Position numbers and translations under genes: made by a program. The notes beneath the pieces are model-generated. The model searched no databases. It saw nothing but the letters and a program-made list of their open reading frames with translations, and was not told the origin of the DNA. Positions 1 to 36,860 of a stretch of DNA of 36,860 nt are shown here, piece by piece (position 1 is the stretch's first letter; the number at the start of each line of letters is the position of its first letter). This stretch comes from a virus. Location of the stretch: the IMG/VR virus record IMGVR_UViG_3300032093_000394, positions 1 to 36,860 of that record, one strand, 5' to 3'.

Positions 1-53
1 GCACCTGCCCAGACGACGACGCCGATGAGTTGGAGGAGGAGGATGAGGGTCAT
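1..53 (-). CDS. Small membrane protein, 3' end outside window (partial)
   Basis: Only the first 17 codons lie in the window. They start at an ATG on 53-51 that overlaps the TGA of the upstream gene (ATGA), as elsewhere in this operon. The visible peptide is almost entirely hydrophobic (Leu, Ile, Val, Trp), so it reads as the start of an N-terminal membrane helix. No family can be assigned. It is the last visible member of the leftward early operon. Confidence 0.5.
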   Translation of the reverse strand, partial: MTLILLLQLIGVVVWAG

Positions 54-277
54 TGCTTGTCCACCAGCTTGATGTTGAAAACCTCGGACAGGGCTTCCGG
101 CGTGGCCAGCTCCCAGCTTTCGTCGCAGTCCCAGCCAGCAGTTCGGTGCGGCTGGTCTGTGTTGGTGCCGGGCTCGCCCGCCCCACGCCCGGCGATGGGT
201 TGGCTACCGTCGAGTGTCGGCTCAACCAAACCGGCACTGCGGGATACGGGGCTTTTCTGTTTGATGAGGGGGATCAT
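50..277 (-). CDS. Hypothetical phage protein, 75 aa
   Basis: The ATG at 277 overlaps the upstream stop as ATGA, so it is preferred over a TTG at 298 in the same frame. The product is hydrophilic and Gly/Pro-rich in the middle, with an acidic Asp/Glu/Trp stretch and a C-terminus ending in VDKQ. I recognise no motif. It belongs to a run of very small, translationally coupled genes that are probably early accessory functions. Confidence 0.55.
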   Translation of the reverse strand: MIPLIKQKSPVSRSAGLVEPTLDGSQPIAGRGAGEPGTNTDQPHRTAGWDCDESWELATPEALSEVFNIKLVDKQ

Positions 278-459
278 GGGCGCCCCGCTAGGCCGCAATG
301 GCCTTCAGTGGGCGCTTCGCCAGTTGGTGTTTCGCCATACCGGCCCCTATACGTTGGCTCATGCCAGCGCCAAGCCATGCAGGCGGAGCCGATGCACTTG
401 CCTAGGCCTCTATGCTCGGTCCTGAAGCACCATTTCGTCTTCGCCTCATCCTCGGTCAT
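274..459 (-). CDS. Small cysteine-rich phage protein, 61 aa
   Basis: This 61-residue protein has a spaced Cys pattern: CFRTE, then GKCIGSACMAWRW, and a final HCGLAGRP. The K-C-I-x-S-x-C-M-A-W-R core followed by a short GYCGLAG-like end resembles small uncharacterised proteins seen in phages of Proteobacteria, and the four Cys could hold a metal. Start and stop both overlap neighbours as ATGA. Function unknown. Confidence 0.65.
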   Translation of the reverse strand: MTEDEAKTKWCFRTEHRGLGKCIGSACMAWRWHEPTYRGRYGETPTGEAPTEGHCGLAGRP

Positions 460-638
460 GTCTTTGCCTCTTCGAAGTGTCGCTGCGCTTCCGGTGGCAG
501 CGCGCTAACCAAGCTTGCGGAAAGGCCAATTTTAAGCGCGACAACAACGGCAACCAGTTCTGGAAGCGTAATGTCCGGGGTTGGCGTAAACATCAGCATC
601 GGGCCTGATTTGAGCATCTGGTGGTATGGTTCGGTCAT
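456..638 (-). CDS. Hypothetical phage protein, 60 aa
   Basis: Start (638) and stop (456) both overlap the adjacent genes by four bases, supporting translation as part of the operon. There is a short hydrophobic stretch, LPELVAVVVALKIGLSASLV, at about residues 25-44. It could be a single membrane helix or a buried helix. The C-terminus is charged. No family recognised. Confidence 0.55.
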   Translation of the reverse strand: MTEPYHQMLKSGPMLMFTPTPDITLPELVAVVVALKIGLSASLVSALPPEAQRHFEEAKT

Positions 639-859
639 GGTTTCGTCCTCGCGTGTGTTGTGGGTTGTGTGGCCAGTTGCAGCCGCACATCCGCGACCGG
701 CATCCGCAGCATGGAAGCGATCTGGACGGGCACGTAGCCTTCAGCAGCGAGGCGGGCGACACGCGGGTCAGGCGGGGGAAGCTGGCGCGGCAGGAACGTC
801 CGGGCGTGGCGCTCGGCGCGGAGGTCTGCTTCGGAGCGGAGCGGGGTTGTGCGGGTCAT
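635..859 (-). CDS. Small helix-turn-helix-like phage protein, 74 aa
   Basis: The start at 859 gives the operon-typical ATGA overlap; a longer reading from 877 is possible but not needed. Residues about 38-65 (DPRVARLAAEGYVPVQIASM and the following helix) resemble a sigma-region-4/LuxR-type helix-turn-helix, in which a first helix is followed by a turn around Gly-Tyr-Val and a recognition helix. The N-terminus, MTRTTPLRSEADLRAERHAR, closely matches the 21-residue peptide at 1471-1536, so the two look like paralogues. Possible small DNA-binding regulator; target unknown. Confidence 0.6.
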   Translation of the reverse strand: MTRTTPLRSEADLRAERHARTFLPRQLPPPDPRVARLAAEGYVPVQIASMLRMPVADVRLQLATQPTTHARTKP

Positions 860-1119
860 GCCTGCCCCTGCTGACAAGGCACACGAACCGTGCGGGGATC
901 ATCAATGCGTCCAGCGGTTGTTACCAGCGCGGAGAACCCGCAACGCTTGCATGTGACGTGATAGGCGCCGCAGCGCTTTGCCGGATACGGCACTTGGGTC
1001 ACGCAGCTCGGCTCTCCGCCAGACAGGTCAACATCTATGCCTTTCGGATAGCGCGGATTGGGCGGGCATTGAGGCTCGCGGTGCCGGTCGATCCACTCGA
1101 CTTTCAGCGCTTGTTCCAT
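856..1119 (-). CDS. Small zinc-ribbon-like phage protein, 87 aa
   Basis: It opens with MEQALKVEWIDRHREPQCPP. Later it has a Cys cluster (KRCGAYHVTCKRCG) and a conserved-looking end, GRIDDPRTVRVPC, giving several Cys suitable for a zinc ribbon. Small phage proteins with this Cys-Gly and DDPR-VRVPC pattern are common but uncharacterised. A GGAG about 10 bases upstream of the ATG supports the start. It overlaps the HAD gene by 16 bases. Confidence 0.65.
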   Translation of the reverse strand: MEQALKVEWIDRHREPQCPPNPRYPKGIDVDLSGGEPSCVTQVPYPAKRCGAYHVTCKRCGFSALVTTAGRIDDPRTVRVPCQQGQA

Positions 1120-1466
1120 GGTTTGAACTCCTGCATTGTGGTGAGCGTCGGGAAGTTGCCATCAAAGCAGATTGCGCGGTCATCAACCGTGAGCCATGCA
1201 GCGGGCTTTTGTGTGGGGAATTGAAGCTGCGCCAGATCGTCAGCAGACAGACCGTGCAAAACGAGCCAGCCTTGCATACACTGAACGCCGCTCAGGTGCT
1301 TTGACCGGCTGGAATAGATCACCGGTTCAAAGTCGGGGTTGCGAATCATGTCACGCAGCCATTCGATTGCGCCGGGCACTGGTGGATCGTTTGCAACGCC
1401 CTCGCCCTGCCAGCCGCTTGTGTAGCTGTGGAGAACGCCGTCAAAGTCTATGCAGATGGTCTTCAT
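1104..1466 (-). CDS. HAD-superfamily phosphatase-like protein
   Basis: This 120-residue protein carries the HAD motif I, DFDGVLH, at residues 7-13, with nucleophile Asp7 and acid Asp9. A YSSRS segment could supply the motif II Ser, and VDDRAICFDG near the C-terminus resembles the acidic motif that binds Mg. Small phage HAD proteins of this size are usually assigned as nucleotide or polynucleotide phosphatases, but the substrate cannot be told here. A good Shine-Dalgarno (AAAGGTGA) sits just upstream and contains the stop codon of the preceding peptide, so the two may be coupled. It may help adjust nucleotide pools or DNA ends during replication. Confidence 0.8.
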   Translation of the reverse strand: MKTICIDFDGVLHSYTSGWQGEGVANDPPVPGAIEWLRDMIRNPDFEPVIYSSRSKHLSGVQCMQGWLVLHGLSADDLAQLQFPTQKPAAWLTVDDRAICFDGNFPTLTTMQEFKPWNKR

Positions 1467-1470
1467 GTTT

Positions 1471-1536
1471 TCACCTTTCGTTTGTGCGCTCGGCGCGGGC
1501 TTCGGCGGCTGTCTGGAGGGGGCGGGTGCGGGTCAT
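1471..1536 (-). CDS. 21-residue peptide, truncated paralogue
   Basis: The ATG at 1536 overlaps the stop of the DUF551 gene as ATGA, and the TGA at 1471-1473 lies inside the Shine-Dalgarno of the HAD gene. The peptide MTRTRPLQTAAEARAERTNE(R) aligns with the N-terminus of the 74-residue protein at 635-859. It may be a shortened paralogue kept as a translational-coupling leader, or a relic. No independent evidence of expression. Confidence 0.4.
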   Translation of the reverse strand: MTRTRPLQTAAEARAERTNER

Positions 1537-1772
1537 GCTGGAGGCTCCGGGAGGGGCATCCAGTGGGTGAACGTGCTGTCAGGGGCGCCGCCATAGCCGG
1601 GGTAGACACCCCAGCCGCCAAACTTGCCGCCAAAGGTTTCGTACCGGATGCAGAACATGCGGCCTCTTTGGTGGCTCATGTGGCGGTCATCGTTTTCGCC
1701 AACGATGGCGAGGATAGCCGTCCCATCCCTCGGCGCCGTCTCAATCGGTTGCCATTCCATGCGGGTGCCCAT
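1533..1772 (-). CDS. DUF551 domain protein (copy 2)
   Basis: The protein carries the DUF551 signature WQPIETAPRDGTAILAI close to the N-terminus, and a C-terminal THWMPLP that matches the family's usual end. DUF551 proteins are small, common in phages and of unknown function. The ATG at 1772 gives a TGATG overlap with the preceding mini-gene; a later ATG at 1760 (MEWQPIE) is also possible. A second DUF551 gene lies at 4476-4820 in the same operon. Confidence 0.8.
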   Translation of the reverse strand: MGTRMEWQPIETAPRDGTAILAIVGENDDRHMSHQRGRMFCIRYETFGGKFGGWGVYPGYGGAPDSTFTHWMPLPEPPA

Positions 1773-1852
1773 CACGCCGCCCTCCGCTGTTCCGGCAGGA
1801 CGCCGCTCGCCAGGAACTCGGCAAGCGCAGGGCGGTCGGGGAAACGGGTCAT
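1772..1852 (-). CDS. 26-residue hypothetical protein
   Basis: This mini-gene fits exactly between two others, starting in an ATGA overlap (1852) and ending in a TGATG overlap (1772). Its product is MTRFPDRPALAEFLASGVLP followed by EQRRAA. The tight fit is the main argument that it is translated; its removal would leave an 80-base gap in an otherwise gapless operon. No function suggested. Confidence 0.45.
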   Translation of the reverse strand: MTRFPDRPALAEFLASGVLPEQRRAA

Positions 1853-2133
1853 AGCGAGCCCTCCTTTTGGAGCGCCGCTTCCAGCTGGGCCTGCATTCTG
1901 GCTAGGTCGCTGGCATGTTCGCGGACACGGGCGAGGAACTGCCCCGGCTTAGGTGCCCATTCGTCAGGGCTCTTGAGCTGGCGCTGGGCGCATTCAACGA
2001 TGCTGGCGTAGGGCTGGCCGTCAAGGACAAACAGCCATGCGCGAACCGCGTCCTCGTGAATGTCCTTGCCGGGCGGAACGTAGGCAATGAGCATCTGTTT
2101 CAGGATCGAAAGCACTGGTGCGGGCTCAGCCAT
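1849..2133 (-). CDS. Hypothetical replication-module protein, 94 aa
   Basis: I chose the ATG at 2133, which overlaps the end of the DUF1376 gene by only eight bases. A longer in-frame reading from 2442 would run 316 bases inside that gene. The product is mostly helical, with IHEDAVRAWLFVLDGQPYAS and PDEWAPKPGQFLARVREHAS followed by a helical tail. The second motif resembles the W-x-P-x-P-G-E-L pattern in small phage proteins encoded beside replication initiators. A role as loader or accessory for the upstream DUF1376 protein is inference from position. Confidence 0.6.
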   Translation of the reverse strand: MAEPAPVLSILKQMLIAYVPPGKDIHEDAVRAWLFVLDGQPYASIVECAQRQLKSPDEWAPKPGQFLARVREHASDLARMQAQLEAALQKEGSL

Positions 2134-3010
2134 CGGTGCCTGTGCGCGTTTCAGGAGCCCAATGCTCGCCTTCAATTGTGAAGGCGTCAGATTGAACTGG
2201 ATCGGCTGGCCGGGCGGCGTGTCCCGCCATGCTTGCAGCAACCCGGTCGAAAGCCGAGAGAGTTTGCTCAGCTCCTCCGCGCTGGTAAGCGGGGCGAGCG
2301 GCGGCGCGCTTGCGCTTGTCGTCGCTAACGCGCCTGATCCAGTTTCGCCATGTGCCTTCCCAATCGAGCTTGCAGGCGTTTCTTCCGGTTGTGGCAATCC
2401 AGTAGTCACGGAACCGATCTGCTTCACGGTTGATCTCCTCACGGGTCATGCCCTCGCTGCTGGCGAAGGCGTAGTCTTTTGGGGTTGGGGTCCAGTTGGA
2501 CGGGATGCGCGATCCACGGGCGGCGCCTCTGGCCTTGCCAGTCGATTTGCTTTCAGGGGGGAGCGGCTTCGGGGGCGGCGCGCTTGCGCGCTCTACAGAA
2601 GCGTTAGCTTCTGTTCTTACTTCTGTATCTGTATCTGTATCTGTATCTGTATGGTCGGGCTTTGGTGATTGCACCGCTTTGATTTTGTTAGGGTGCGAAC
2701 GATTTTCGGCCTGTTTATCTCGGAATGTTCTCGTTTCTTCGAGCAGATAATCCGCGCGAGAGTTCGAGATAATGCCGTGATCGATGTTGATTTTGCCGCG
2801 CGCAAACAGCTCATCACGCAAGGCGCGCCACTTGCGAACAGAGCAGCCTAGCTGACCGGCAATGTACTGCGCGTCATCAGGAAGGCGCCCGTTTCGCATG
2901 TAAATCAGATCAAGGACGACCGCATAGGCGCCCTTGAGTTCAAGTCCCATGCCGATCGTTCCATCAAGGAAGTCGCGGGGGAACCGCTTGTAATATGGCA
3001 AGCTGTTCAT
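2126..3010 (-). CDS. DUF1376 (YdaU-like) replication-type protein
   Basis: The N-terminal 90 residues (MNSLPYYKRFPRDFLDGTIG, then LELKGAYAVVLDLIYMRNG) match the DUF1376 domain found in phage and prophage replication modules. The domain is thought to be winged-helix-like and to act at the phage origin. A low-complexity linker follows at about residues 115-165, with five Thr-Asp repeats and Pro/Ala-rich sequence. After it comes a C-terminal region with IPSNWTPTPKDYAFA and a Trp-rich WEGTWRNWIRR motif, as in other phage initiators and helicase loaders. At 294 residues it is the largest gene of the leftward operon and the best candidate for replication initiator. No helicase or polymerase gene is present in the window, so host enzymes would be recruited. 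Confidence 0.8.
   Translation of the reverse strand: MNSLPYYKRFPRDFLDGTIGMGLELKGAYAVVLDLIYMRNGRLPDDAQYIAGQLGCSVRKWRALRDELFARGKINIDHGIISNSRADYLLEETRTFRDKQAENRSHPNKIKAVQSPKPDHTDTDTDTDTEVRTEANASVERASAPPPKPLPPESKSTGKARGAARGSRIPSNWTPTPKDYAFASSEGMTREEINREADRFRDYWIATTGRNACKLDWEGTWRNWIRRVSDDKRKRAAARPAYQRGGAEQTLSAFDRVAASMAGHAARPADPVQSDAFTIEGEHWAPETRTGTDG
2623..2652. repeat. Hexanucleotide tandem repeat, 5 copies
   Basis: Five perfect copies of CTGTAT (ATACAG on the coding strand) lie inside the DUF1376 gene and encode the Thr-Asp repeats of its linker. Since the unit is six bases, copy-number change keeps the reading frame and would only lengthen or shorten the linker. Confidence 0.9.
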
Positions 3011-3294
3011 TGGATCGTCACCTTGGGCGTGGTGACTTCGACAGGCTCGTTTCCGGGGATTTGGCGCACGCCTTCCCAGACTTCGCGGATCGCTGCGTAT
3101 GGTATTTGCAAGTCCCTGGCGACGTGCCGGGAAGCCTCAAACAAGTCCGCATCCGTCACGTAAGCCGGGGTGCAGGCGCCGCTTTCATCCGTGAACGCCG
3201 CAAACAGGAGCAGAATGACCTGCTGAACCCAAGGCATTTCTGGGTCGCGCGTCAGGATCGCCAGATGCGTTTCTGTGTACTTGTCGATGTTCAT
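3007..3294 (-). CDS. Hypothetical phage protein, 95 aa
   Basis: The start at 3294 gives an ATGA overlap; the longer in-frame ORF from 3351 would lie inside the neighbour. The protein begins MNIDKYTETHLAILTRDPEM and has a hydrophobic helix (VQQVILLLFAAF). A predicted helical middle resembles a winged-helix fold (TDADLFEASRHVARDLQIPY). It lies directly upstream of the DUF1376 gene and may belong to the replication module. I do not recognise a family. Confidence 0.55.
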   Translation of the reverse strand: MNIDKYTETHLAILTRDPEMPWVQQVILLLFAAFTDESGACTPAYVTDADLFEASRHVARDLQIPYAAIREVWEGVRQIPGNEPVEVTTPKVTIQ

Positions 3295-3638
3295 GCTGCT
3301 CTCCGTTCCGCCAGCGCGGCTTCGATCTGTGCGCGGTTGATCCGGCACCATTGGCGCAAGGCCGCATCACTGATTTCGAGGGTGCGTGCTGCCGATTTCC
3401 AGCAATGTCCGGCAAGGCGCAGCTTGTACGCCTCCACGCGGCGGCGGAACTCATAGCCGGTCACGGGCTTGCGGCTTCCGCCTGCCCGGCGAAACTTGGC
3501 CACTTGCTCAGCGTAATGCGGGCGGGCCTTCAGCCAGTTGTAAACGGTCTGCGCGGCGATGCCTTCCGAACGCGCAAACGCGCGCATGGACTTGCCAGCC
3601 TCAAGGGCTGCAATCAGGCGGTCAAAACGACCCTTCAT
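3291..3638 (-). CDS. Double helix-turn-helix DNA-binding protein
   Basis: This 115-residue protein starts at 3638 (ATGA overlap). It shows two helix-turn-helix-like segments. The first is at residues 15-35 (KSMRAFARSEGIAAQTVYNW), and the second is near residues 77-97 (CWKSAARTLEISDAALRQWC). Between them is a basic stretch, KFRRAGGSRKPVTGYEFRRR. The first resembles transposase- or terminase-type HTH units. It is probably a DNA-binding regulator or packaging/replication accessory. It lies between the GcrA-like gene and the replication genes. Confidence 0.65.
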   Translation of the reverse strand: MKGRFDRLIAALEAGKSMRAFARSEGIAAQTVYNWLKARPHYAEQVAKFRRAGGSRKPVTGYEFRRRVEAYKLRLAGHCWKSAARTLEISDAALRQWCRINRAQIEAALAERRAA

Positions 3639-4093
3639 GCCATGCCCCCCGACGACTGAGCCACCGACCGGCTTGTGTGGTGCGGGCAATACCGTCCGCC
3701 CTCGGCGTGGGCGCCGCAGAACTTGTGCGGCAGGGCGTCTGTCACAGGCCAGCGGCAGGACGTGCGCGACAGGGCGTCAAACAGAATGCCTTCAACAGGA
3801 GGCGGCTTAGGCGGATCAATGCGCTTGACTGGCGCGGTCGTGCGCTGGCGGGCTTCCTTGCGCTTCAGGACAAGGCCTGGCGACACCGCGTTGGCTTGGG
3901 CCTTTTCCGACCGGCTGCCGGAATGACGGCGACCGCCAAGGGCAATGGCATTCCGGTGGCAAATCCCGATGATCGTGTTGCGGGTCACGCCAAAGCGCGC
4001 CGCGATTTCCCGCCCGCTCTGGCCTGAGTTGGCCAGTGTGCGGATGTAATCGATGCTGTCGGCGCTCCAGCGCGCTGTGTATTCTCTTGGCAT
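3635..4093 (-). CDS. gcrA: GcrA-like cell-cycle regulator
   Basis: This 152-residue protein has the GcrA layout. An N-terminal DNA-binding helix-turn-helix (residues 6-45) includes WSADSIDYIRTL, GREIAARFGVTRNTIIG and a HRN start of the next segment. A variable basic linker follows. The C-terminal module is CRWPVTDALPHKFCG...GGRYCPHH, the Cys/His part that in Caulobacter GcrA contacts sigma-70. GcrA is confined to Alphaproteobacteria and activates promoters carrying CcrM-methylated GANTC sites, so a phage copy suggests control of phage or host promoters through the host methylation cycle. The start has the TAGGGGCTGGGGA purine-rich leader. This is one of the strongest pointers to host class. 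Confidence 0.85.
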   Translation of the reverse strand: MPREYTARWSADSIDYIRTLANSGQSGREIAARFGVTRNTIIGICHRNAIALGGRRHSGSRSEKAQANAVSPGLVLKRKEARQRTTAPVKRIDPPKPPPVEGILFDALSRTSCRWPVTDALPHKFCGAHAEGGRYCPHHTSRSVAQSSGGMA

Positions 4094-4110
4094 TCCCCAG
4101 CCCCTATTTC

Positions 4111-4479
4111 CTACGGTTTCCAGTTTTTGCGTTCAGTCGGTGTCGCCAGCCGCATTACGTCCGCGTCCCGGCCGCAGGCGGTTGCCCGCGTGGTTCCGGT
4201 CGGTACGATGAACGGGGCGATCTTGTTGCCATCCGCATCCCGAGGGCGCGCCAAGTCGCTCATACGGGGGCGAACGGTCAGAAGCGTGATGCCCGTGCGC
4301 TCTGCGATTTCGTCAGGCGTGGCGGGGCCGTACAGGAGCGCCGTCCTGATCTTGCCGAACGCGCCATTGGCGTACCGGGCGGCATAGGCAGCGGCTCGCT
4401 GGGAGGTGCCTTCGCGCTTGTAGTTTTGGGCGACTTTGGCGGTCAGGTCGAAGGCGAGCTGGCTGTCAGTGGAGGTCAT
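4111..4479 (-). CDS. Winged-helix phage regulator-like protein
   Basis: This 122-residue protein (start at 4479, ATGA overlap) has a central winged-helix segment, LLYGPATPDEIAERTGITLL, then TVRPRMSDLARPRDADGNKI. It ends in a wing-like stretch with IVPTGTTRATACGR. Many Proteobacterial phages carry small proteins with this ATPDEIA...T-VRPR-x-DL...VPTG-R pattern, usually called winged-helix proteins of unknown role. It may bind DNA near replication or regulatory sites. A 17-base gap separates it from GcrA. Confidence 0.7.
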   Translation of the reverse strand: MTSTDSQLAFDLTAKVAQNYKREGTSQRAAAYAARYANGAFGKIRTALLYGPATPDEIAERTGITLLTVRPRMSDLARPRDADGNKIAPFIVPTGTTRATACGRDADVMRLATPTERKNWKP

Positions 4480-4820
4480 TCCCGATACCCCCCGCAATTG
4501 CATGGGCCATTAGGGAAAGCAGGTTCGTTGTGGACCGCGCAGTCGGACCAATGCTTCAGTTCCTTGGCGATCTCGATTGCCGCATCTAGGCTGGCGATGA
4601 GCCGTGCGCCGTGGTCTACCGTTGGCGGCGGTGGCAGATGCATCCAGTGGGTAGGCTGACACGCGCGGCTGCCGTCATGCTGCCACCAGTGGCCGTTATC
4701 GTCCTCCCATGCGTAGGAGACGACATCGAATATCCACCAGTTGAACTGACGGGGCTTTCGGGCCGCGAGAATTTCCGTCCCGTCCTTCGGCGCCGTCTCA
4801 ATCGGTTGCCACTCAGCCAT
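4476..4820 (-). CDS. DUF551 domain protein (copy 1)
   Basis: The start at 4820 (MAEWQPIETAPKDGTEILAA) gives a TGATG overlap with the small membrane-protein gene upstream and puts the DUF551 signature right at the N-terminus. The in-frame extension to 4985 has no such support. The domain ends around QPTHWMHLPPPP. A further 45 residues form a helix and a Cys-rich tail, CAVHNEPAFPNGPCNCGG, not present in the shorter copy at 1533-1772. Function of the family is unknown. Confidence 0.8.
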   Translation of the reverse strand: MAEWQPIETAPKDGTEILAARKPRQFNWWIFDVVSYAWEDDNGHWWQHDGSRACQPTHWMHLPPPPTVDHGARLIASLDAAIEIAKELKHWSDCAVHNEPAFPNGPCNCGGYRE

Positions 4821-4924
4821 CACGCCAGCCCCACCATCAGCAGGAGCGCGCACCAGAGGGCGAGCGAGACGGGCAGAGCCCAGACGATGCCGCGAATGGC
4901 AGCTAGGGGGTCGTCGCGGTTCAT
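4820..4924 (-). CDS. Small single-helix membrane protein, 34 aa
   Basis: The ATG at 4924 is preceded by a clear Shine-Dalgarno (GGGGGA, eight bases upstream). The TGA overlaps the start of the DUF551 gene as TGATG. The peptide begins MNRDDPLAAIRGIVWALPVS and continues as one hydrophobic helix with Leu, Trp, Cys and Met. Too short for family assignment. It is the first securely placed gene of the leftward operon. Confidence 0.55.
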   Translation of the reverse strand: MNRDDPLAAIRGIVWALPVSLALWCALLLMVGLA

Positions 4925-4971
4925 GCGCGAAATCCCCCAAAACACACGTTGACGCCACGGAAGTTTTTGGC

Positions 4972-4998
4972 TTTTCTGCTGACAAAAGTCAGGGAAAA
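4972..4998. promoter_or_regulatory. Imperfect dyad in possible divergent control region
   Basis: The sequence TTTTC-tg-CTGAC-AAAA-GTCAG-g-GAAAA forms a dyad of two 5-bp arms per side. It lies in an AT-richer stretch between the leftward gene starting at 4924 and the rightward ORF starting at 5002. It could be an operator or a weak hairpin. I see no convincing sigma-70 promoter here; a TTGACG at 4949-4954 lacks a good -10 at 16-17 bases. Confidence 0.35.
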
Positions 4999-5001
4999 TC
5001 C

Positions 5002-5220
5002 ATGCTCGCTCACTACCTCGCGGAGGTTCCGCACCACTACTGGGACGCCAAAAGCCAAGCCTTCATTGCCGAACTCAAATCCGACGGTGTAGTCGTCCAG
5101 CGCTTCACAATCCCGAGGCACGTATTCTTTGCGATCCATGCCGATATGGCGCGGGCGATCCAAGACGCTTGCAGCGCGAGCGGCGCGGAAATCGTGGAGC
5201 TGAGGAAAGCCGAGGGGTGA
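5002..5220 (+). CDS. Hypothetical small protein, 72 aa
   Basis: The ORF begins with an AGGGA six to seven bases before ATG and encodes MLAHYLAEVPHHYWDAKSQA and then a strand-helix pattern (FTIPRHVFFAIHADMARAIQ) typical of a folded small protein. It converges on the HTH gene at 5223-5456 with two bases between the stops. A competing ORF on the other strand (4921-5223) covers the same bases and is coupled to its leftward neighbours. I favour this rightward one for its protein-like composition, but only moderately. Confidence 0.5.
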   Translation: MLAHYLAEVPHHYWDAKSQAFIAELKSDGVVVQRFTIPRHVFFAIHADMARAIQDACSASGAEIVELRKAEG

Positions 5221-5222
5221 CA

Positions 5223-5456
5223 TCAGCGTGCCCCCTCTTTCAGGCGGCGCTCGTTCGCTGCGGCTTCCGCCAGCAACTCGTGCGTCACGTTGATCTTTTT
5301 GGCCTTGGCGTAGGCGACAATCGCGGGATGGAAGTGCTGCGGAATGTAGCCGTTGCGCTTCTTCCAGCTCACCACCGTCTGGTAGTTCGCGCCCGTAATG
5401 TCCCGAACTACCGTGACGCCGCCAAGTCGGGTAAAGATGTCTGCAATCCTGATCAT
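5223..5456 (-). CDS. Cro/CI-type helix-turn-helix regulator, 77 aa
   Basis: The N-terminal half is a small helix-turn-helix: MIRIADIFTRLGGVTVVRDI, then TGANYQTVVSWKKRNGYIPQ. The invariant-looking W-K-K-R-x-x-IP recognition region is typical of short phage Cro-like or carph-isopro proteins. The ATG lies about ten bases beyond a strong predicted -10, and CCTCCC rather than a Shine-Dalgarno precedes it, so the transcript may be nearly leaderless, as lambda cI is from PRM. It diverges from the 104-residue regulator across an operator pair. By lambda logic it occupies the CI position, though it lacks a cleavage domain. Confidence 0.7.
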   Translation of the reverse strand: MIRIADIFTRLGGVTVVRDITGANYQTVVSWKKRNGYIPQHFHPAIVAYAKAKKINVTHELLAEAAANERRLKEGAR

Positions 5457-5465
5457 GGGAGGCAG

Positions 5466-5493
5466 TTTATGCGTTGTGCATAATTGGTGTCAA
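5466..5493 (-). promoter_or_regulatory. Leftward promoter of the switch region
   Basis: On the minus strand a perfect -35, TTGACA (5493-5488), is followed after 16 bases by CATAAA (5471-5466). The predicted start is near 5459, only about three bases before the ATG at 5456. The -10 lies inside the 5467-5483 operator and the -35 touches the 5491-5507 operator, so bound repressor would block it. Confidence 0.55.
5467..5483. promoter_or_regulatory. Operator, perfect copy 1
   Basis: TTATGCGTTGTGCATAA is a 17-bp dyad with arms TTATGC and GCATAA and a five-base spacer. The same sequence, spacer included, recurs at 5896-5912. It overlaps the -10 of the leftward promoter. Confidence 0.75.
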
Positions 5494-5507
5494 TGCCCGC
5501 CGCATAA
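5491..5507. promoter_or_regulatory. Operator, degenerate copy
   Basis: CAATGC-CCGCC-GCATAA keeps the right arm exactly and four of six bases in the left arm, with the same 17-bp length. It is 24 bp (centre to centre) from the perfect copy at 5467-5483. Likely a weaker binding site. Confidence 0.5.
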
Positions 5508-5529
5508 ATTTTTGGCGTAATTTCCAGTC

Positions 5530-5844
5530 ATGGAATCACGAGCCAGTAGATTAAAGGCGGCGCGCAAGGATGCGGGCTACACAAGCGTCAGAGCGGCGTG
5601 TGATGCCTTTGGCTATCCCTACCCTACGTATGCAGCGCACGAGAACGGCTCTCGGGATTATGACTTCGATGCTGCCCAGCGCTACGCCCGCGCGTTCAAG
5701 GTGGACGCAACCTGGTTGATGTCGGGACGAGCGGCAACGCCCGCCGTCGGGGCTGAAATCGTGGACATCTGGACCCGCATCCCAGAGCGCGACCGAGCCG
5801 CCGCCCTTCGTATGCTTCGCGGGCTCGCCAAGAACAGCGAATAA
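5530..5844 (+). CDS. XRE-family phage repressor-like regulator, 104 aa
   Basis: Residues 1-62 form a lambda-repressor-like HTH: MESRASRLKAARKDAGYTSV, RAACDAFGYPYPTYAAHENG and a RYARAFKVDATWLMSG segment that closes the domain. The remaining 40 residues (ERDRAAALRMLRGLAK) are helical and may dimerise. There is no S24/LexA-type peptidase domain, so RecA-stimulated self-cleavage is not expected and induction must work differently. No Shine-Dalgarno is evident. Operators lie on both its 5' side (5467-5507) and its 3' side (5861-5912). It directly precedes the early rightward operon, which is the Cro position in lambda, but on size it could equally be the prophage repressor. Confidence 0.75.
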   Translation: MESRASRLKAARKDAGYTSVRAACDAFGYPYPTYAAHENGSRDYDFDAAQRYARAFKVDATWLMSGRAATPAVGAEIVDIWTRIPERDRAAALRMLRGLAKNSE

Positions 5845-5860
5845 CGTTTCTTGAAAAAAT

Positions 5861-5877
5861 TTATGCGCATGGCATAA
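5861..5877. promoter_or_regulatory. Operator, perfect copy 2
   Basis: TTATGCGCATGGCATAA has both perfect arms of the switch-region operator with a different spacer. It lies just after the stop of the 104-residue regulator, upstream of the early rightward promoter. An extra left half-site, TTATGC, follows at 5880-5885. Confidence 0.75.
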
Positions 5878-5885
5878 GTTTATGC

Positions 5886-5913
5886 TTGCAAGGGTTTATG
5901 CGTTGTGCATAAT
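5886..5913 (+). promoter_or_regulatory. Early rightward promoter
   Basis: TTGCAA (5886-5891) and CATAAT (5908-5913) are separated by 16 bases. The -10 matches the consensus at five of six positions and lies within the third operator copy. The predicted start near 5920 would leave a short leader with a CGGAG Shine-Dalgarno before the gene at 5937. It should drive the 5937-11360 operon. Confidence 0.55.
5896..5912. promoter_or_regulatory. Operator, perfect copy 3
   Basis: TTATGCGTTGTGCATAA is identical over all 17 bases to the copy at 5467-5483. It overlaps the -10 of the early rightward promoter, so occupancy should repress the operon. Confidence 0.75.
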
Positions 5914-5936
5914 GGTCTCCAACAACGGAGACAGAC

Positions 5937-6131
5937 ATGACGGTTGCCAAAGAACAACAAATGCTTCGCGAGATGCCCCAAGGGACTTGGGCAATCTTCC
6001 GTGACAGTGGCTATTCCACTGAAATCGAGGCCGCAGGCCTGACAGAAGCCGAAGCGCAAAAGGCTCTTGCAGAATACCGCGCAAACGACACCGCCAGATA
6101 CTTTGCAATTCCAAAAAGAGGGGGCGTGTGA
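5937..6131 (+). CDS. Hypothetical early protein, 64 aa
   Basis: First gene of the rightward early operon, with CGGAG seven bases before the ATG. The sequence MTVAKEQQMLREMPQGTWAI continues with FRDSGYSTEIEAAGLTEAEA and ends in PKRGGV, suggesting a small alpha/beta protein. No family recognised. Its TGA overlaps the ATG of the next gene (TGATG). Confidence 0.65.
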   Translation: MTVAKEQQMLREMPQGTWAIFRDSGYSTEIEAAGLTEAEAQKALAEYRANDTARYFAIPKRGGV

Positions 6132-6415
6132 TGCTGAACGCCTTCCACGAAACCGACAGCGCCAACAGCTACGAGTGGGGCCAGCGCCTCGCCAATGCCA
6201 TCGAGCTTGCCCTGTTCGCAGCGGGCCAAGTCCGCCGCCTGAGCGCAACGGATGCTTGCGGGATTGCTGAGGCAATCATTGAGAACGGCGCGGGTGAGGA
6301 TGCGTTTGCTGACAGCGCATCGCTTTTTGCTGGCGCGCTGGATGGCTCGCCTCTCTACAGCGCGGCCAATGGCGAGATGATCAAGCAGCGCTCGGCGCAG
6401 CGGGTGGCGGCATGA
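6131..6415 (+). CDS. Hypothetical early protein, 94 aa
   Basis: The ATG at 6131 is coupled to the previous stop; a GTG three bases earlier is also in frame. The product is helical and acidic (LSATDACGIAEAIIENGAGE, then DAFADSASLFAGALDGSPLY). No recognised domain. Early-operon position suggests takeover, recombination or anti-host functions, but nothing in the sequence says which. Confidence 0.6.
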   Translation: MLNAFHETDSANSYEWGQRLANAIELALFAAGQVRRLSATDACGIAEAIIENGAGEDAFADSASLFAGALDGSPLYSAANGEMIKQRSAQRVAA

Positions 6416-6576
6416 CCCGCGAAACCATCACCATCGAATACGACTACGACTCGTGGGGTTCGCCTTGGGTTGCCACGTTCGCCAGCTATGACGGCCCCGA
6501 AAGCCCGATTGGCACAGGCGCCACGCCAGAGGAAGCGCTTGATGCGCTGCTTGAAATGGCGGGGGTGGACGCATGA
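6412..6576 (+). CDS. Hypothetical early protein, 54 aa
   Basis: ATGA overlaps at both ends. The product MTRETITIEYDYDSWGSPWV ATF... looks like a beta hairpin followed by a helix (GATPEEALDALLEMAG). This resembles HicB-like or other small strand-strand-helix folds, in which a pattern of S-P-I-G-x-G-x-T-P-E-E-A-L precedes the helix. The HicB resemblance is only in this short stretch and no HicA-like toxin is adjacent. Confidence 0.55.
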   Translation: MTRETITIEYDYDSWGSPWVATFASYDGPESPIGTGATPEEALDALLEMAGVDA

Positions 6577-6758
6577 CGTACGCAGTCGAGCAGCGGGGCG
6601 AGACGCAGCGCCTGAACGAGGAACTAGCCCGCATTCAGCGCTGCCGAGTGTTGGCAGCATGGGCGGAAAACAAGGCCGCTGAGAAGGCGCGCCGGGACGC
6701 GCTTATGGCGCACTGGCTGACGGATACATGGACACGAGAGGAACAGGAAAATGGCTGA
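6573..6758 (+). CDS. Hypothetical early protein, 61 aa
   Basis: The start is in an ATGA overlap and the 3' end overlaps the ERF gene by eight bases, carrying its Shine-Dalgarno (AGGAACAGG). The product is a highly charged, probably single long helix (QRLNEELARIQRCRVLAAWA, then ENKAAEKARRDALMAHW). No family recognised. Confidence 0.55.
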   Translation: MTYAVEQRGETQRLNEELARIQRCRVLAAWAENKAAEKARRDALMAHWLTDTWTREEQENG

Positions 6759-7434
6759 CGATATGATGGGCGGACAATTCCGCCAACAGACAATGACAAC
6801 CTGGAGCCCCGAGCGGGGTGCGCTGGCCAAGGCAATGGCCAAGGCGCAAGGCGACCTTGGCCCGGTCCTGAAGGACAAGACCAACCCGGCTTTCCGGTCA
6901 AAATACGCCGACCTTGGCGCGGTGCTCGAAGCTGTCCTCCCAGCTTTGAACCGGGCTGGTCTGTCCCTCATCCAGTCACCATCATACGATGGATCGCTGG
7001 TCGGCGTAACCTCTATCCTGCTTCACGAAAGCGGCGAGTGGATGGAAGCCACGCTGCACATGAAGCCGGTCAAGATGGACCCGCAAGGCATCGGCTCGTG
7101 CATCACCTACGCACGGCGCTACGCGGCTCTGGCAATTGCTGGGGCGGCTCCTGAAGACGACGATGCGAATGCGGCCTCTGGCGCCGTGGACCGTAGCCAA
7201 AAGGTGCCCCGTGTGGACGTGACCCCATTGGACAGCGCCATGTCCAGCCGGGACGTGAAAGAAATGCACGGCAAACTCTCTCGCGGCATCAACTCTTGCA
7301 ATTCCGTGGACGCCCTCAAGGAGTGGTCGAAGGCTTGGAAGGATCAGCTTGACGAACTTCCAGAGGATGTTGCCAACGACTTGCGCGGCCTTTGGTCTGC
7401 ACGGCGCGACGAACTGAAGGCGATTGAGGCATGA
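6751..7434 (+). CDS. erf: ERF-family single-strand annealing protein
   Basis: The 227-residue protein matches the ERF family of phage recombinases. It has the N-terminal LAKAMAKAQGDLGPVLKDKT, then NPAFRSKYADLGAVLEAVLP, then a strand-rich core. The core includes LSLIQSPSYDG, HESGEWMEATLHMKP and the diagnostic DPQGIGSCITYARRYAALAI. ERF proteins anneal complementary single strands and promote genome circularisation and recombination, which suits a terminally redundant phage. The C-terminal 80 residues are a separate helical part (SRGINSCNSVDALKEWSKAW), probably for oligomer or partner contacts. No exonuclease partner is visible next to it. Confidence 0.9.
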   Translation: MADDMMGGQFRQQTMTTWSPERGALAKAMAKAQGDLGPVLKDKTNPAFRSKYADLGAVLEAVLPALNRAGLSLIQSPSYDGSLVGVTSILLHESGEWMEATLHMKPVKMDPQGIGSCITYARRYAALAIAGAAPEDDDANAASGAVDRSQKVPRVDVTPLDSAMSSRDVKEMHGKLSRGINSCNSVDALKEWSKAWKDQLDELPEDVANDLRGLWSARRDELKAIEA

Positions 7435-7934
7435 CAATCACCATTCCACTTGAGCGCTTACAGAAGGCGCTTGCCTATGATCCGCACACGGGCGTTGTCA
7501 CTTGGAAGGAAGATCGCGGCGGGCGACCTGCCGGAAGTATTGCGGGCAGCCTGAAGCCAACAGGCTATAGGCACGTTCGGGTGGATGGTCGCATGTTCCA
7601 AGAGCACCGTGTTGCGTGGGCTCTGCATTACGGCGAGTGGCCAAGTGCAAACATCGACCACGTAAACGGCAACCCGTCTGACAACCGAATTGAAAATTTG
7701 CGGTGCGTTATGCAAGCCGAGAACAACAAAAACGCTCGGCGTCGAAAAGATAACACCAGCGGGGTGACGGGTGTTCTCTGGTATAAGGCCAGCAAAAAAT
7801 GGGGCGCCAAAATTCACCGTGACGGAAGCTACGTTTTCCTTGGGCTATTCGAGAGCATGGAAGACGCGATCACCGCTCGGAAGCAGGCTGAAGCCAAACT
7901 TGGCTACCACGCGAACCACGGGCGGGCCGCATGA
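7431..7934 (+). CDS. HNH endonuclease with AP2 DNA-binding domain
   Basis: The 167-residue protein has an N-terminal NUMOD4/HNH_3-like part (LAYDPHTGVVTWKEDRGGRP) and an HNH core around residues 60-95, with HRVAWALHYGEWP, then IDHVNGNPSDNRIENLRCVM. An AP2-type DNA-binding domain follows at about 107-155 (NTSGVTGVLWYKASKKWGAK, then GLFESMEDAITARKQAEAKL). This pairing is standard for free-standing phage homing endonucleases. It sits between the ERF gene and its usual small neighbour, a likely insertion that kept both ATGA overlaps. Confidence 0.85.
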   Translation: MTITIPLERLQKALAYDPHTGVVTWKEDRGGRPAGSIAGSLKPTGYRHVRVDGRMFQEHRVAWALHYGEWPSANIDHVNGNPSDNRIENLRCVMQAENNKNARRRKDNTSGVTGVLWYKASKKWGAKIHRDGSYVFLGLFESMEDAITARKQAEAKLGYHANHGRAA

Positions 7935-8266
7935 TCACCGAGAAGCAAGTAGACTGGGCAATGGAAATCCTGATCGACCGGGAAAGCAACGCGGCCAAGA
8001 ACCGCGCTGCAAACGAGTACATGGACGATCTGACAGCCGTTGTTCTCGCCAAGCTGATCAACGAGGCCCCGGACAGCCTGAAGTCTGCCGACGCGCGGAA
8101 AGCATGGGCGCTGGCGCAGCCTCAGTACACGGCACATATCGAACAGAAGAAGGCGGTTGCGGAAATGGATTACAAGGCCCGTGACCGCAGATCGGCGGCG
8201 TCAGCAATCATTGATGCTTGGCGCACGGAGCAGTCCAGCGCACGGCTTGCGGCGAGGGTGGGATGA
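7931..8266 (+). CDS. Recombination-module helper-like protein, 111 aa
   Basis: A helical, charged protein: MITEKQVDWAMEILIDRESN, then ANEYMDDLTAVVLAKLINEA, then a long C-terminal helix with YTAHIEQKKAVAEMDYKARD. Proteins of this look commonly follow phage annealing proteins and are sometimes guessed to assist them. No enzymatic motif is seen. Both ends are in ATGA overlaps. Confidence 0.65.
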   Translation: MITEKQVDWAMEILIDRESNAAKNRAANEYMDDLTAVVLAKLINEAPDSLKSADARKAWALAQPQYTAHIEQKKAVAEMDYKARDRRSAASAIIDAWRTEQSSARLAARVG

Positions 8267-8643
8267 CTAGGCGCAACTTCACCCCCAAGACCAAAGGCCT
8301 GATCCGCGAACGCAGCGGAGGGCAATGCGAGGTCCACTTGGTTCCCCGCTGCATGTATCCGGCATTGCCAGAGGCTTGCAAGCGCCAAGGCGCCGAAGTG
8401 GATCACATCACGCCCGCCTATGTCGATGGTCCGCCCACGGTCGATAACGGTGCCTTCCTATGCGGTCTCTGTCACAAGCTGAAAACTGTGACGGACAACA
8501 AGGAAGCCAAGAAGTCGAACCGGCTTCAGGGCTGTACCCAAGCAGACCGCAGAGCCCAGCGCGGGCCGACGATGCAGTCACGCGGTTTCGACCGCACTTG
8601 GAAGAAACGCATGGACGGAACAGTGGAGAGGGTGAGCAAGTGA
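8263..8643 (+). CDS. HNH endonuclease-like protein, 126 aa
   Basis: The start at 8263 (MTRRNFTPKTKGLIRERSGG) is an ATGA overlap, preferable to the in-frame extension to 8218. The protein has an HNH layout with a structural zinc knuckle: CEVHLVPRCMYP, then EVDHITPAYVDGPPTVDNGA and FLCGLCHKLKTVTDNKEAKK. The DH pair is the catalytic HN start. Small phage HNH proteins in recombination/replication modules may resolve or nick DNA. The C-terminus is basic (FDRTWKKRMDG). Confidence 0.85.
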   Translation: MTRRNFTPKTKGLIRERSGGQCEVHLVPRCMYPALPEACKRQGAEVDHITPAYVDGPPTVDNGAFLCGLCHKLKTVTDNKEAKKSNRLQGCTQADRRAQRGPTMQSRGFDRTWKKRMDGTVERVSK

Positions 8644-8996
8644 AGGACGCTGACAAGCTAGACGAGGTGGAAGCGATACGGCGCAGGCATGAGGCGGCCA
8701 ACGCGCCAAACGGAAACATCACGGCAATCCAGTGGCGCCTTACTTACGGGGGAGACGCCCACACCGACCGCGCCACCCTCCTCCGCCTCCTAGACGCCGC
8801 CCGTGCGGAGCTGGCGGAGCTGAGAGAGGCGGCATGGCCTGCACTGCTGGCAATGAAGCTGCTTCAAAACAACAGCGAAGCCTGCGTCTTGCATCACCAC
8901 GGTATGCCCGAAGTTCCGAAAACGGGCTGGCTTGCCGACACACGATGCGACCTTGACCACCTCGCCGCAGCTCTCGCAAAGGATGCCACGACATGA
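8640..8996 (+). CDS. Hypothetical protein, 118 aa
   Basis: The most likely start is a GTG at 8640 in a GTGA overlap with the HNH gene's TGA. An upstream reading from 8460 would lie inside that gene. The protein is acidic and helical at first (DKLDEVEAIRRRHEAANAPN), then has LLRLLDAARAELAELREAAW, a likely coiled coil. A His/Cys-containing part follows (ACVLHHHGMPEVPKTGWLAD). No family recognised. Confidence 0.6.
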   Translation: MKDADKLDEVEAIRRRHEAANAPNGNITAIQWRLTYGGDAHTDRATLLRLLDAARAELAELREAAWPALLAMKLLQNNSEACVLHHHGMPEVPKTGWLADTRCDLDHLAAALAKDATT

Positions 8997-9391
8997 GCAC
9001 GAAACACAGCGCGATTGAGGCTGCGGCGGAGGCTGCGGACAGACTGGTCCCAGAAACGATCAATGATTTCGATGCTGTCTGCCGAGAGTGTCGCGGGCGA
9101 GCTGGGCATTTGACCGGGTGTCCGCGCCAAAATGATCCGTGGCCAACCATCCAAGTGCACCGAGAGCCAACACCAACAGAGCGAGCGCAGCAGACCATCC
9201 TCGCCTACCTGTCCGCCATCGCGGAGGATGAGGCGAGCGTGGAGGCGGCGGCAAAAGGTATGGCTATCGACCAAGACGGAGAAGGCGCATGGCCTCACGA
9301 TTGGGATAGGGCAGACCAAGATCAGTATCGCAACTTGGCCCGAGCCGCCCTCGCCGTCCTCCTCGAACGCGCGAAGGAGCAGCAGGGATGA
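8993..9391 (+). CDS. Hypothetical protein with Cys cluster, 132 aa
   Basis: The sequence contains CRECRGRAGHLTGCP at about residues 30-44, a possible zinc-binding knuckle. A helical region follows, with AYLSAIAEDEASVEAAAKGM and a C-terminal helix DQYRNLARAALAVLLERAKE. Both ends are in ATGA overlaps. Function unknown. Confidence 0.6.
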   Translation: MSTKHSAIEAAAEAADRLVPETINDFDAVCRECRGRAGHLTGCPRQNDPWPTIQVHREPTPTERAQQTILAYLSAIAEDEASVEAAAKGMAIDQDGEGAWPHDWDRADQDQYRNLARAALAVLLERAKEQQG

Positions 9392-9585
9392 GCACGCTAG
9401 GTCGCTGCAGGGCTTGCCAGTACTTCAAGCCCCTGAATGCTGATGTCGGAATGTGTCAGAGTCCATCTGAGGCAAAAACGCGGGGCGCTGACAAGAGGCG
9501 GGGCTGGATTCAGACCGAGCCTTCTGACCTCTGTTTCAATAAAGACTTTGTTTTAATCCATCGCGCGAAGGAGGGGCAGGGATGA
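9388..9585 (+). CDS. Small cysteine-rich protein, 65 aa
   Basis: Four Cys in a C-x2-C...C...C layout (GRCRACQYFKPL, VGMCQS, SDLCFN) suggest a metal-binding fold. Small phage proteins with C-R-x-C-x-Y-F-x-P...G-x-C are widespread and uncharacterised. ATGA overlaps at both ends support translation. Confidence 0.65.
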   Translation: MSTLGRCRACQYFKPLNADVGMCQSPSEAKTRGADKRRGWIQTEPSDLCFNKDFVLIHRAKEGQG

Positions 9586-9890
9586 GCGGGTTGAGGGAGA
9601 GGCTGGATGATGACATAACCGCAGCGTTCCGTCAGTACGAGTCTTATCATTATGCTCGACAAGCGGGCATAGTTAACATCGCCGCAGACGCCGCCCTCGC
9701 CACCTTCCGCCAGTGGCTTGCAGACCAAGGGCTGGTGTGCGTGCCGAAAAAATGCACAGACGATATGGCCGGATATGCTGGCGCCCGAGCTGAGGCGCGC
9801 GGCGATATTCGTATGCTTCCCGGAGAGTACAGAAATGCGTGGGCCGCCATGATCGCCGCCGCCCCCGACGCCCTCGGAGACGGGCCATGA
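9582..9890 (+). CDS. Hypothetical protein, 102 aa
   Basis: Helical protein with MSGLRERLDDDITAAFRQYE, ATFRQWLADQGLVCVPKKCT and a GEYRNAWAAMIAAAPDAL end. The last motif is typical of short phage proteins found beside DUF551 or similar genes. Nothing points to a reaction. ATGA-coupled at both ends. Confidence 0.6.
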   Translation: MSGLRERLDDDITAAFRQYESYHYARQAGIVNIAADAALATFRQWLADQGLVCVPKKCTDDMAGYAGARAEARGDIRMLPGEYRNAWAAMIAAAPDALGDGP

Positions 9891-10180
9891 CCCAGTTGCT
9901 GACGATTTCCCAAGCCGCAGAACGGCTGAGCGTTGGCGATTCCACGGTGCGCCGCTGGATACGCGATGGTAAACTATCGACCTGCAAGCTGGGGCCAAAG
10001 CTGATCCGGATCAGGCCGGAAGTGCTGGAGGAGTTCATTCAATGTCAGGATACAGGCTCGACCGCCCCAACATCAACGGGCGAAGATCAGACACCTGGTA
10101 TGTCATCTGGTCCGAGAAAGGCCGCTCTCGTCGCGTCTCTTCCAAGGAGACTGACCGCTGGCAGGCCGAGCGGTTCCTAG
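9887..10180 (+). CDS. Excisionase-like MerR-type DNA-binding protein
   Basis: Residues 3-53 form a MerR/excisionase helix-turn-helix with wing: LLTISQAAERLSVGDSTVRR, WIRDGKLSTCKLGPKLIRIR and the closing PEVLEEFIQ. Such proteins act as recombination directionality factors, bending DNA at att sites and favouring excision. Here the gene is immediately upstream of, and overlaps by 139 bases, the integrase start. The last 45 residues are read from bases also coding for integrase and look unstructured, so the functional part is the first 52 residues. Confidence 0.75.
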   Translation: MTQLLTISQAAERLSVGDSTVRRWIRDGKLSTCKLGPKLIRIRPEVLEEFIQCQDTGSTAPTSTGEDQTPGMSSGPRKAALVASLPRRLTAGRPSGS

Positions 10181-11016
10181 CCGAATACGAGGCGGTTCAA
10201 GACCTGCCGCCACAGGAGTTTGATATAGCCATGCTGGTCCGGGGATACCTTGAGGAAGCGCCGGGCGAGCATCACCACGCCAAGGCTGTTATCCGCTTGC
10301 TAGGCCCCCTTTCACCGTCCAGCCTGACGCGCGCCCGTGTGCGGATGTTCCACAAGTCCCGGCGCGCTGAGGGAGCGTCTGACAGCACGATCAATCGCCA
10401 GTCCCGTGTATTGCGCGCTGCGCTTCAATGGGGCCGCAAGGAAGGCTGGCTGAAGGAGTTGCCACACATCGACGCCCCGACACCTGCCCCGCCCCGTGAG
10501 CGCTTCCTGACGCGCGCTGAGTTCGCCCGGCTGTATGAAGCCGCTGAGCAGATCCACCTGCGCACGTTCCTTGCCCTTGCCGTCTATACCGGGCAGCGCG
10601 CGTCTGCGATCCTGGAACTGACATGGGACGACATAGACACCGAGAACATGCTGGTCCGCTACCAAGGCGGCAATGCCACGAAGCGGAGAACGCCCTACGT
10701 GCCGATCAGCGCCCCGCTGGCCCTGACGCTCTCGACGGCCATGCTGGACCGCAACGGGCCGTTTGTGGTGCATTGGCGGGGGGAGCCGATCACCAGCATC
10801 AAGAAGGCTTTCGGGGCCGCTGTGCGCCGGGCTGGGCTGCGTGACGTGCGCATCCATGATTTGCGCCGGACGGCTGCGAGCTGGGTGCTGGACAATGGCG
10901 GGACGTTCGACATGGCGGCTGCGCTTCTGTCCGATGACGTGCGCACCGTGCGCCGGCACTATGCGCGGTTCAGTGACGAATACATGGTTGGGATAACAGG
11001 AAGGATTGCGGGATGA
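10042..11016 (+). CDS. int: Tyrosine-recombinase integrase
   Basis: The 324-residue protein has an N-terminal arm-binding-like part and a core-binding SAM-like domain (about 60-145, with INRQSRVLRAALQWGRKEGW). The catalytic domain spans about 155-320. Recognisable active-site residues are Arg186 (YTGQRAS), Lys214, His272 and Arg275 (IHDLRRTAAS) and nucleophile Tyr307 (RRHYARF). At the position normally held by His or Trp, eight residues before Tyr, there is Asp298 (LLSDD), which is unusual if the alignment is right. It is the penultimate gene of the early operon, overlapped by its excisionase-like partner, and the attP core lies 364 bases downstream. It should insert the phage into a tRNA-Val gene. 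Confidence 0.9.
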   Translation: MSGYRLDRPNINGRRSDTWYVIWSEKGRSRRVSSKETDRWQAERFLAEYEAVQDLPPQEFDIAMLVRGYLEEAPGEHHHAKAVIRLLGPLSPSSLTRARVRMFHKSRRAEGASDSTINRQSRVLRAALQWGRKEGWLKELPHIDAPTPAPPRERFLTRAEFARLYEAAEQIHLRTFLALAVYTGQRASAILELTWDDIDTENMLVRYQGGNATKRRTPYVPISAPLALTLSTAMLDRNGPFVVHWRGEPITSIKKAFGAAVRRAGLRDVRIHDLRRTAASWVLDNGGTFDMAAALLSDDVRTVRRHYARFSDEYMVGITGRIAG

Positions 11017-11360
11017 AAACGCTGATGAGATGGCTTGGCTGGGCTCCACTCAAGGAGCTGGCCGAAGTGCAGAGCGAAATGGCGGACCATGTGTTTTCCA
11101 TGCGGCGCTGGGCCGACAAGCATGAGGCACGGTCTGAGCATGAGTTCCGCAAGCTGGCGGAGCAATTGGCAGAAACCCGCGAGGCCCTGCACGACCGAAA
11201 GCAGCTTCATTATTTACAGCGGCTGATAATTGACCGCGAGGCCATGATGCCGCCCCGCCCCGTGTTTCTGCAAAATGCGCATAATGCGCGTCCTGCCGGA
11301 ACAGAGCCGCAACCATTGACCACCGATGGCGCCGAACCCCCTGCAAAAGATGCGAAATGA
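11013..11360 (+). CDS. Coiled-coil hypothetical protein, 115 aa
   Basis: It starts in an ATGA overlap with the integrase stop. Residues 1-75 are one amphipathic, charged helix (LKELAEVQSEMADHVFSMRR, then EFRKLAEQLAETREALHD). The C-terminus is Pro/Ala-rich and disordered. It is the last gene before attP and contains, in its 3' half, one copy of the inverted repeat that flanks attP. Role unknown. Confidence 0.6.
   Translation: MKTLMRWLGWAPLKELAEVQSEMADHVFSMRRWADKHEARSEHEFRKLAEQLAETREALHDRKQLHYLQRLIIDREAMMPPRPVFLQNAHNARPAGTEPQPLTTDGAEPPAKDAK
11277..11290. repeat. Inverted repeat left of attP (candidate arm site)
   Basis: GCGCATAATGCGCG recurs as its reverse complement at 11474-11487, so the pair flanks the attP core, 90 bases from the left end here and 42 from the right end there. 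The location suits integrase or excisionase arm-type binding sites. The sequence also contains the GCATAA half-site of the repressor operator, an alternative reading. Confidence 0.45.
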
Positions 11361-11380
11361 CAGCTATGGCGAACAGGCGC

Positions 11381-11431
11381 TCTGCCTTCACACGGCAGGG
11401 GTCGCAGGTTCGAACCCTGCATCGCCCACCA
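11381..11431 (+). other. attP: attP core: 3' part of tRNA-Val(CAC)
   Basis: These 51 bases contain the anticodon stem-loop CTGCC-TTCACAC-GGCAG (anticodon CAC), variable loop, T-arm GCAGG-TTCGAAC-CCTGC and the 3' acceptor strand with encoded CCA. The 5' half (acceptor 5' strand and a D-arm) is absent upstream, so this is not a full tRNA gene. It is the familiar attP device by which integration into a host tRNA gene regenerates its 3' end. Adjacent integrase supports this. The precise left limit of host identity cannot be set from this sequence alone. Confidence 0.8.
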
Positions 11432-11473
11432 GTCTTTTCAAGGCCTTAGGGATTGTCCGTAGGCGGAGGGTGG

Positions 11474-11487
11474 CGCGCATTATGCGC
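11474..11487. repeat. Inverted repeat right of attP (candidate arm site)
   Basis: CGCGCATTATGCGC is the reverse complement of the 11277-11290 sequence. It is the core of a longer perfect dyad, GCGCGCAT-T-ATGCGCGC (11473-11489), which also spans the stop codon of the ribbon-helix-helix gene. It could serve as arm site, weak transcript hairpin, or both; no T-run follows it. Confidence 0.45.
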
Positions 11488-11659
11488 GCTTGATCGCCTT
11501 CAGCACCAGCCCGAGCACGTAGTCGCCCCGCGACTTCGGACCCCTCGCCCGGTCGAGCGCGGCCATGTCCTCGTCGTCCAGGCGGAAGCTGACGGGCTTC
11601 TTTGAGCGCTTCGGAGCGTAGCGCTTCTCGGCTTCAATCTGTTTCGGGTCTCTGCTCAT
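11480..11659 (-). CDS. Ribbon-helix-helix-like regulator, 59 aa
   Basis: The start at 11659 (MSRDPKQIEAEKRYAPKRSK) gives a compact protein. Its KPVSFRLDDEDMAALDRARG segment is a beta strand followed by a helix, and SRGDYVLGLVLKAIKRA is a second helix, as in Arc/MetJ ribbon-helix-helix repressors. The in-frame extension to 11722 would translate the operator region and is unlikely. It diverges from the 11734-12464 pair, with palindromic sites in between, so autoregulation and control of that pair are likely. Antitoxins of this fold exist, but no clear toxin is adjacent. Confidence 0.7.
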   Translation of the reverse strand: MSRDPKQIEAEKRYAPKRSKKPVSFRLDDEDMAALDRARGPKSRGDYVLGLVLKAIKRA

Positions 11660-11668
11660 GGCGATTTT

Positions 11669-11680
11669 GATATCCCATAA
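11669..11680. promoter_or_regulatory. Operator half-site for RHH regulator
   Basis: GATATCCCATAA repeats the right arm of the perfect dyad at 11696-11711, 32 bases (about three helical turns) away. It lies just upstream of the RHH start codon. Confidence 0.5.
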
Positions 11681-11695
11681 CGACCTGTTAGGAAA

Positions 11696-11711
11696 TATGG
11701 GATATCCCATA
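11696..11711. promoter_or_regulatory. Palindromic operator for RHH regulator
   Basis: TATGGGATATCCCATA is a perfect 16-bp palindrome in the 74-base divergent region between the RHH gene and the gene at 11734. Its position and the repeated arm at 11669-11680 suggest the site through which the RHH protein controls both directions. Confidence 0.65.
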
Positions 11712-11733
11712 AGCACCAACACAGGAGCCCACC

Positions 11734-11898
11734 ATGTTCAACCTGACTTCCCACCTCGCCCACCAGCAAATCCTGACCGGCACGCAGGCCGTTCGGATCG
11801 CCGCTCGCATGATCCTTGATTGCCCATGCGAGCAGACCCGCTGGCGCTGTATGCCGCTGCTCCGCCAGCTTCAGAAAATGGCGCGGGGTGCAGCATGA
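11734..11898 (+). CDS. Hypothetical small protein, 54 aa
   Basis: CAGGAG lies seven to eight bases upstream of the ATG, and the TGA overlaps the next start as ATGA. The product begins MFNLTSHLAHQQILTGTQAV, with DCPCEQTRWRCMPLLRQLQK later. It has three Cys and a basic C-terminus and is probably a small soluble helical protein. It is co-transcribed with the membrane-protein gene. Confidence 0.6.
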   Translation: MFNLTSHLAHQQILTGTQAVRIAARMILDCPCEQTRWRCMPLLRQLQKMARGAA

Positions 11899-12464
11899 AA
11901 AAGCCCAAGGCACCCGCCAAGGTGCATCACTTTCAAGAGGGCCATATCGTCACGTTCGCTGCGACGGTCGTATCTGGCCTGATCTCTACAGTTGCGCTAT
12001 CGTATCACGTCTGGGTCGATCTCAAAACCGACCTTGAGGCAATCCGCTGGACGTTTACAATCCTGGCAGGGGCGTTTGCGTTCCTGATGGCCATGACACC
12101 CATCAGCCTTGCGCGGGCTCACGGGGAGGCCATCGAAGGCGGTCCGGCTCAGTCAGTCATTATGTTCATCGTGCTGATGACCATGATTATCGACGGCGCG
12201 TTGCAGGTCCATGCTGCCCACTACATCATCAAGATGATGGGTCAGGAACCGCCTGCTATCTGGATGCTGGCCATCGGGGCGGGACTGTTCCAGCTTTCGA
12301 TGTTCCTGGTCCGGGGCGGCTTGTATGCTGCCAGCCGGGAAATCCGCGAGGTTATCGAAGCCCGGCAGGAACGGCTTGACCAAGCTGCCGCTTATGCCCG
12401 TGAGCAGCTTAATGCAAAGCGCCGCGAACAGTATGCCGAGCGCAATGTCGTGAACATGCGCTGA
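11895..12464 (+). CDS. Four-helix membrane protein (candidate moron)
   Basis: The start at 11895 (MKKPKAPAKVHHFQEGHIVT) gives the ATGA overlap; the in-frame extension to 11820 lies in the previous gene. Four hydrophobic segments are seen at about residues 17-37, 52-72, 87-110 and 120-145. A charged C-terminal helix follows (REVIEARQERLDQAAAYARE). No family recognised. It sits beside attP, in the opposite orientation to the late genes and with its own regulator. These are typical marks of a gene expressed in the lysogen, such as superinfection exclusion or membrane modification; this role is inference. Confidence 0.7.
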   Translation: MKKPKAPAKVHHFQEGHIVTFAATVVSGLISTVALSYHVWVDLKTDLEAIRWTFTILAGAFAFLMAMTPISLARAHGEAIEGGPAQSVIMFIVLMTMIIDGALQVHAAHYIIKMMGQEPPAIWMLAIGAGLFQLSMFLVRGGLYAASREIREVIEARQERLDQAAAYAREQLNAKRREQYAERNVVNMR

Positions 12465-12469
12465 AACGC

Positions 12470-12514
12470 AAAAAGCCCCGCCCACGCGACCAGAAGGTCA
12501 ATGCGGGCGGGGCT
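12470..12514 (-). terminator. Intrinsic terminator of leftward late operon
   Basis: A ten-base-pair GC-rich stem, AGCCCCGCCC (12474-12483) with GGGCGGGGCT (12505-12514), is followed on the minus strand by TTTTT (12474-12470). The U-tract is on the leftward side, so it ends late transcription after the 12590-12979 gene. The rightward transcript from 11734 meets the same hairpin six bases or so after its stop but without a good T-run. Confidence 0.8.
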
Positions 12515-12589
12515 CCGCTTTCCGGTGGGGCTGGGGTGCTTCCGGTCAGCGTTCAGATTGTGCGGGGGGAATGTGGCGAGCGTGGGGCG

Positions 12590-12979
12590 TCAGCCGAGCG
12601 GGTTGTAAGCCTTCGCGCAAGCGTTCATCACCGCACTGTTTAACACCGGCACGTCACTGTCCGGCGTCGGCATGGTCCACATCATCGAGTTTTCGGCTGA
12701 GCAGGTGATCTCGCCAACTTCGGCCAGCGCCAGCGTGCGGTGAACATAGAACCCCGCCGCAAGCACCGTCAGCAGCAGCGCAGCGAAGGCCACGTATTGC
12801 AGCCAGATTACGCCGTGGAAGCCTGCCGCCGAGACATAGTGCGCCTTGACCTTCCCGGCGTTGATGGGCGCCAGGGCCTCGTCTGAGGCTTTTACGAGCG
12901 CAGGCTTGCGAACGGGAAAGACCGGCTTGTGTGGCGGCTTGGGTGCGTAGCGCGAGGAGCGGGTTATTTTTGTGGGCAT
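12590..12979 (-). CDS. Single-helix membrane protein, 129 aa
   Basis: A basic, Pro-rich N-terminus of about 55 residues is followed by a hydrophobic helix at about 57-85 (VIWLQYVAFAALLLTVLAAG). The C-terminal part of about 45 residues has two Cys (ITCSAEN and MNACAKA), which could form a disulfide if exported. The orientation by the positive-inside rule would be N-in, C-out. It is the last gene of the late operon, downstream of the spanin-like pair, so a lysis or envelope role is possible. Confidence 0.6.
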   Translation of the reverse strand: MPTKITRSSRYAPKPPHKPVFPVRKPALVKASDEALAPINAGKVKAHYVSAAGFHGVIWLQYVAFAALLLTVLAAGFYVHRTLALAEVGEITCSAENSMMWTMPTPDSDVPVLNSAVMNACAKAYNPLG

Positions 12980-13218
12980 AGGGCACCGAAATACAGGTTG
13001 ACCCGCTCGATCTGGCGAACGGTTTCCTCGCTGTCGTAAATGTTCAGCGGGTCTTCAATCGTGCAACTATCGGCCACGCAATAGGAATACGTGATCGGCT
13101 TCCAGTCACGGCAGGCGGCTTCTGTTGTTTGGATCACGGGCGCGGAGCTGGCGCAGCTGCTCAGCGTTAAGATCGTCAGTGCTGCGAGCAGCTTCGCGGG
13201 CGTCTTCAACACGTTCAT
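12964..13218 (-). CDS. Lipoprotein, Rz1-like outer-membrane spanin candidate
   Basis: Starting at 13218, the 84-residue product has a lipoprotein signal: MNVLKTPAKLLAALTILTLS followed by SCAS, with lipobox LSSC. The mature part contains ACRDWKPITYSY, then SEETVRQIERVNLYFGALC. These match small phage lipoproteins in alphaproteobacterial lysis cassettes. The first 113 bases overlap the upstream gene in another frame, the classic nested Rz/Rz1 arrangement. An inserted CVADSCTIEDPLNIYD segment adds two extra Cys. An outer-membrane spanin role is inferred from lipobox plus nesting. Confidence 0.65.
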   Translation of the reverse strand: MNVLKTPAKLLAALTILTLSSCASSAPVIQTTEAACRDWKPITYSYCVADSCTIEDPLNIYDSEETVRQIERVNLYFGALCPQK

Positions 13219-13423
13219 TGGTGTGGTCCTCGATCTGTTGGGTAATCTCTTCACGCACCTCGATGCGCGCTTGACGCTTGAACTTCCGGTCCCGCATGGC
13301 AAGCCAGATGCGATGAATGAAAGCGCCGGTCAGTATGATGGCAATCCAGCGTGTAACCGGGTTTGCCCAGATAGCTTTGCCAGCGCGTTCTGCGAAGTCG
13401 AAGATGGCGAACATGAACGGCAT
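13106..13423 (-). CDS. Rz-like inner-membrane spanin candidate
   Basis: This 105-residue protein has one hydrophobic helix at about 22-43 (VTRWIAIILTGAFIHRIWLA). A long charged helix follows (QARIEVREEITQQIEDHTNE, then RVEDAREAARSTDD), and the tail is LRARDPNNRSRLP. Helix plus periplasmic coiled coil is the Rz architecture, and the lipoprotein gene is nested at its 3' end. The basic residues just after the helix are not ideal for C-out topology, so it could instead be a small holin-type membrane protein. It is TGATG-coupled to the endolysin gene. Confidence 0.6.
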   Translation of the reverse strand: MPFMFAIFDFAERAGKAIWANPVTRWIAIILTGAFIHRIWLAMRDRKFKRQARIEVREEITQQIEDHTNERVEDAREAARSTDDLNAEQLRQLRARDPNNRSRLP

Positions 13424-14460
13424 CAGTACATCCCCTGCGATGCCGATTCCTCGCCCCGCTTGCGTCTCCAGTCGCCGTATTGTTTGGCCACGAACGCAAT
13501 CACAATGCCCGTGACGAACACCAGCAGCGGAATGGTCAGGTCCAGCAAAGCGGTCCCCAGCACCGCATCAGACTGGACAACGTTGGCCACACCCGCCGCT
13601 GCGGTGCCGAACGTGCCAAGGCCGGTCAGGCGCAGGAACAGGCGGGCGAGGTTCTGCCAGAAATACCCGATGGCGCGTTCGCTTTCTTCCAGCGGCTTGA
13701 GGCCAGCGTTCGGGTCGATCTTGTAAGGCACTTCTTCCGGTTTGACCGTCTTGGGGCTGATGGGTTTTGTTCCGATCTGCGGCTCGGGTTTGACTTCCGG
13801 CAGCGGCTCGACCTTGACCGGGACAACCGGCTTTGCGGGCTTTGGCGGATCGGGGAGGCTGGCGATGGGTTTGGCTTGTTCGGCCAGTTCAAGGATATAG
13901 TCCGGGGGCGTCATGTCCACGATGTTGCCGTTCTCGCGTTTCAGGACGGCGCTTAGGGCGAAGTGCCACGGCCAGCCAAAGAACATGCACAGCTCTGCCA
14001 GACGGCGCCGGTAGAGGCCCTGCTCGAAGATCGTGCCGGGGTTTTTGTATTGTATCCACTTTGCAATGACTGCATCGAGGTCACGGGCGCGAAGGTTCAC
14101 CAGCGCGGGGAGCGAATACTCGCCGCGTTCCAGCTTGCCCTGATTGATGTTGAACACCCAGGATGACAGGGCATCGAACTCGGCCTGTGACTGCGCGTTG
14201 AAGTGCTTGCGGGTCAGCGGATCGGAGACGCTGCGGACGAACCATTCCAGAGCGGTGTCAGCTTCCTGCTGCGTGATGACAAGGCCATCGGTGACAGGGC
14301 GACCGTCAGGCATTGCGCCTGTGATGCCCCAGCCGATTGTCCACGGGTCGCCCGGCTTCTTGTAGGCCTTCAGGCGCCCGTCAGGCAGGCGCTCGGCACA
14401 GCCTTCGAAGCGCTTGATAAGCTCCATTCCGGCTGGCGAAGTCTCGTACCACTTGCTCAT
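13423..14460 (-). CDS. GH24 endolysin with C-terminal membrane segment
   Basis: Residues 1-165 form a T4/P22-type lysozyme that cuts peptidoglycan glycan strands. The catalytic Glu is Glu19 in LIKRFEGC, followed by LKAYKKPGDPWTIGWGIT, which provides the Thr-Ile-Gly-x-Gly core. Later helices include FDALSSWVFNINQG and LYRRRLAELCMFFG. About 70 Pro/Lys/Val-rich linker residues follow. The C-terminal part contains a hydrophobic segment at about 304-325 (IPLLVFVTGIVIAFVAKQY) and a basic tail. At 345 residues it is twice the usual size. There is no N-terminal signal or SAR helix, so the tail may tether it to the membrane. The ATG at 14460 is TGATG-coupled. Confidence 0.85.
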   Translation of the reverse strand: MSKWYETSPAGMELIKRFEGCAERLPDGRLKAYKKPGDPWTIGWGITGAMPDGRPVTDGLVITQQEADTALEWFVRSVSDPLTRKHFNAQSQAEFDALSSWVFNINQGKLERGEYSLPALVNLRARDLDAVIAKWIQYKNPGTIFEQGLYRRRLAELCMFFGWPWHFALSAVLKRENGNIVDMTPPDYILELAEQAKPIASLPDPPKPAKPVVPVKVEPLPEVKPEPQIGTKPISPKTVKPEEVPYKIDPNAGLKPLEESERAIGYFWQNLARLFLRLTGLGTFGTAAAGVANVVQSDAVLGTALLDLTIPLLVFVTGIVIAFVAKQYGDWRRKRGEESASQGMY

Positions 14461-15821
14461 CACGCAGCTTCCTTGTCGTCTGGTTTGTCGTTTGCAGGCG
14501 GCTCGTAGGGCGCCACAGGATACTCAAGTGGTTCGGGCGGAATGTCCAGTTCATCCGTAGCCGGAGTTTCTGGTTCTGGCTCCGGTTCCGGCTCTGGCGC
14601 AGGTTCTGCCGCCTCGCCTGTGAAGAACAGCGCTGCGTGTTCCTCGGGGGTCATGTGCGGGCCATATGTCATCCGCATCTGCGCCAAGGTCAGCCCCGAG
14701 CCGTTTGCAATCGTGACAGTCGGAACCCCTTGGTTATGGGCCACCATCCATCCTGCGATCTTGTCTCGGTAGTATTCGTCACCGGCTTCGATCTTGTTGC
14801 CCTGCCGTCTCGTGCGGGCGCCCTTCTTTGCGCCGGTCTGGATGTTGCGATGCACTTCCATCGCCCGTTCGTACTCGGCCCATTCTTCCTCGGTCATCTC
14901 CATGCGGACATGGCCGGGAGGAACGTCAGGCGAGATGCTTTCAGTGATGTCAGATTTTTTCTTTGCCGTGATCGTTGTCACCAGCGCCCAGAGGCCAAAC
15001 GTCCGAGCCAGCTCGAACACCCACAGCATGACTTCCACCCAGATGGTTGCCTCGCGGGCCTTGCGCGCCCGGTCTGCCAGATCGGCTTGCAGGACGGCGG
15101 GGTTAGTCGCCGCAGCCGCTACACCTGCCGCCGCTGTAACAGCGCCTGCCGCGAGGGCTTCTTCCCGCAGGCCAAGGTTAGTTAGCTCACGGGAGATTTC
15201 TTCGCCCCGTGAGCGCATGGCAGCTTCGGTCAGTTCGGCCCTGATCCCGTCCACCCGCCCGAAATACTTGCCCTGCGCGATCAAGAGCGATTGCGCTTCC
15301 TTGACCTTCTCAGGGCTTTGCGAGGACATAAGCTGCTGTTCGGCTTTCAGCGCGGCAATGTCTGTTCGCACCCGCGCAAGCTCTTCCGGCGTGGCGTCGA
15401 TGGCCTTGCTACGCGCCTCTGCGATCAGTCCCGCCTCAGTCCCGGCGATGCCTGCTTTGGCTTCCAGCAAGGCAGCGCTTTCGGCAAACTCGGGGTAGAT
15501 CAGATGAACCGCGCGCTTGCCGTTCTGGATACACGCCCACGCTACGCCGATCATGATGATTGCACCTGCCGCACGCCGCCACCAGTTCGGGGCGAGCATG
15601 ACGCGCACCAGAATCACCGCGCCAAGCAGTTCTGCCCCGCACACGATAATCGCCAGCGCAACACGGATGATCAATTGCCCGACAGACGAGCCTTGCGAAC
15701 CCGCAAGCACGCCCATGACGTTCATCGTGGCAAGGCCAACGGTGATAATGCATACGGCAATAAAGGCCGCTGCCTGAGTAGCGGTTTCCTCGCTCTCAGC
15801 CTTTAAGAATGGTAATGACAT
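14460..15821 (-). CDS. Large membrane protein of unknown function, 453 aa
   Basis: Three hydrophobic segments lie at about residues 18-39, 50-73 and 83-99. A long helical coiled-coil region follows (112-222, e.g. EELARVRTDIAALKAEQQLM). A fourth hydrophobic segment lies at about 260-284. A soluble C-terminal part includes a helix-turn-helix-like stretch at 353-390 (VPTVTIANGSGLTLAQMRMT) and an acidic Pro-Glu repeat near 407-420. I know no family with this order. It is coupled to the endolysin gene, so control of lysis timing or of the host envelope is possible. Its size is much greater than a holin. Confidence 0.7.
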   Translation of the reverse strand: MSLPFLKAESEETATQAAAFIAVCIITVGLATMNVMGVLAGSQGSSVGQLIIRVALAIIVCGAELLGAVILVRVMLAPNWWRRAAGAIIMIGVAWACIQNGKRAVHLIYPEFAESAALLEAKAGIAGTEAGLIAEARSKAIDATPEELARVRTDIAALKAEQQLMSSQSPEKVKEAQSLLIAQGKYFGRVDGIRAELTEAAMRSRGEEISRELTNLGLREEALAAGAVTAAAGVAAAATNPAVLQADLADRARKAREATIWVEVMLWVFELARTFGLWALVTTITAKKKSDITESISPDVPPGHVRMEMTEEEWAEYERAMEVHRNIQTGAKKGARTRRQGNKIEAGDEYYRDKIAGWMVAHNQGVPTVTIANGSGLTLAQMRMTYGPHMTPEEHAALFFTGEAAEPAPEPEPEPEPETPATDELDIPPEPLEYPVAPYEPPANDKPDDKEAA

Positions 15822-15829
15822 GTCAGCCC

Positions 15830-16183
15830 CTAGAACAGGAAAGAGATCGCGTGCCCGGCCAGTTCAGGCCGTAGGACAATCACGAGAATGACTATGGCGG
15901 CGACCCATCCCCAGTTGCGCCCGATGAAGGCTTTCAGTGGGTTTGCAGTCGTCACGCCAAGCCTTTCTTTCAGCTTGCGTTCTGCTTCTTCTTTCTCGGC
16001 CTCGTAAGCCTTCATCGCCCGCGTCATCACGTCAGGCAAACGGCTTTCAAGAAGGGTCCAGCCCTTGTCCATGTCGCTCAGCCACATAGACTGAAGGCCA
16101 ATCTTCAAGTCCGTTGTGGACACCATGACGGGTTTTTCCTCGCCATCTATCCGCATGAAGACGCGGTGATAATCATCTGCCAT
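15830..16183 (-). CDS. Tail-anchored membrane protein, 117 aa (possible holin)
   Basis: The start at 16183 (MADDYHRVFMRIDGEEKPVM) follows a GGGGCTGGGA purine-rich leader; the longer reading from 16234 overlaps the neighbour. About 90 soluble, helical residues (SRLPDVMTRAMKAYEAEKEE) precede one C-terminal hydrophobic helix (WGWVAAIVILVIVLRPELAG). The lysis-cassette location and small size allow a holin or antiholin role, but a single C-terminal helix is not typical. Function uncertain. Confidence 0.55.
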   Translation of the reverse strand: MADDYHRVFMRIDGEEKPVMVSTTDLKIGLQSMWLSDMDKGWTLLESRLPDVMTRAMKAYEAEKEEAERKLKERLGVTTANPLKAFIGRNWGWVAAIVILVIVLRPELAGHAISFLF

Positions 16184-16200
16184 TCCCAGCCCCAGTTCGG

Positions 16201-16770
16201 TTAGATCACTTCCGCGAGACGCCCGCGATTCCACCGTATCCCGCTCTCCAGCCGGTCCTTGCGCCGGTACAGTTCGGGAGCGGCCCGCCCGCCCGCATCT
16301 TCTGCCAAGCCAATCAGGCCCAGCACTTCACGCAGGCGGACAAGCAGCTTTTCGTTTGACTCCGGCGCGGTGTCGGCTGGGTCGAACAGGTCAGCAAGTT
16401 CAGCAGGCGGATTGTCTTGCAGGAACTCCGGTATCTCCACAGGCTCCGGTGCCTTCGCCAGCGCTTCGGCAAGCTGGGCCTTGAGCCCTGCAATGATCGC
16501 GTCATAGTCCGTTGCCGGAGGGGTTGGCTTTGCTGCCAGAGGCGCGGTGAGGGGCTGGGGCGGGACAGCTTCTGGAATTGGAAGTTTTCTGGGCTGTCGG
16601 GTTTCTGCGCGGACCTTCTTTCCAAGTTCAATGGCAAGCGAAAGGCCGTCTTCACGCCCCCCGGCATGGCTTCCAATCCACACCTCCCAAAACTTGCCGT
16701 TGAACTCGGCGCCTGTGTCATATCCTTCCCGCTTGAACGGGCGAAGGATGGCGTCAATTTGCTCTTGCAT
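16201..16770 (-). CDS. Hypothetical late protein, 189 aa
   Basis: The N-terminal part (AILRPFKREGYDTGAEFNGK, then FWEVWIGSHAGGREDGLSLA) looks like a small alpha/beta domain. A Pro/Ala-rich linker of about 30 residues and a helical C-terminal part follow (DYDAIIAGLKAQLAEALAKA, then EKLLVRLREVLGLIGLAEDA). No homology recognised. It lies between the tailspike and the membrane/lysis genes. Confidence 0.6.
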   Translation of the reverse strand: MQEQIDAILRPFKREGYDTGAEFNGKFWEVWIGSHAGGREDGLSLAIELGKKVRAETRQPRKLPIPEAVPPQPLTAPLAAKPTPPATDYDAIIAGLKAQLAEALAKAPEPVEIPEFLQDNPPAELADLFDPADTAPESNEKLLVRLREVLGLIGLAEDAGGRAAPELYRRKDRLESGIRWNRGRLAEVI

Positions 16771-16951
16771 GGGATACCTCCACAGGACATTCGGGGCAGA
16801 TATGGATGATGGGATGCGCCTTGCGCCGGACGGCCCACGCCTTGCGCTTCAGTTCGTGCCACGCATCGGCAAAATCATTGGCGTACAGCGTCTCTTTCCG
16901 TCCGCACACGTCGCACTTGGCTTCAAACTCTCCGGCGCGCTTGGTGAGCAT
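16754..16951 (-). CDS. Small zinc-finger-like protein, 65 aa
   Basis: Two Cys pairs, KCDVCGRKETLY and HICPECPVEV, separated by a Trp-rich helix (FADAWHELKRKAWAVRRK), suggest one zinc site of CxxC...CxxC type. I take the ATG at 16951; a GTG at 16966 in the same frame is possible. It overlaps the next gene by 17 bases. Too short for the function to be deduced. Confidence 0.6.
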   Translation of the reverse strand: MLTKRAGEFEAKCDVCGRKETLYANDFADAWHELKRKAWAVRRKAHPIIHICPECPVEVSHARAN

Positions 16952-17008
16952 CACGCTACCGAACACATTTTGACAAGGGAGCCCTCAAGCGTGAGCGTAT
17001 CTGCTGTT

Positions 17009-19018
17009 TCATTTCGCCGCCCATCCCGTGTTTCCAGTGCCGGTTTCTTTCACGTAAAGCGTCGTTCCAGCGCCCCCGCTCGTGTCAGTGTATAGGGAGC
17101 CAACCGGCGCGGTGACCGCACCCTCTGGCGTTCCAGCCCCAGATGTCCAAATTACAGCACCCCCGCCGGGTCTAAATTCTGTCGAATGCGTGCGCCGATA
17201 CCGGAAACTAGAAGACCCAAAATCATACGTGTTGTCAGTTTGTGGCCGCGCGACCGATGAAAAAAATCTCAGTACGTCTGTCGCGTTTACACGCAGCAAC
17301 CAGAAGTCATTCGCGCCTGATGTCGCCTTTGCATACGAAAACTGCCCCTGACGAGATGTTCCGTTAATGTTTACAACTATGCCAGCCTCATCCCCGTTAG
17401 CGCCGGGAATACCGAAAGCGTGGAATGCGAGCTGTTCACTATCATAACGCCAGAAATGACTGCTGCTGTGTGTCGCAGTAGAAGTGCCAACTACATCCCG
17501 AAAGAAGCCGGAAATTGTGCCGACACGCTCGCCCGAGGCTTGGCAATGCACCACGTTAGCCGTCGCGCCTCGAAGCGTTGTTACATCTCCGTAGACAATT
17601 CGGCTCAAGATTGAGTTGGTCGGCCCCGGATGCAAAACGTCAACAAAGTTGCCTTCGCTCGTGCCGTCAAAGCGAGCAAGAACCGTGGCGCTGTCATGCG
17701 CTGCGACAGATGTGTAATTCTGATCGGAATCTGTGTGGCGAACCGTTTGGGTCACACCCGCGCCAAGAGAAACTGCTCCGATAGTTATATTTTGAGTGGC
17801 CCCGTTTTCATAGCGGATTGCGTTTTTGGTTACTTCACGGCCAGGGCTGTCGGTCTCACTGGACACCAAACCTACGAGAACGTTTCCGAAACCTTCGCCA
17901 ACCAAATATCCGCCGTCACATGATGCAGCTATAACCCCAACCGCAACGTTCATGTCACAGCCGTCTACGCCAACCGTCTCCTGGCCATAGGCAAGGCACC
18001 AATTGCTGTCATGACCGATAAGTCCGATCATCACATTGAACCGGCTATCATCCTTCAGTTCGTGCGCGTAGCCAACCGCATGGCGCGAATAAAGGTTGGA
18101 TGCGAAAGAAAAGTCCACCTCCGAGAAAATCCAACCATACGACCTGTCGCAGGTTGGATCACTTACAAAGTTGCTATTCATCAACCGGACGCGCTCTGGC
18201 TTTGCTCCAGAGGTCGGCTTGACCACAAGCACGCCGCTCCCGCCGCCCGTAATTAGGTCGGAGCCAAAATCAAGGACGCGCAAGTGCTCAAATGTCGAAT
18301 CACTTGCTACGCTTGATATGCCGTGGCCGGACCATCCATTGACGCTGCGCTTCAAATCAAGCGTTAGGCCACTTACGTGAACGTTTTGTGCGGTTGGAGC
18401 GTTAAGGAAATTGCCAGCCGCTTGCCGCACAAGTGACGTGACGTTAGAACCAGCCCCGAAAATGAATCCGCCATCTGGTATTCCGACCTGTCCAATTAAA
18501 TATTCACCAACTGGCACATACCCCACGCCGGTTGCAGCAGCGGCTTGAAACAAAAGCCAATCCGCAGTGTCTATGGTTACGCCATCTCCCGTTGCCCCAA
18601 AATCCCGAGCATTATTAACCTCAAACAAATCGCCCGAAAACACATTTTCCGCCGTATCCCCTCCGGTGCCCCGGATCAGCTTGCGGTTCTCAAGCCCAAG
18701 CCCCGCAAGCGCTGTCAGGGTAGCATCTACGGGCTGCGAGCCGGTTGCGGAGGGGCTGACGCTCGTGGACTGATACGTGATGCTTTCATCGGCAGACTTG
18801 ATCTGGATGTCATAGTTGACCGTCGGAGAAATATACGTCGCAAACCACCCTGCCGCGTCTGCTTGAACCGGGTTAGCTGCCGGAACGGTCAGCGCGCTGT
18901 CCGTGTACGTCGTGGCGTTGGTAGACGTGCCCTTGATCTTGAAGAACACCTTTGCGCCTGACACAGGTGTGCCAGACGAGTTCTCGACCTGCCAGCCGTA
19001 TGCGATGCCAACAGCCAT
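17009..19018 (-). CDS. Tailspike with beta-helix (pectate-lyase-like) domain
   Basis: The 669-residue protein has three parts. The N-terminal domain (about 1-95) is typical of phage tail fibres: MAVGIAYGWQVENSSGTPVS, YTDSALTVPAANPVQADAAG. It probably attaches to the tail. From about 133 a right-handed beta-helix of pectate-lyase-3 type begins (VNNARDFGATGDGVTIDTAD), with repeated Gly/Asn-turn strands to about 540. The C-terminus ends in AVTAPVGSLYTDTSGGAGTT and GNTGWAAK, a common tail-fibre end. Such spikes bind and usually degrade surface polysaccharide, deciding host range. The gene is visibly more AT-rich than its neighbours, as expected of an exchanged host-range module. Confidence 0.8.
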   Translation of the reverse strand: MAVGIAYGWQVENSSGTPVSGAKVFFKIKGTSTNATTYTDSALTVPAANPVQADAAGWFATYISPTVNYDIQIKSADESITYQSTSVSPSATGSQPVDATLTALAGLGLENRKLIRGTGGDTAENVFSGDLFEVNNARDFGATGDGVTIDTADWLLFQAAAATGVGYVPVGEYLIGQVGIPDGGFIFGAGSNVTSLVRQAAGNFLNAPTAQNVHVSGLTLDLKRSVNGWSGHGISSVASDSTFEHLRVLDFGSDLITGGGSGVLVVKPTSGAKPERVRLMNSNFVSDPTCDRSYGWIFSEVDFSFASNLYSRHAVGYAHELKDDSRFNVMIGLIGHDSNWCLAYGQETVGVDGCDMNVAVGVIAASCDGGYLVGEGFGNVLVGLVSSETDSPGREVTKNAIRYENGATQNITIGAVSLGAGVTQTVRHTDSDQNYTSVAAHDSATVLARFDGTSEGNFVDVLHPGPTNSILSRIVYGDVTTLRGATANVVHCQASGERVGTISGFFRDVVGTSTATHSSSHFWRYDSEQLAFHAFGIPGANGDEAGIVVNINGTSRQGQFSYAKATSGANDFWLLRVNATDVLRFFSSVARPQTDNTYDFGSSSFRYRRTHSTEFRPGGGAVIWTSGAGTPEGAVTAPVGSLYTDTSGGAGTTLYVKETGTGNTGWAAK

Positions 19019-19063
19019 GAGGCAGCCTCCTTGCGTTTCAATTTTTGGGGAAAGTGGGGCGCG

Positions 19064-19258
19064 CTATTGCGCGAGTGCGTTGCGCTTGCCCATTGGGGGC
19101 ATCGCAGAAGGACCGCCGGGGGACATCATCTCAGGCTCGGGGGGCATTTCGCCGCCCTGTCCGGTTTCCTGAAGGCCAGCGTTCAAAAATTCAAGCGTCC
19201 ACTCCAGGCCATTGGCTTGCATAAGGGCTTCGAGTGCGGCAATGATTTCTTCTTCCAT
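19064..19258 (-). CDS. Small late protein with shared C-terminal tag, 64 aa
   Basis: An acidic helix (MEEEIIAALEALMQANGLEW) is followed by a Pro/Gly/Met-rich linker and a C-terminus ending KRNALAQ. The much larger protein at 19353-24239 ends KKNALAQ, encoded by nearly the same bases. It is placed between the ejection proteins and tailspike, so it may be a virion component. No family recognised. Confidence 0.6.
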   Translation of the reverse strand: MEEEIIAALEALMQANGLEWTLEFLNAGLQETGQGGEMPPEPEMMSPGGPSAMPPMGKRNALAQ

Positions 19259-19352
19259 GGGAGGGCTCCTTTGTGGACCAGATTCAGATTGAAATGATGG
19301 GCAGAGTGTTCCGCATGGCGGCTCTCTGCATTCCGTTGATTGTCATTGTCGG

Positions 19353-22300
19353 TTATTGCGCGAGCGCGTTCTTCTTCTGACGTCGGTCGATTTCAGCTTT
19401 TGAGGCAACCACCGCGCCGCCTCCAAGGATTGCGCCGCCGGTCAGGCCGTAGACGCGAGGGCGCTTAAGAATTTCGGCGCCCGCGTCTCGTGCCATCTTT
19501 TCGCGTGGGCTGACCTTGCGAAGGTTTTCTGTGTCCAGCGGCTCGGTAAAGGTGTTGCGATACCATTCTGGCTGCTTAGCGCGCGGCATTGCAGAGATTT
19601 GCCACAGCTCAAAAAACGCTTCGTCAAGGCTTTTGTATTGCTTGCCGTCCATCAAGGCCACCGGCTCCCATCCAGTTACGCTTGCGGCGCCTTTCCGGGG
19701 AATAACAATCTGCCCGGCTTCGTCCTTCAAAACAACAACGATTCCCGTCTCTTCCCAGATGTCGCGGATAGGGACGGTTTCAGAATTTCTTCCAATGGCT
19801 TTTCTGGCGACTTCAAGACGGTCATCCACAGGCTTGCGCGCTACGCTGTTCGGACCCATAGGCCAGATGCCTTCGGTGCCAGTCTTCGCCCAATCGGCGC
19901 GCTTGCTGTAGGGCTTTGCCATTTCCTGCCAGAACGCGGCTTGCACGTCTTCGGGGTTCTTGCCTGGGGCGCGCGTGAGGATTGTGCGACCCTCGATTTT
20001 GATTGGCACGCGGTTAGTTGCCTCCCAGATTTCCTCTGGTGAACGTCCGGCTTTTAGCATGTCTTCGGCAACGCGCATGGACATTGCCGGATTGTCCTTA
20101 ATGCCAGCCAGCTTGGCGATGCCTTTGCCTACTCGCATTTCAGGCTGTTGCGGCGTTGGCTGGATGCCTTTGGCGTTAATTTGCTCTGCAATCTTGCGAA
20201 CGCTTTCCTCAATGGCGCGGGCCTGCTTGTCCATTTTCGGAGCGCGGGGCTTACGCGGGCCTCCTACGCCAGCCGTCGCCACATCATCCGCGCCGATTGC
20301 GACTGTGCGGACAGGCCCGAACTTTCTTTCAACGTCAGACTTTGGCTTTCGTGTGATAACGAATGTGCCGTCTGCCGTTTCGTATGACCGCAGATCATCG
20401 CCGGTTTCGCGGGCCAAGAGCTTTCGGTAAATGTCAGCTTTTTTCGGCTCGTTTGCCTTGAATGTATAGTACGGTTTCGCGCGTCCGCTTTGTGCGTGTT
20501 CCCGCAAGGCCATGATGACCTTGCTAATGGACTGACGAAGCTCCTGAGCGCCCTCCGTAGACGGATCGCCGGGGCGCACTGACTGGCGATAGAGGGTAAA
20601 CGCCACCTCACCGTCCTTGCCGATGGTCAATTCCAATCCGCGATTTTCTGGTCCAAATGTTGCGGACTCAACAGACTGACCGTTGTATTGCTTGACCTTG
20701 CCCCAGTCAGCGCCGGATTTAGGGACACCAACTGTGCGGCCACCAGACGAGAGCGCATTGCGGGCAACGCGGATCGCGCCTGGAGTGAGGCCAACACCAA
20801 GGCCAATTCCAATGTTCCGAAGCCGCTCCTCGTTGCTGTCTGCCGGGCCAAATGCGCCAATGCCTGCGCCTGCTAGGGCGTTGCCGAGGTCGCCTCGGAG
20901 GGCGCCAATACCGCTGGTCTTCGGAGGCTGATCATAGCGAGGCTGAAGCGCTGTCACGTTCTCCGTGCCGCCTTGGCGGGTCGTTACTGAGAACTCGCTA
21001 CCATCAAGACCAATGCCCTTAAGCAGTTCGTCAGCACGGTTCTCAACATCGCGGCGCGTGTATCCTGCCTGACCCCTGCCAGCGACAAGCTGTTCGCGTG
21101 CCATCTCCCATGCGGCTTGGTATTCGTCCTGCGTTGCCGTTCGCTCAATCGGCGGCGGCGCATCCGGATTGCCGTTCCGCATCCGGTTTACAATAGCCTC
21201 GCGCGGCGTGTCTCCGGTGCCTGACAGGCGGTTAGCCATGTCGCGGGCTGCTTGGCTTGCCTTGTTCGGAACTGCGCGCTCTGCGTTGGATTGGCGACGG
21301 GCAACAAGCGGCATGAACACCGGATCAGGGTCAAGGCCCTGACTGCGAAGTTGAGCGGCGGCCAAGTCTTCCCAGAGGTAAGCCCGGCGCGCATCTGGAT
21401 TGGTGAGGTTGTCCGTGCTGCGGTTTTGCGGGCGCTGGCCGGGCACATCACCGCGTTTGCCGAACCGCTCCATCAGGTCTTGCGCGTTTTCAACCGCCGC
21501 CTGCCATTCTTCCGGCGTAGCAGCGCGTTCAATACGCTTGGGCTTTGCGAGCTTGATCTGAGCGTCAACAAAGCCCTCGATGTTTTCAGCTTTCCACGGG
21601 CTTGGGTTTCCAAAGCCACCAAACCCAGCCGCCCGTATCGGCCCTTGCGGGGCGAGGGCGTTGGGGGATGGTGTGGGAGAACCGGAGGGGGGGGTTCCGC
21701 GTGGGGGCGTGCCCGGTGCGGTGGGGGGAGCGCCACCAACAGGCGGGTGCAAGCCGCGCGACGTGATGCGGCCCATTTTGCGAGACGCAGCACGCGCAGC
21801 CAGCTTGGCCACTTGCGCCGGAATCTGGTCGCCGGTCGAAAGCAAGATGTCAGTAGCCGCCCGGTTAATGTTCGGGCGAAGGATACGGGGCTGGCTGATG
21901 GCGCGGCCAATGTCGCGGCCAAAGCGTTGCGCCACTTGGCTTGCTGCCATCGCCGGGCCGCCTGCCAACAGGTCAGAGACGCTTTGCCCGATCTGTGCGG
22001 AGATGCCATCATCAGCCAGCGCATCGGTCACGTCACCCTGACGGAACGCGGTCTTGCTGTTGCCCACCATGTCCACGCCAAACTGAGCGCGGTTAGATGC
22101 ACGTTCGATGGCTTCATCTAGCGCAGCGTTGGCTTTGGTTTGAACCGAGCCAATTTTTTCAGCAAACTGCGGCCCCAGCTTATCAACTCGGGCCTGTTGC
22201 TTTTTGTTGAGTTTCTTCCCTGCCGCAAGGCGATTGCGGATGGCCAGGATTTGCGGATCAGTGACGAGCACCTTCGGACGCGCGGCTTCCAGCTTGTCGC

Positions 22301-24239
22301 GTAGCGCTGGCGTGCGGGCAACTTTGCGGGTCGCATCTGCAAAGCCGCCCATGTTCGGCGCGTTGCGAAGCTCGTTTGCAATGGCACGGGCAGCACCGAC
22401 GCCATAAGCCCTGCGGCCCTCGTCTGATGCGGCAGGAATGTTTGCATCTGGAATGCCTTGCATGATGCGGTTCACGTCGTCCACATCGACGGAAGGCTTC
22501 ATGATGTCTAAGCCTTCCTCCAGCAATTCGCCGCGCCGGATGCGTTCAGCGGCAGTTGCCCGCGCGTCACCGATGCCCGTATCGTCAATAATCGCGCGCA
22601 CGTTGTTGCGAAGCGCACGCCAGCCCGCAATGCTCCCTGAGATTTCGCCCGATCCGCCGCCGACAGCCTTGTAACTTTGGTTGATGGCACGTTCGATATA
22701 GTCCGCAGCCTGAACAGACAGGTTGGGGATTTGCACCCTTTCACCGCGCCGGGCTGCTTCAAGGGCTTGGCCATACATCCGGACTTCATCGCGGGCTGCT
22801 TTGTGGCCCATACGGTTCAAGTCCGCAGCGGCATCCTTGATGATCCGGCCAACGTCATCTTCGTCGGCAAGGATGTTGTTAAGGCTGGCCTGCTTTTGCG
22901 GGTCAAGCGGTTTGAGGGTTTTGTTCTTACCGTAGTGCGCGGCTGCATAAAGCGGTTCCGGGTCTTCTACGCGCGCTCTTGCCGCTTCTGACTGCGCCTT
23001 GGCATAGTCACCGCGCCGTGCTCCGAAGCTGCGCGCAAACGCATCTTCCAGCCGGTCCACCTCGCCCCGGCCACGGTTGACGAACACGTTAGCCGCCTGT
23101 TCCCGGCTTTCACGGTTCACCGTAATCATTGCCGACAGGAGGCTGCGCTCGTTCGGCCCCATCAGTTCGGCCAGCGTCTCGGGCACCTCGCCGGACTTCT
23201 GCCAGCGGTCGAAATCGTCACGCACCTTTTGCAACGACGTGCCCGACCGCTCGGCGCGGGTCAGGATCATATCAAGCGCTTTGTTCTCGGCGTTGGTGAA
23301 CAGGCTATAGCCAGCCTTGCCGACAATCGGGGCCACAACAAACTGCGCCGCCGGGCTAAGAACACCGCCCACCGCTGCGCCAAATGCTGCGCCTTGTGCC
23401 GCTTCGTCCAGACGCTCGGGGATACCACCCTCTGCCGTGCCTGCCGCATACAGGCCACCATAAGCAGCGCCGTAGCCTATTCCCTTGCCGGTAGCTTCAG
23501 CAACCCGACCGCCAGCGCGGGAAACAGCCTGCCCCACGTTCTGCGCTGGCAGCGCCAGCTTTGCGGCTTTGGCTTTCAGGGCAGCCGATTTTGCAGCCAG
23601 TCTGGCTTGGCGGGCGCCTGTCGATGCCTGAGCCAGCTTTGCCAGCTTGTCGCCCTTCGCGCTGGCCTGGAGGCCAACCTGAGCCGTTGTGCGGGCACCT
23701 GCGCCCGTCAGGCCCACTGGCAGCGGCGCGGTCGTAACGACACCGCCGGTCAGCTCGCCCGCGATGTAGGTGTAAGGATTGTCAGCCTTCGCCTTGTTGA
23801 TAACGGCGCGGTCCTTGGCCACCCGTTCAGAATACGCCTGCTTGCCGGACTCGATAGCGCCAAACCCTTCGCCGCGCGCAATGCCCATTGCCGTGCCGCC
23901 CACGAAGTCAGCCGCGCCGGAGATTTCCTCGCCAAACCCGAACGTACCGCCTTGGCCGTATGCCGTGGCAAACGTTGCCAGACGGCCCAGCTTGTCGTCT
24001 TGCTTTGGCGGTTGGTAGCCGTTGCGCTCTGCTTCAATCTCAGCCATGCGGCGAAGCGTGGCAGGGTCTTGCAAGCGGGACGCCACAGCGCGGTCATAAG
24101 CGCCGCCTTGAACGCGGCGCTGGATGTCAGCGGCGTACTCGTTGATCACGTTTTCGCGGTTCGGATCAACGGCAGCATATTGAGCAAAGCGGTTGCCCGT
24201 CTGCGTCTGGCCTTCAGCGTATTTAGCAAAACGGCTCAT
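19353..24239 (-). CDS. Giant internal virion/ejection-type protein, 1628 aa
   Basis: The 1628-residue product starts MSRFAKYAEGQTQTGNRFAQ and is the largest in the window. Residues about 80-310 are Gly/Ala-rich with hydrophobic stretches (GVVTTAPLPVGLTGAG; AAQGAAFGAAVGGVLSPAAQ), as in phage proteins that enter the membrane during DNA ejection. Long helical regions follow, then a Pro-rich linker near 830-865. Toward the C-terminus are small folded regions (FGPENRGLELTIGKDGEVAF and WEETGIVVVLKDEAGQIVIP) of unknown activity. The order portal-capsid-tail-hub-ejection proteins-tailspike supports an ejected internal protein like T7 gp16 or P22 gp16/gp20. It could be a multi-domain polyvalent protein. 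The frame is intact through an eight-base C-tract (coding strand, 21694-21687). Confidence 0.7.
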   Translation of the reverse strand: MSRFAKYAEGQTQTGNRFAQYAAVDPNRENVINEYAADIQRRVQGGAYDRAVASRLQDPATLRRMAEIEAERNGYQPPKQDDKLGRLATFATAYGQGGTFGFGEEISGAADFVGGTAMGIARGEGFGAIESGKQAYSERVAKDRAVINKAKADNPYTYIAGELTGGVVTTAPLPVGLTGAGARTTAQVGLQASAKGDKLAKLAQASTGARQARLAAKSAALKAKAAKLALPAQNVGQAVSRAGGRVAEATGKGIGYGAAYGGLYAAGTAEGGIPERLDEAAQGAAFGAAVGGVLSPAAQFVVAPIVGKAGYSLFTNAENKALDMILTRAERSGTSLQKVRDDFDRWQKSGEVPETLAELMGPNERSLLSAMITVNRESREQAANVFVNRGRGEVDRLEDAFARSFGARRGDYAKAQSEAARARVEDPEPLYAAAHYGKNKTLKPLDPQKQASLNNILADEDDVGRIIKDAAADLNRMGHKAARDEVRMYGQALEAARRGERVQIPNLSVQAADYIERAINQSYKAVGGGSGEISGSIAGWRALRNNVRAIIDDTGIGDARATAAERIRRGELLEEGLDIMKPSVDVDDVNRIMQGIPDANIPAASDEGRRAYGVGAARAIANELRNAPNMGGFADATRKVARTPALRDKLEAARPKVLVTDPQILAIRNRLAAGKKLNKKQQARVDKLGPQFAEKIGSVQTKANAALDEAIERASNRAQFGVDMVGNSKTAFRQGDVTDALADDGISAQIGQSVSDLLAGGPAMAASQVAQRFGRDIGRAISQPRILRPNINRAATDILLSTGDQIPAQVAKLAARAASRKMGRITSRGLHPPVGGAPPTAPGTPPRGTPPSGSPTPSPNALAPQGPIRAAGFGGFGNPSPWKAENIEGFVDAQIKLAKPKRIERAATPEEWQAAVENAQDLMERFGKRGDVPGQRPQNRSTDNLTNPDARRAYLWEDLAAAQLRSQGLDPDPVFMPLVARRQSNAERAVPNKASQAARDMANRLSGTGDTPREAIVNRMRNGNPDAPPPIERTATQDEYQAAWEMAREQLVAGRGQAGYTRRDVENRADELLKGIGLDGSEFSVTTRQGGTENVTALQPRYDQPPKTSGIGALRGDLGNALAGAGIGAFGPADSNEERLRNIGIGLGVGLTPGAIRVARNALSSGGRTVGVPKSGADWGKVKQYNGQSVESATFGPENRGLELTIGKDGEVAFTLYRQSVRPGDPSTEGAQELRQSISKVIMALREHAQSGRAKPYYTFKANEPKKADIYRKLLARETGDDLRSYETADGTFVITRKPKSDVERKFGPVRTVAIGADDVATAGVGGPRKPRAPKMDKQARAIEESVRKIAEQINAKGIQPTPQQPEMRVGKGIAKLAGIKDNPAMSMRVAEDMLKAGRSPEEIWEATNRVPIKIEGRTILTRAPGKNPEDVQAAFWQEMAKPYSKRADWAKTGTEGIWPMGPNSVARKPVDDRLEVARKAIGRNSETVPIRDIWEETGIVVVLKDEAGQIVIPRKGAASVTGWEPVALMDGKQYKSLDEAFFELWQISAMPRAKQPEWYRNTFTEPLDTENLRKVSPREKMARDAGAEILKRPRVYGLTGGAILGGGAVVASKAEIDRRQKKNALAQ

Positions 24240-24248
24240 GAAAGCCCC

Positions 24249-25556
24249 TTAGAACGTGATCCGGGAAGGTGCGCGGCCTTGCTGCTGCATGATCTTCTGC
24301 GCTTGGCCTCGGCCAAACACTTCATCAAACTCGCGCATGGCTTCCGGCGAAGGATCGCTCAAAAGCTCTTGCACGGCAGGCTGTGGAATGCGGTTGACGG
24401 CGCCGCCTTGGAACACGGTGCCTGTGGTCCTTCCAGTCGCAAGGTCTGGGACCGTTCGCTCTGGGTCAAACCCGTACATGCCCGCAAGGCCTTCATAGGT
24501 CGTGCGCGCTTGGTCGTAATCTTCCAAGGACCGAGCATAAAGGCGATCAGCCTGATTAGTGAAGTCTGCCACTTGAGCGGCAGAAAGCGGCTTTCCGAGA
24601 ACGATCTGGTTGTAAAGGTTGCGGGTTGCTTCAGGCACACCGCGCGCATTGGCGGCAGAGGCCTGCTCGCCCTGCATAACGGTCGAACCTGGGTCCAGCA
24701 TCTTCATGTATTGATACACGAGCGAAAGCTGACCGGCTGGCGTTGTTGCGTCCGTCGCTTTGATGCGGCCATAAGAGGCTTGCACGTCGCGGAACCCGCT
24801 GGTGATCGAGTTGTATTCGCGGCGGAAGGAGGCTTCGTCGTCAACGTTGATTTCTGGACTTGCGGCAGCCTTCGCCTCGCGCTCTGCTGTCGCGGCCTCA
24901 GCCTCATCTTCCGCAATCTGCACACCACGCAGGCGAAGGTTATAATCTTTTGTCCAGCGCTCTGCTTCCGTTTTGGCAGCGGCGTCAGCGCGGCGCCCGG
25001 TCATAATATCCCCGAGCGTCTGCGCCGCAAATAGCGCGTCGTTGATGTCATTTGGATCAGTCGGGTCAAACTGCGCCAGTTCCTCAGGGCTGAACCCTTG
25101 GGCCTGCAATGCAGGCATATCCTGTTGCCAACGCTGCGCGGCCTGTTCGGGCGACATGCCTTGGTAATTGATGGCGACCTTGGCGAAGCTCTCAGCGCGG
25201 CGCGCCGCTTCTAGGCGTTGCTGTTCAGTTGCGGTCTGTTTGAACTGGTTGAGCTGTGCCATCAGCTCAAGGTTGCCAGACGGTGCAGCAAGCGTTGTTG
25301 CCTCGTCATATTTGCCAGCCGCCATCAGCGGGGCAATCTGCTTGTTCAGCGCCAAAGCGTTCTGGCCTTCGCCGTATTGCCGGGCCTGCATCCCTAGCGC
25401 CGGATCGATCTGGAACCCGAGTGAGGCTGCCGAGTCATAATTGCCCTGAGCCAAAGCGTTTCCGAAGTCTTTCATCTGGACTTCGCGCTCACGCTCCTTG
25501 CGCCGCGCGCTGCCCGCTTCAAATGCCTGTATCGTATCAAGGGCGTTGAAATACAT
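24249..25556 (-). CDS. Internal virion / DNA-ejection-like protein, 435 aa
   Basis: Almost wholly helical and Gln/Ala-rich. It starts MYFNALDTIQAFEAGSARRK and has repeated short-helix units (GNYDSAASLGFQIDPALGMQ; GKYDEATTLAAPSGNLELMA), then a coiled coil around 205-235. A C-terminal region has LLSDPSPEAMREFDEVFGRG. Composition and the slot between two other ejection-type genes fit a protein packaged in the head and injected with DNA. No enzymatic motif. Ten bases separate it from the 1628-residue gene. Confidence 0.65.
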   Translation of the reverse strand: MYFNALDTIQAFEAGSARRKEREREVQMKDFGNALAQGNYDSAASLGFQIDPALGMQARQYGEGQNALALNKQIAPLMAAGKYDEATTLAAPSGNLELMAQLNQFKQTATEQQRLEAARRAESFAKVAINYQGMSPEQAAQRWQQDMPALQAQGFSPEELAQFDPTDPNDINDALFAAQTLGDIMTGRRADAAAKTEAERWTKDYNLRLRGVQIAEDEAEAATAEREAKAAASPEINVDDEASFRREYNSITSGFRDVQASYGRIKATDATTPAGQLSLVYQYMKMLDPGSTVMQGEQASAANARGVPEATRNLYNQIVLGKPLSAAQVADFTNQADRLYARSLEDYDQARTTYEGLAGMYGFDPERTVPDLATGRTTGTVFQGGAVNRIPQPAVQELLSDPSPEAMREFDEVFGRGQAQKIMQQQGRAPSRITF

Positions 25557-25559
25557 GGC

Positions 25560-26489
25560 TTACTTCCTCGGCATACCAATCGGGTTAAACGTGTAGCCGT
25601 CTGTGCTGACGCTCGGAGGCTTTTCAAACCAGCCAGAACCTTTGCCATAGGCGTAAAGCCCTGCCGCACTTTGCAGGCCACTTCCAAGCGCATTGGCCGT
25701 GTTCATGTAGCTGGACCCGCGTGCCGCTGCCGATTGCATGTTGTTGGCGCCGATCTGCTGCGCGGTCTGCATCCCCTGTGCGCCAAGGTTTGACGAAAGC
25801 TGTGCGCCTTGGCTGCTGAGGCCAGAGAGTGCGTTGGTATAGTCCGAGTACGCACCGTATCGGTTTCGTGCGAGACGGTCGCCCATTGCACCGACCGCTG
25901 ATCCTGACAGGGATTTTCCGCCAGCCCCGAACGCACCCGCAACCTGTTGCAAGTCCGCGTTGGTGAAGTCCGTCATCGCCCGGTTGTTACCCGAGTTGAG
26001 GAACGTCTGATAAGCCTGATCCGAGATTTGCTGCTGTGTGAGCGGCTGGCCATCGGAGCCAACCGGCCCCGCAACCTTCGGGATTTCGTGGCCCTTCATC
26101 TGGCCGACTTGCTTGTAGTATTGCTCTGCCGCTGCGGTCCAGTCTGACCCCAGCTTCTTGAACGCCTTGCCGTAGCGATTGTAGAACGCCTGGATTTCAG
26201 GGCCGTATTGCTTCAGGTATGCGCCCCAGTCGGTTGATCCGACCGGCATCCCGTTTGCCCCGACACCGCCGCCAATGCCTAGCAATGCCTGTTGGGGGGC
26301 AAGGGCATTCGTGCCTGCGTTCCGGTAAGGCTCGGTGTATCCAGCCGCCTGCCTTTGGGCGAGCGTCAATTGCTGGTTAGCCTGTTCCGCAGCTTTGCGC
26401 TGCGCGCTTGCCGCCGCGCCGCCAGCAACCGCCGAACCTATCGTTGCCAAGGCTGTAGAGCCAAGCACCATGCCAATAGGAAACGCCAT
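25560..26489 (-). CDS. P22 gp7-like ejection protein, 309 aa
   Basis: The N-terminus is a hydrophobic Gly/Ala helix (MAFPIGMVLGSTALATIGSA) followed by AAASAQRKAAEQANQQLTLA and a Gly/Asn/Gln-rich body with GAGGKSLSGSAVGAMGDRLA, GAYSDYTNALSGLSSQG and a TDGYTFNPIGMPRK end. This pattern is characteristic of the DNA-transfer proteins next to tail-hub genes in P22-like podoviruses. Such proteins are packaged in the virion and leave with the DNA. AGGAG precedes the ATG at a good distance. No active-site motif. Confidence 0.7.
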   Translation of the reverse strand: MAFPIGMVLGSTALATIGSAVAGGAAASAQRKAAEQANQQLTLAQRQAAGYTEPYRNAGTNALAPQQALLGIGGGVGANGMPVGSTDWGAYLKQYGPEIQAFYNRYGKAFKKLGSDWTAAAEQYYKQVGQMKGHEIPKVAGPVGSDGQPLTQQQISDQAYQTFLNSGNNRAMTDFTNADLQQVAGAFGAGGKSLSGSAVGAMGDRLARNRYGAYSDYTNALSGLSSQGAQLSSNLGAQGMQTAQQIGANNMQSAAARGSSYMNTANALGSGLQSAAGLYAYGKGSGWFEKPPSVSTDGYTFNPIGMPRK

Positions 26490-26503
26490 CTCTAACTCCT
26501 ACT

Positions 26504-26518
26504 CGGTCGCAACGACCG
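26504..26518. repeat. Short hairpin between late genes
   Basis: CGGTCG-CAA-CGACCG forms a six-base-pair stem with a three-base loop in the 36-base gap before the gp7-like gene. There is no T-run, so termination is unlikely; RNA processing or transcript stabilisation is possible. Confidence 0.4.
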
Positions 26519-26525
26519 TTATGCC

Positions 26526-27116
26526 CTACAGGCCAGAATCGCTTTCAATGTAGACGGACACGTCTACCGCCACGGTTGCCGCCAAGCTGTCCGTCACCGT
26601 ACAAGCCCAGATGTGAGACCGTGCCGCCCCGGAAATCAGCACACCAGAAAAGTCCGTGCTTGCTGCCGTGGGCGAGTTTGCCGTAATCGTTCCGGGCCCG
26701 GACTTCTTCGCCCATGCGTAAGTGTACGGCCCAGTTCCGCCTGAAGCGAACACAGACACCGAATTTGTCGTTGCCGTGCCAGCACCTACAATGGCAGCGT
26801 AAGCATATGTCGGCAGCACATAAGCCGACAATGCCCCGCCTGATGCCGCCGCTGTTGCGGCTACCGCCACGTTTTCGGACACGCTCGATAGCTGGCCTGA
26901 GACTGACCCCGTGCCAGAGATGATCACATCTGCTAGGGGCTGCGTGCCATCAAGGATGGCCTGCTGCGTCTGGTTCACACCGGCAAGGATCGTGCCCACC
27001 GAACGGATGCTGTCGCTGGCGCCGTTGTCGAGGTCGTTGAGGTAGCGAATGGCCTCCATCGTCAACTGGCCGGTTGCCAAATCCACAAACTGCACAGGGA
27101 TGACGCGCTTAGCCAT
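26526..27116 (-). CDS. Late protein with Ig/PKD-like domain, 196 aa
   Basis: The first 55 residues (MAKRVIPVQFVDLATGQLTM, then EAIRYLNDLDNGASDSIRSV) resemble phage proteins that join the tail. The C-terminal 90 residues look like a single immunoglobulin-like fold: VSVFASGGTGPYTYAWAKKS, then TDFSGVLISGAARSHIWACT, then SLAATVAVDVSVYIE. Ig-like domains on virions often give weak surface adhesion. Its partner is unknown. It overlaps the small gene upstream by eight bases. Confidence 0.65.
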   Translation of the reverse strand: MAKRVIPVQFVDLATGQLTMEAIRYLNDLDNGASDSIRSVGTILAGVNQTQQAILDGTQPLADVIISGTGSVSGQLSSVSENVAVAATAAASGGALSAYVLPTYAYAAIVGAGTATTNSVSVFASGGTGPYTYAWAKKSGPGTITANSPTAASTDFSGVLISGAARSHIWACTVTDSLAATVAVDVSVYIESDSGL

Positions 27117-27282
27117 TCAGCACCTCGATAACCAAGGCTTGCCGGACTTCCTCGGGGCTCATGTTGTCCGTGATCGGAACAAGCACACCGCGTACCTCTA
27201 TCCCCGTAGGCACCGCACGAAACGCCACATCTGGATACCTGTTCTGCACCCTGCGTGCTGCTGCCAACTGATCGTTTCTCAT
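27109..27282 (-). CDS. Hypothetical small late protein, 57 aa
   Basis: The ATG at 27282 overlaps the TGA of the gp10-like gene (ATGA) and the TAA at 27109 overlaps the next start region. The product begins MRNDQLAAARRVQNRYPDVA and continues with strands (GIEVRGVLVPITD) and a final helix (SPEEVRQALVIEVLNG). It looks like a small folded protein and fills an otherwise empty gap exactly. Function unknown. Confidence 0.6.
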   Translation of the reverse strand: MRNDQLAAARRVQNRYPDVAFRAVPTGIEVRGVLVPITDNMSPEEVRQALVIEVLNG

Positions 27283-28718
27283 CGCTCACCCACTGGCACA
27301 CGGGATGGCAGGAACCCGACCGGATCACTCAGGCGGAACAGGAGCACAGTCTGTTCAGGCATGGCCCGTCCGTTCTGTTCCCATGACGTGCGGGCGCCGT
27401 ATTCACCAATTGCCCCCAAAGACCGATCCCGGTACGCCCCGAACGTGTTGCCCTTGTCCCGGCTGATGGCCATCGAGAGCAGCGGGCTTGACCCCTGACC
27501 GCTCACAAGGCCGATGCCCTTTGTGCCCTCAACACGGACTTGGCCAAGCGGCTGGTTGCCCATGTTCACCGGCAAGTGCGCCGAGAAGTACCGCACGATT
27601 TCCGTGCCAAACGTCGAGGCATCCGCCATCCGGTCAGACTTGTAGGACCGGCTCAGCTCTACCAGCGTCCTGCCTTCCGGTGCTGCAAACTGCTGGCCGT
27701 CCACAGTGACCTGAAACACCCATTCCCAAGTGTCTGACCCGTAGGTCTGGCGAAGGTGCCAAGCGCCGGTTGCAACATCGAGCGCGATGCACTTTTGAGG
27801 GGTCCAGATTAGGTAAAACTTGTGCGCCTCGGTCTCGATTGCGCTGCACACGATGTCGGATCGATCGACAGTGGCCAGATACCGGCTCACCCACGGGTCA
27901 TTGGCGTTCAATAGCTGAGGCGTCAGGCCGTTAAGTCGGTACACGCTCAGGTCATCCCCGATAAAGAACAGCGTGTTGTCCAGCTTGACAATGCTGTCAC
28001 GGCAAGCCGCGCCACGGTCGATTTCCTGCCCCACGATAGGGCTGAACGGATCGTCATTGTCGCCCGTCTCGATCCACGGCTGTATCGTCTGCGTACCGAA
28101 CACCATCAACGTGTTGGAAATCACCGCAAGGCCCACGATCCCGTCAGGGGCGTATTCTGCGGTGTAATAGCTCAGCGTGGTCGTCGTGTTGAACTGGAGC
28201 GTTGTGGAGAACGCAAACCGCGATCCATAGCTCGCAAGGAGCCGCTGGCCCATTGTGGCAATCGACGTGTAAGCCGTCTCGCCTGCGTCACTCAGCAAGG
28301 TTGCCCAGTCCGCGTCCGACAGCGCCGCAACACTGGCGCCGCCGGACTGGAAGAGGCTGCCTCCGCTAAGGAATCCCGCCTGGACTTCCCCGAAGACTGC
28401 CTTGACCCTGTCCGTTCCCGTCAGAGACCCGGTCAGGGCGCTCCATGTGTTAGCACTCACATCATAGAGCCGAACCGTCGTCCCATCAGGCACAACGACG
28501 TCACCACCTGCAAACCCATCTGCCTGAAACAGCCCGCGCACATTTGTGGTCAAGACCGTCCCGTTATCCACGATCCGGCTGCCCGGCGTGTTGACGTGAC
28601 GCACTGGCCTTTGCGGATCGCCCCCGTTCGGTTCAACGTAATAGTTGATGACGAACTTCCGCGCATCCCCGTAGCCATCGGGCTCGAAATGCGAGGATGC
28701 AATCGCGGCTTCGGGCAT
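27279..28718 (-). CDS. P22 gp10-like tail hub (packaged-DNA stabilisation) protein
   Basis: This 479-residue, strand-rich protein resembles the P22 gp10 tail-hub family. It has an N-terminal region with PGSRIVDNGTVLTTNVRGLF, a core of beta repeats (LAVISNTLMVFGTQTIQPWI; ACRDSIVKLDNTLFFIGDDL; YRLNGLTPQLLN) and a conserved end (ARTSWEQNGRAMPEQTVLLF, then RLSDPVGF). gp10 follows gp4 onto the portal after packaging and keeps DNA in the head. The gp4-like gene is two genes upstream in the transcript, matching P22 logic. Confidence 0.8.
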   Translation of the reverse strand: MPEAAIASSHFEPDGYGDARKFVINYYVEPNGGDPQRPVRHVNTPGSRIVDNGTVLTTNVRGLFQADGFAGGDVVVPDGTTVRLYDVSANTWSALTGSLTGTDRVKAVFGEVQAGFLSGGSLFQSGGASVAALSDADWATLLSDAGETAYTSIATMGQRLLASYGSRFAFSTTLQFNTTTTLSYYTAEYAPDGIVGLAVISNTLMVFGTQTIQPWIETGDNDDPFSPIVGQEIDRGAACRDSIVKLDNTLFFIGDDLSVYRLNGLTPQLLNANDPWVSRYLATVDRSDIVCSAIETEAHKFYLIWTPQKCIALDVATGAWHLRQTYGSDTWEWVFQVTVDGQQFAAPEGRTLVELSRSYKSDRMADASTFGTEIVRYFSAHLPVNMGNQPLGQVRVEGTKGIGLVSGQGSSPLLSMAISRDKGNTFGAYRDRSLGAIGEYGARTSWEQNGRAMPEQTVLLFRLSDPVGFLPSRVPVGER

Positions 28719-29086
28719 TACTGCGGCTCCAGCGCCTCTCTAAGGGCTGCATCGGCCTCTGTGCCGTTGGCGCAATCCTTGCCAGTCAATTCCTTGGCCA
28801 GCTTGACGCGCTGCTTCCAGTGCATCTTCTCCCAGCCGTCCGGCAACATCCCCTCACCCACCACCGGGATTTTCAGCTCGTCAAACGCGGCGGGCTCCGG
28901 AGAAGCCGGGTAGTCTTCCGGCGCCGGATCAAGCACCGGCTCAACATCCAGGCGCTCAAACCCGTCAAGGCGAATAGCCTTTGCAATCAGGTCCGGGTCA
29001 TTGGTCTCCACGCTCGCGCCGCGCGGGAAACTGAACCCCCACAATTCACGTACGTCATGCGGCCCATTGTATCGAAGGATTGCCAT
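28718..29086 (-). CDS. Hypothetical head-tail region protein, 122 aa
   Basis: The first 55 residues (MAILRYNGPHDVRELWGFSF, then PRGASVETNDPDLIAKAIRL) suggest a small strand-helix domain like those in phage head-tail joining proteins. A Pro/Glu-rich linker and a C-terminal helical piece with MHWKQRVKLAKELTGKDC follow. The latter resembles peptide-binding HeH/LEM-type ends of other phage proteins. The stop overlaps the gp10-like start (TAATG). Confidence 0.6.
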   Translation of the reverse strand: MAILRYNGPHDVRELWGFSFPRGASVETNDPDLIAKAIRLDGFERLDVEPVLDPAPEDYPASPEPAAFDELKIPVVGEGMLPDGWEKMHWKQRVKLAKELTGKDCANGTEADAALREALEPQ

Positions 29087-29094
29087 GTCTCACC

Positions 29095-29439
29095 TCAAAA
29101 GTAATTCTGCGGAACGGTCTGGTGGTCCTGCTGCATCGCGATCACCTCGCGGATGCGCCTCATCCCGAGTTCCCGCATCTGCTCGCACTCACCGACGCTC
29201 ATGTCAGGCACAAACCTGCGCCCCACATTCCCGGCTACCATGAGGGTCAGCCCCCTCATCACCGCTTCGGGAATGTCCGTCAGTTCCCAATACGCAATGC
29301 GCCGTTCCTGCAATTCCGCATGAACCTCGGCAATGCCTTCATCCACGGTTGCGTCATCGGTTGCATTCGGCGTTGCCCCGCCTTCAAGGACGTAGAGTTC
29401 CTTCAGTACACGAGCGACAAGGTCAGCCTGCGTTGCCAT
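29095..29439 (-). CDS. gp4-like head-to-tail adaptor
   Basis: Starting at 29439 (MATQADLVARVLKELYVLEG), this helical 114-residue protein continues with DDATVDEGIAEVHAELQERR and EAVMRGLTLMVAGNVGRRF. P22 gp4-type adaptors have this N-terminal pattern (a short helix naming the gene, then a bundle) and attach to the portal ring first after packaging. It is shorter than P22 gp4 (166 residues) and lacks its muramidase-linked part. Position between capsid and gp10-like genes supports the assignment. Confidence 0.7.
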   Translation of the reverse strand: MATQADLVARVLKELYVLEGGATPNATDDATVDEGIAEVHAELQERRIAYWELTDIPEAVMRGLTLMVAGNVGRRFVPDMSVGECEQMRELGMRRIREVIAMQQDHQTVPQNYF

Positions 29440-30133
29440 CAGCCATCTCCATCGCCTGCATGATGTCTGCAAGGCTCAGCGTGTGCTCCACAAGGCCTTC
29501 AAAATGGGACAGCCTCACGTCAGGATCGCACCAGCATTCATAGTCGAGCTTCTTGGCCTGGTTGCAGAAGTAATAGTCCTCGCCAACGTCATAGCCTTCA
29601 GCGTCCACGTCGAACCAGAACCATTTACGCATGGTCAGATCACCATGCGCGCCGTCACGGGTCTTGTACTCGGGAGCAAGGCCAGAGGCAGCAAGGTCAG
29701 TGAACACCGACCCACGCACTAGCAGAAACCCCGTACCCACACGGTTTGCCTTGATGAGGCCATCCGGCCCACGCTTCAGCTCGCCGTCAAACATCATTGC
29801 GCCGGGCTCACCCCATTTGTGCGTCCGCTTTTGTGCGGCGCCCGCAATGATGTCCTTGTCATGCGCGATCAGCCGGAACACGTCTTCCGCCTTGAACGCA
29901 ATGTCATCATCGACCCAGAGCACCCAGTCCGCCCCGAAATCCACCGCGCATTGCGTTAATGCGTTGCGGTTCTTGCAGAGGACCGATGAGCCCTTGTTGT
30001 AGAACCTGCGGAATGCAATGCCCCGCTTGAGGCATTGCACTCTCAGGTCCGCAATCGCCTCGCCATGCTCAATATGTACCTGCCCCGTAAGGCTGGGCGT
30101 AAGCACGGCAAGGCGGAGAGGACGGTCTGTCAT
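29423..30133 (-). CDS. GT-A fold glycosyltransferase
   Basis: The 236-residue protein has an N-terminal Rossmann-like strand (LRLAVLTPSLTG) and the nucleotide-sugar metal motif WVDDDIAF at about 74-81 (Asp75-Asp77). Later signatures are GTGFLLVRGSVFTDL and the catalytic-base-type end GEDYYFCNQAKKLDYECWCD. These are typical of soluble GT-A enzymes that transfer sugars from nucleotide donors. It lies within the virion operon between a head protein and the gp4-like gene, overlapping the latter by 17 bases. Virion glycosylation is therefore possible, though the acceptor cannot be told. Confidence 0.8.
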   Translation of the reverse strand: MTDRPLRLAVLTPSLTGQVHIEHGEAIADLRVQCLKRGIAFRRFYNKGSSVLCKNRNALTQCAVDFGADWVLWVDDDIAFKAEDVFRLIAHDKDIIAGAAQKRTHKWGEPGAMMFDGELKRGPDGLIKANRVGTGFLLVRGSVFTDLAASGLAPEYKTRDGAHGDLTMRKWFWFDVDAEGYDVGEDYYFCNQAKKLDYECWCDPDVRLSHFEGLVEHTLSLADIMQAMEMADGNAG

Positions 30134-30513
30134 CACGCTGCCGGGATGTAGCCGATATAGACATGGCCCACACCGGCAGTTGCCGTGGTGCCCGTCGAAG
30201 CGGCCTCACAGGTGATCGTCACTTCAGACGCGCTGTACAGGTCGTTCGACGTGGCCAGTTCGTCCCAGACGATATTGCCAATCGTGCGGAGCGAAAGGTC
30301 CGTTGCGAACCCGTCGCCATCGCCAGACGTGCCAATGTCCAGAACATCCGACGTGCCGGAGTTCCATGCCGTCGAGACGACAACACCGGCAGACACGACA
30401 ATTGCCCCCGCCGGAAGAACGCCAACCGTCTGAACGCCCGTGTTGGCAAACGTCAGGTCCTTGCGGAGGTAGTGGATTTGGTTTGTGTGATACACACGAG
30501 CTTGAGAGCCCAT
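30133..30513 (-). CDS. Small strand-rich head protein (decoration candidate)
   Basis: This 126-residue protein is rich in strands, Thr, Ser and Gly (MGSQARVYHTNQIHYLRKDL, then TVGVLPAGAIVVSAGVVVST, and a final VGHVYIGYIPA). It is encoded directly downstream of the capsid gene. Small proteins in that slot are often capsid decoration or cement proteins. The V-Y-I-G-Y end and the pattern LPAGA-IV--GVVV resemble phage head proteins of unknown role. GGAG lies eight bases before the ATG. Confidence 0.65.
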   Translation of the reverse strand: MGSQARVYHTNQIHYLRKDLTFANTGVQTVGVLPAGAIVVSAGVVVSTAWNSGTSDVLDIGTSGDGDGFATDLSLRTIGNIVWDELATSNDLYSASEVTITCEAASTGTTATAGVGHVYIGYIPAA

Positions 30514-30538
30514 AGCTTAGTCTCCTTCAGTGTTCGGA

Positions 30539-31654
30539 TCAGGTTGCGGCGAAGAAGCCGGTGATCATGCCGTGGTCGATGCCGTTGTAACGCAGCTTTT
30601 CTGCGCTCCAGAGGCTTTCGACGCCGACGCCCTTGACGAACCCAAAGTCGTCTTCCTTGCGCTGCGTGGCACGGGTCGTCTGACCCCACGCAATGCCAAG
30701 CGCCTGCGCGCCTGTGAAGTAGACCGGGTACACACGGGCCGAGCTGTTGCCGATAAGGCCAACGTTGCCGATCTCGGGGATTTCCCGGACCACAACGCCG
30801 TCAACGATCAGGTCACCGTCCTGGAAGATCGGATTGCTTTCCGGGTCACGCGGGCGGCCATCAAGGTTGATGGTACGCATGTCGAGCTTGAGGTCAGCAA
30901 ACGTCTCGGGGCCAGCAAAGCACACGAAGAACTCGCGGCCCTGCGTGCCAGTGCGGATCGGGCGGATCGACGGCAGGTCAATCGCGTCACCTTTCTGGAT
31001 GCGGAACCGGCGCTTGGCCATGCGCTTCAGGAGGGCCAGCGACGTCACCGAGAACTTGTCGTTCGTGGTGTCAACGTTACCGGCGCCCGTGGCGAACGTG
31101 GCGTTGTAGTTGGCCTCAGCGTTGCCGAACAGGATGCGGTACTGGTTAGCAGCCGTCCATGTGTTCTTCTGCGCCGTGGTTGCCTCGGAGAAGAAGACTT
31201 CTTTCGAGTGGCCGGGGGCATCGGTGTAGGAGCTGGAAGCCTCAACAACAGACGAGAGAGCATTGATGATGCTATCCCGCATGTCGTCCATGTCGCGGAC
31301 CTTGAGCATGTCACGCGAGGCGTTCAGGAGGTCGATGACCGAGTTCTGCTCATCGGACTTCTTGATGGCGACCGCATAACGGTGCCAGTAGGGCTTGAGG
31401 TCGTACGAGTAGTTGCCGAGGCTTTCCTCGTTACCAACCAGCGTGCCAGTACCAACGTTGGAGCCGGTCAGCGCCGAGACGAGCGGAACGGTGATAACCT
31501 GTCCGCCCTGAATGAGCTGCTTCTTGACCACGAACGGGGAGTTCGTGCCCGAGCCCATGTAGGGATTGAACCCACTCTCGCGGACGTATTCCGCAAAGTA
31601 GTCTGTCTCCCATTTCTTGAGAATGTTGCCCGTTGCCGGGGTCGTATAGGCCAT
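30539..31654 (-). CDS. Major capsid protein (N4-gp56-like)
   Basis: The 371-residue protein has the features of the N4-gp56/DUF4043 capsid family: GGQVITVPLVSALTGSNVGT, then TLVGNEESLGNYSYDLKPYW and the charged HRYAVAIKKSDEQ. In the middle is KRRFRIQKGDAIDLPSIRPI, and near the end FFVCFAGPETFADLKLDMRT. It would form the icosahedral shell with the HK97 fold. AAGGACA precedes the start. Gene order portal-scaffold-capsid is standard. The family assignment is by eye; a P22-coat relation is the main alternative. Confidence 0.8.
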   Translation of the reverse strand: MAYTTPATGNILKKWETDYFAEYVRESGFNPYMGSGTNSPFVVKKQLIQGGQVITVPLVSALTGSNVGTGTLVGNEESLGNYSYDLKPYWHRYAVAIKKSDEQNSVIDLLNASRDMLKVRDMDDMRDSIINALSSVVEASSSYTDAPGHSKEVFFSEATTAQKNTWTAANQYRILFGNAEANYNATFATGAGNVDTTNDKFSVTSLALLKRMAKRRFRIQKGDAIDLPSIRPIRTGTQGREFFVCFAGPETFADLKLDMRTINLDGRPRDPESNPIFQDGDLIVDGVVVREIPEIGNVGLIGNSSARVYPVYFTGAQALGIAWGQTTRATQRKEDDFGFVKGVGVESLWSAEKLRYNGIDHGMITGFFAAT

Positions 31655-31676
31655 AGCCTTGTCCTTTCAGGGGTTG

Positions 31677-32462
31677 TTAGCGTTTGAAAAGGACGTCGAA
31701 GCCGTCTGCGGGCTCACCGGTTGCATCTGAAGTGCGGGGCTTGCCTGTGCCTGCCAATGATGGCGGGACGTTTGGCCTTCCCTGCGTCTGGACCTGCGGT
31801 TGCCCGCCTTGCATGGCTTGAAGACGCTGTTCAATGAGGGCCTCAAGTGACCCCGCCTCGTTCAACATCTGCAATTGCTGTTCGCGCTTGTACCATTTCA
31901 CCAGCTCGCCCATCGGGTGAGGATGCTGAAGAAGCGTGTAGCTGTAGGCCGAAGTCGCCGGGTCATTCCGGCAGGCCTCGTCAAAGGCTGACCATGCTTC
32001 ACGAACGGTTGCCTCGTCATGCTGCTGGCTTGCCATGAACATGCTCATCTGCATCTTCTGGGCGTGCAGCGTCTGTTCGAGGTAAGAACGCGGGTCCTGT
32101 TCAAATGCGACCTGTGGCCCGGTAAACTCCGGCGCCTTGGGTTGCGTTTGGGTTGCCTGTCCCTGAGAGCGTTTTAGCTCCTGGAGTTCCTTGCGTAGGG
32201 CTTTGACAACCGAAAGAGGGACTTGGGCACCTTCTTCATCATCCGACGGCGGCTCGGTGATCTGCTGCATTCCGGCAGCTTCTTTTGCGCCCGTTTCGGC
32301 TTGCGTTGCTTTTTCGGCTGCTTCCTTCCGCACGAACTTCCCATCGGGTCCGCGCAGTGATCCGCTTCCAGCGGGCTCCACGTTTTCCCGGGGTTGTTGA
32401 ACGGGTTCAAGGGCAGCATCCTGCTCGGCAAACTCGTCAAGAAAGTCCTTTTCTCCACTCAT
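31677..32462 (-). CDS. Scaffolding protein
   Basis: The best start is the third of three successive ATGs (32462, MSGEKDFLDEFAEQDAALEP), since GGAG then lies six bases away. The 261-residue protein is hydrophilic, Gln/Glu/Pro-rich and mostly disordered or helical, with coiled coils at about 80-105 (LSVVKALRKELQELKRSQGQ) and 125-165. It sits between portal and capsid, as scaffolds do. Its C-terminal end, GFDVLFKR, carries the basic residues typical of a scaffold's coat-binding tip. Confidence 0.75.
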   Translation of the reverse strand: MSGEKDFLDEFAEQDAALEPVQQPRENVEPAGSGSLRGPDGKFVRKEAAEKATQAETGAKEAAGMQQITEPPSDDEEGAQVPLSVVKALRKELQELKRSQGQATQTQPKAPEFTGPQVAFEQDPRSYLEQTLHAQKMQMSMFMASQQHDEATVREAWSAFDEACRNDPATSAYSYTLLQHPHPMGELVKWYKREQQLQMLNEAGSLEALIEQRLQAMQGGQPQVQTQGRPNVPPSLAGTGKPRTSDATGEPADGFDVLFKR

Positions 32463-32556
32463 CATCATCTCCAAACGCCCGTAACAGCGGCGGCCTGAAT
32501 CGCCCGAGTACGCCCGGCGGCGGCGCTATCGGCCTTGCGGCCCATGTCTGGTGAAC

Positions 32557-34644
32557 TCAGCCTTTCGGCGGCGCCTTGGGCGCTGGCGGCGGACGGTTGG
32601 CGTCCTCTACCGCTTTGTAAGCACTGGCCTGCGCCTGCGTGGCCTGAGCGGCCTTCAGGGCAATGCCTGCGTCTGTGTCGCGTATCGTGGCCTGCGCCAG
32701 CGCATCGTCTCTGTCAGCCTTGCGGGCGAGGTCCTGAGCGCGTGCCATGTCCAGCGGGTTGATAGCTTCCGGCTTGGGCATCTGCGCCTTCTGCAATTCG
32801 GCCTGTGCCTGCTGAAGCTGCTTCTGCATTTCCTGCAATTGCTGCTGGGCTTGCTGGAGCTGCATTCCTGCGTCCAGCTTCTCGGCAAGCTGCTTCTTGT
32901 TGCGGAGCTGGCTGGCCTCGATCAGCACATCCGGCGGGATCGGAACCCCGGCCTGTACCATCGCGGTCAGTTGCTCGAACTGCTCATGCTGCAGCGTGAT
33001 CATGTCCGGAGCGGCTTCAATGATGATGTCCACATCCATTTCAGCGAGCGCGTTTTGCACAGGGGGCTGCATCGGAGGCATACCCATCGGCATGGGCATC
33101 ACATTGCCCATCTGGGGCGGCATCTGGGGCATCTGCGGCGGCATCTGACCCGGCATCCCCATCCCCGGCACACCGCCCATCGGAGGGGCTTGCGCCGGCA
33201 TTGGCTGGCCCGGTTGCATTTGGCCCGGCATCATCGGCTGGTTGACCGGCGTGAACCGTGCGCCTTCCGGTGCCTCGTCATCCGAGATCCGCAGGAACAT
33301 GGGCTCGGTCCAGAACTGCTTCGCCCTAGCCCAGAATGCGCGGTAGACACGCAGCTTCCAGTCATTGTGCGTGTCGTAGAGCGTGTTTTCTTCAGCGAGG
33401 CCCGCGTTCTGCTGGGCAAGGATGGCCCGGCCTGACTGGTTCTCAACGCCGCGCCCTTGAAGTCCAGCGTTCGGACCCTGCGCGTCAATCTCGTTTTTCG
33501 CGTCCTGAAGCAGCTCGAAGTTCTGTGAAACCTCGGCCTGGCTTTCAATGAACCCCCAATCCGTACCATATTCCCCGTTCGCAATCAGGTGCGCGTCAGC
33601 CCGTGCTACTTCTTCCTTCGGGTTCGTGTCCGGCGGGAAGACGCCAGCCTTGGACCAGATGCGGCGGTTCTTAATCAGGAACAGCGACATCGACCGGCGA
33701 TAGTTCATCTCGGACTGAGGCCCGATCATGTCGCGCACAACGCCGTACCGCTCGTTCTCGCGGGTCACATAAGCAGACGCTGCAATGATGGGGCATGTGG
33801 GCACGCCTTTGTCATCGACGTACTTGCTCTCGCCTTCGTCCAGCACACCGCCGCCAGAGAAATACGCATAGTTCCAGACGCCATCAGGAGCGCGCCAGTA
33901 GATACACGCCACACGGACCCGCTGCCGGTCTTCATCACCCCAGCGGAACCGGGGCTTGTCGTCATAGCCTTCGTCCGTCGTGTCGCCCGTCAGCGAGCCT
34001 TTGAGCGCGGCCTCAGCGTCCGGGTTGTCCGGGAACAGCGCCAGCGCGTCTTCAAGGTCGTACCAGTTGTGATACCCCAGATACCGGGCGTCGGAGAAGT
34101 CAGCACGGCGCGAGCGCGGGTCATAGAAGAACTGGTCAAAGTCGATTTCCTTGCCGACAATGCCAAACGCGCCTTCGCCTTTCTCGTAACAGATGTCGAT
34201 GGCCGCTATGCCTTCAATGGCGAGGCACTTGAACGAGGACGAGGCGATCTTGTCAAAGCGGATCGTGTTCTCGATGTAGTCAAGGACGTCCGTGGCAACC
34301 TGGGCCTGTTCCTCGTTCCCCGGCTTGCGGGCAAAGGCTTTCGGATCAGAGCGCGCCTTCTGCTCGATACCGCACAGGAAGTTCACCTTTCGCTTGATGC
34401 GGTTCATGGTGACAATCGGCTGGCCGCGCCGCATCAGGATTTGCTTTTCGCGCTCGTCCCATTGCGTGTCATTGTAGTTGTCGTACCAGTCGCGGTCACG
34501 GTGAGACAGCTTGCGCGCCTCGTTGTGCGCGTCCTCGGCTTGGCGCACCCACTTCTTGTAGGTCGCAATGTCCTTCCCGGCGAACTCGCTGTTCACCGGA
34601 TCAGGCCCGCCGTATTTCTCTGTCTGAGGCTTGCCCGCAATCAT
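32557..34644 (-). CDS. P22-type portal protein
   Basis: The ATG at 34644 overlaps the terminase stop as ATGA; a TTG nine bases earlier is less likely. The 695-residue protein matches P22-like portals: an N-terminal helical part with HNEARKLSHRDRDWYDNYND, then QPIVTMNRIKRKVNFLCGIE, then EIDFDQFFYDPRSRRADFSD. In the stem region it has ARADAHLIANGEYG and the hallmark NQSGRAILAQQNAG. A Met/Pro/Gly-rich insert spans about 468-531, followed by a Gln-rich coiled coil near 585-620. It forms the twelve-fold ring for DNA entry and holds the packaging motor and tail. Confidence 0.85.
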   Translation of the reverse strand: MIAGKPQTEKYGGPDPVNSEFAGKDIATYKKWVRQAEDAHNEARKLSHRDRDWYDNYNDTQWDEREKQILMRRGQPIVTMNRIKRKVNFLCGIEQKARSDPKAFARKPGNEEQAQVATDVLDYIENTIRFDKIASSSFKCLAIEGIAAIDICYEKGEGAFGIVGKEIDFDQFFYDPRSRRADFSDARYLGYHNWYDLEDALALFPDNPDAEAALKGSLTGDTTDEGYDDKPRFRWGDEDRQRVRVACIYWRAPDGVWNYAYFSGGGVLDEGESKYVDDKGVPTCPIIAASAYVTRENERYGVVRDMIGPQSEMNYRRSMSLFLIKNRRIWSKAGVFPPDTNPKEEVARADAHLIANGEYGTDWGFIESQAEVSQNFELLQDAKNEIDAQGPNAGLQGRGVENQSGRAILAQQNAGLAEENTLYDTHNDWKLRVYRAFWARAKQFWTEPMFLRISDDEAPEGARFTPVNQPMMPGQMQPGQPMPAQAPPMGGVPGMGMPGQMPPQMPQMPPQMGNVMPMPMGMPPMQPPVQNALAEMDVDIIIEAAPDMITLQHEQFEQLTAMVQAGVPIPPDVLIEASQLRNKKQLAEKLDAGMQLQQAQQQLQEMQKQLQQAQAELQKAQMPKPEAINPLDMARAQDLARKADRDDALAQATIRDTDAGIALKAAQATQAQASAYKAVEDANRPPPAPKAPPKG

Positions 34645-36164
34645 ACCCGCCAACTATCCCCGTCTGGCGCCTTGGCGCGGTAATCGCTGAACGCTTGCGG
34701 CTTGGGCTGGGCGAGCGGCACAATGGCCGGGTGCGCCATGTCCAGCGCAAGGCCCATCATCGAGCACACGTCTACAGCGTCGTCATGCTTACCGGCTGGG
34801 AAGGCTAACAACTGTTTCAACACGCGCTCTCCCCTCTCATCGTCCAGTAATGAAACCTCGCCCATTGCAGCCCGGCTCTGGAACGCACGGGCACGGGTCG
34901 CCTTGTCGTGAATGCTTGGCAGCCATTCCATGCGGCAGCGCGTCGATGTCTCGGTCATGCGGCGTTTCAGCATCGGCTCGATTGCTTTCTGGATCACACC
35001 GGCTTCGCCAAACGCACAGATGGGCTTCCACTTGCGGATCATGTGCAGCTTCTGTTCGATCCACTCGTCCGAAGCGGTCTGGCCATGCCACCAGTCAAGC
35101 TGGAAGATGCGGCCAGTGCCATCTACGCCCCAGATGGCGTGTTCGGTGTAATCGCCGTCACCCTCGGTCACCGCGTAGTCGCTGGTCATGTAAACGTGGC
35201 AGCGCTCAGGCGGGTTTTCGTGGCGTTTGAACCAGGCTTTCAGGAAGAACGTACCGTCGTCGGGCGCTGGCTCTTGCTGATACAGTGAAGCCCAGTCACG
35301 CGGGCCAATCGCTGCCTTGATCTTTTGCAGGCGGTTCAGCGGGTACTTCTGAGGCCACAGCGCTTCGCCGTTGCTCATGATTGCGGGCAGGATCAGCTTT
35401 TCCCATTGATCGCCGCCTTTGGCTTCGGCTTCCAGCAAGCGGCCTGACAGGTCGTCTTCATGCCAGCGGGTTTGAATGACCACCACGGCGCCTTCAAACG
35501 GCTCGGCCTGCCCTGTCTCTACCTGTGCCTCAAAGTCCCGCCAGATGTCGTCGTCTTCAAGTTCTTCTTCAGTCAGGTCGCCTTCCAAGCGGGTGTAGGC
35601 TGTCGAAGTGTACCAGCGATACACCTTCTCCCGCATTGTCTCGCTTTCGGCTTCCTCGCGGTCCTTGAACGGGTCATCAATCAACAGAACGTCAGCGCCG
35701 CGCCCCGTAACCGCTGTGCCCACACCTGCCGACACATACGATCCGCCAGTGTTGAGCCGCCACCTGTTTGCCGCCTGGCTGTCCTTTGCCAGCCCAACAC
35801 CATCAAACACGTTGCTGAAATGGTTCTTCCTGACCACTTCGCGCACCTTGTAACCAAAGTCTCCGGCTAGGTCGCTGTTATAGCTTGCGGCGATAATTGA
35901 CCGCGTGGGGTTGCGCCCAAGGAACCAAGCCGGAAAGCGGATCGATGCCAGCTCGCTCTTTCCGTGGCGCGGCGGCATGAAGATCATGAGCCGCTTGATT
36001 TCGCCGCGCTCTACCGCTTCCAGCTTCTCAGCAATCAGCCTGTGATGCGGCGCCGGGCGATAGTCGCGGTACGTGTAGCGCGTGAAGTCAATTAAGCTGT
36101 CCTTGGCCAATTCCCGGCGCAGCAGTTCCTTCGCGGCTTCCTCTGGCGATACGGTAAAGTTCAT
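34641..36164 (-). CDS. terL: Terminase large subunit
   Basis: This 507-residue packaging motor has Walker A at 64-71 (PPRHGKSE) and Walker B at about 159-164 (VLLIDD). A C-terminal RNase H-fold nuclease follows, with YMTSDYAVTEGDGDYTEHAI giving the first Asp cluster and GKHDDAVDVCSMMG near the end giving the last. The arrangement, with a small subunit just upstream and a P22-like portal downstream, fits a headful-type terminase. It pumps DNA into the procapsid and cuts it. I use the ATG at 36164; a GTG three bases earlier is in frame. The gene overlaps the small subunit by 77 bases. Confidence 0.9.
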   Translation of the reverse strand: MNFTVSPEEAAKELLRRELAKDSLIDFTRYTYRDYRPAPHHRLIAEKLEAVERGEIKRLMIFMPPRHGKSELASIRFPAWFLGRNPTRSIIAASYNSDLAGDFGYKVREVVRKNHFSNVFDGVGLAKDSQAANRWRLNTGGSYVSAGVGTAVTGRGADVLLIDDPFKDREEAESETMREKVYRWYTSTAYTRLEGDLTEEELEDDDIWRDFEAQVETGQAEPFEGAVVVIQTRWHEDDLSGRLLEAEAKGGDQWEKLILPAIMSNGEALWPQKYPLNRLQKIKAAIGPRDWASLYQQEPAPDDGTFFLKAWFKRHENPPERCHVYMTSDYAVTEGDGDYTEHAIWGVDGTGRIFQLDWWHGQTASDEWIEQKLHMIRKWKPICAFGEAGVIQKAIEPMLKRRMTETSTRCRMEWLPSIHDKATRARAFQSRAAMGEVSLLDDERGERVLKQLLAFPAGKHDDAVDVCSMMGLALDMAHPAIVPLAQPKPQAFSDYRAKAPDGDSWRV

Positions 36165-36540
36165 CACGGGTCAGGTCACTCGTATCCTCTACGGTGCGGT
36201 TCGTGCGGTCAGACTTCTCAACGCGGAATCCGGTCAGAATGCCCAGTTCTTTGAGGGAGCCGTTTGCAGCGGCGTACTGGCCAGCGGCTTGCGCTTCGAT
36301 CAGCAATTCCTTGGCTTTGTCCTGAAGCCATTTCAGCGTGACTTCGGCTTCACCCGCTACGGACTGGCGAAGCTCTTGCACCCTGTTAGCAATGTTAACA
36401 TTAGCAAACAGGCGGCTTGCAGCGGCTTTGGCCACGATAGCATCCTTGGCTTTGTAGCCTGCTTCCATGTAGGCGTCGGTCTGGTTCTTGCCCTGCGCTA
36501 TGAGCTGGCAGAAGCGCTCTTGCTGCTGTGTGAGGCTCAT
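36088..36540 (-). CDS. terS: Terminase small subunit
   Basis: The 150-residue protein matches the Terminase_2 family. It opens MSLTQQQERFCQLIAQGKNQ, then TDAYMEAGYKAKDAIVAKAA, a homeodomain-like HTH that recognises the packaging site. The helical middle has VTLKWLQDKAKELLIEAQAA, and a central oligomerisation segment ends with LGILTGFRVEKSD. The C-terminus is polar and probably contacts TerL. It precedes terL, overlapping it, and belongs to the leftward late operon. Confidence 0.85.
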   Translation of the reverse strand: MSLTQQQERFCQLIAQGKNQTDAYMEAGYKAKDAIVAKAAASRLFANVNIANRVQELRQSVAGEAEVTLKWLQDKAKELLIEAQAAGQYAAANGSLKELGILTGFRVEKSDRTNRTVEDTSDLTRDELYRIARGSREGTAAPGIGQGQLN

Positions 36541-36600
36541 TTGCTATCTCGCGTAGTGTAGAGGCGTCAATTCGTCTGCCTCAAACCAAAAACCCGCAAC

Positions 36601-36860
36601 TTAGGCGCGGATGCGGAGCCCATAATCGTCCTTCACCGGATACCCAGACACCTCCAGCAGGATCAGCAACTCCTTGGTGCGCCCGCCTGCTGTGGTGATA
36701 CGGTGTTCCAGCCAACCAGAGATGCTTCCAGAGAGGCGGAACGTTGCCGTTGTGGTCGTGTTGCTGGCATTGGATATGCTGAGGCCGGTGACGACGTTAG
36801 AGACGCTTGCAATGGTGTCAGAGCCAAGCCAGCCGGACCAGTTGACGCTGTAGTCTAGCG
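36601..36860 (-). CDS. Phage fiber-tail adaptor-like protein, 5' end outside window (partial)
   Basis: The last 85 or so codons run leftward from the edge to a TAA at 36603-36601; the start lies beyond base 36860. The visible part reads LDYSVNWSGWLGSDTIASVS, followed by the strands and TTTTATFRLSGSISGWLEHR and a closing GGRTKELLILLEVSGYP. The D-Y-x-V-x-W-x-x-W-L-G-x-D-T-I-A-S start is typical of small fiber-tail adaptor proteins. They are about 100 residues long, so little is missing. It lies just upstream of the small terminase in the transcript. Confidence 0.7.
   Translation of the reverse strand, partial: LDYSVNWSGWLGSDTIASVSNVVTGLSISNASNTTTTATFRLSGSISGWLEHRITTAGGRTKELLILLEVSGYPVKDDYGLRIRA

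Follow-up and report, generated by a model that had tools for sequence, protein, structure and literature searches.

This locus raises the question of which protein reads a set of inverted repeats flanking a phage regulator gene, and which promoters are governed through them. Within the window, the whole stretch of 36,860 bases that was analysed, the dyad TTATGC-N5-GCATAA occurs in perfect form at 5467–5483, 5861–5877 and 5896–5912, in agreement with an earlier note on this DNA. These are the sole perfect copies in the record, and 100 dinucleotide shuffles of it yielded none. At three mismatches the number of dyads is near chance (11 versus 9.2 expected), so that information resides only in close matches. 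The copies at 5467 and 5896 both read TTATGCGTTGTGCATAA and are, as had been noticed before, identical including the spacer, with starts 429 bases apart; the copy at 5861 reads TTATGCGCATGGCATAA. A fourth copy with two mismatches is situated at 5491–5507 (CAATGCCCGCCGCATAA). The dyads thus flank the regulator gene P2 (5530..5844) on both sides, as previously claimed, with one pair between P1 and P2 (operators 1 and 2, at 5467 and 5491, OR1-like and OR2-like) and a far pair beyond P2 (5861 and 5896, OL-like). From sequence evidence they are very probably operators.

P1 (5223..5456, minus strand, 77 aa), a predicted Cro-like HTH protein with a weak match to the DNA-binding family phrog_8008 of PHROGs, opens the leftward early operon. 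This series reaches a DUF1376/primosomal replication protein (2126..3010, minus strand; PF07120, phrog_3992). Downstream of P1 there is also a homologue of the cell-cycle regulator GcrA, again encoded leftward (3635–4093 of the window; PF07750, E 5.2e-15). The rightward early operon is headed by P3 (5937..6131, plus strand, 64 aa), an open reading frame without convincing family match in Pfam or PHROGs, from which a tightly packed gene series runs through the ERF single-strand annealing protein (6751..7434, plus strand; PF04404, E 1.2e-22) and an HNH gene to a tyrosine integrase close to the operon end (10042..11016, plus strand; PF00589, E 1.4e-17).

Located between the two operons on the plus strand, P2 is a CI-like HTH_3/XRE repressor of 104 aa, as indicated by PHROGs and by its fold. 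The score against Pfam HTH_3 (PF01381) is 22.9 bits, with a curated cut-off of 23. The AlphaFold model (pLDDT 92.5) comprises seven helices, including the five-helix HTH domain, and matches ImmR with a Z-score of 12.2 and P22 c2 with 10.8 over 65–66 residues. In this model the fold is that of a lambda/434-type repressor domain. PDB entries of NCAM and BTK among the matches were regarded as chance. Many relatives of P2 are repressors of 200–245 aa with a C-terminal peptidase/oligomerisation domain, whereas P2 lacks this domain and with it the S24 peptidase; neither an S24 nor an M78 peptidase was found elsewhere in the record.

Both operator pairs appear fused to promoters. In each, the GCATAA arm of one dyad doubles as the −10 box (CATAAT or CATAAA), with a TTGAC-type −35 box 16–17 bp upstream. 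The leftward early promoter is predicted on the minus strand with CATAAA at 5466..5471, inside the 5467 dyad, placed 16 bp from the −35 box TTGACA (5488..5493), which overlaps operator 2. Relatives have CATAAT at this −10 position; a simple promoter scan had picked TAAACT with an 18-bp spacer instead. On the plus strand, the rightward early promoter combines TTGCAA at 5886..5891 with CATAAT at 5908..5913, inside the 5896 dyad and 16 bp away. Across relatives, a −35 box matching in at least 5 of 6 positions stands 16–17 bp from the operator arm at 27 of the 39 far and 32 of the 48 near sites, compared with a control of 0.6% per spacer. The overlap of dyads with promoters in both directions, predicted earlier, is plausible, and the fit recurs across relatives.

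The same arrangement accounts for operator 2. In the near pair, GCATTGACA is half-site and −35 box in one, so that operator 2 and the −35 box are fused: the CAA arm of the operator complements the TTG of the box, and the CAATGC mismatches of the 5491 copy arise because half-site and −35 box share sequence. Of 48 relatives, 39 have a CAATGC-N5-GCATA copy placed 22–26 nt from operator 1. Hence the weaker copy of the earlier note is indeed present, yet it is a conserved second operator, not a degenerate one, its deviation being set by TTGACA on the opposite strand. A terminator-like prediction at 5485–5502 was discarded as being at chance level (3 found, 3.4 expected).

In 35 of 48 relatives, the P1-type or Cro-type gene begins with an ATG 7–10 nt beyond the dyad, suggesting that the mRNA of P1, whose start codon follows the dyad at about 10 nt, is probably leaderless. 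On the other side, an inverted repeat (GTCTCC-AACAAC-GGAGAC, 5915..5932) spans the predicted rightward transcription start, with the probable ribosome-binding site of P3 located in its right arm. Of 37 relatives, 11 have inverted repeats of at least 6 pairs, differing in sequence, at the corresponding position (shuffle mean 0.42); such repeats are rare at neighbouring offsets. A transcription start 7 nt past the −10 box would leave most of the left arm outside the RNA.

The arrangement was traced in relatives both from the operator and from the protein. IMG/VR was scanned for two neighbouring dyads on DNA only, without protein information; the first tandem-dyad pattern gave 47 viral matches, about the number estimated for chance, of which only those adjoining P2-like genes were used. 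This DNA-only scan led to the locus L052, which encodes relatives of P1 (62% identical, in the same place) and P2 (71%) and contains all four sites: one dyad plus one CAATGC copy separate the P1 and P2 relatives, and past P2 come two dyads with a spacing of exactly 35 nt. The same locus was found as a prophage in Hyphomonas sp. CY54-11-8 (L055). In L052, an extra gene of 121 aa with a signal-peptide-like start and YGNTT-type repeats (1388–1753), convergent to the repressor, is inserted between P2 and the far pair. The far pair stays with the next operon and not with P2 across the inserted gene, the behaviour expected of a promoter operator. The 121-aa gene itself is possibly a lysogenic-conversion gene.

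Five P2 DNA-binding domains, three of them seeds first found via operators, were aligned and used as query; the scans yielded 26 bacterial and 70 viral loci; all bacterial loci with a named lineage belong to alphaproteobacteria, and the host of the phage is probably an alphaproteobacterium as well. A dyad with at most one mismatch occurs within 110 bp of the repressor start in 30 of 83 loci with distinct upstream DNA; at the same threshold, 119 permuted half-sites used as control gave a mean of 0.11 loci and at most 5. The core TATGC-N5-GCATA is found upstream of the repressor, again within 110 bp, in 33 of the 83 loci, a figure slightly biased by the three seeds that came from operator searches, and with a spacer of 5 only among spacers of 0–11. 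The 885 kb examined contain 88 cores, of which 33 precede the repressor, 54 are on its far side (250–4250 bp) and 1 is elsewhere. About a quarter of P2 relatives lack a palindrome backed by a second copy. Besides L052, operator 1 is kept in 48 relatives at no more than one core mismatch.

An operator-only scan with the composite pattern TATGC-N5-GCATA-N5..9-CAATGC-N5-GCATA detected 58 sites in 52 viral stretches. At 33 of these a P2-like gene starts 59–83 bp downstream, with Arg at position 42 in every case, and ten further sites are 270–1050 bp from a P2-like gene. Five loci (L165, L181, L182, L183 and L196) have two composite sites each, in opposite orientation. A scan of 385 genomes from the same class as the Hyphomonas host detected the pattern in one, namely in the known prophage, which indicates a background near zero. 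The motif search in related phages that the earlier note had proposed thus found the dyads kept at corresponding places.

Far pairs of relatives show two spacings, either 34–35, as in the window (17 pairs counted), or 24–25 with a fused −35 box. The half-site TTATGC reported at 5880–5885 is present in the window; it is not conserved, being missing in the nearest relative and in the other listed relatives with 34–35 bp pairs, and for this reason it is probably a chance occurrence outside the operator system. No third operator was found near the P2 start in the window or in L052; several relatives have one.

Searches with P1 as query gave no relatives in viral contigs and phages, and P2 alone as query retrieved only two distant loci in viral contigs. 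TTATGC dyads were not found beside the repressor in annotated phage relatives (Microcystis, Synechococcus, Caulobacter, Ruegeria, Rhizobium and Bradyrhizobium). Bradyrhizobium phage ppBeUSDA76-2 (L154, 3977–4327) has the same layout of DUF1376 gene, short repressor and ERF gene, with CGCTAC-N5-GTAGCG at the place of the operator in the same 6-5-6 geometry. Two stretches with many perfect copies, L007 (12 copies in 6.1 kb) and L038 (7 in 3.9 kb), were set aside as unrelated repeats without P2-like genes. Their copies lie mostly directly ahead of small genes, in the same orientation as those genes, and may represent phage promoters, or operators belonging to a different system.

The likely reader of the dyads is P2, because residue 42 of the protein covaries with base 6 of the half-site. 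Arg42 is associated with half-sites ending in C, and Ser or Asp at this position with A or G (TATGA, TATGG), giving 43:2 against 0:16 across relatives (p 7.5e-13, a value that overstates independence since the rows are related by descent). The tree, which is weakly resolved, places residues other than Arg at position 42 on about three branches, and a combination of H37N with Ala42 goes with the half-site CTGTAT/G. In the alignment with C.Csp231I, Arg42 falls opposite His43, one of the three residues with which that protein contacts bases in its operator complex on CTAAG-N5-CTTAG, a site with an identical spacer length (PMC4321490). Arg42 of P2 is predicted to read base 6. Taken together, this argues strongly, if indirectly, for P2 as the reader.

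That P1 is the main reader, with P2 binding elsewhere or working via P1, is very improbable, even though L052 retains P1 next to the sites and, in their predicted recognition helix, P1-type neighbours of TATGC operators carry Y[PQ]TV, comparable to Y[PQ]TY in P2. The gene divergent from the P2-like repressor is P1-like in some relatives and an unrelated XRE protein in most, while the operator remains constant; moreover, the half-site varies with residue 42 of P2, and operator-only matches adjoin P2-like genes. As a lead, P1 probably reads the same sites too. A further observation concerns L157, L167 and L195, where a different repressor gene is flanked by two composite TATGC-N5-GCATA sites. 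The composite site stands there next to a Cro-like protein, the helix of which (PYPTIAAVCNGQRG) resembles PYPTYAAHENGSRD of P2. Convergence of these proteins on the same operator is possible, and likewise a lead.

It is barely conceivable that the dyads bind a host regulator or form hairpins and are close to P2 by coincidence: the composite site is confined to the known prophage among the 385 genomes scanned from the class of the Hyphomonas host, the sites are concentrated in two positions flanking a single gene family, and their geometry fits promoters. A reading as host LexA/SOS box was ruled out, given that LexA boxes of alphaproteobacteria are GTTC-N7-GTTC. Looping, raised in the earlier note, deserves more weight but is still unlikely. 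In the manner of lambda CI octamers, P2 bound to both pairs would close a putative loop of some 0.4 kb and thereby shut down both promoters. In its favour, the presence of a pair on either side of the gene is conserved, and tetramers bridging separated sites have been proposed for the similar short protein C.Csp231I (PMC4321490). However, P2 lacks the C-terminal domain that serves looping in lambda, the two pairs are anywhere from about 0.4 to 4 kb apart in relatives, and each pair alone covers a complete promoter, which would suffice. The double block on a single early operon, also suggested earlier, does not agree with the layout: one pair is assigned to each operon, leftward (P1) and rightward (P3 to ERF and integrase).

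The reading preferred here is that the region constitutes a lambda-like immunity region of a temperate phage, in which P2 acts as repressor on two operator pairs and silences both early operons; this is considered highly probable. The sites, their fit to both promoters, the conserved layout and the covariation between operator and P2 are taken directly from the DNA. A P2 dimer would bind each 17-bp operator TTATGC-N5-GCATAA. Operators at 5467 and 5491 would cover the −10 and −35 boxes of the leftward early promoter, from which P1 and then the replication genes may be transcribed, and those at 5861 and 5896, beyond the 3′ end of P2, would cover the rightward early promoter of P3, ERF, HNH and integrase genes. 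With a dimer on each dyad, both promoter boxes would be covered. In the lysogen, occupation of both pairs would keep both early operons silent, and upon loss of P2 both would fire together. P1 would then probably occupy the same sites and lower P2.

This architecture is already known from lambda and from phage 16-3 with its two operators per side. As is generally known for OR/OL, cI and cro of lambda, the operators are two-fold symmetric sites of 17 bp, with one cluster between the divergent cI-like and cro-like genes and the other at the recombination/integrase operon promoter on the far side of cI, and neighbouring operators at OR are about 24 bp apart. Correspondingly, the operators at 5467 and 5491 lie between the repressor and a divergent cro-like gene, and those at 5861 and 5896 form a second cluster ahead of the operon for recombination and integration. 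In contrast, lambda has three operators per cluster instead of the two per side found in the window and in L052, a distance of over 2 kb between clusters instead of about 0.4 kb, and a repressor with a self-cleaving C-terminal domain, which the 104-aa P2 lacks. Here the cro-like mRNA and not the repressor mRNA looks leaderless, and the operator sequence is unrelated. The C repressor of Rhizobium phage 16-3 acts on oL1, oL2, oR1 and oR2 (PMC12429752). Shared with the present locus are the two operators on each side and, in all probability, an alphaproteobacterial host. The operators of 16-3 probably differ in sequence from the dyads described here.

With respect to the protein, the best whole-length Foldseek match to P2 is C.Csp231I, likewise a short HTH protein of seven helices that recognizes half-sites around N5. 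It differs in governing restriction-modification genes and in its half-site, and the sequences are only 23–27% identical (weak match, E 0.39). The best domain match is ImmR of ICEBs1 (7t8i; Z 12.2 over 65 residues, profile E 3e-7), also a repressor of a mobile element without a peptidase of its own. ImmR is cut by the separate protease ImmA, whereas a search of the window revealed no M78 peptidase.

The operator family, its half-sites and the residue–base code were not found in the open-licence literature searched. A 2025 study of phiLM21-like prophages of Sinorhizobium detected no operators identical to those of lambda or 16-3, and the operators were left unknown (PMC12429752). The present operator family spans many alphaproteobacterial phages and prophages and is tied to a repressor family with a covarying residue. 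There is a reasonable, though not strong, case that it represents a widespread and so far undescribed class of immunity switch in alphaproteobacterial phages, with TATGC-N5-GCATA fused to both early promoters and residue 42 setting base 6. Short repressors without a self-cleaving domain share operators with long ones, which raises the question of how these prophages are induced. The operator family gives rise to testable predictions on superinfection immunity groups and operator specificity and, if the proposed class is real, operator sequence and immunity group would be predictable from the repressor alone.
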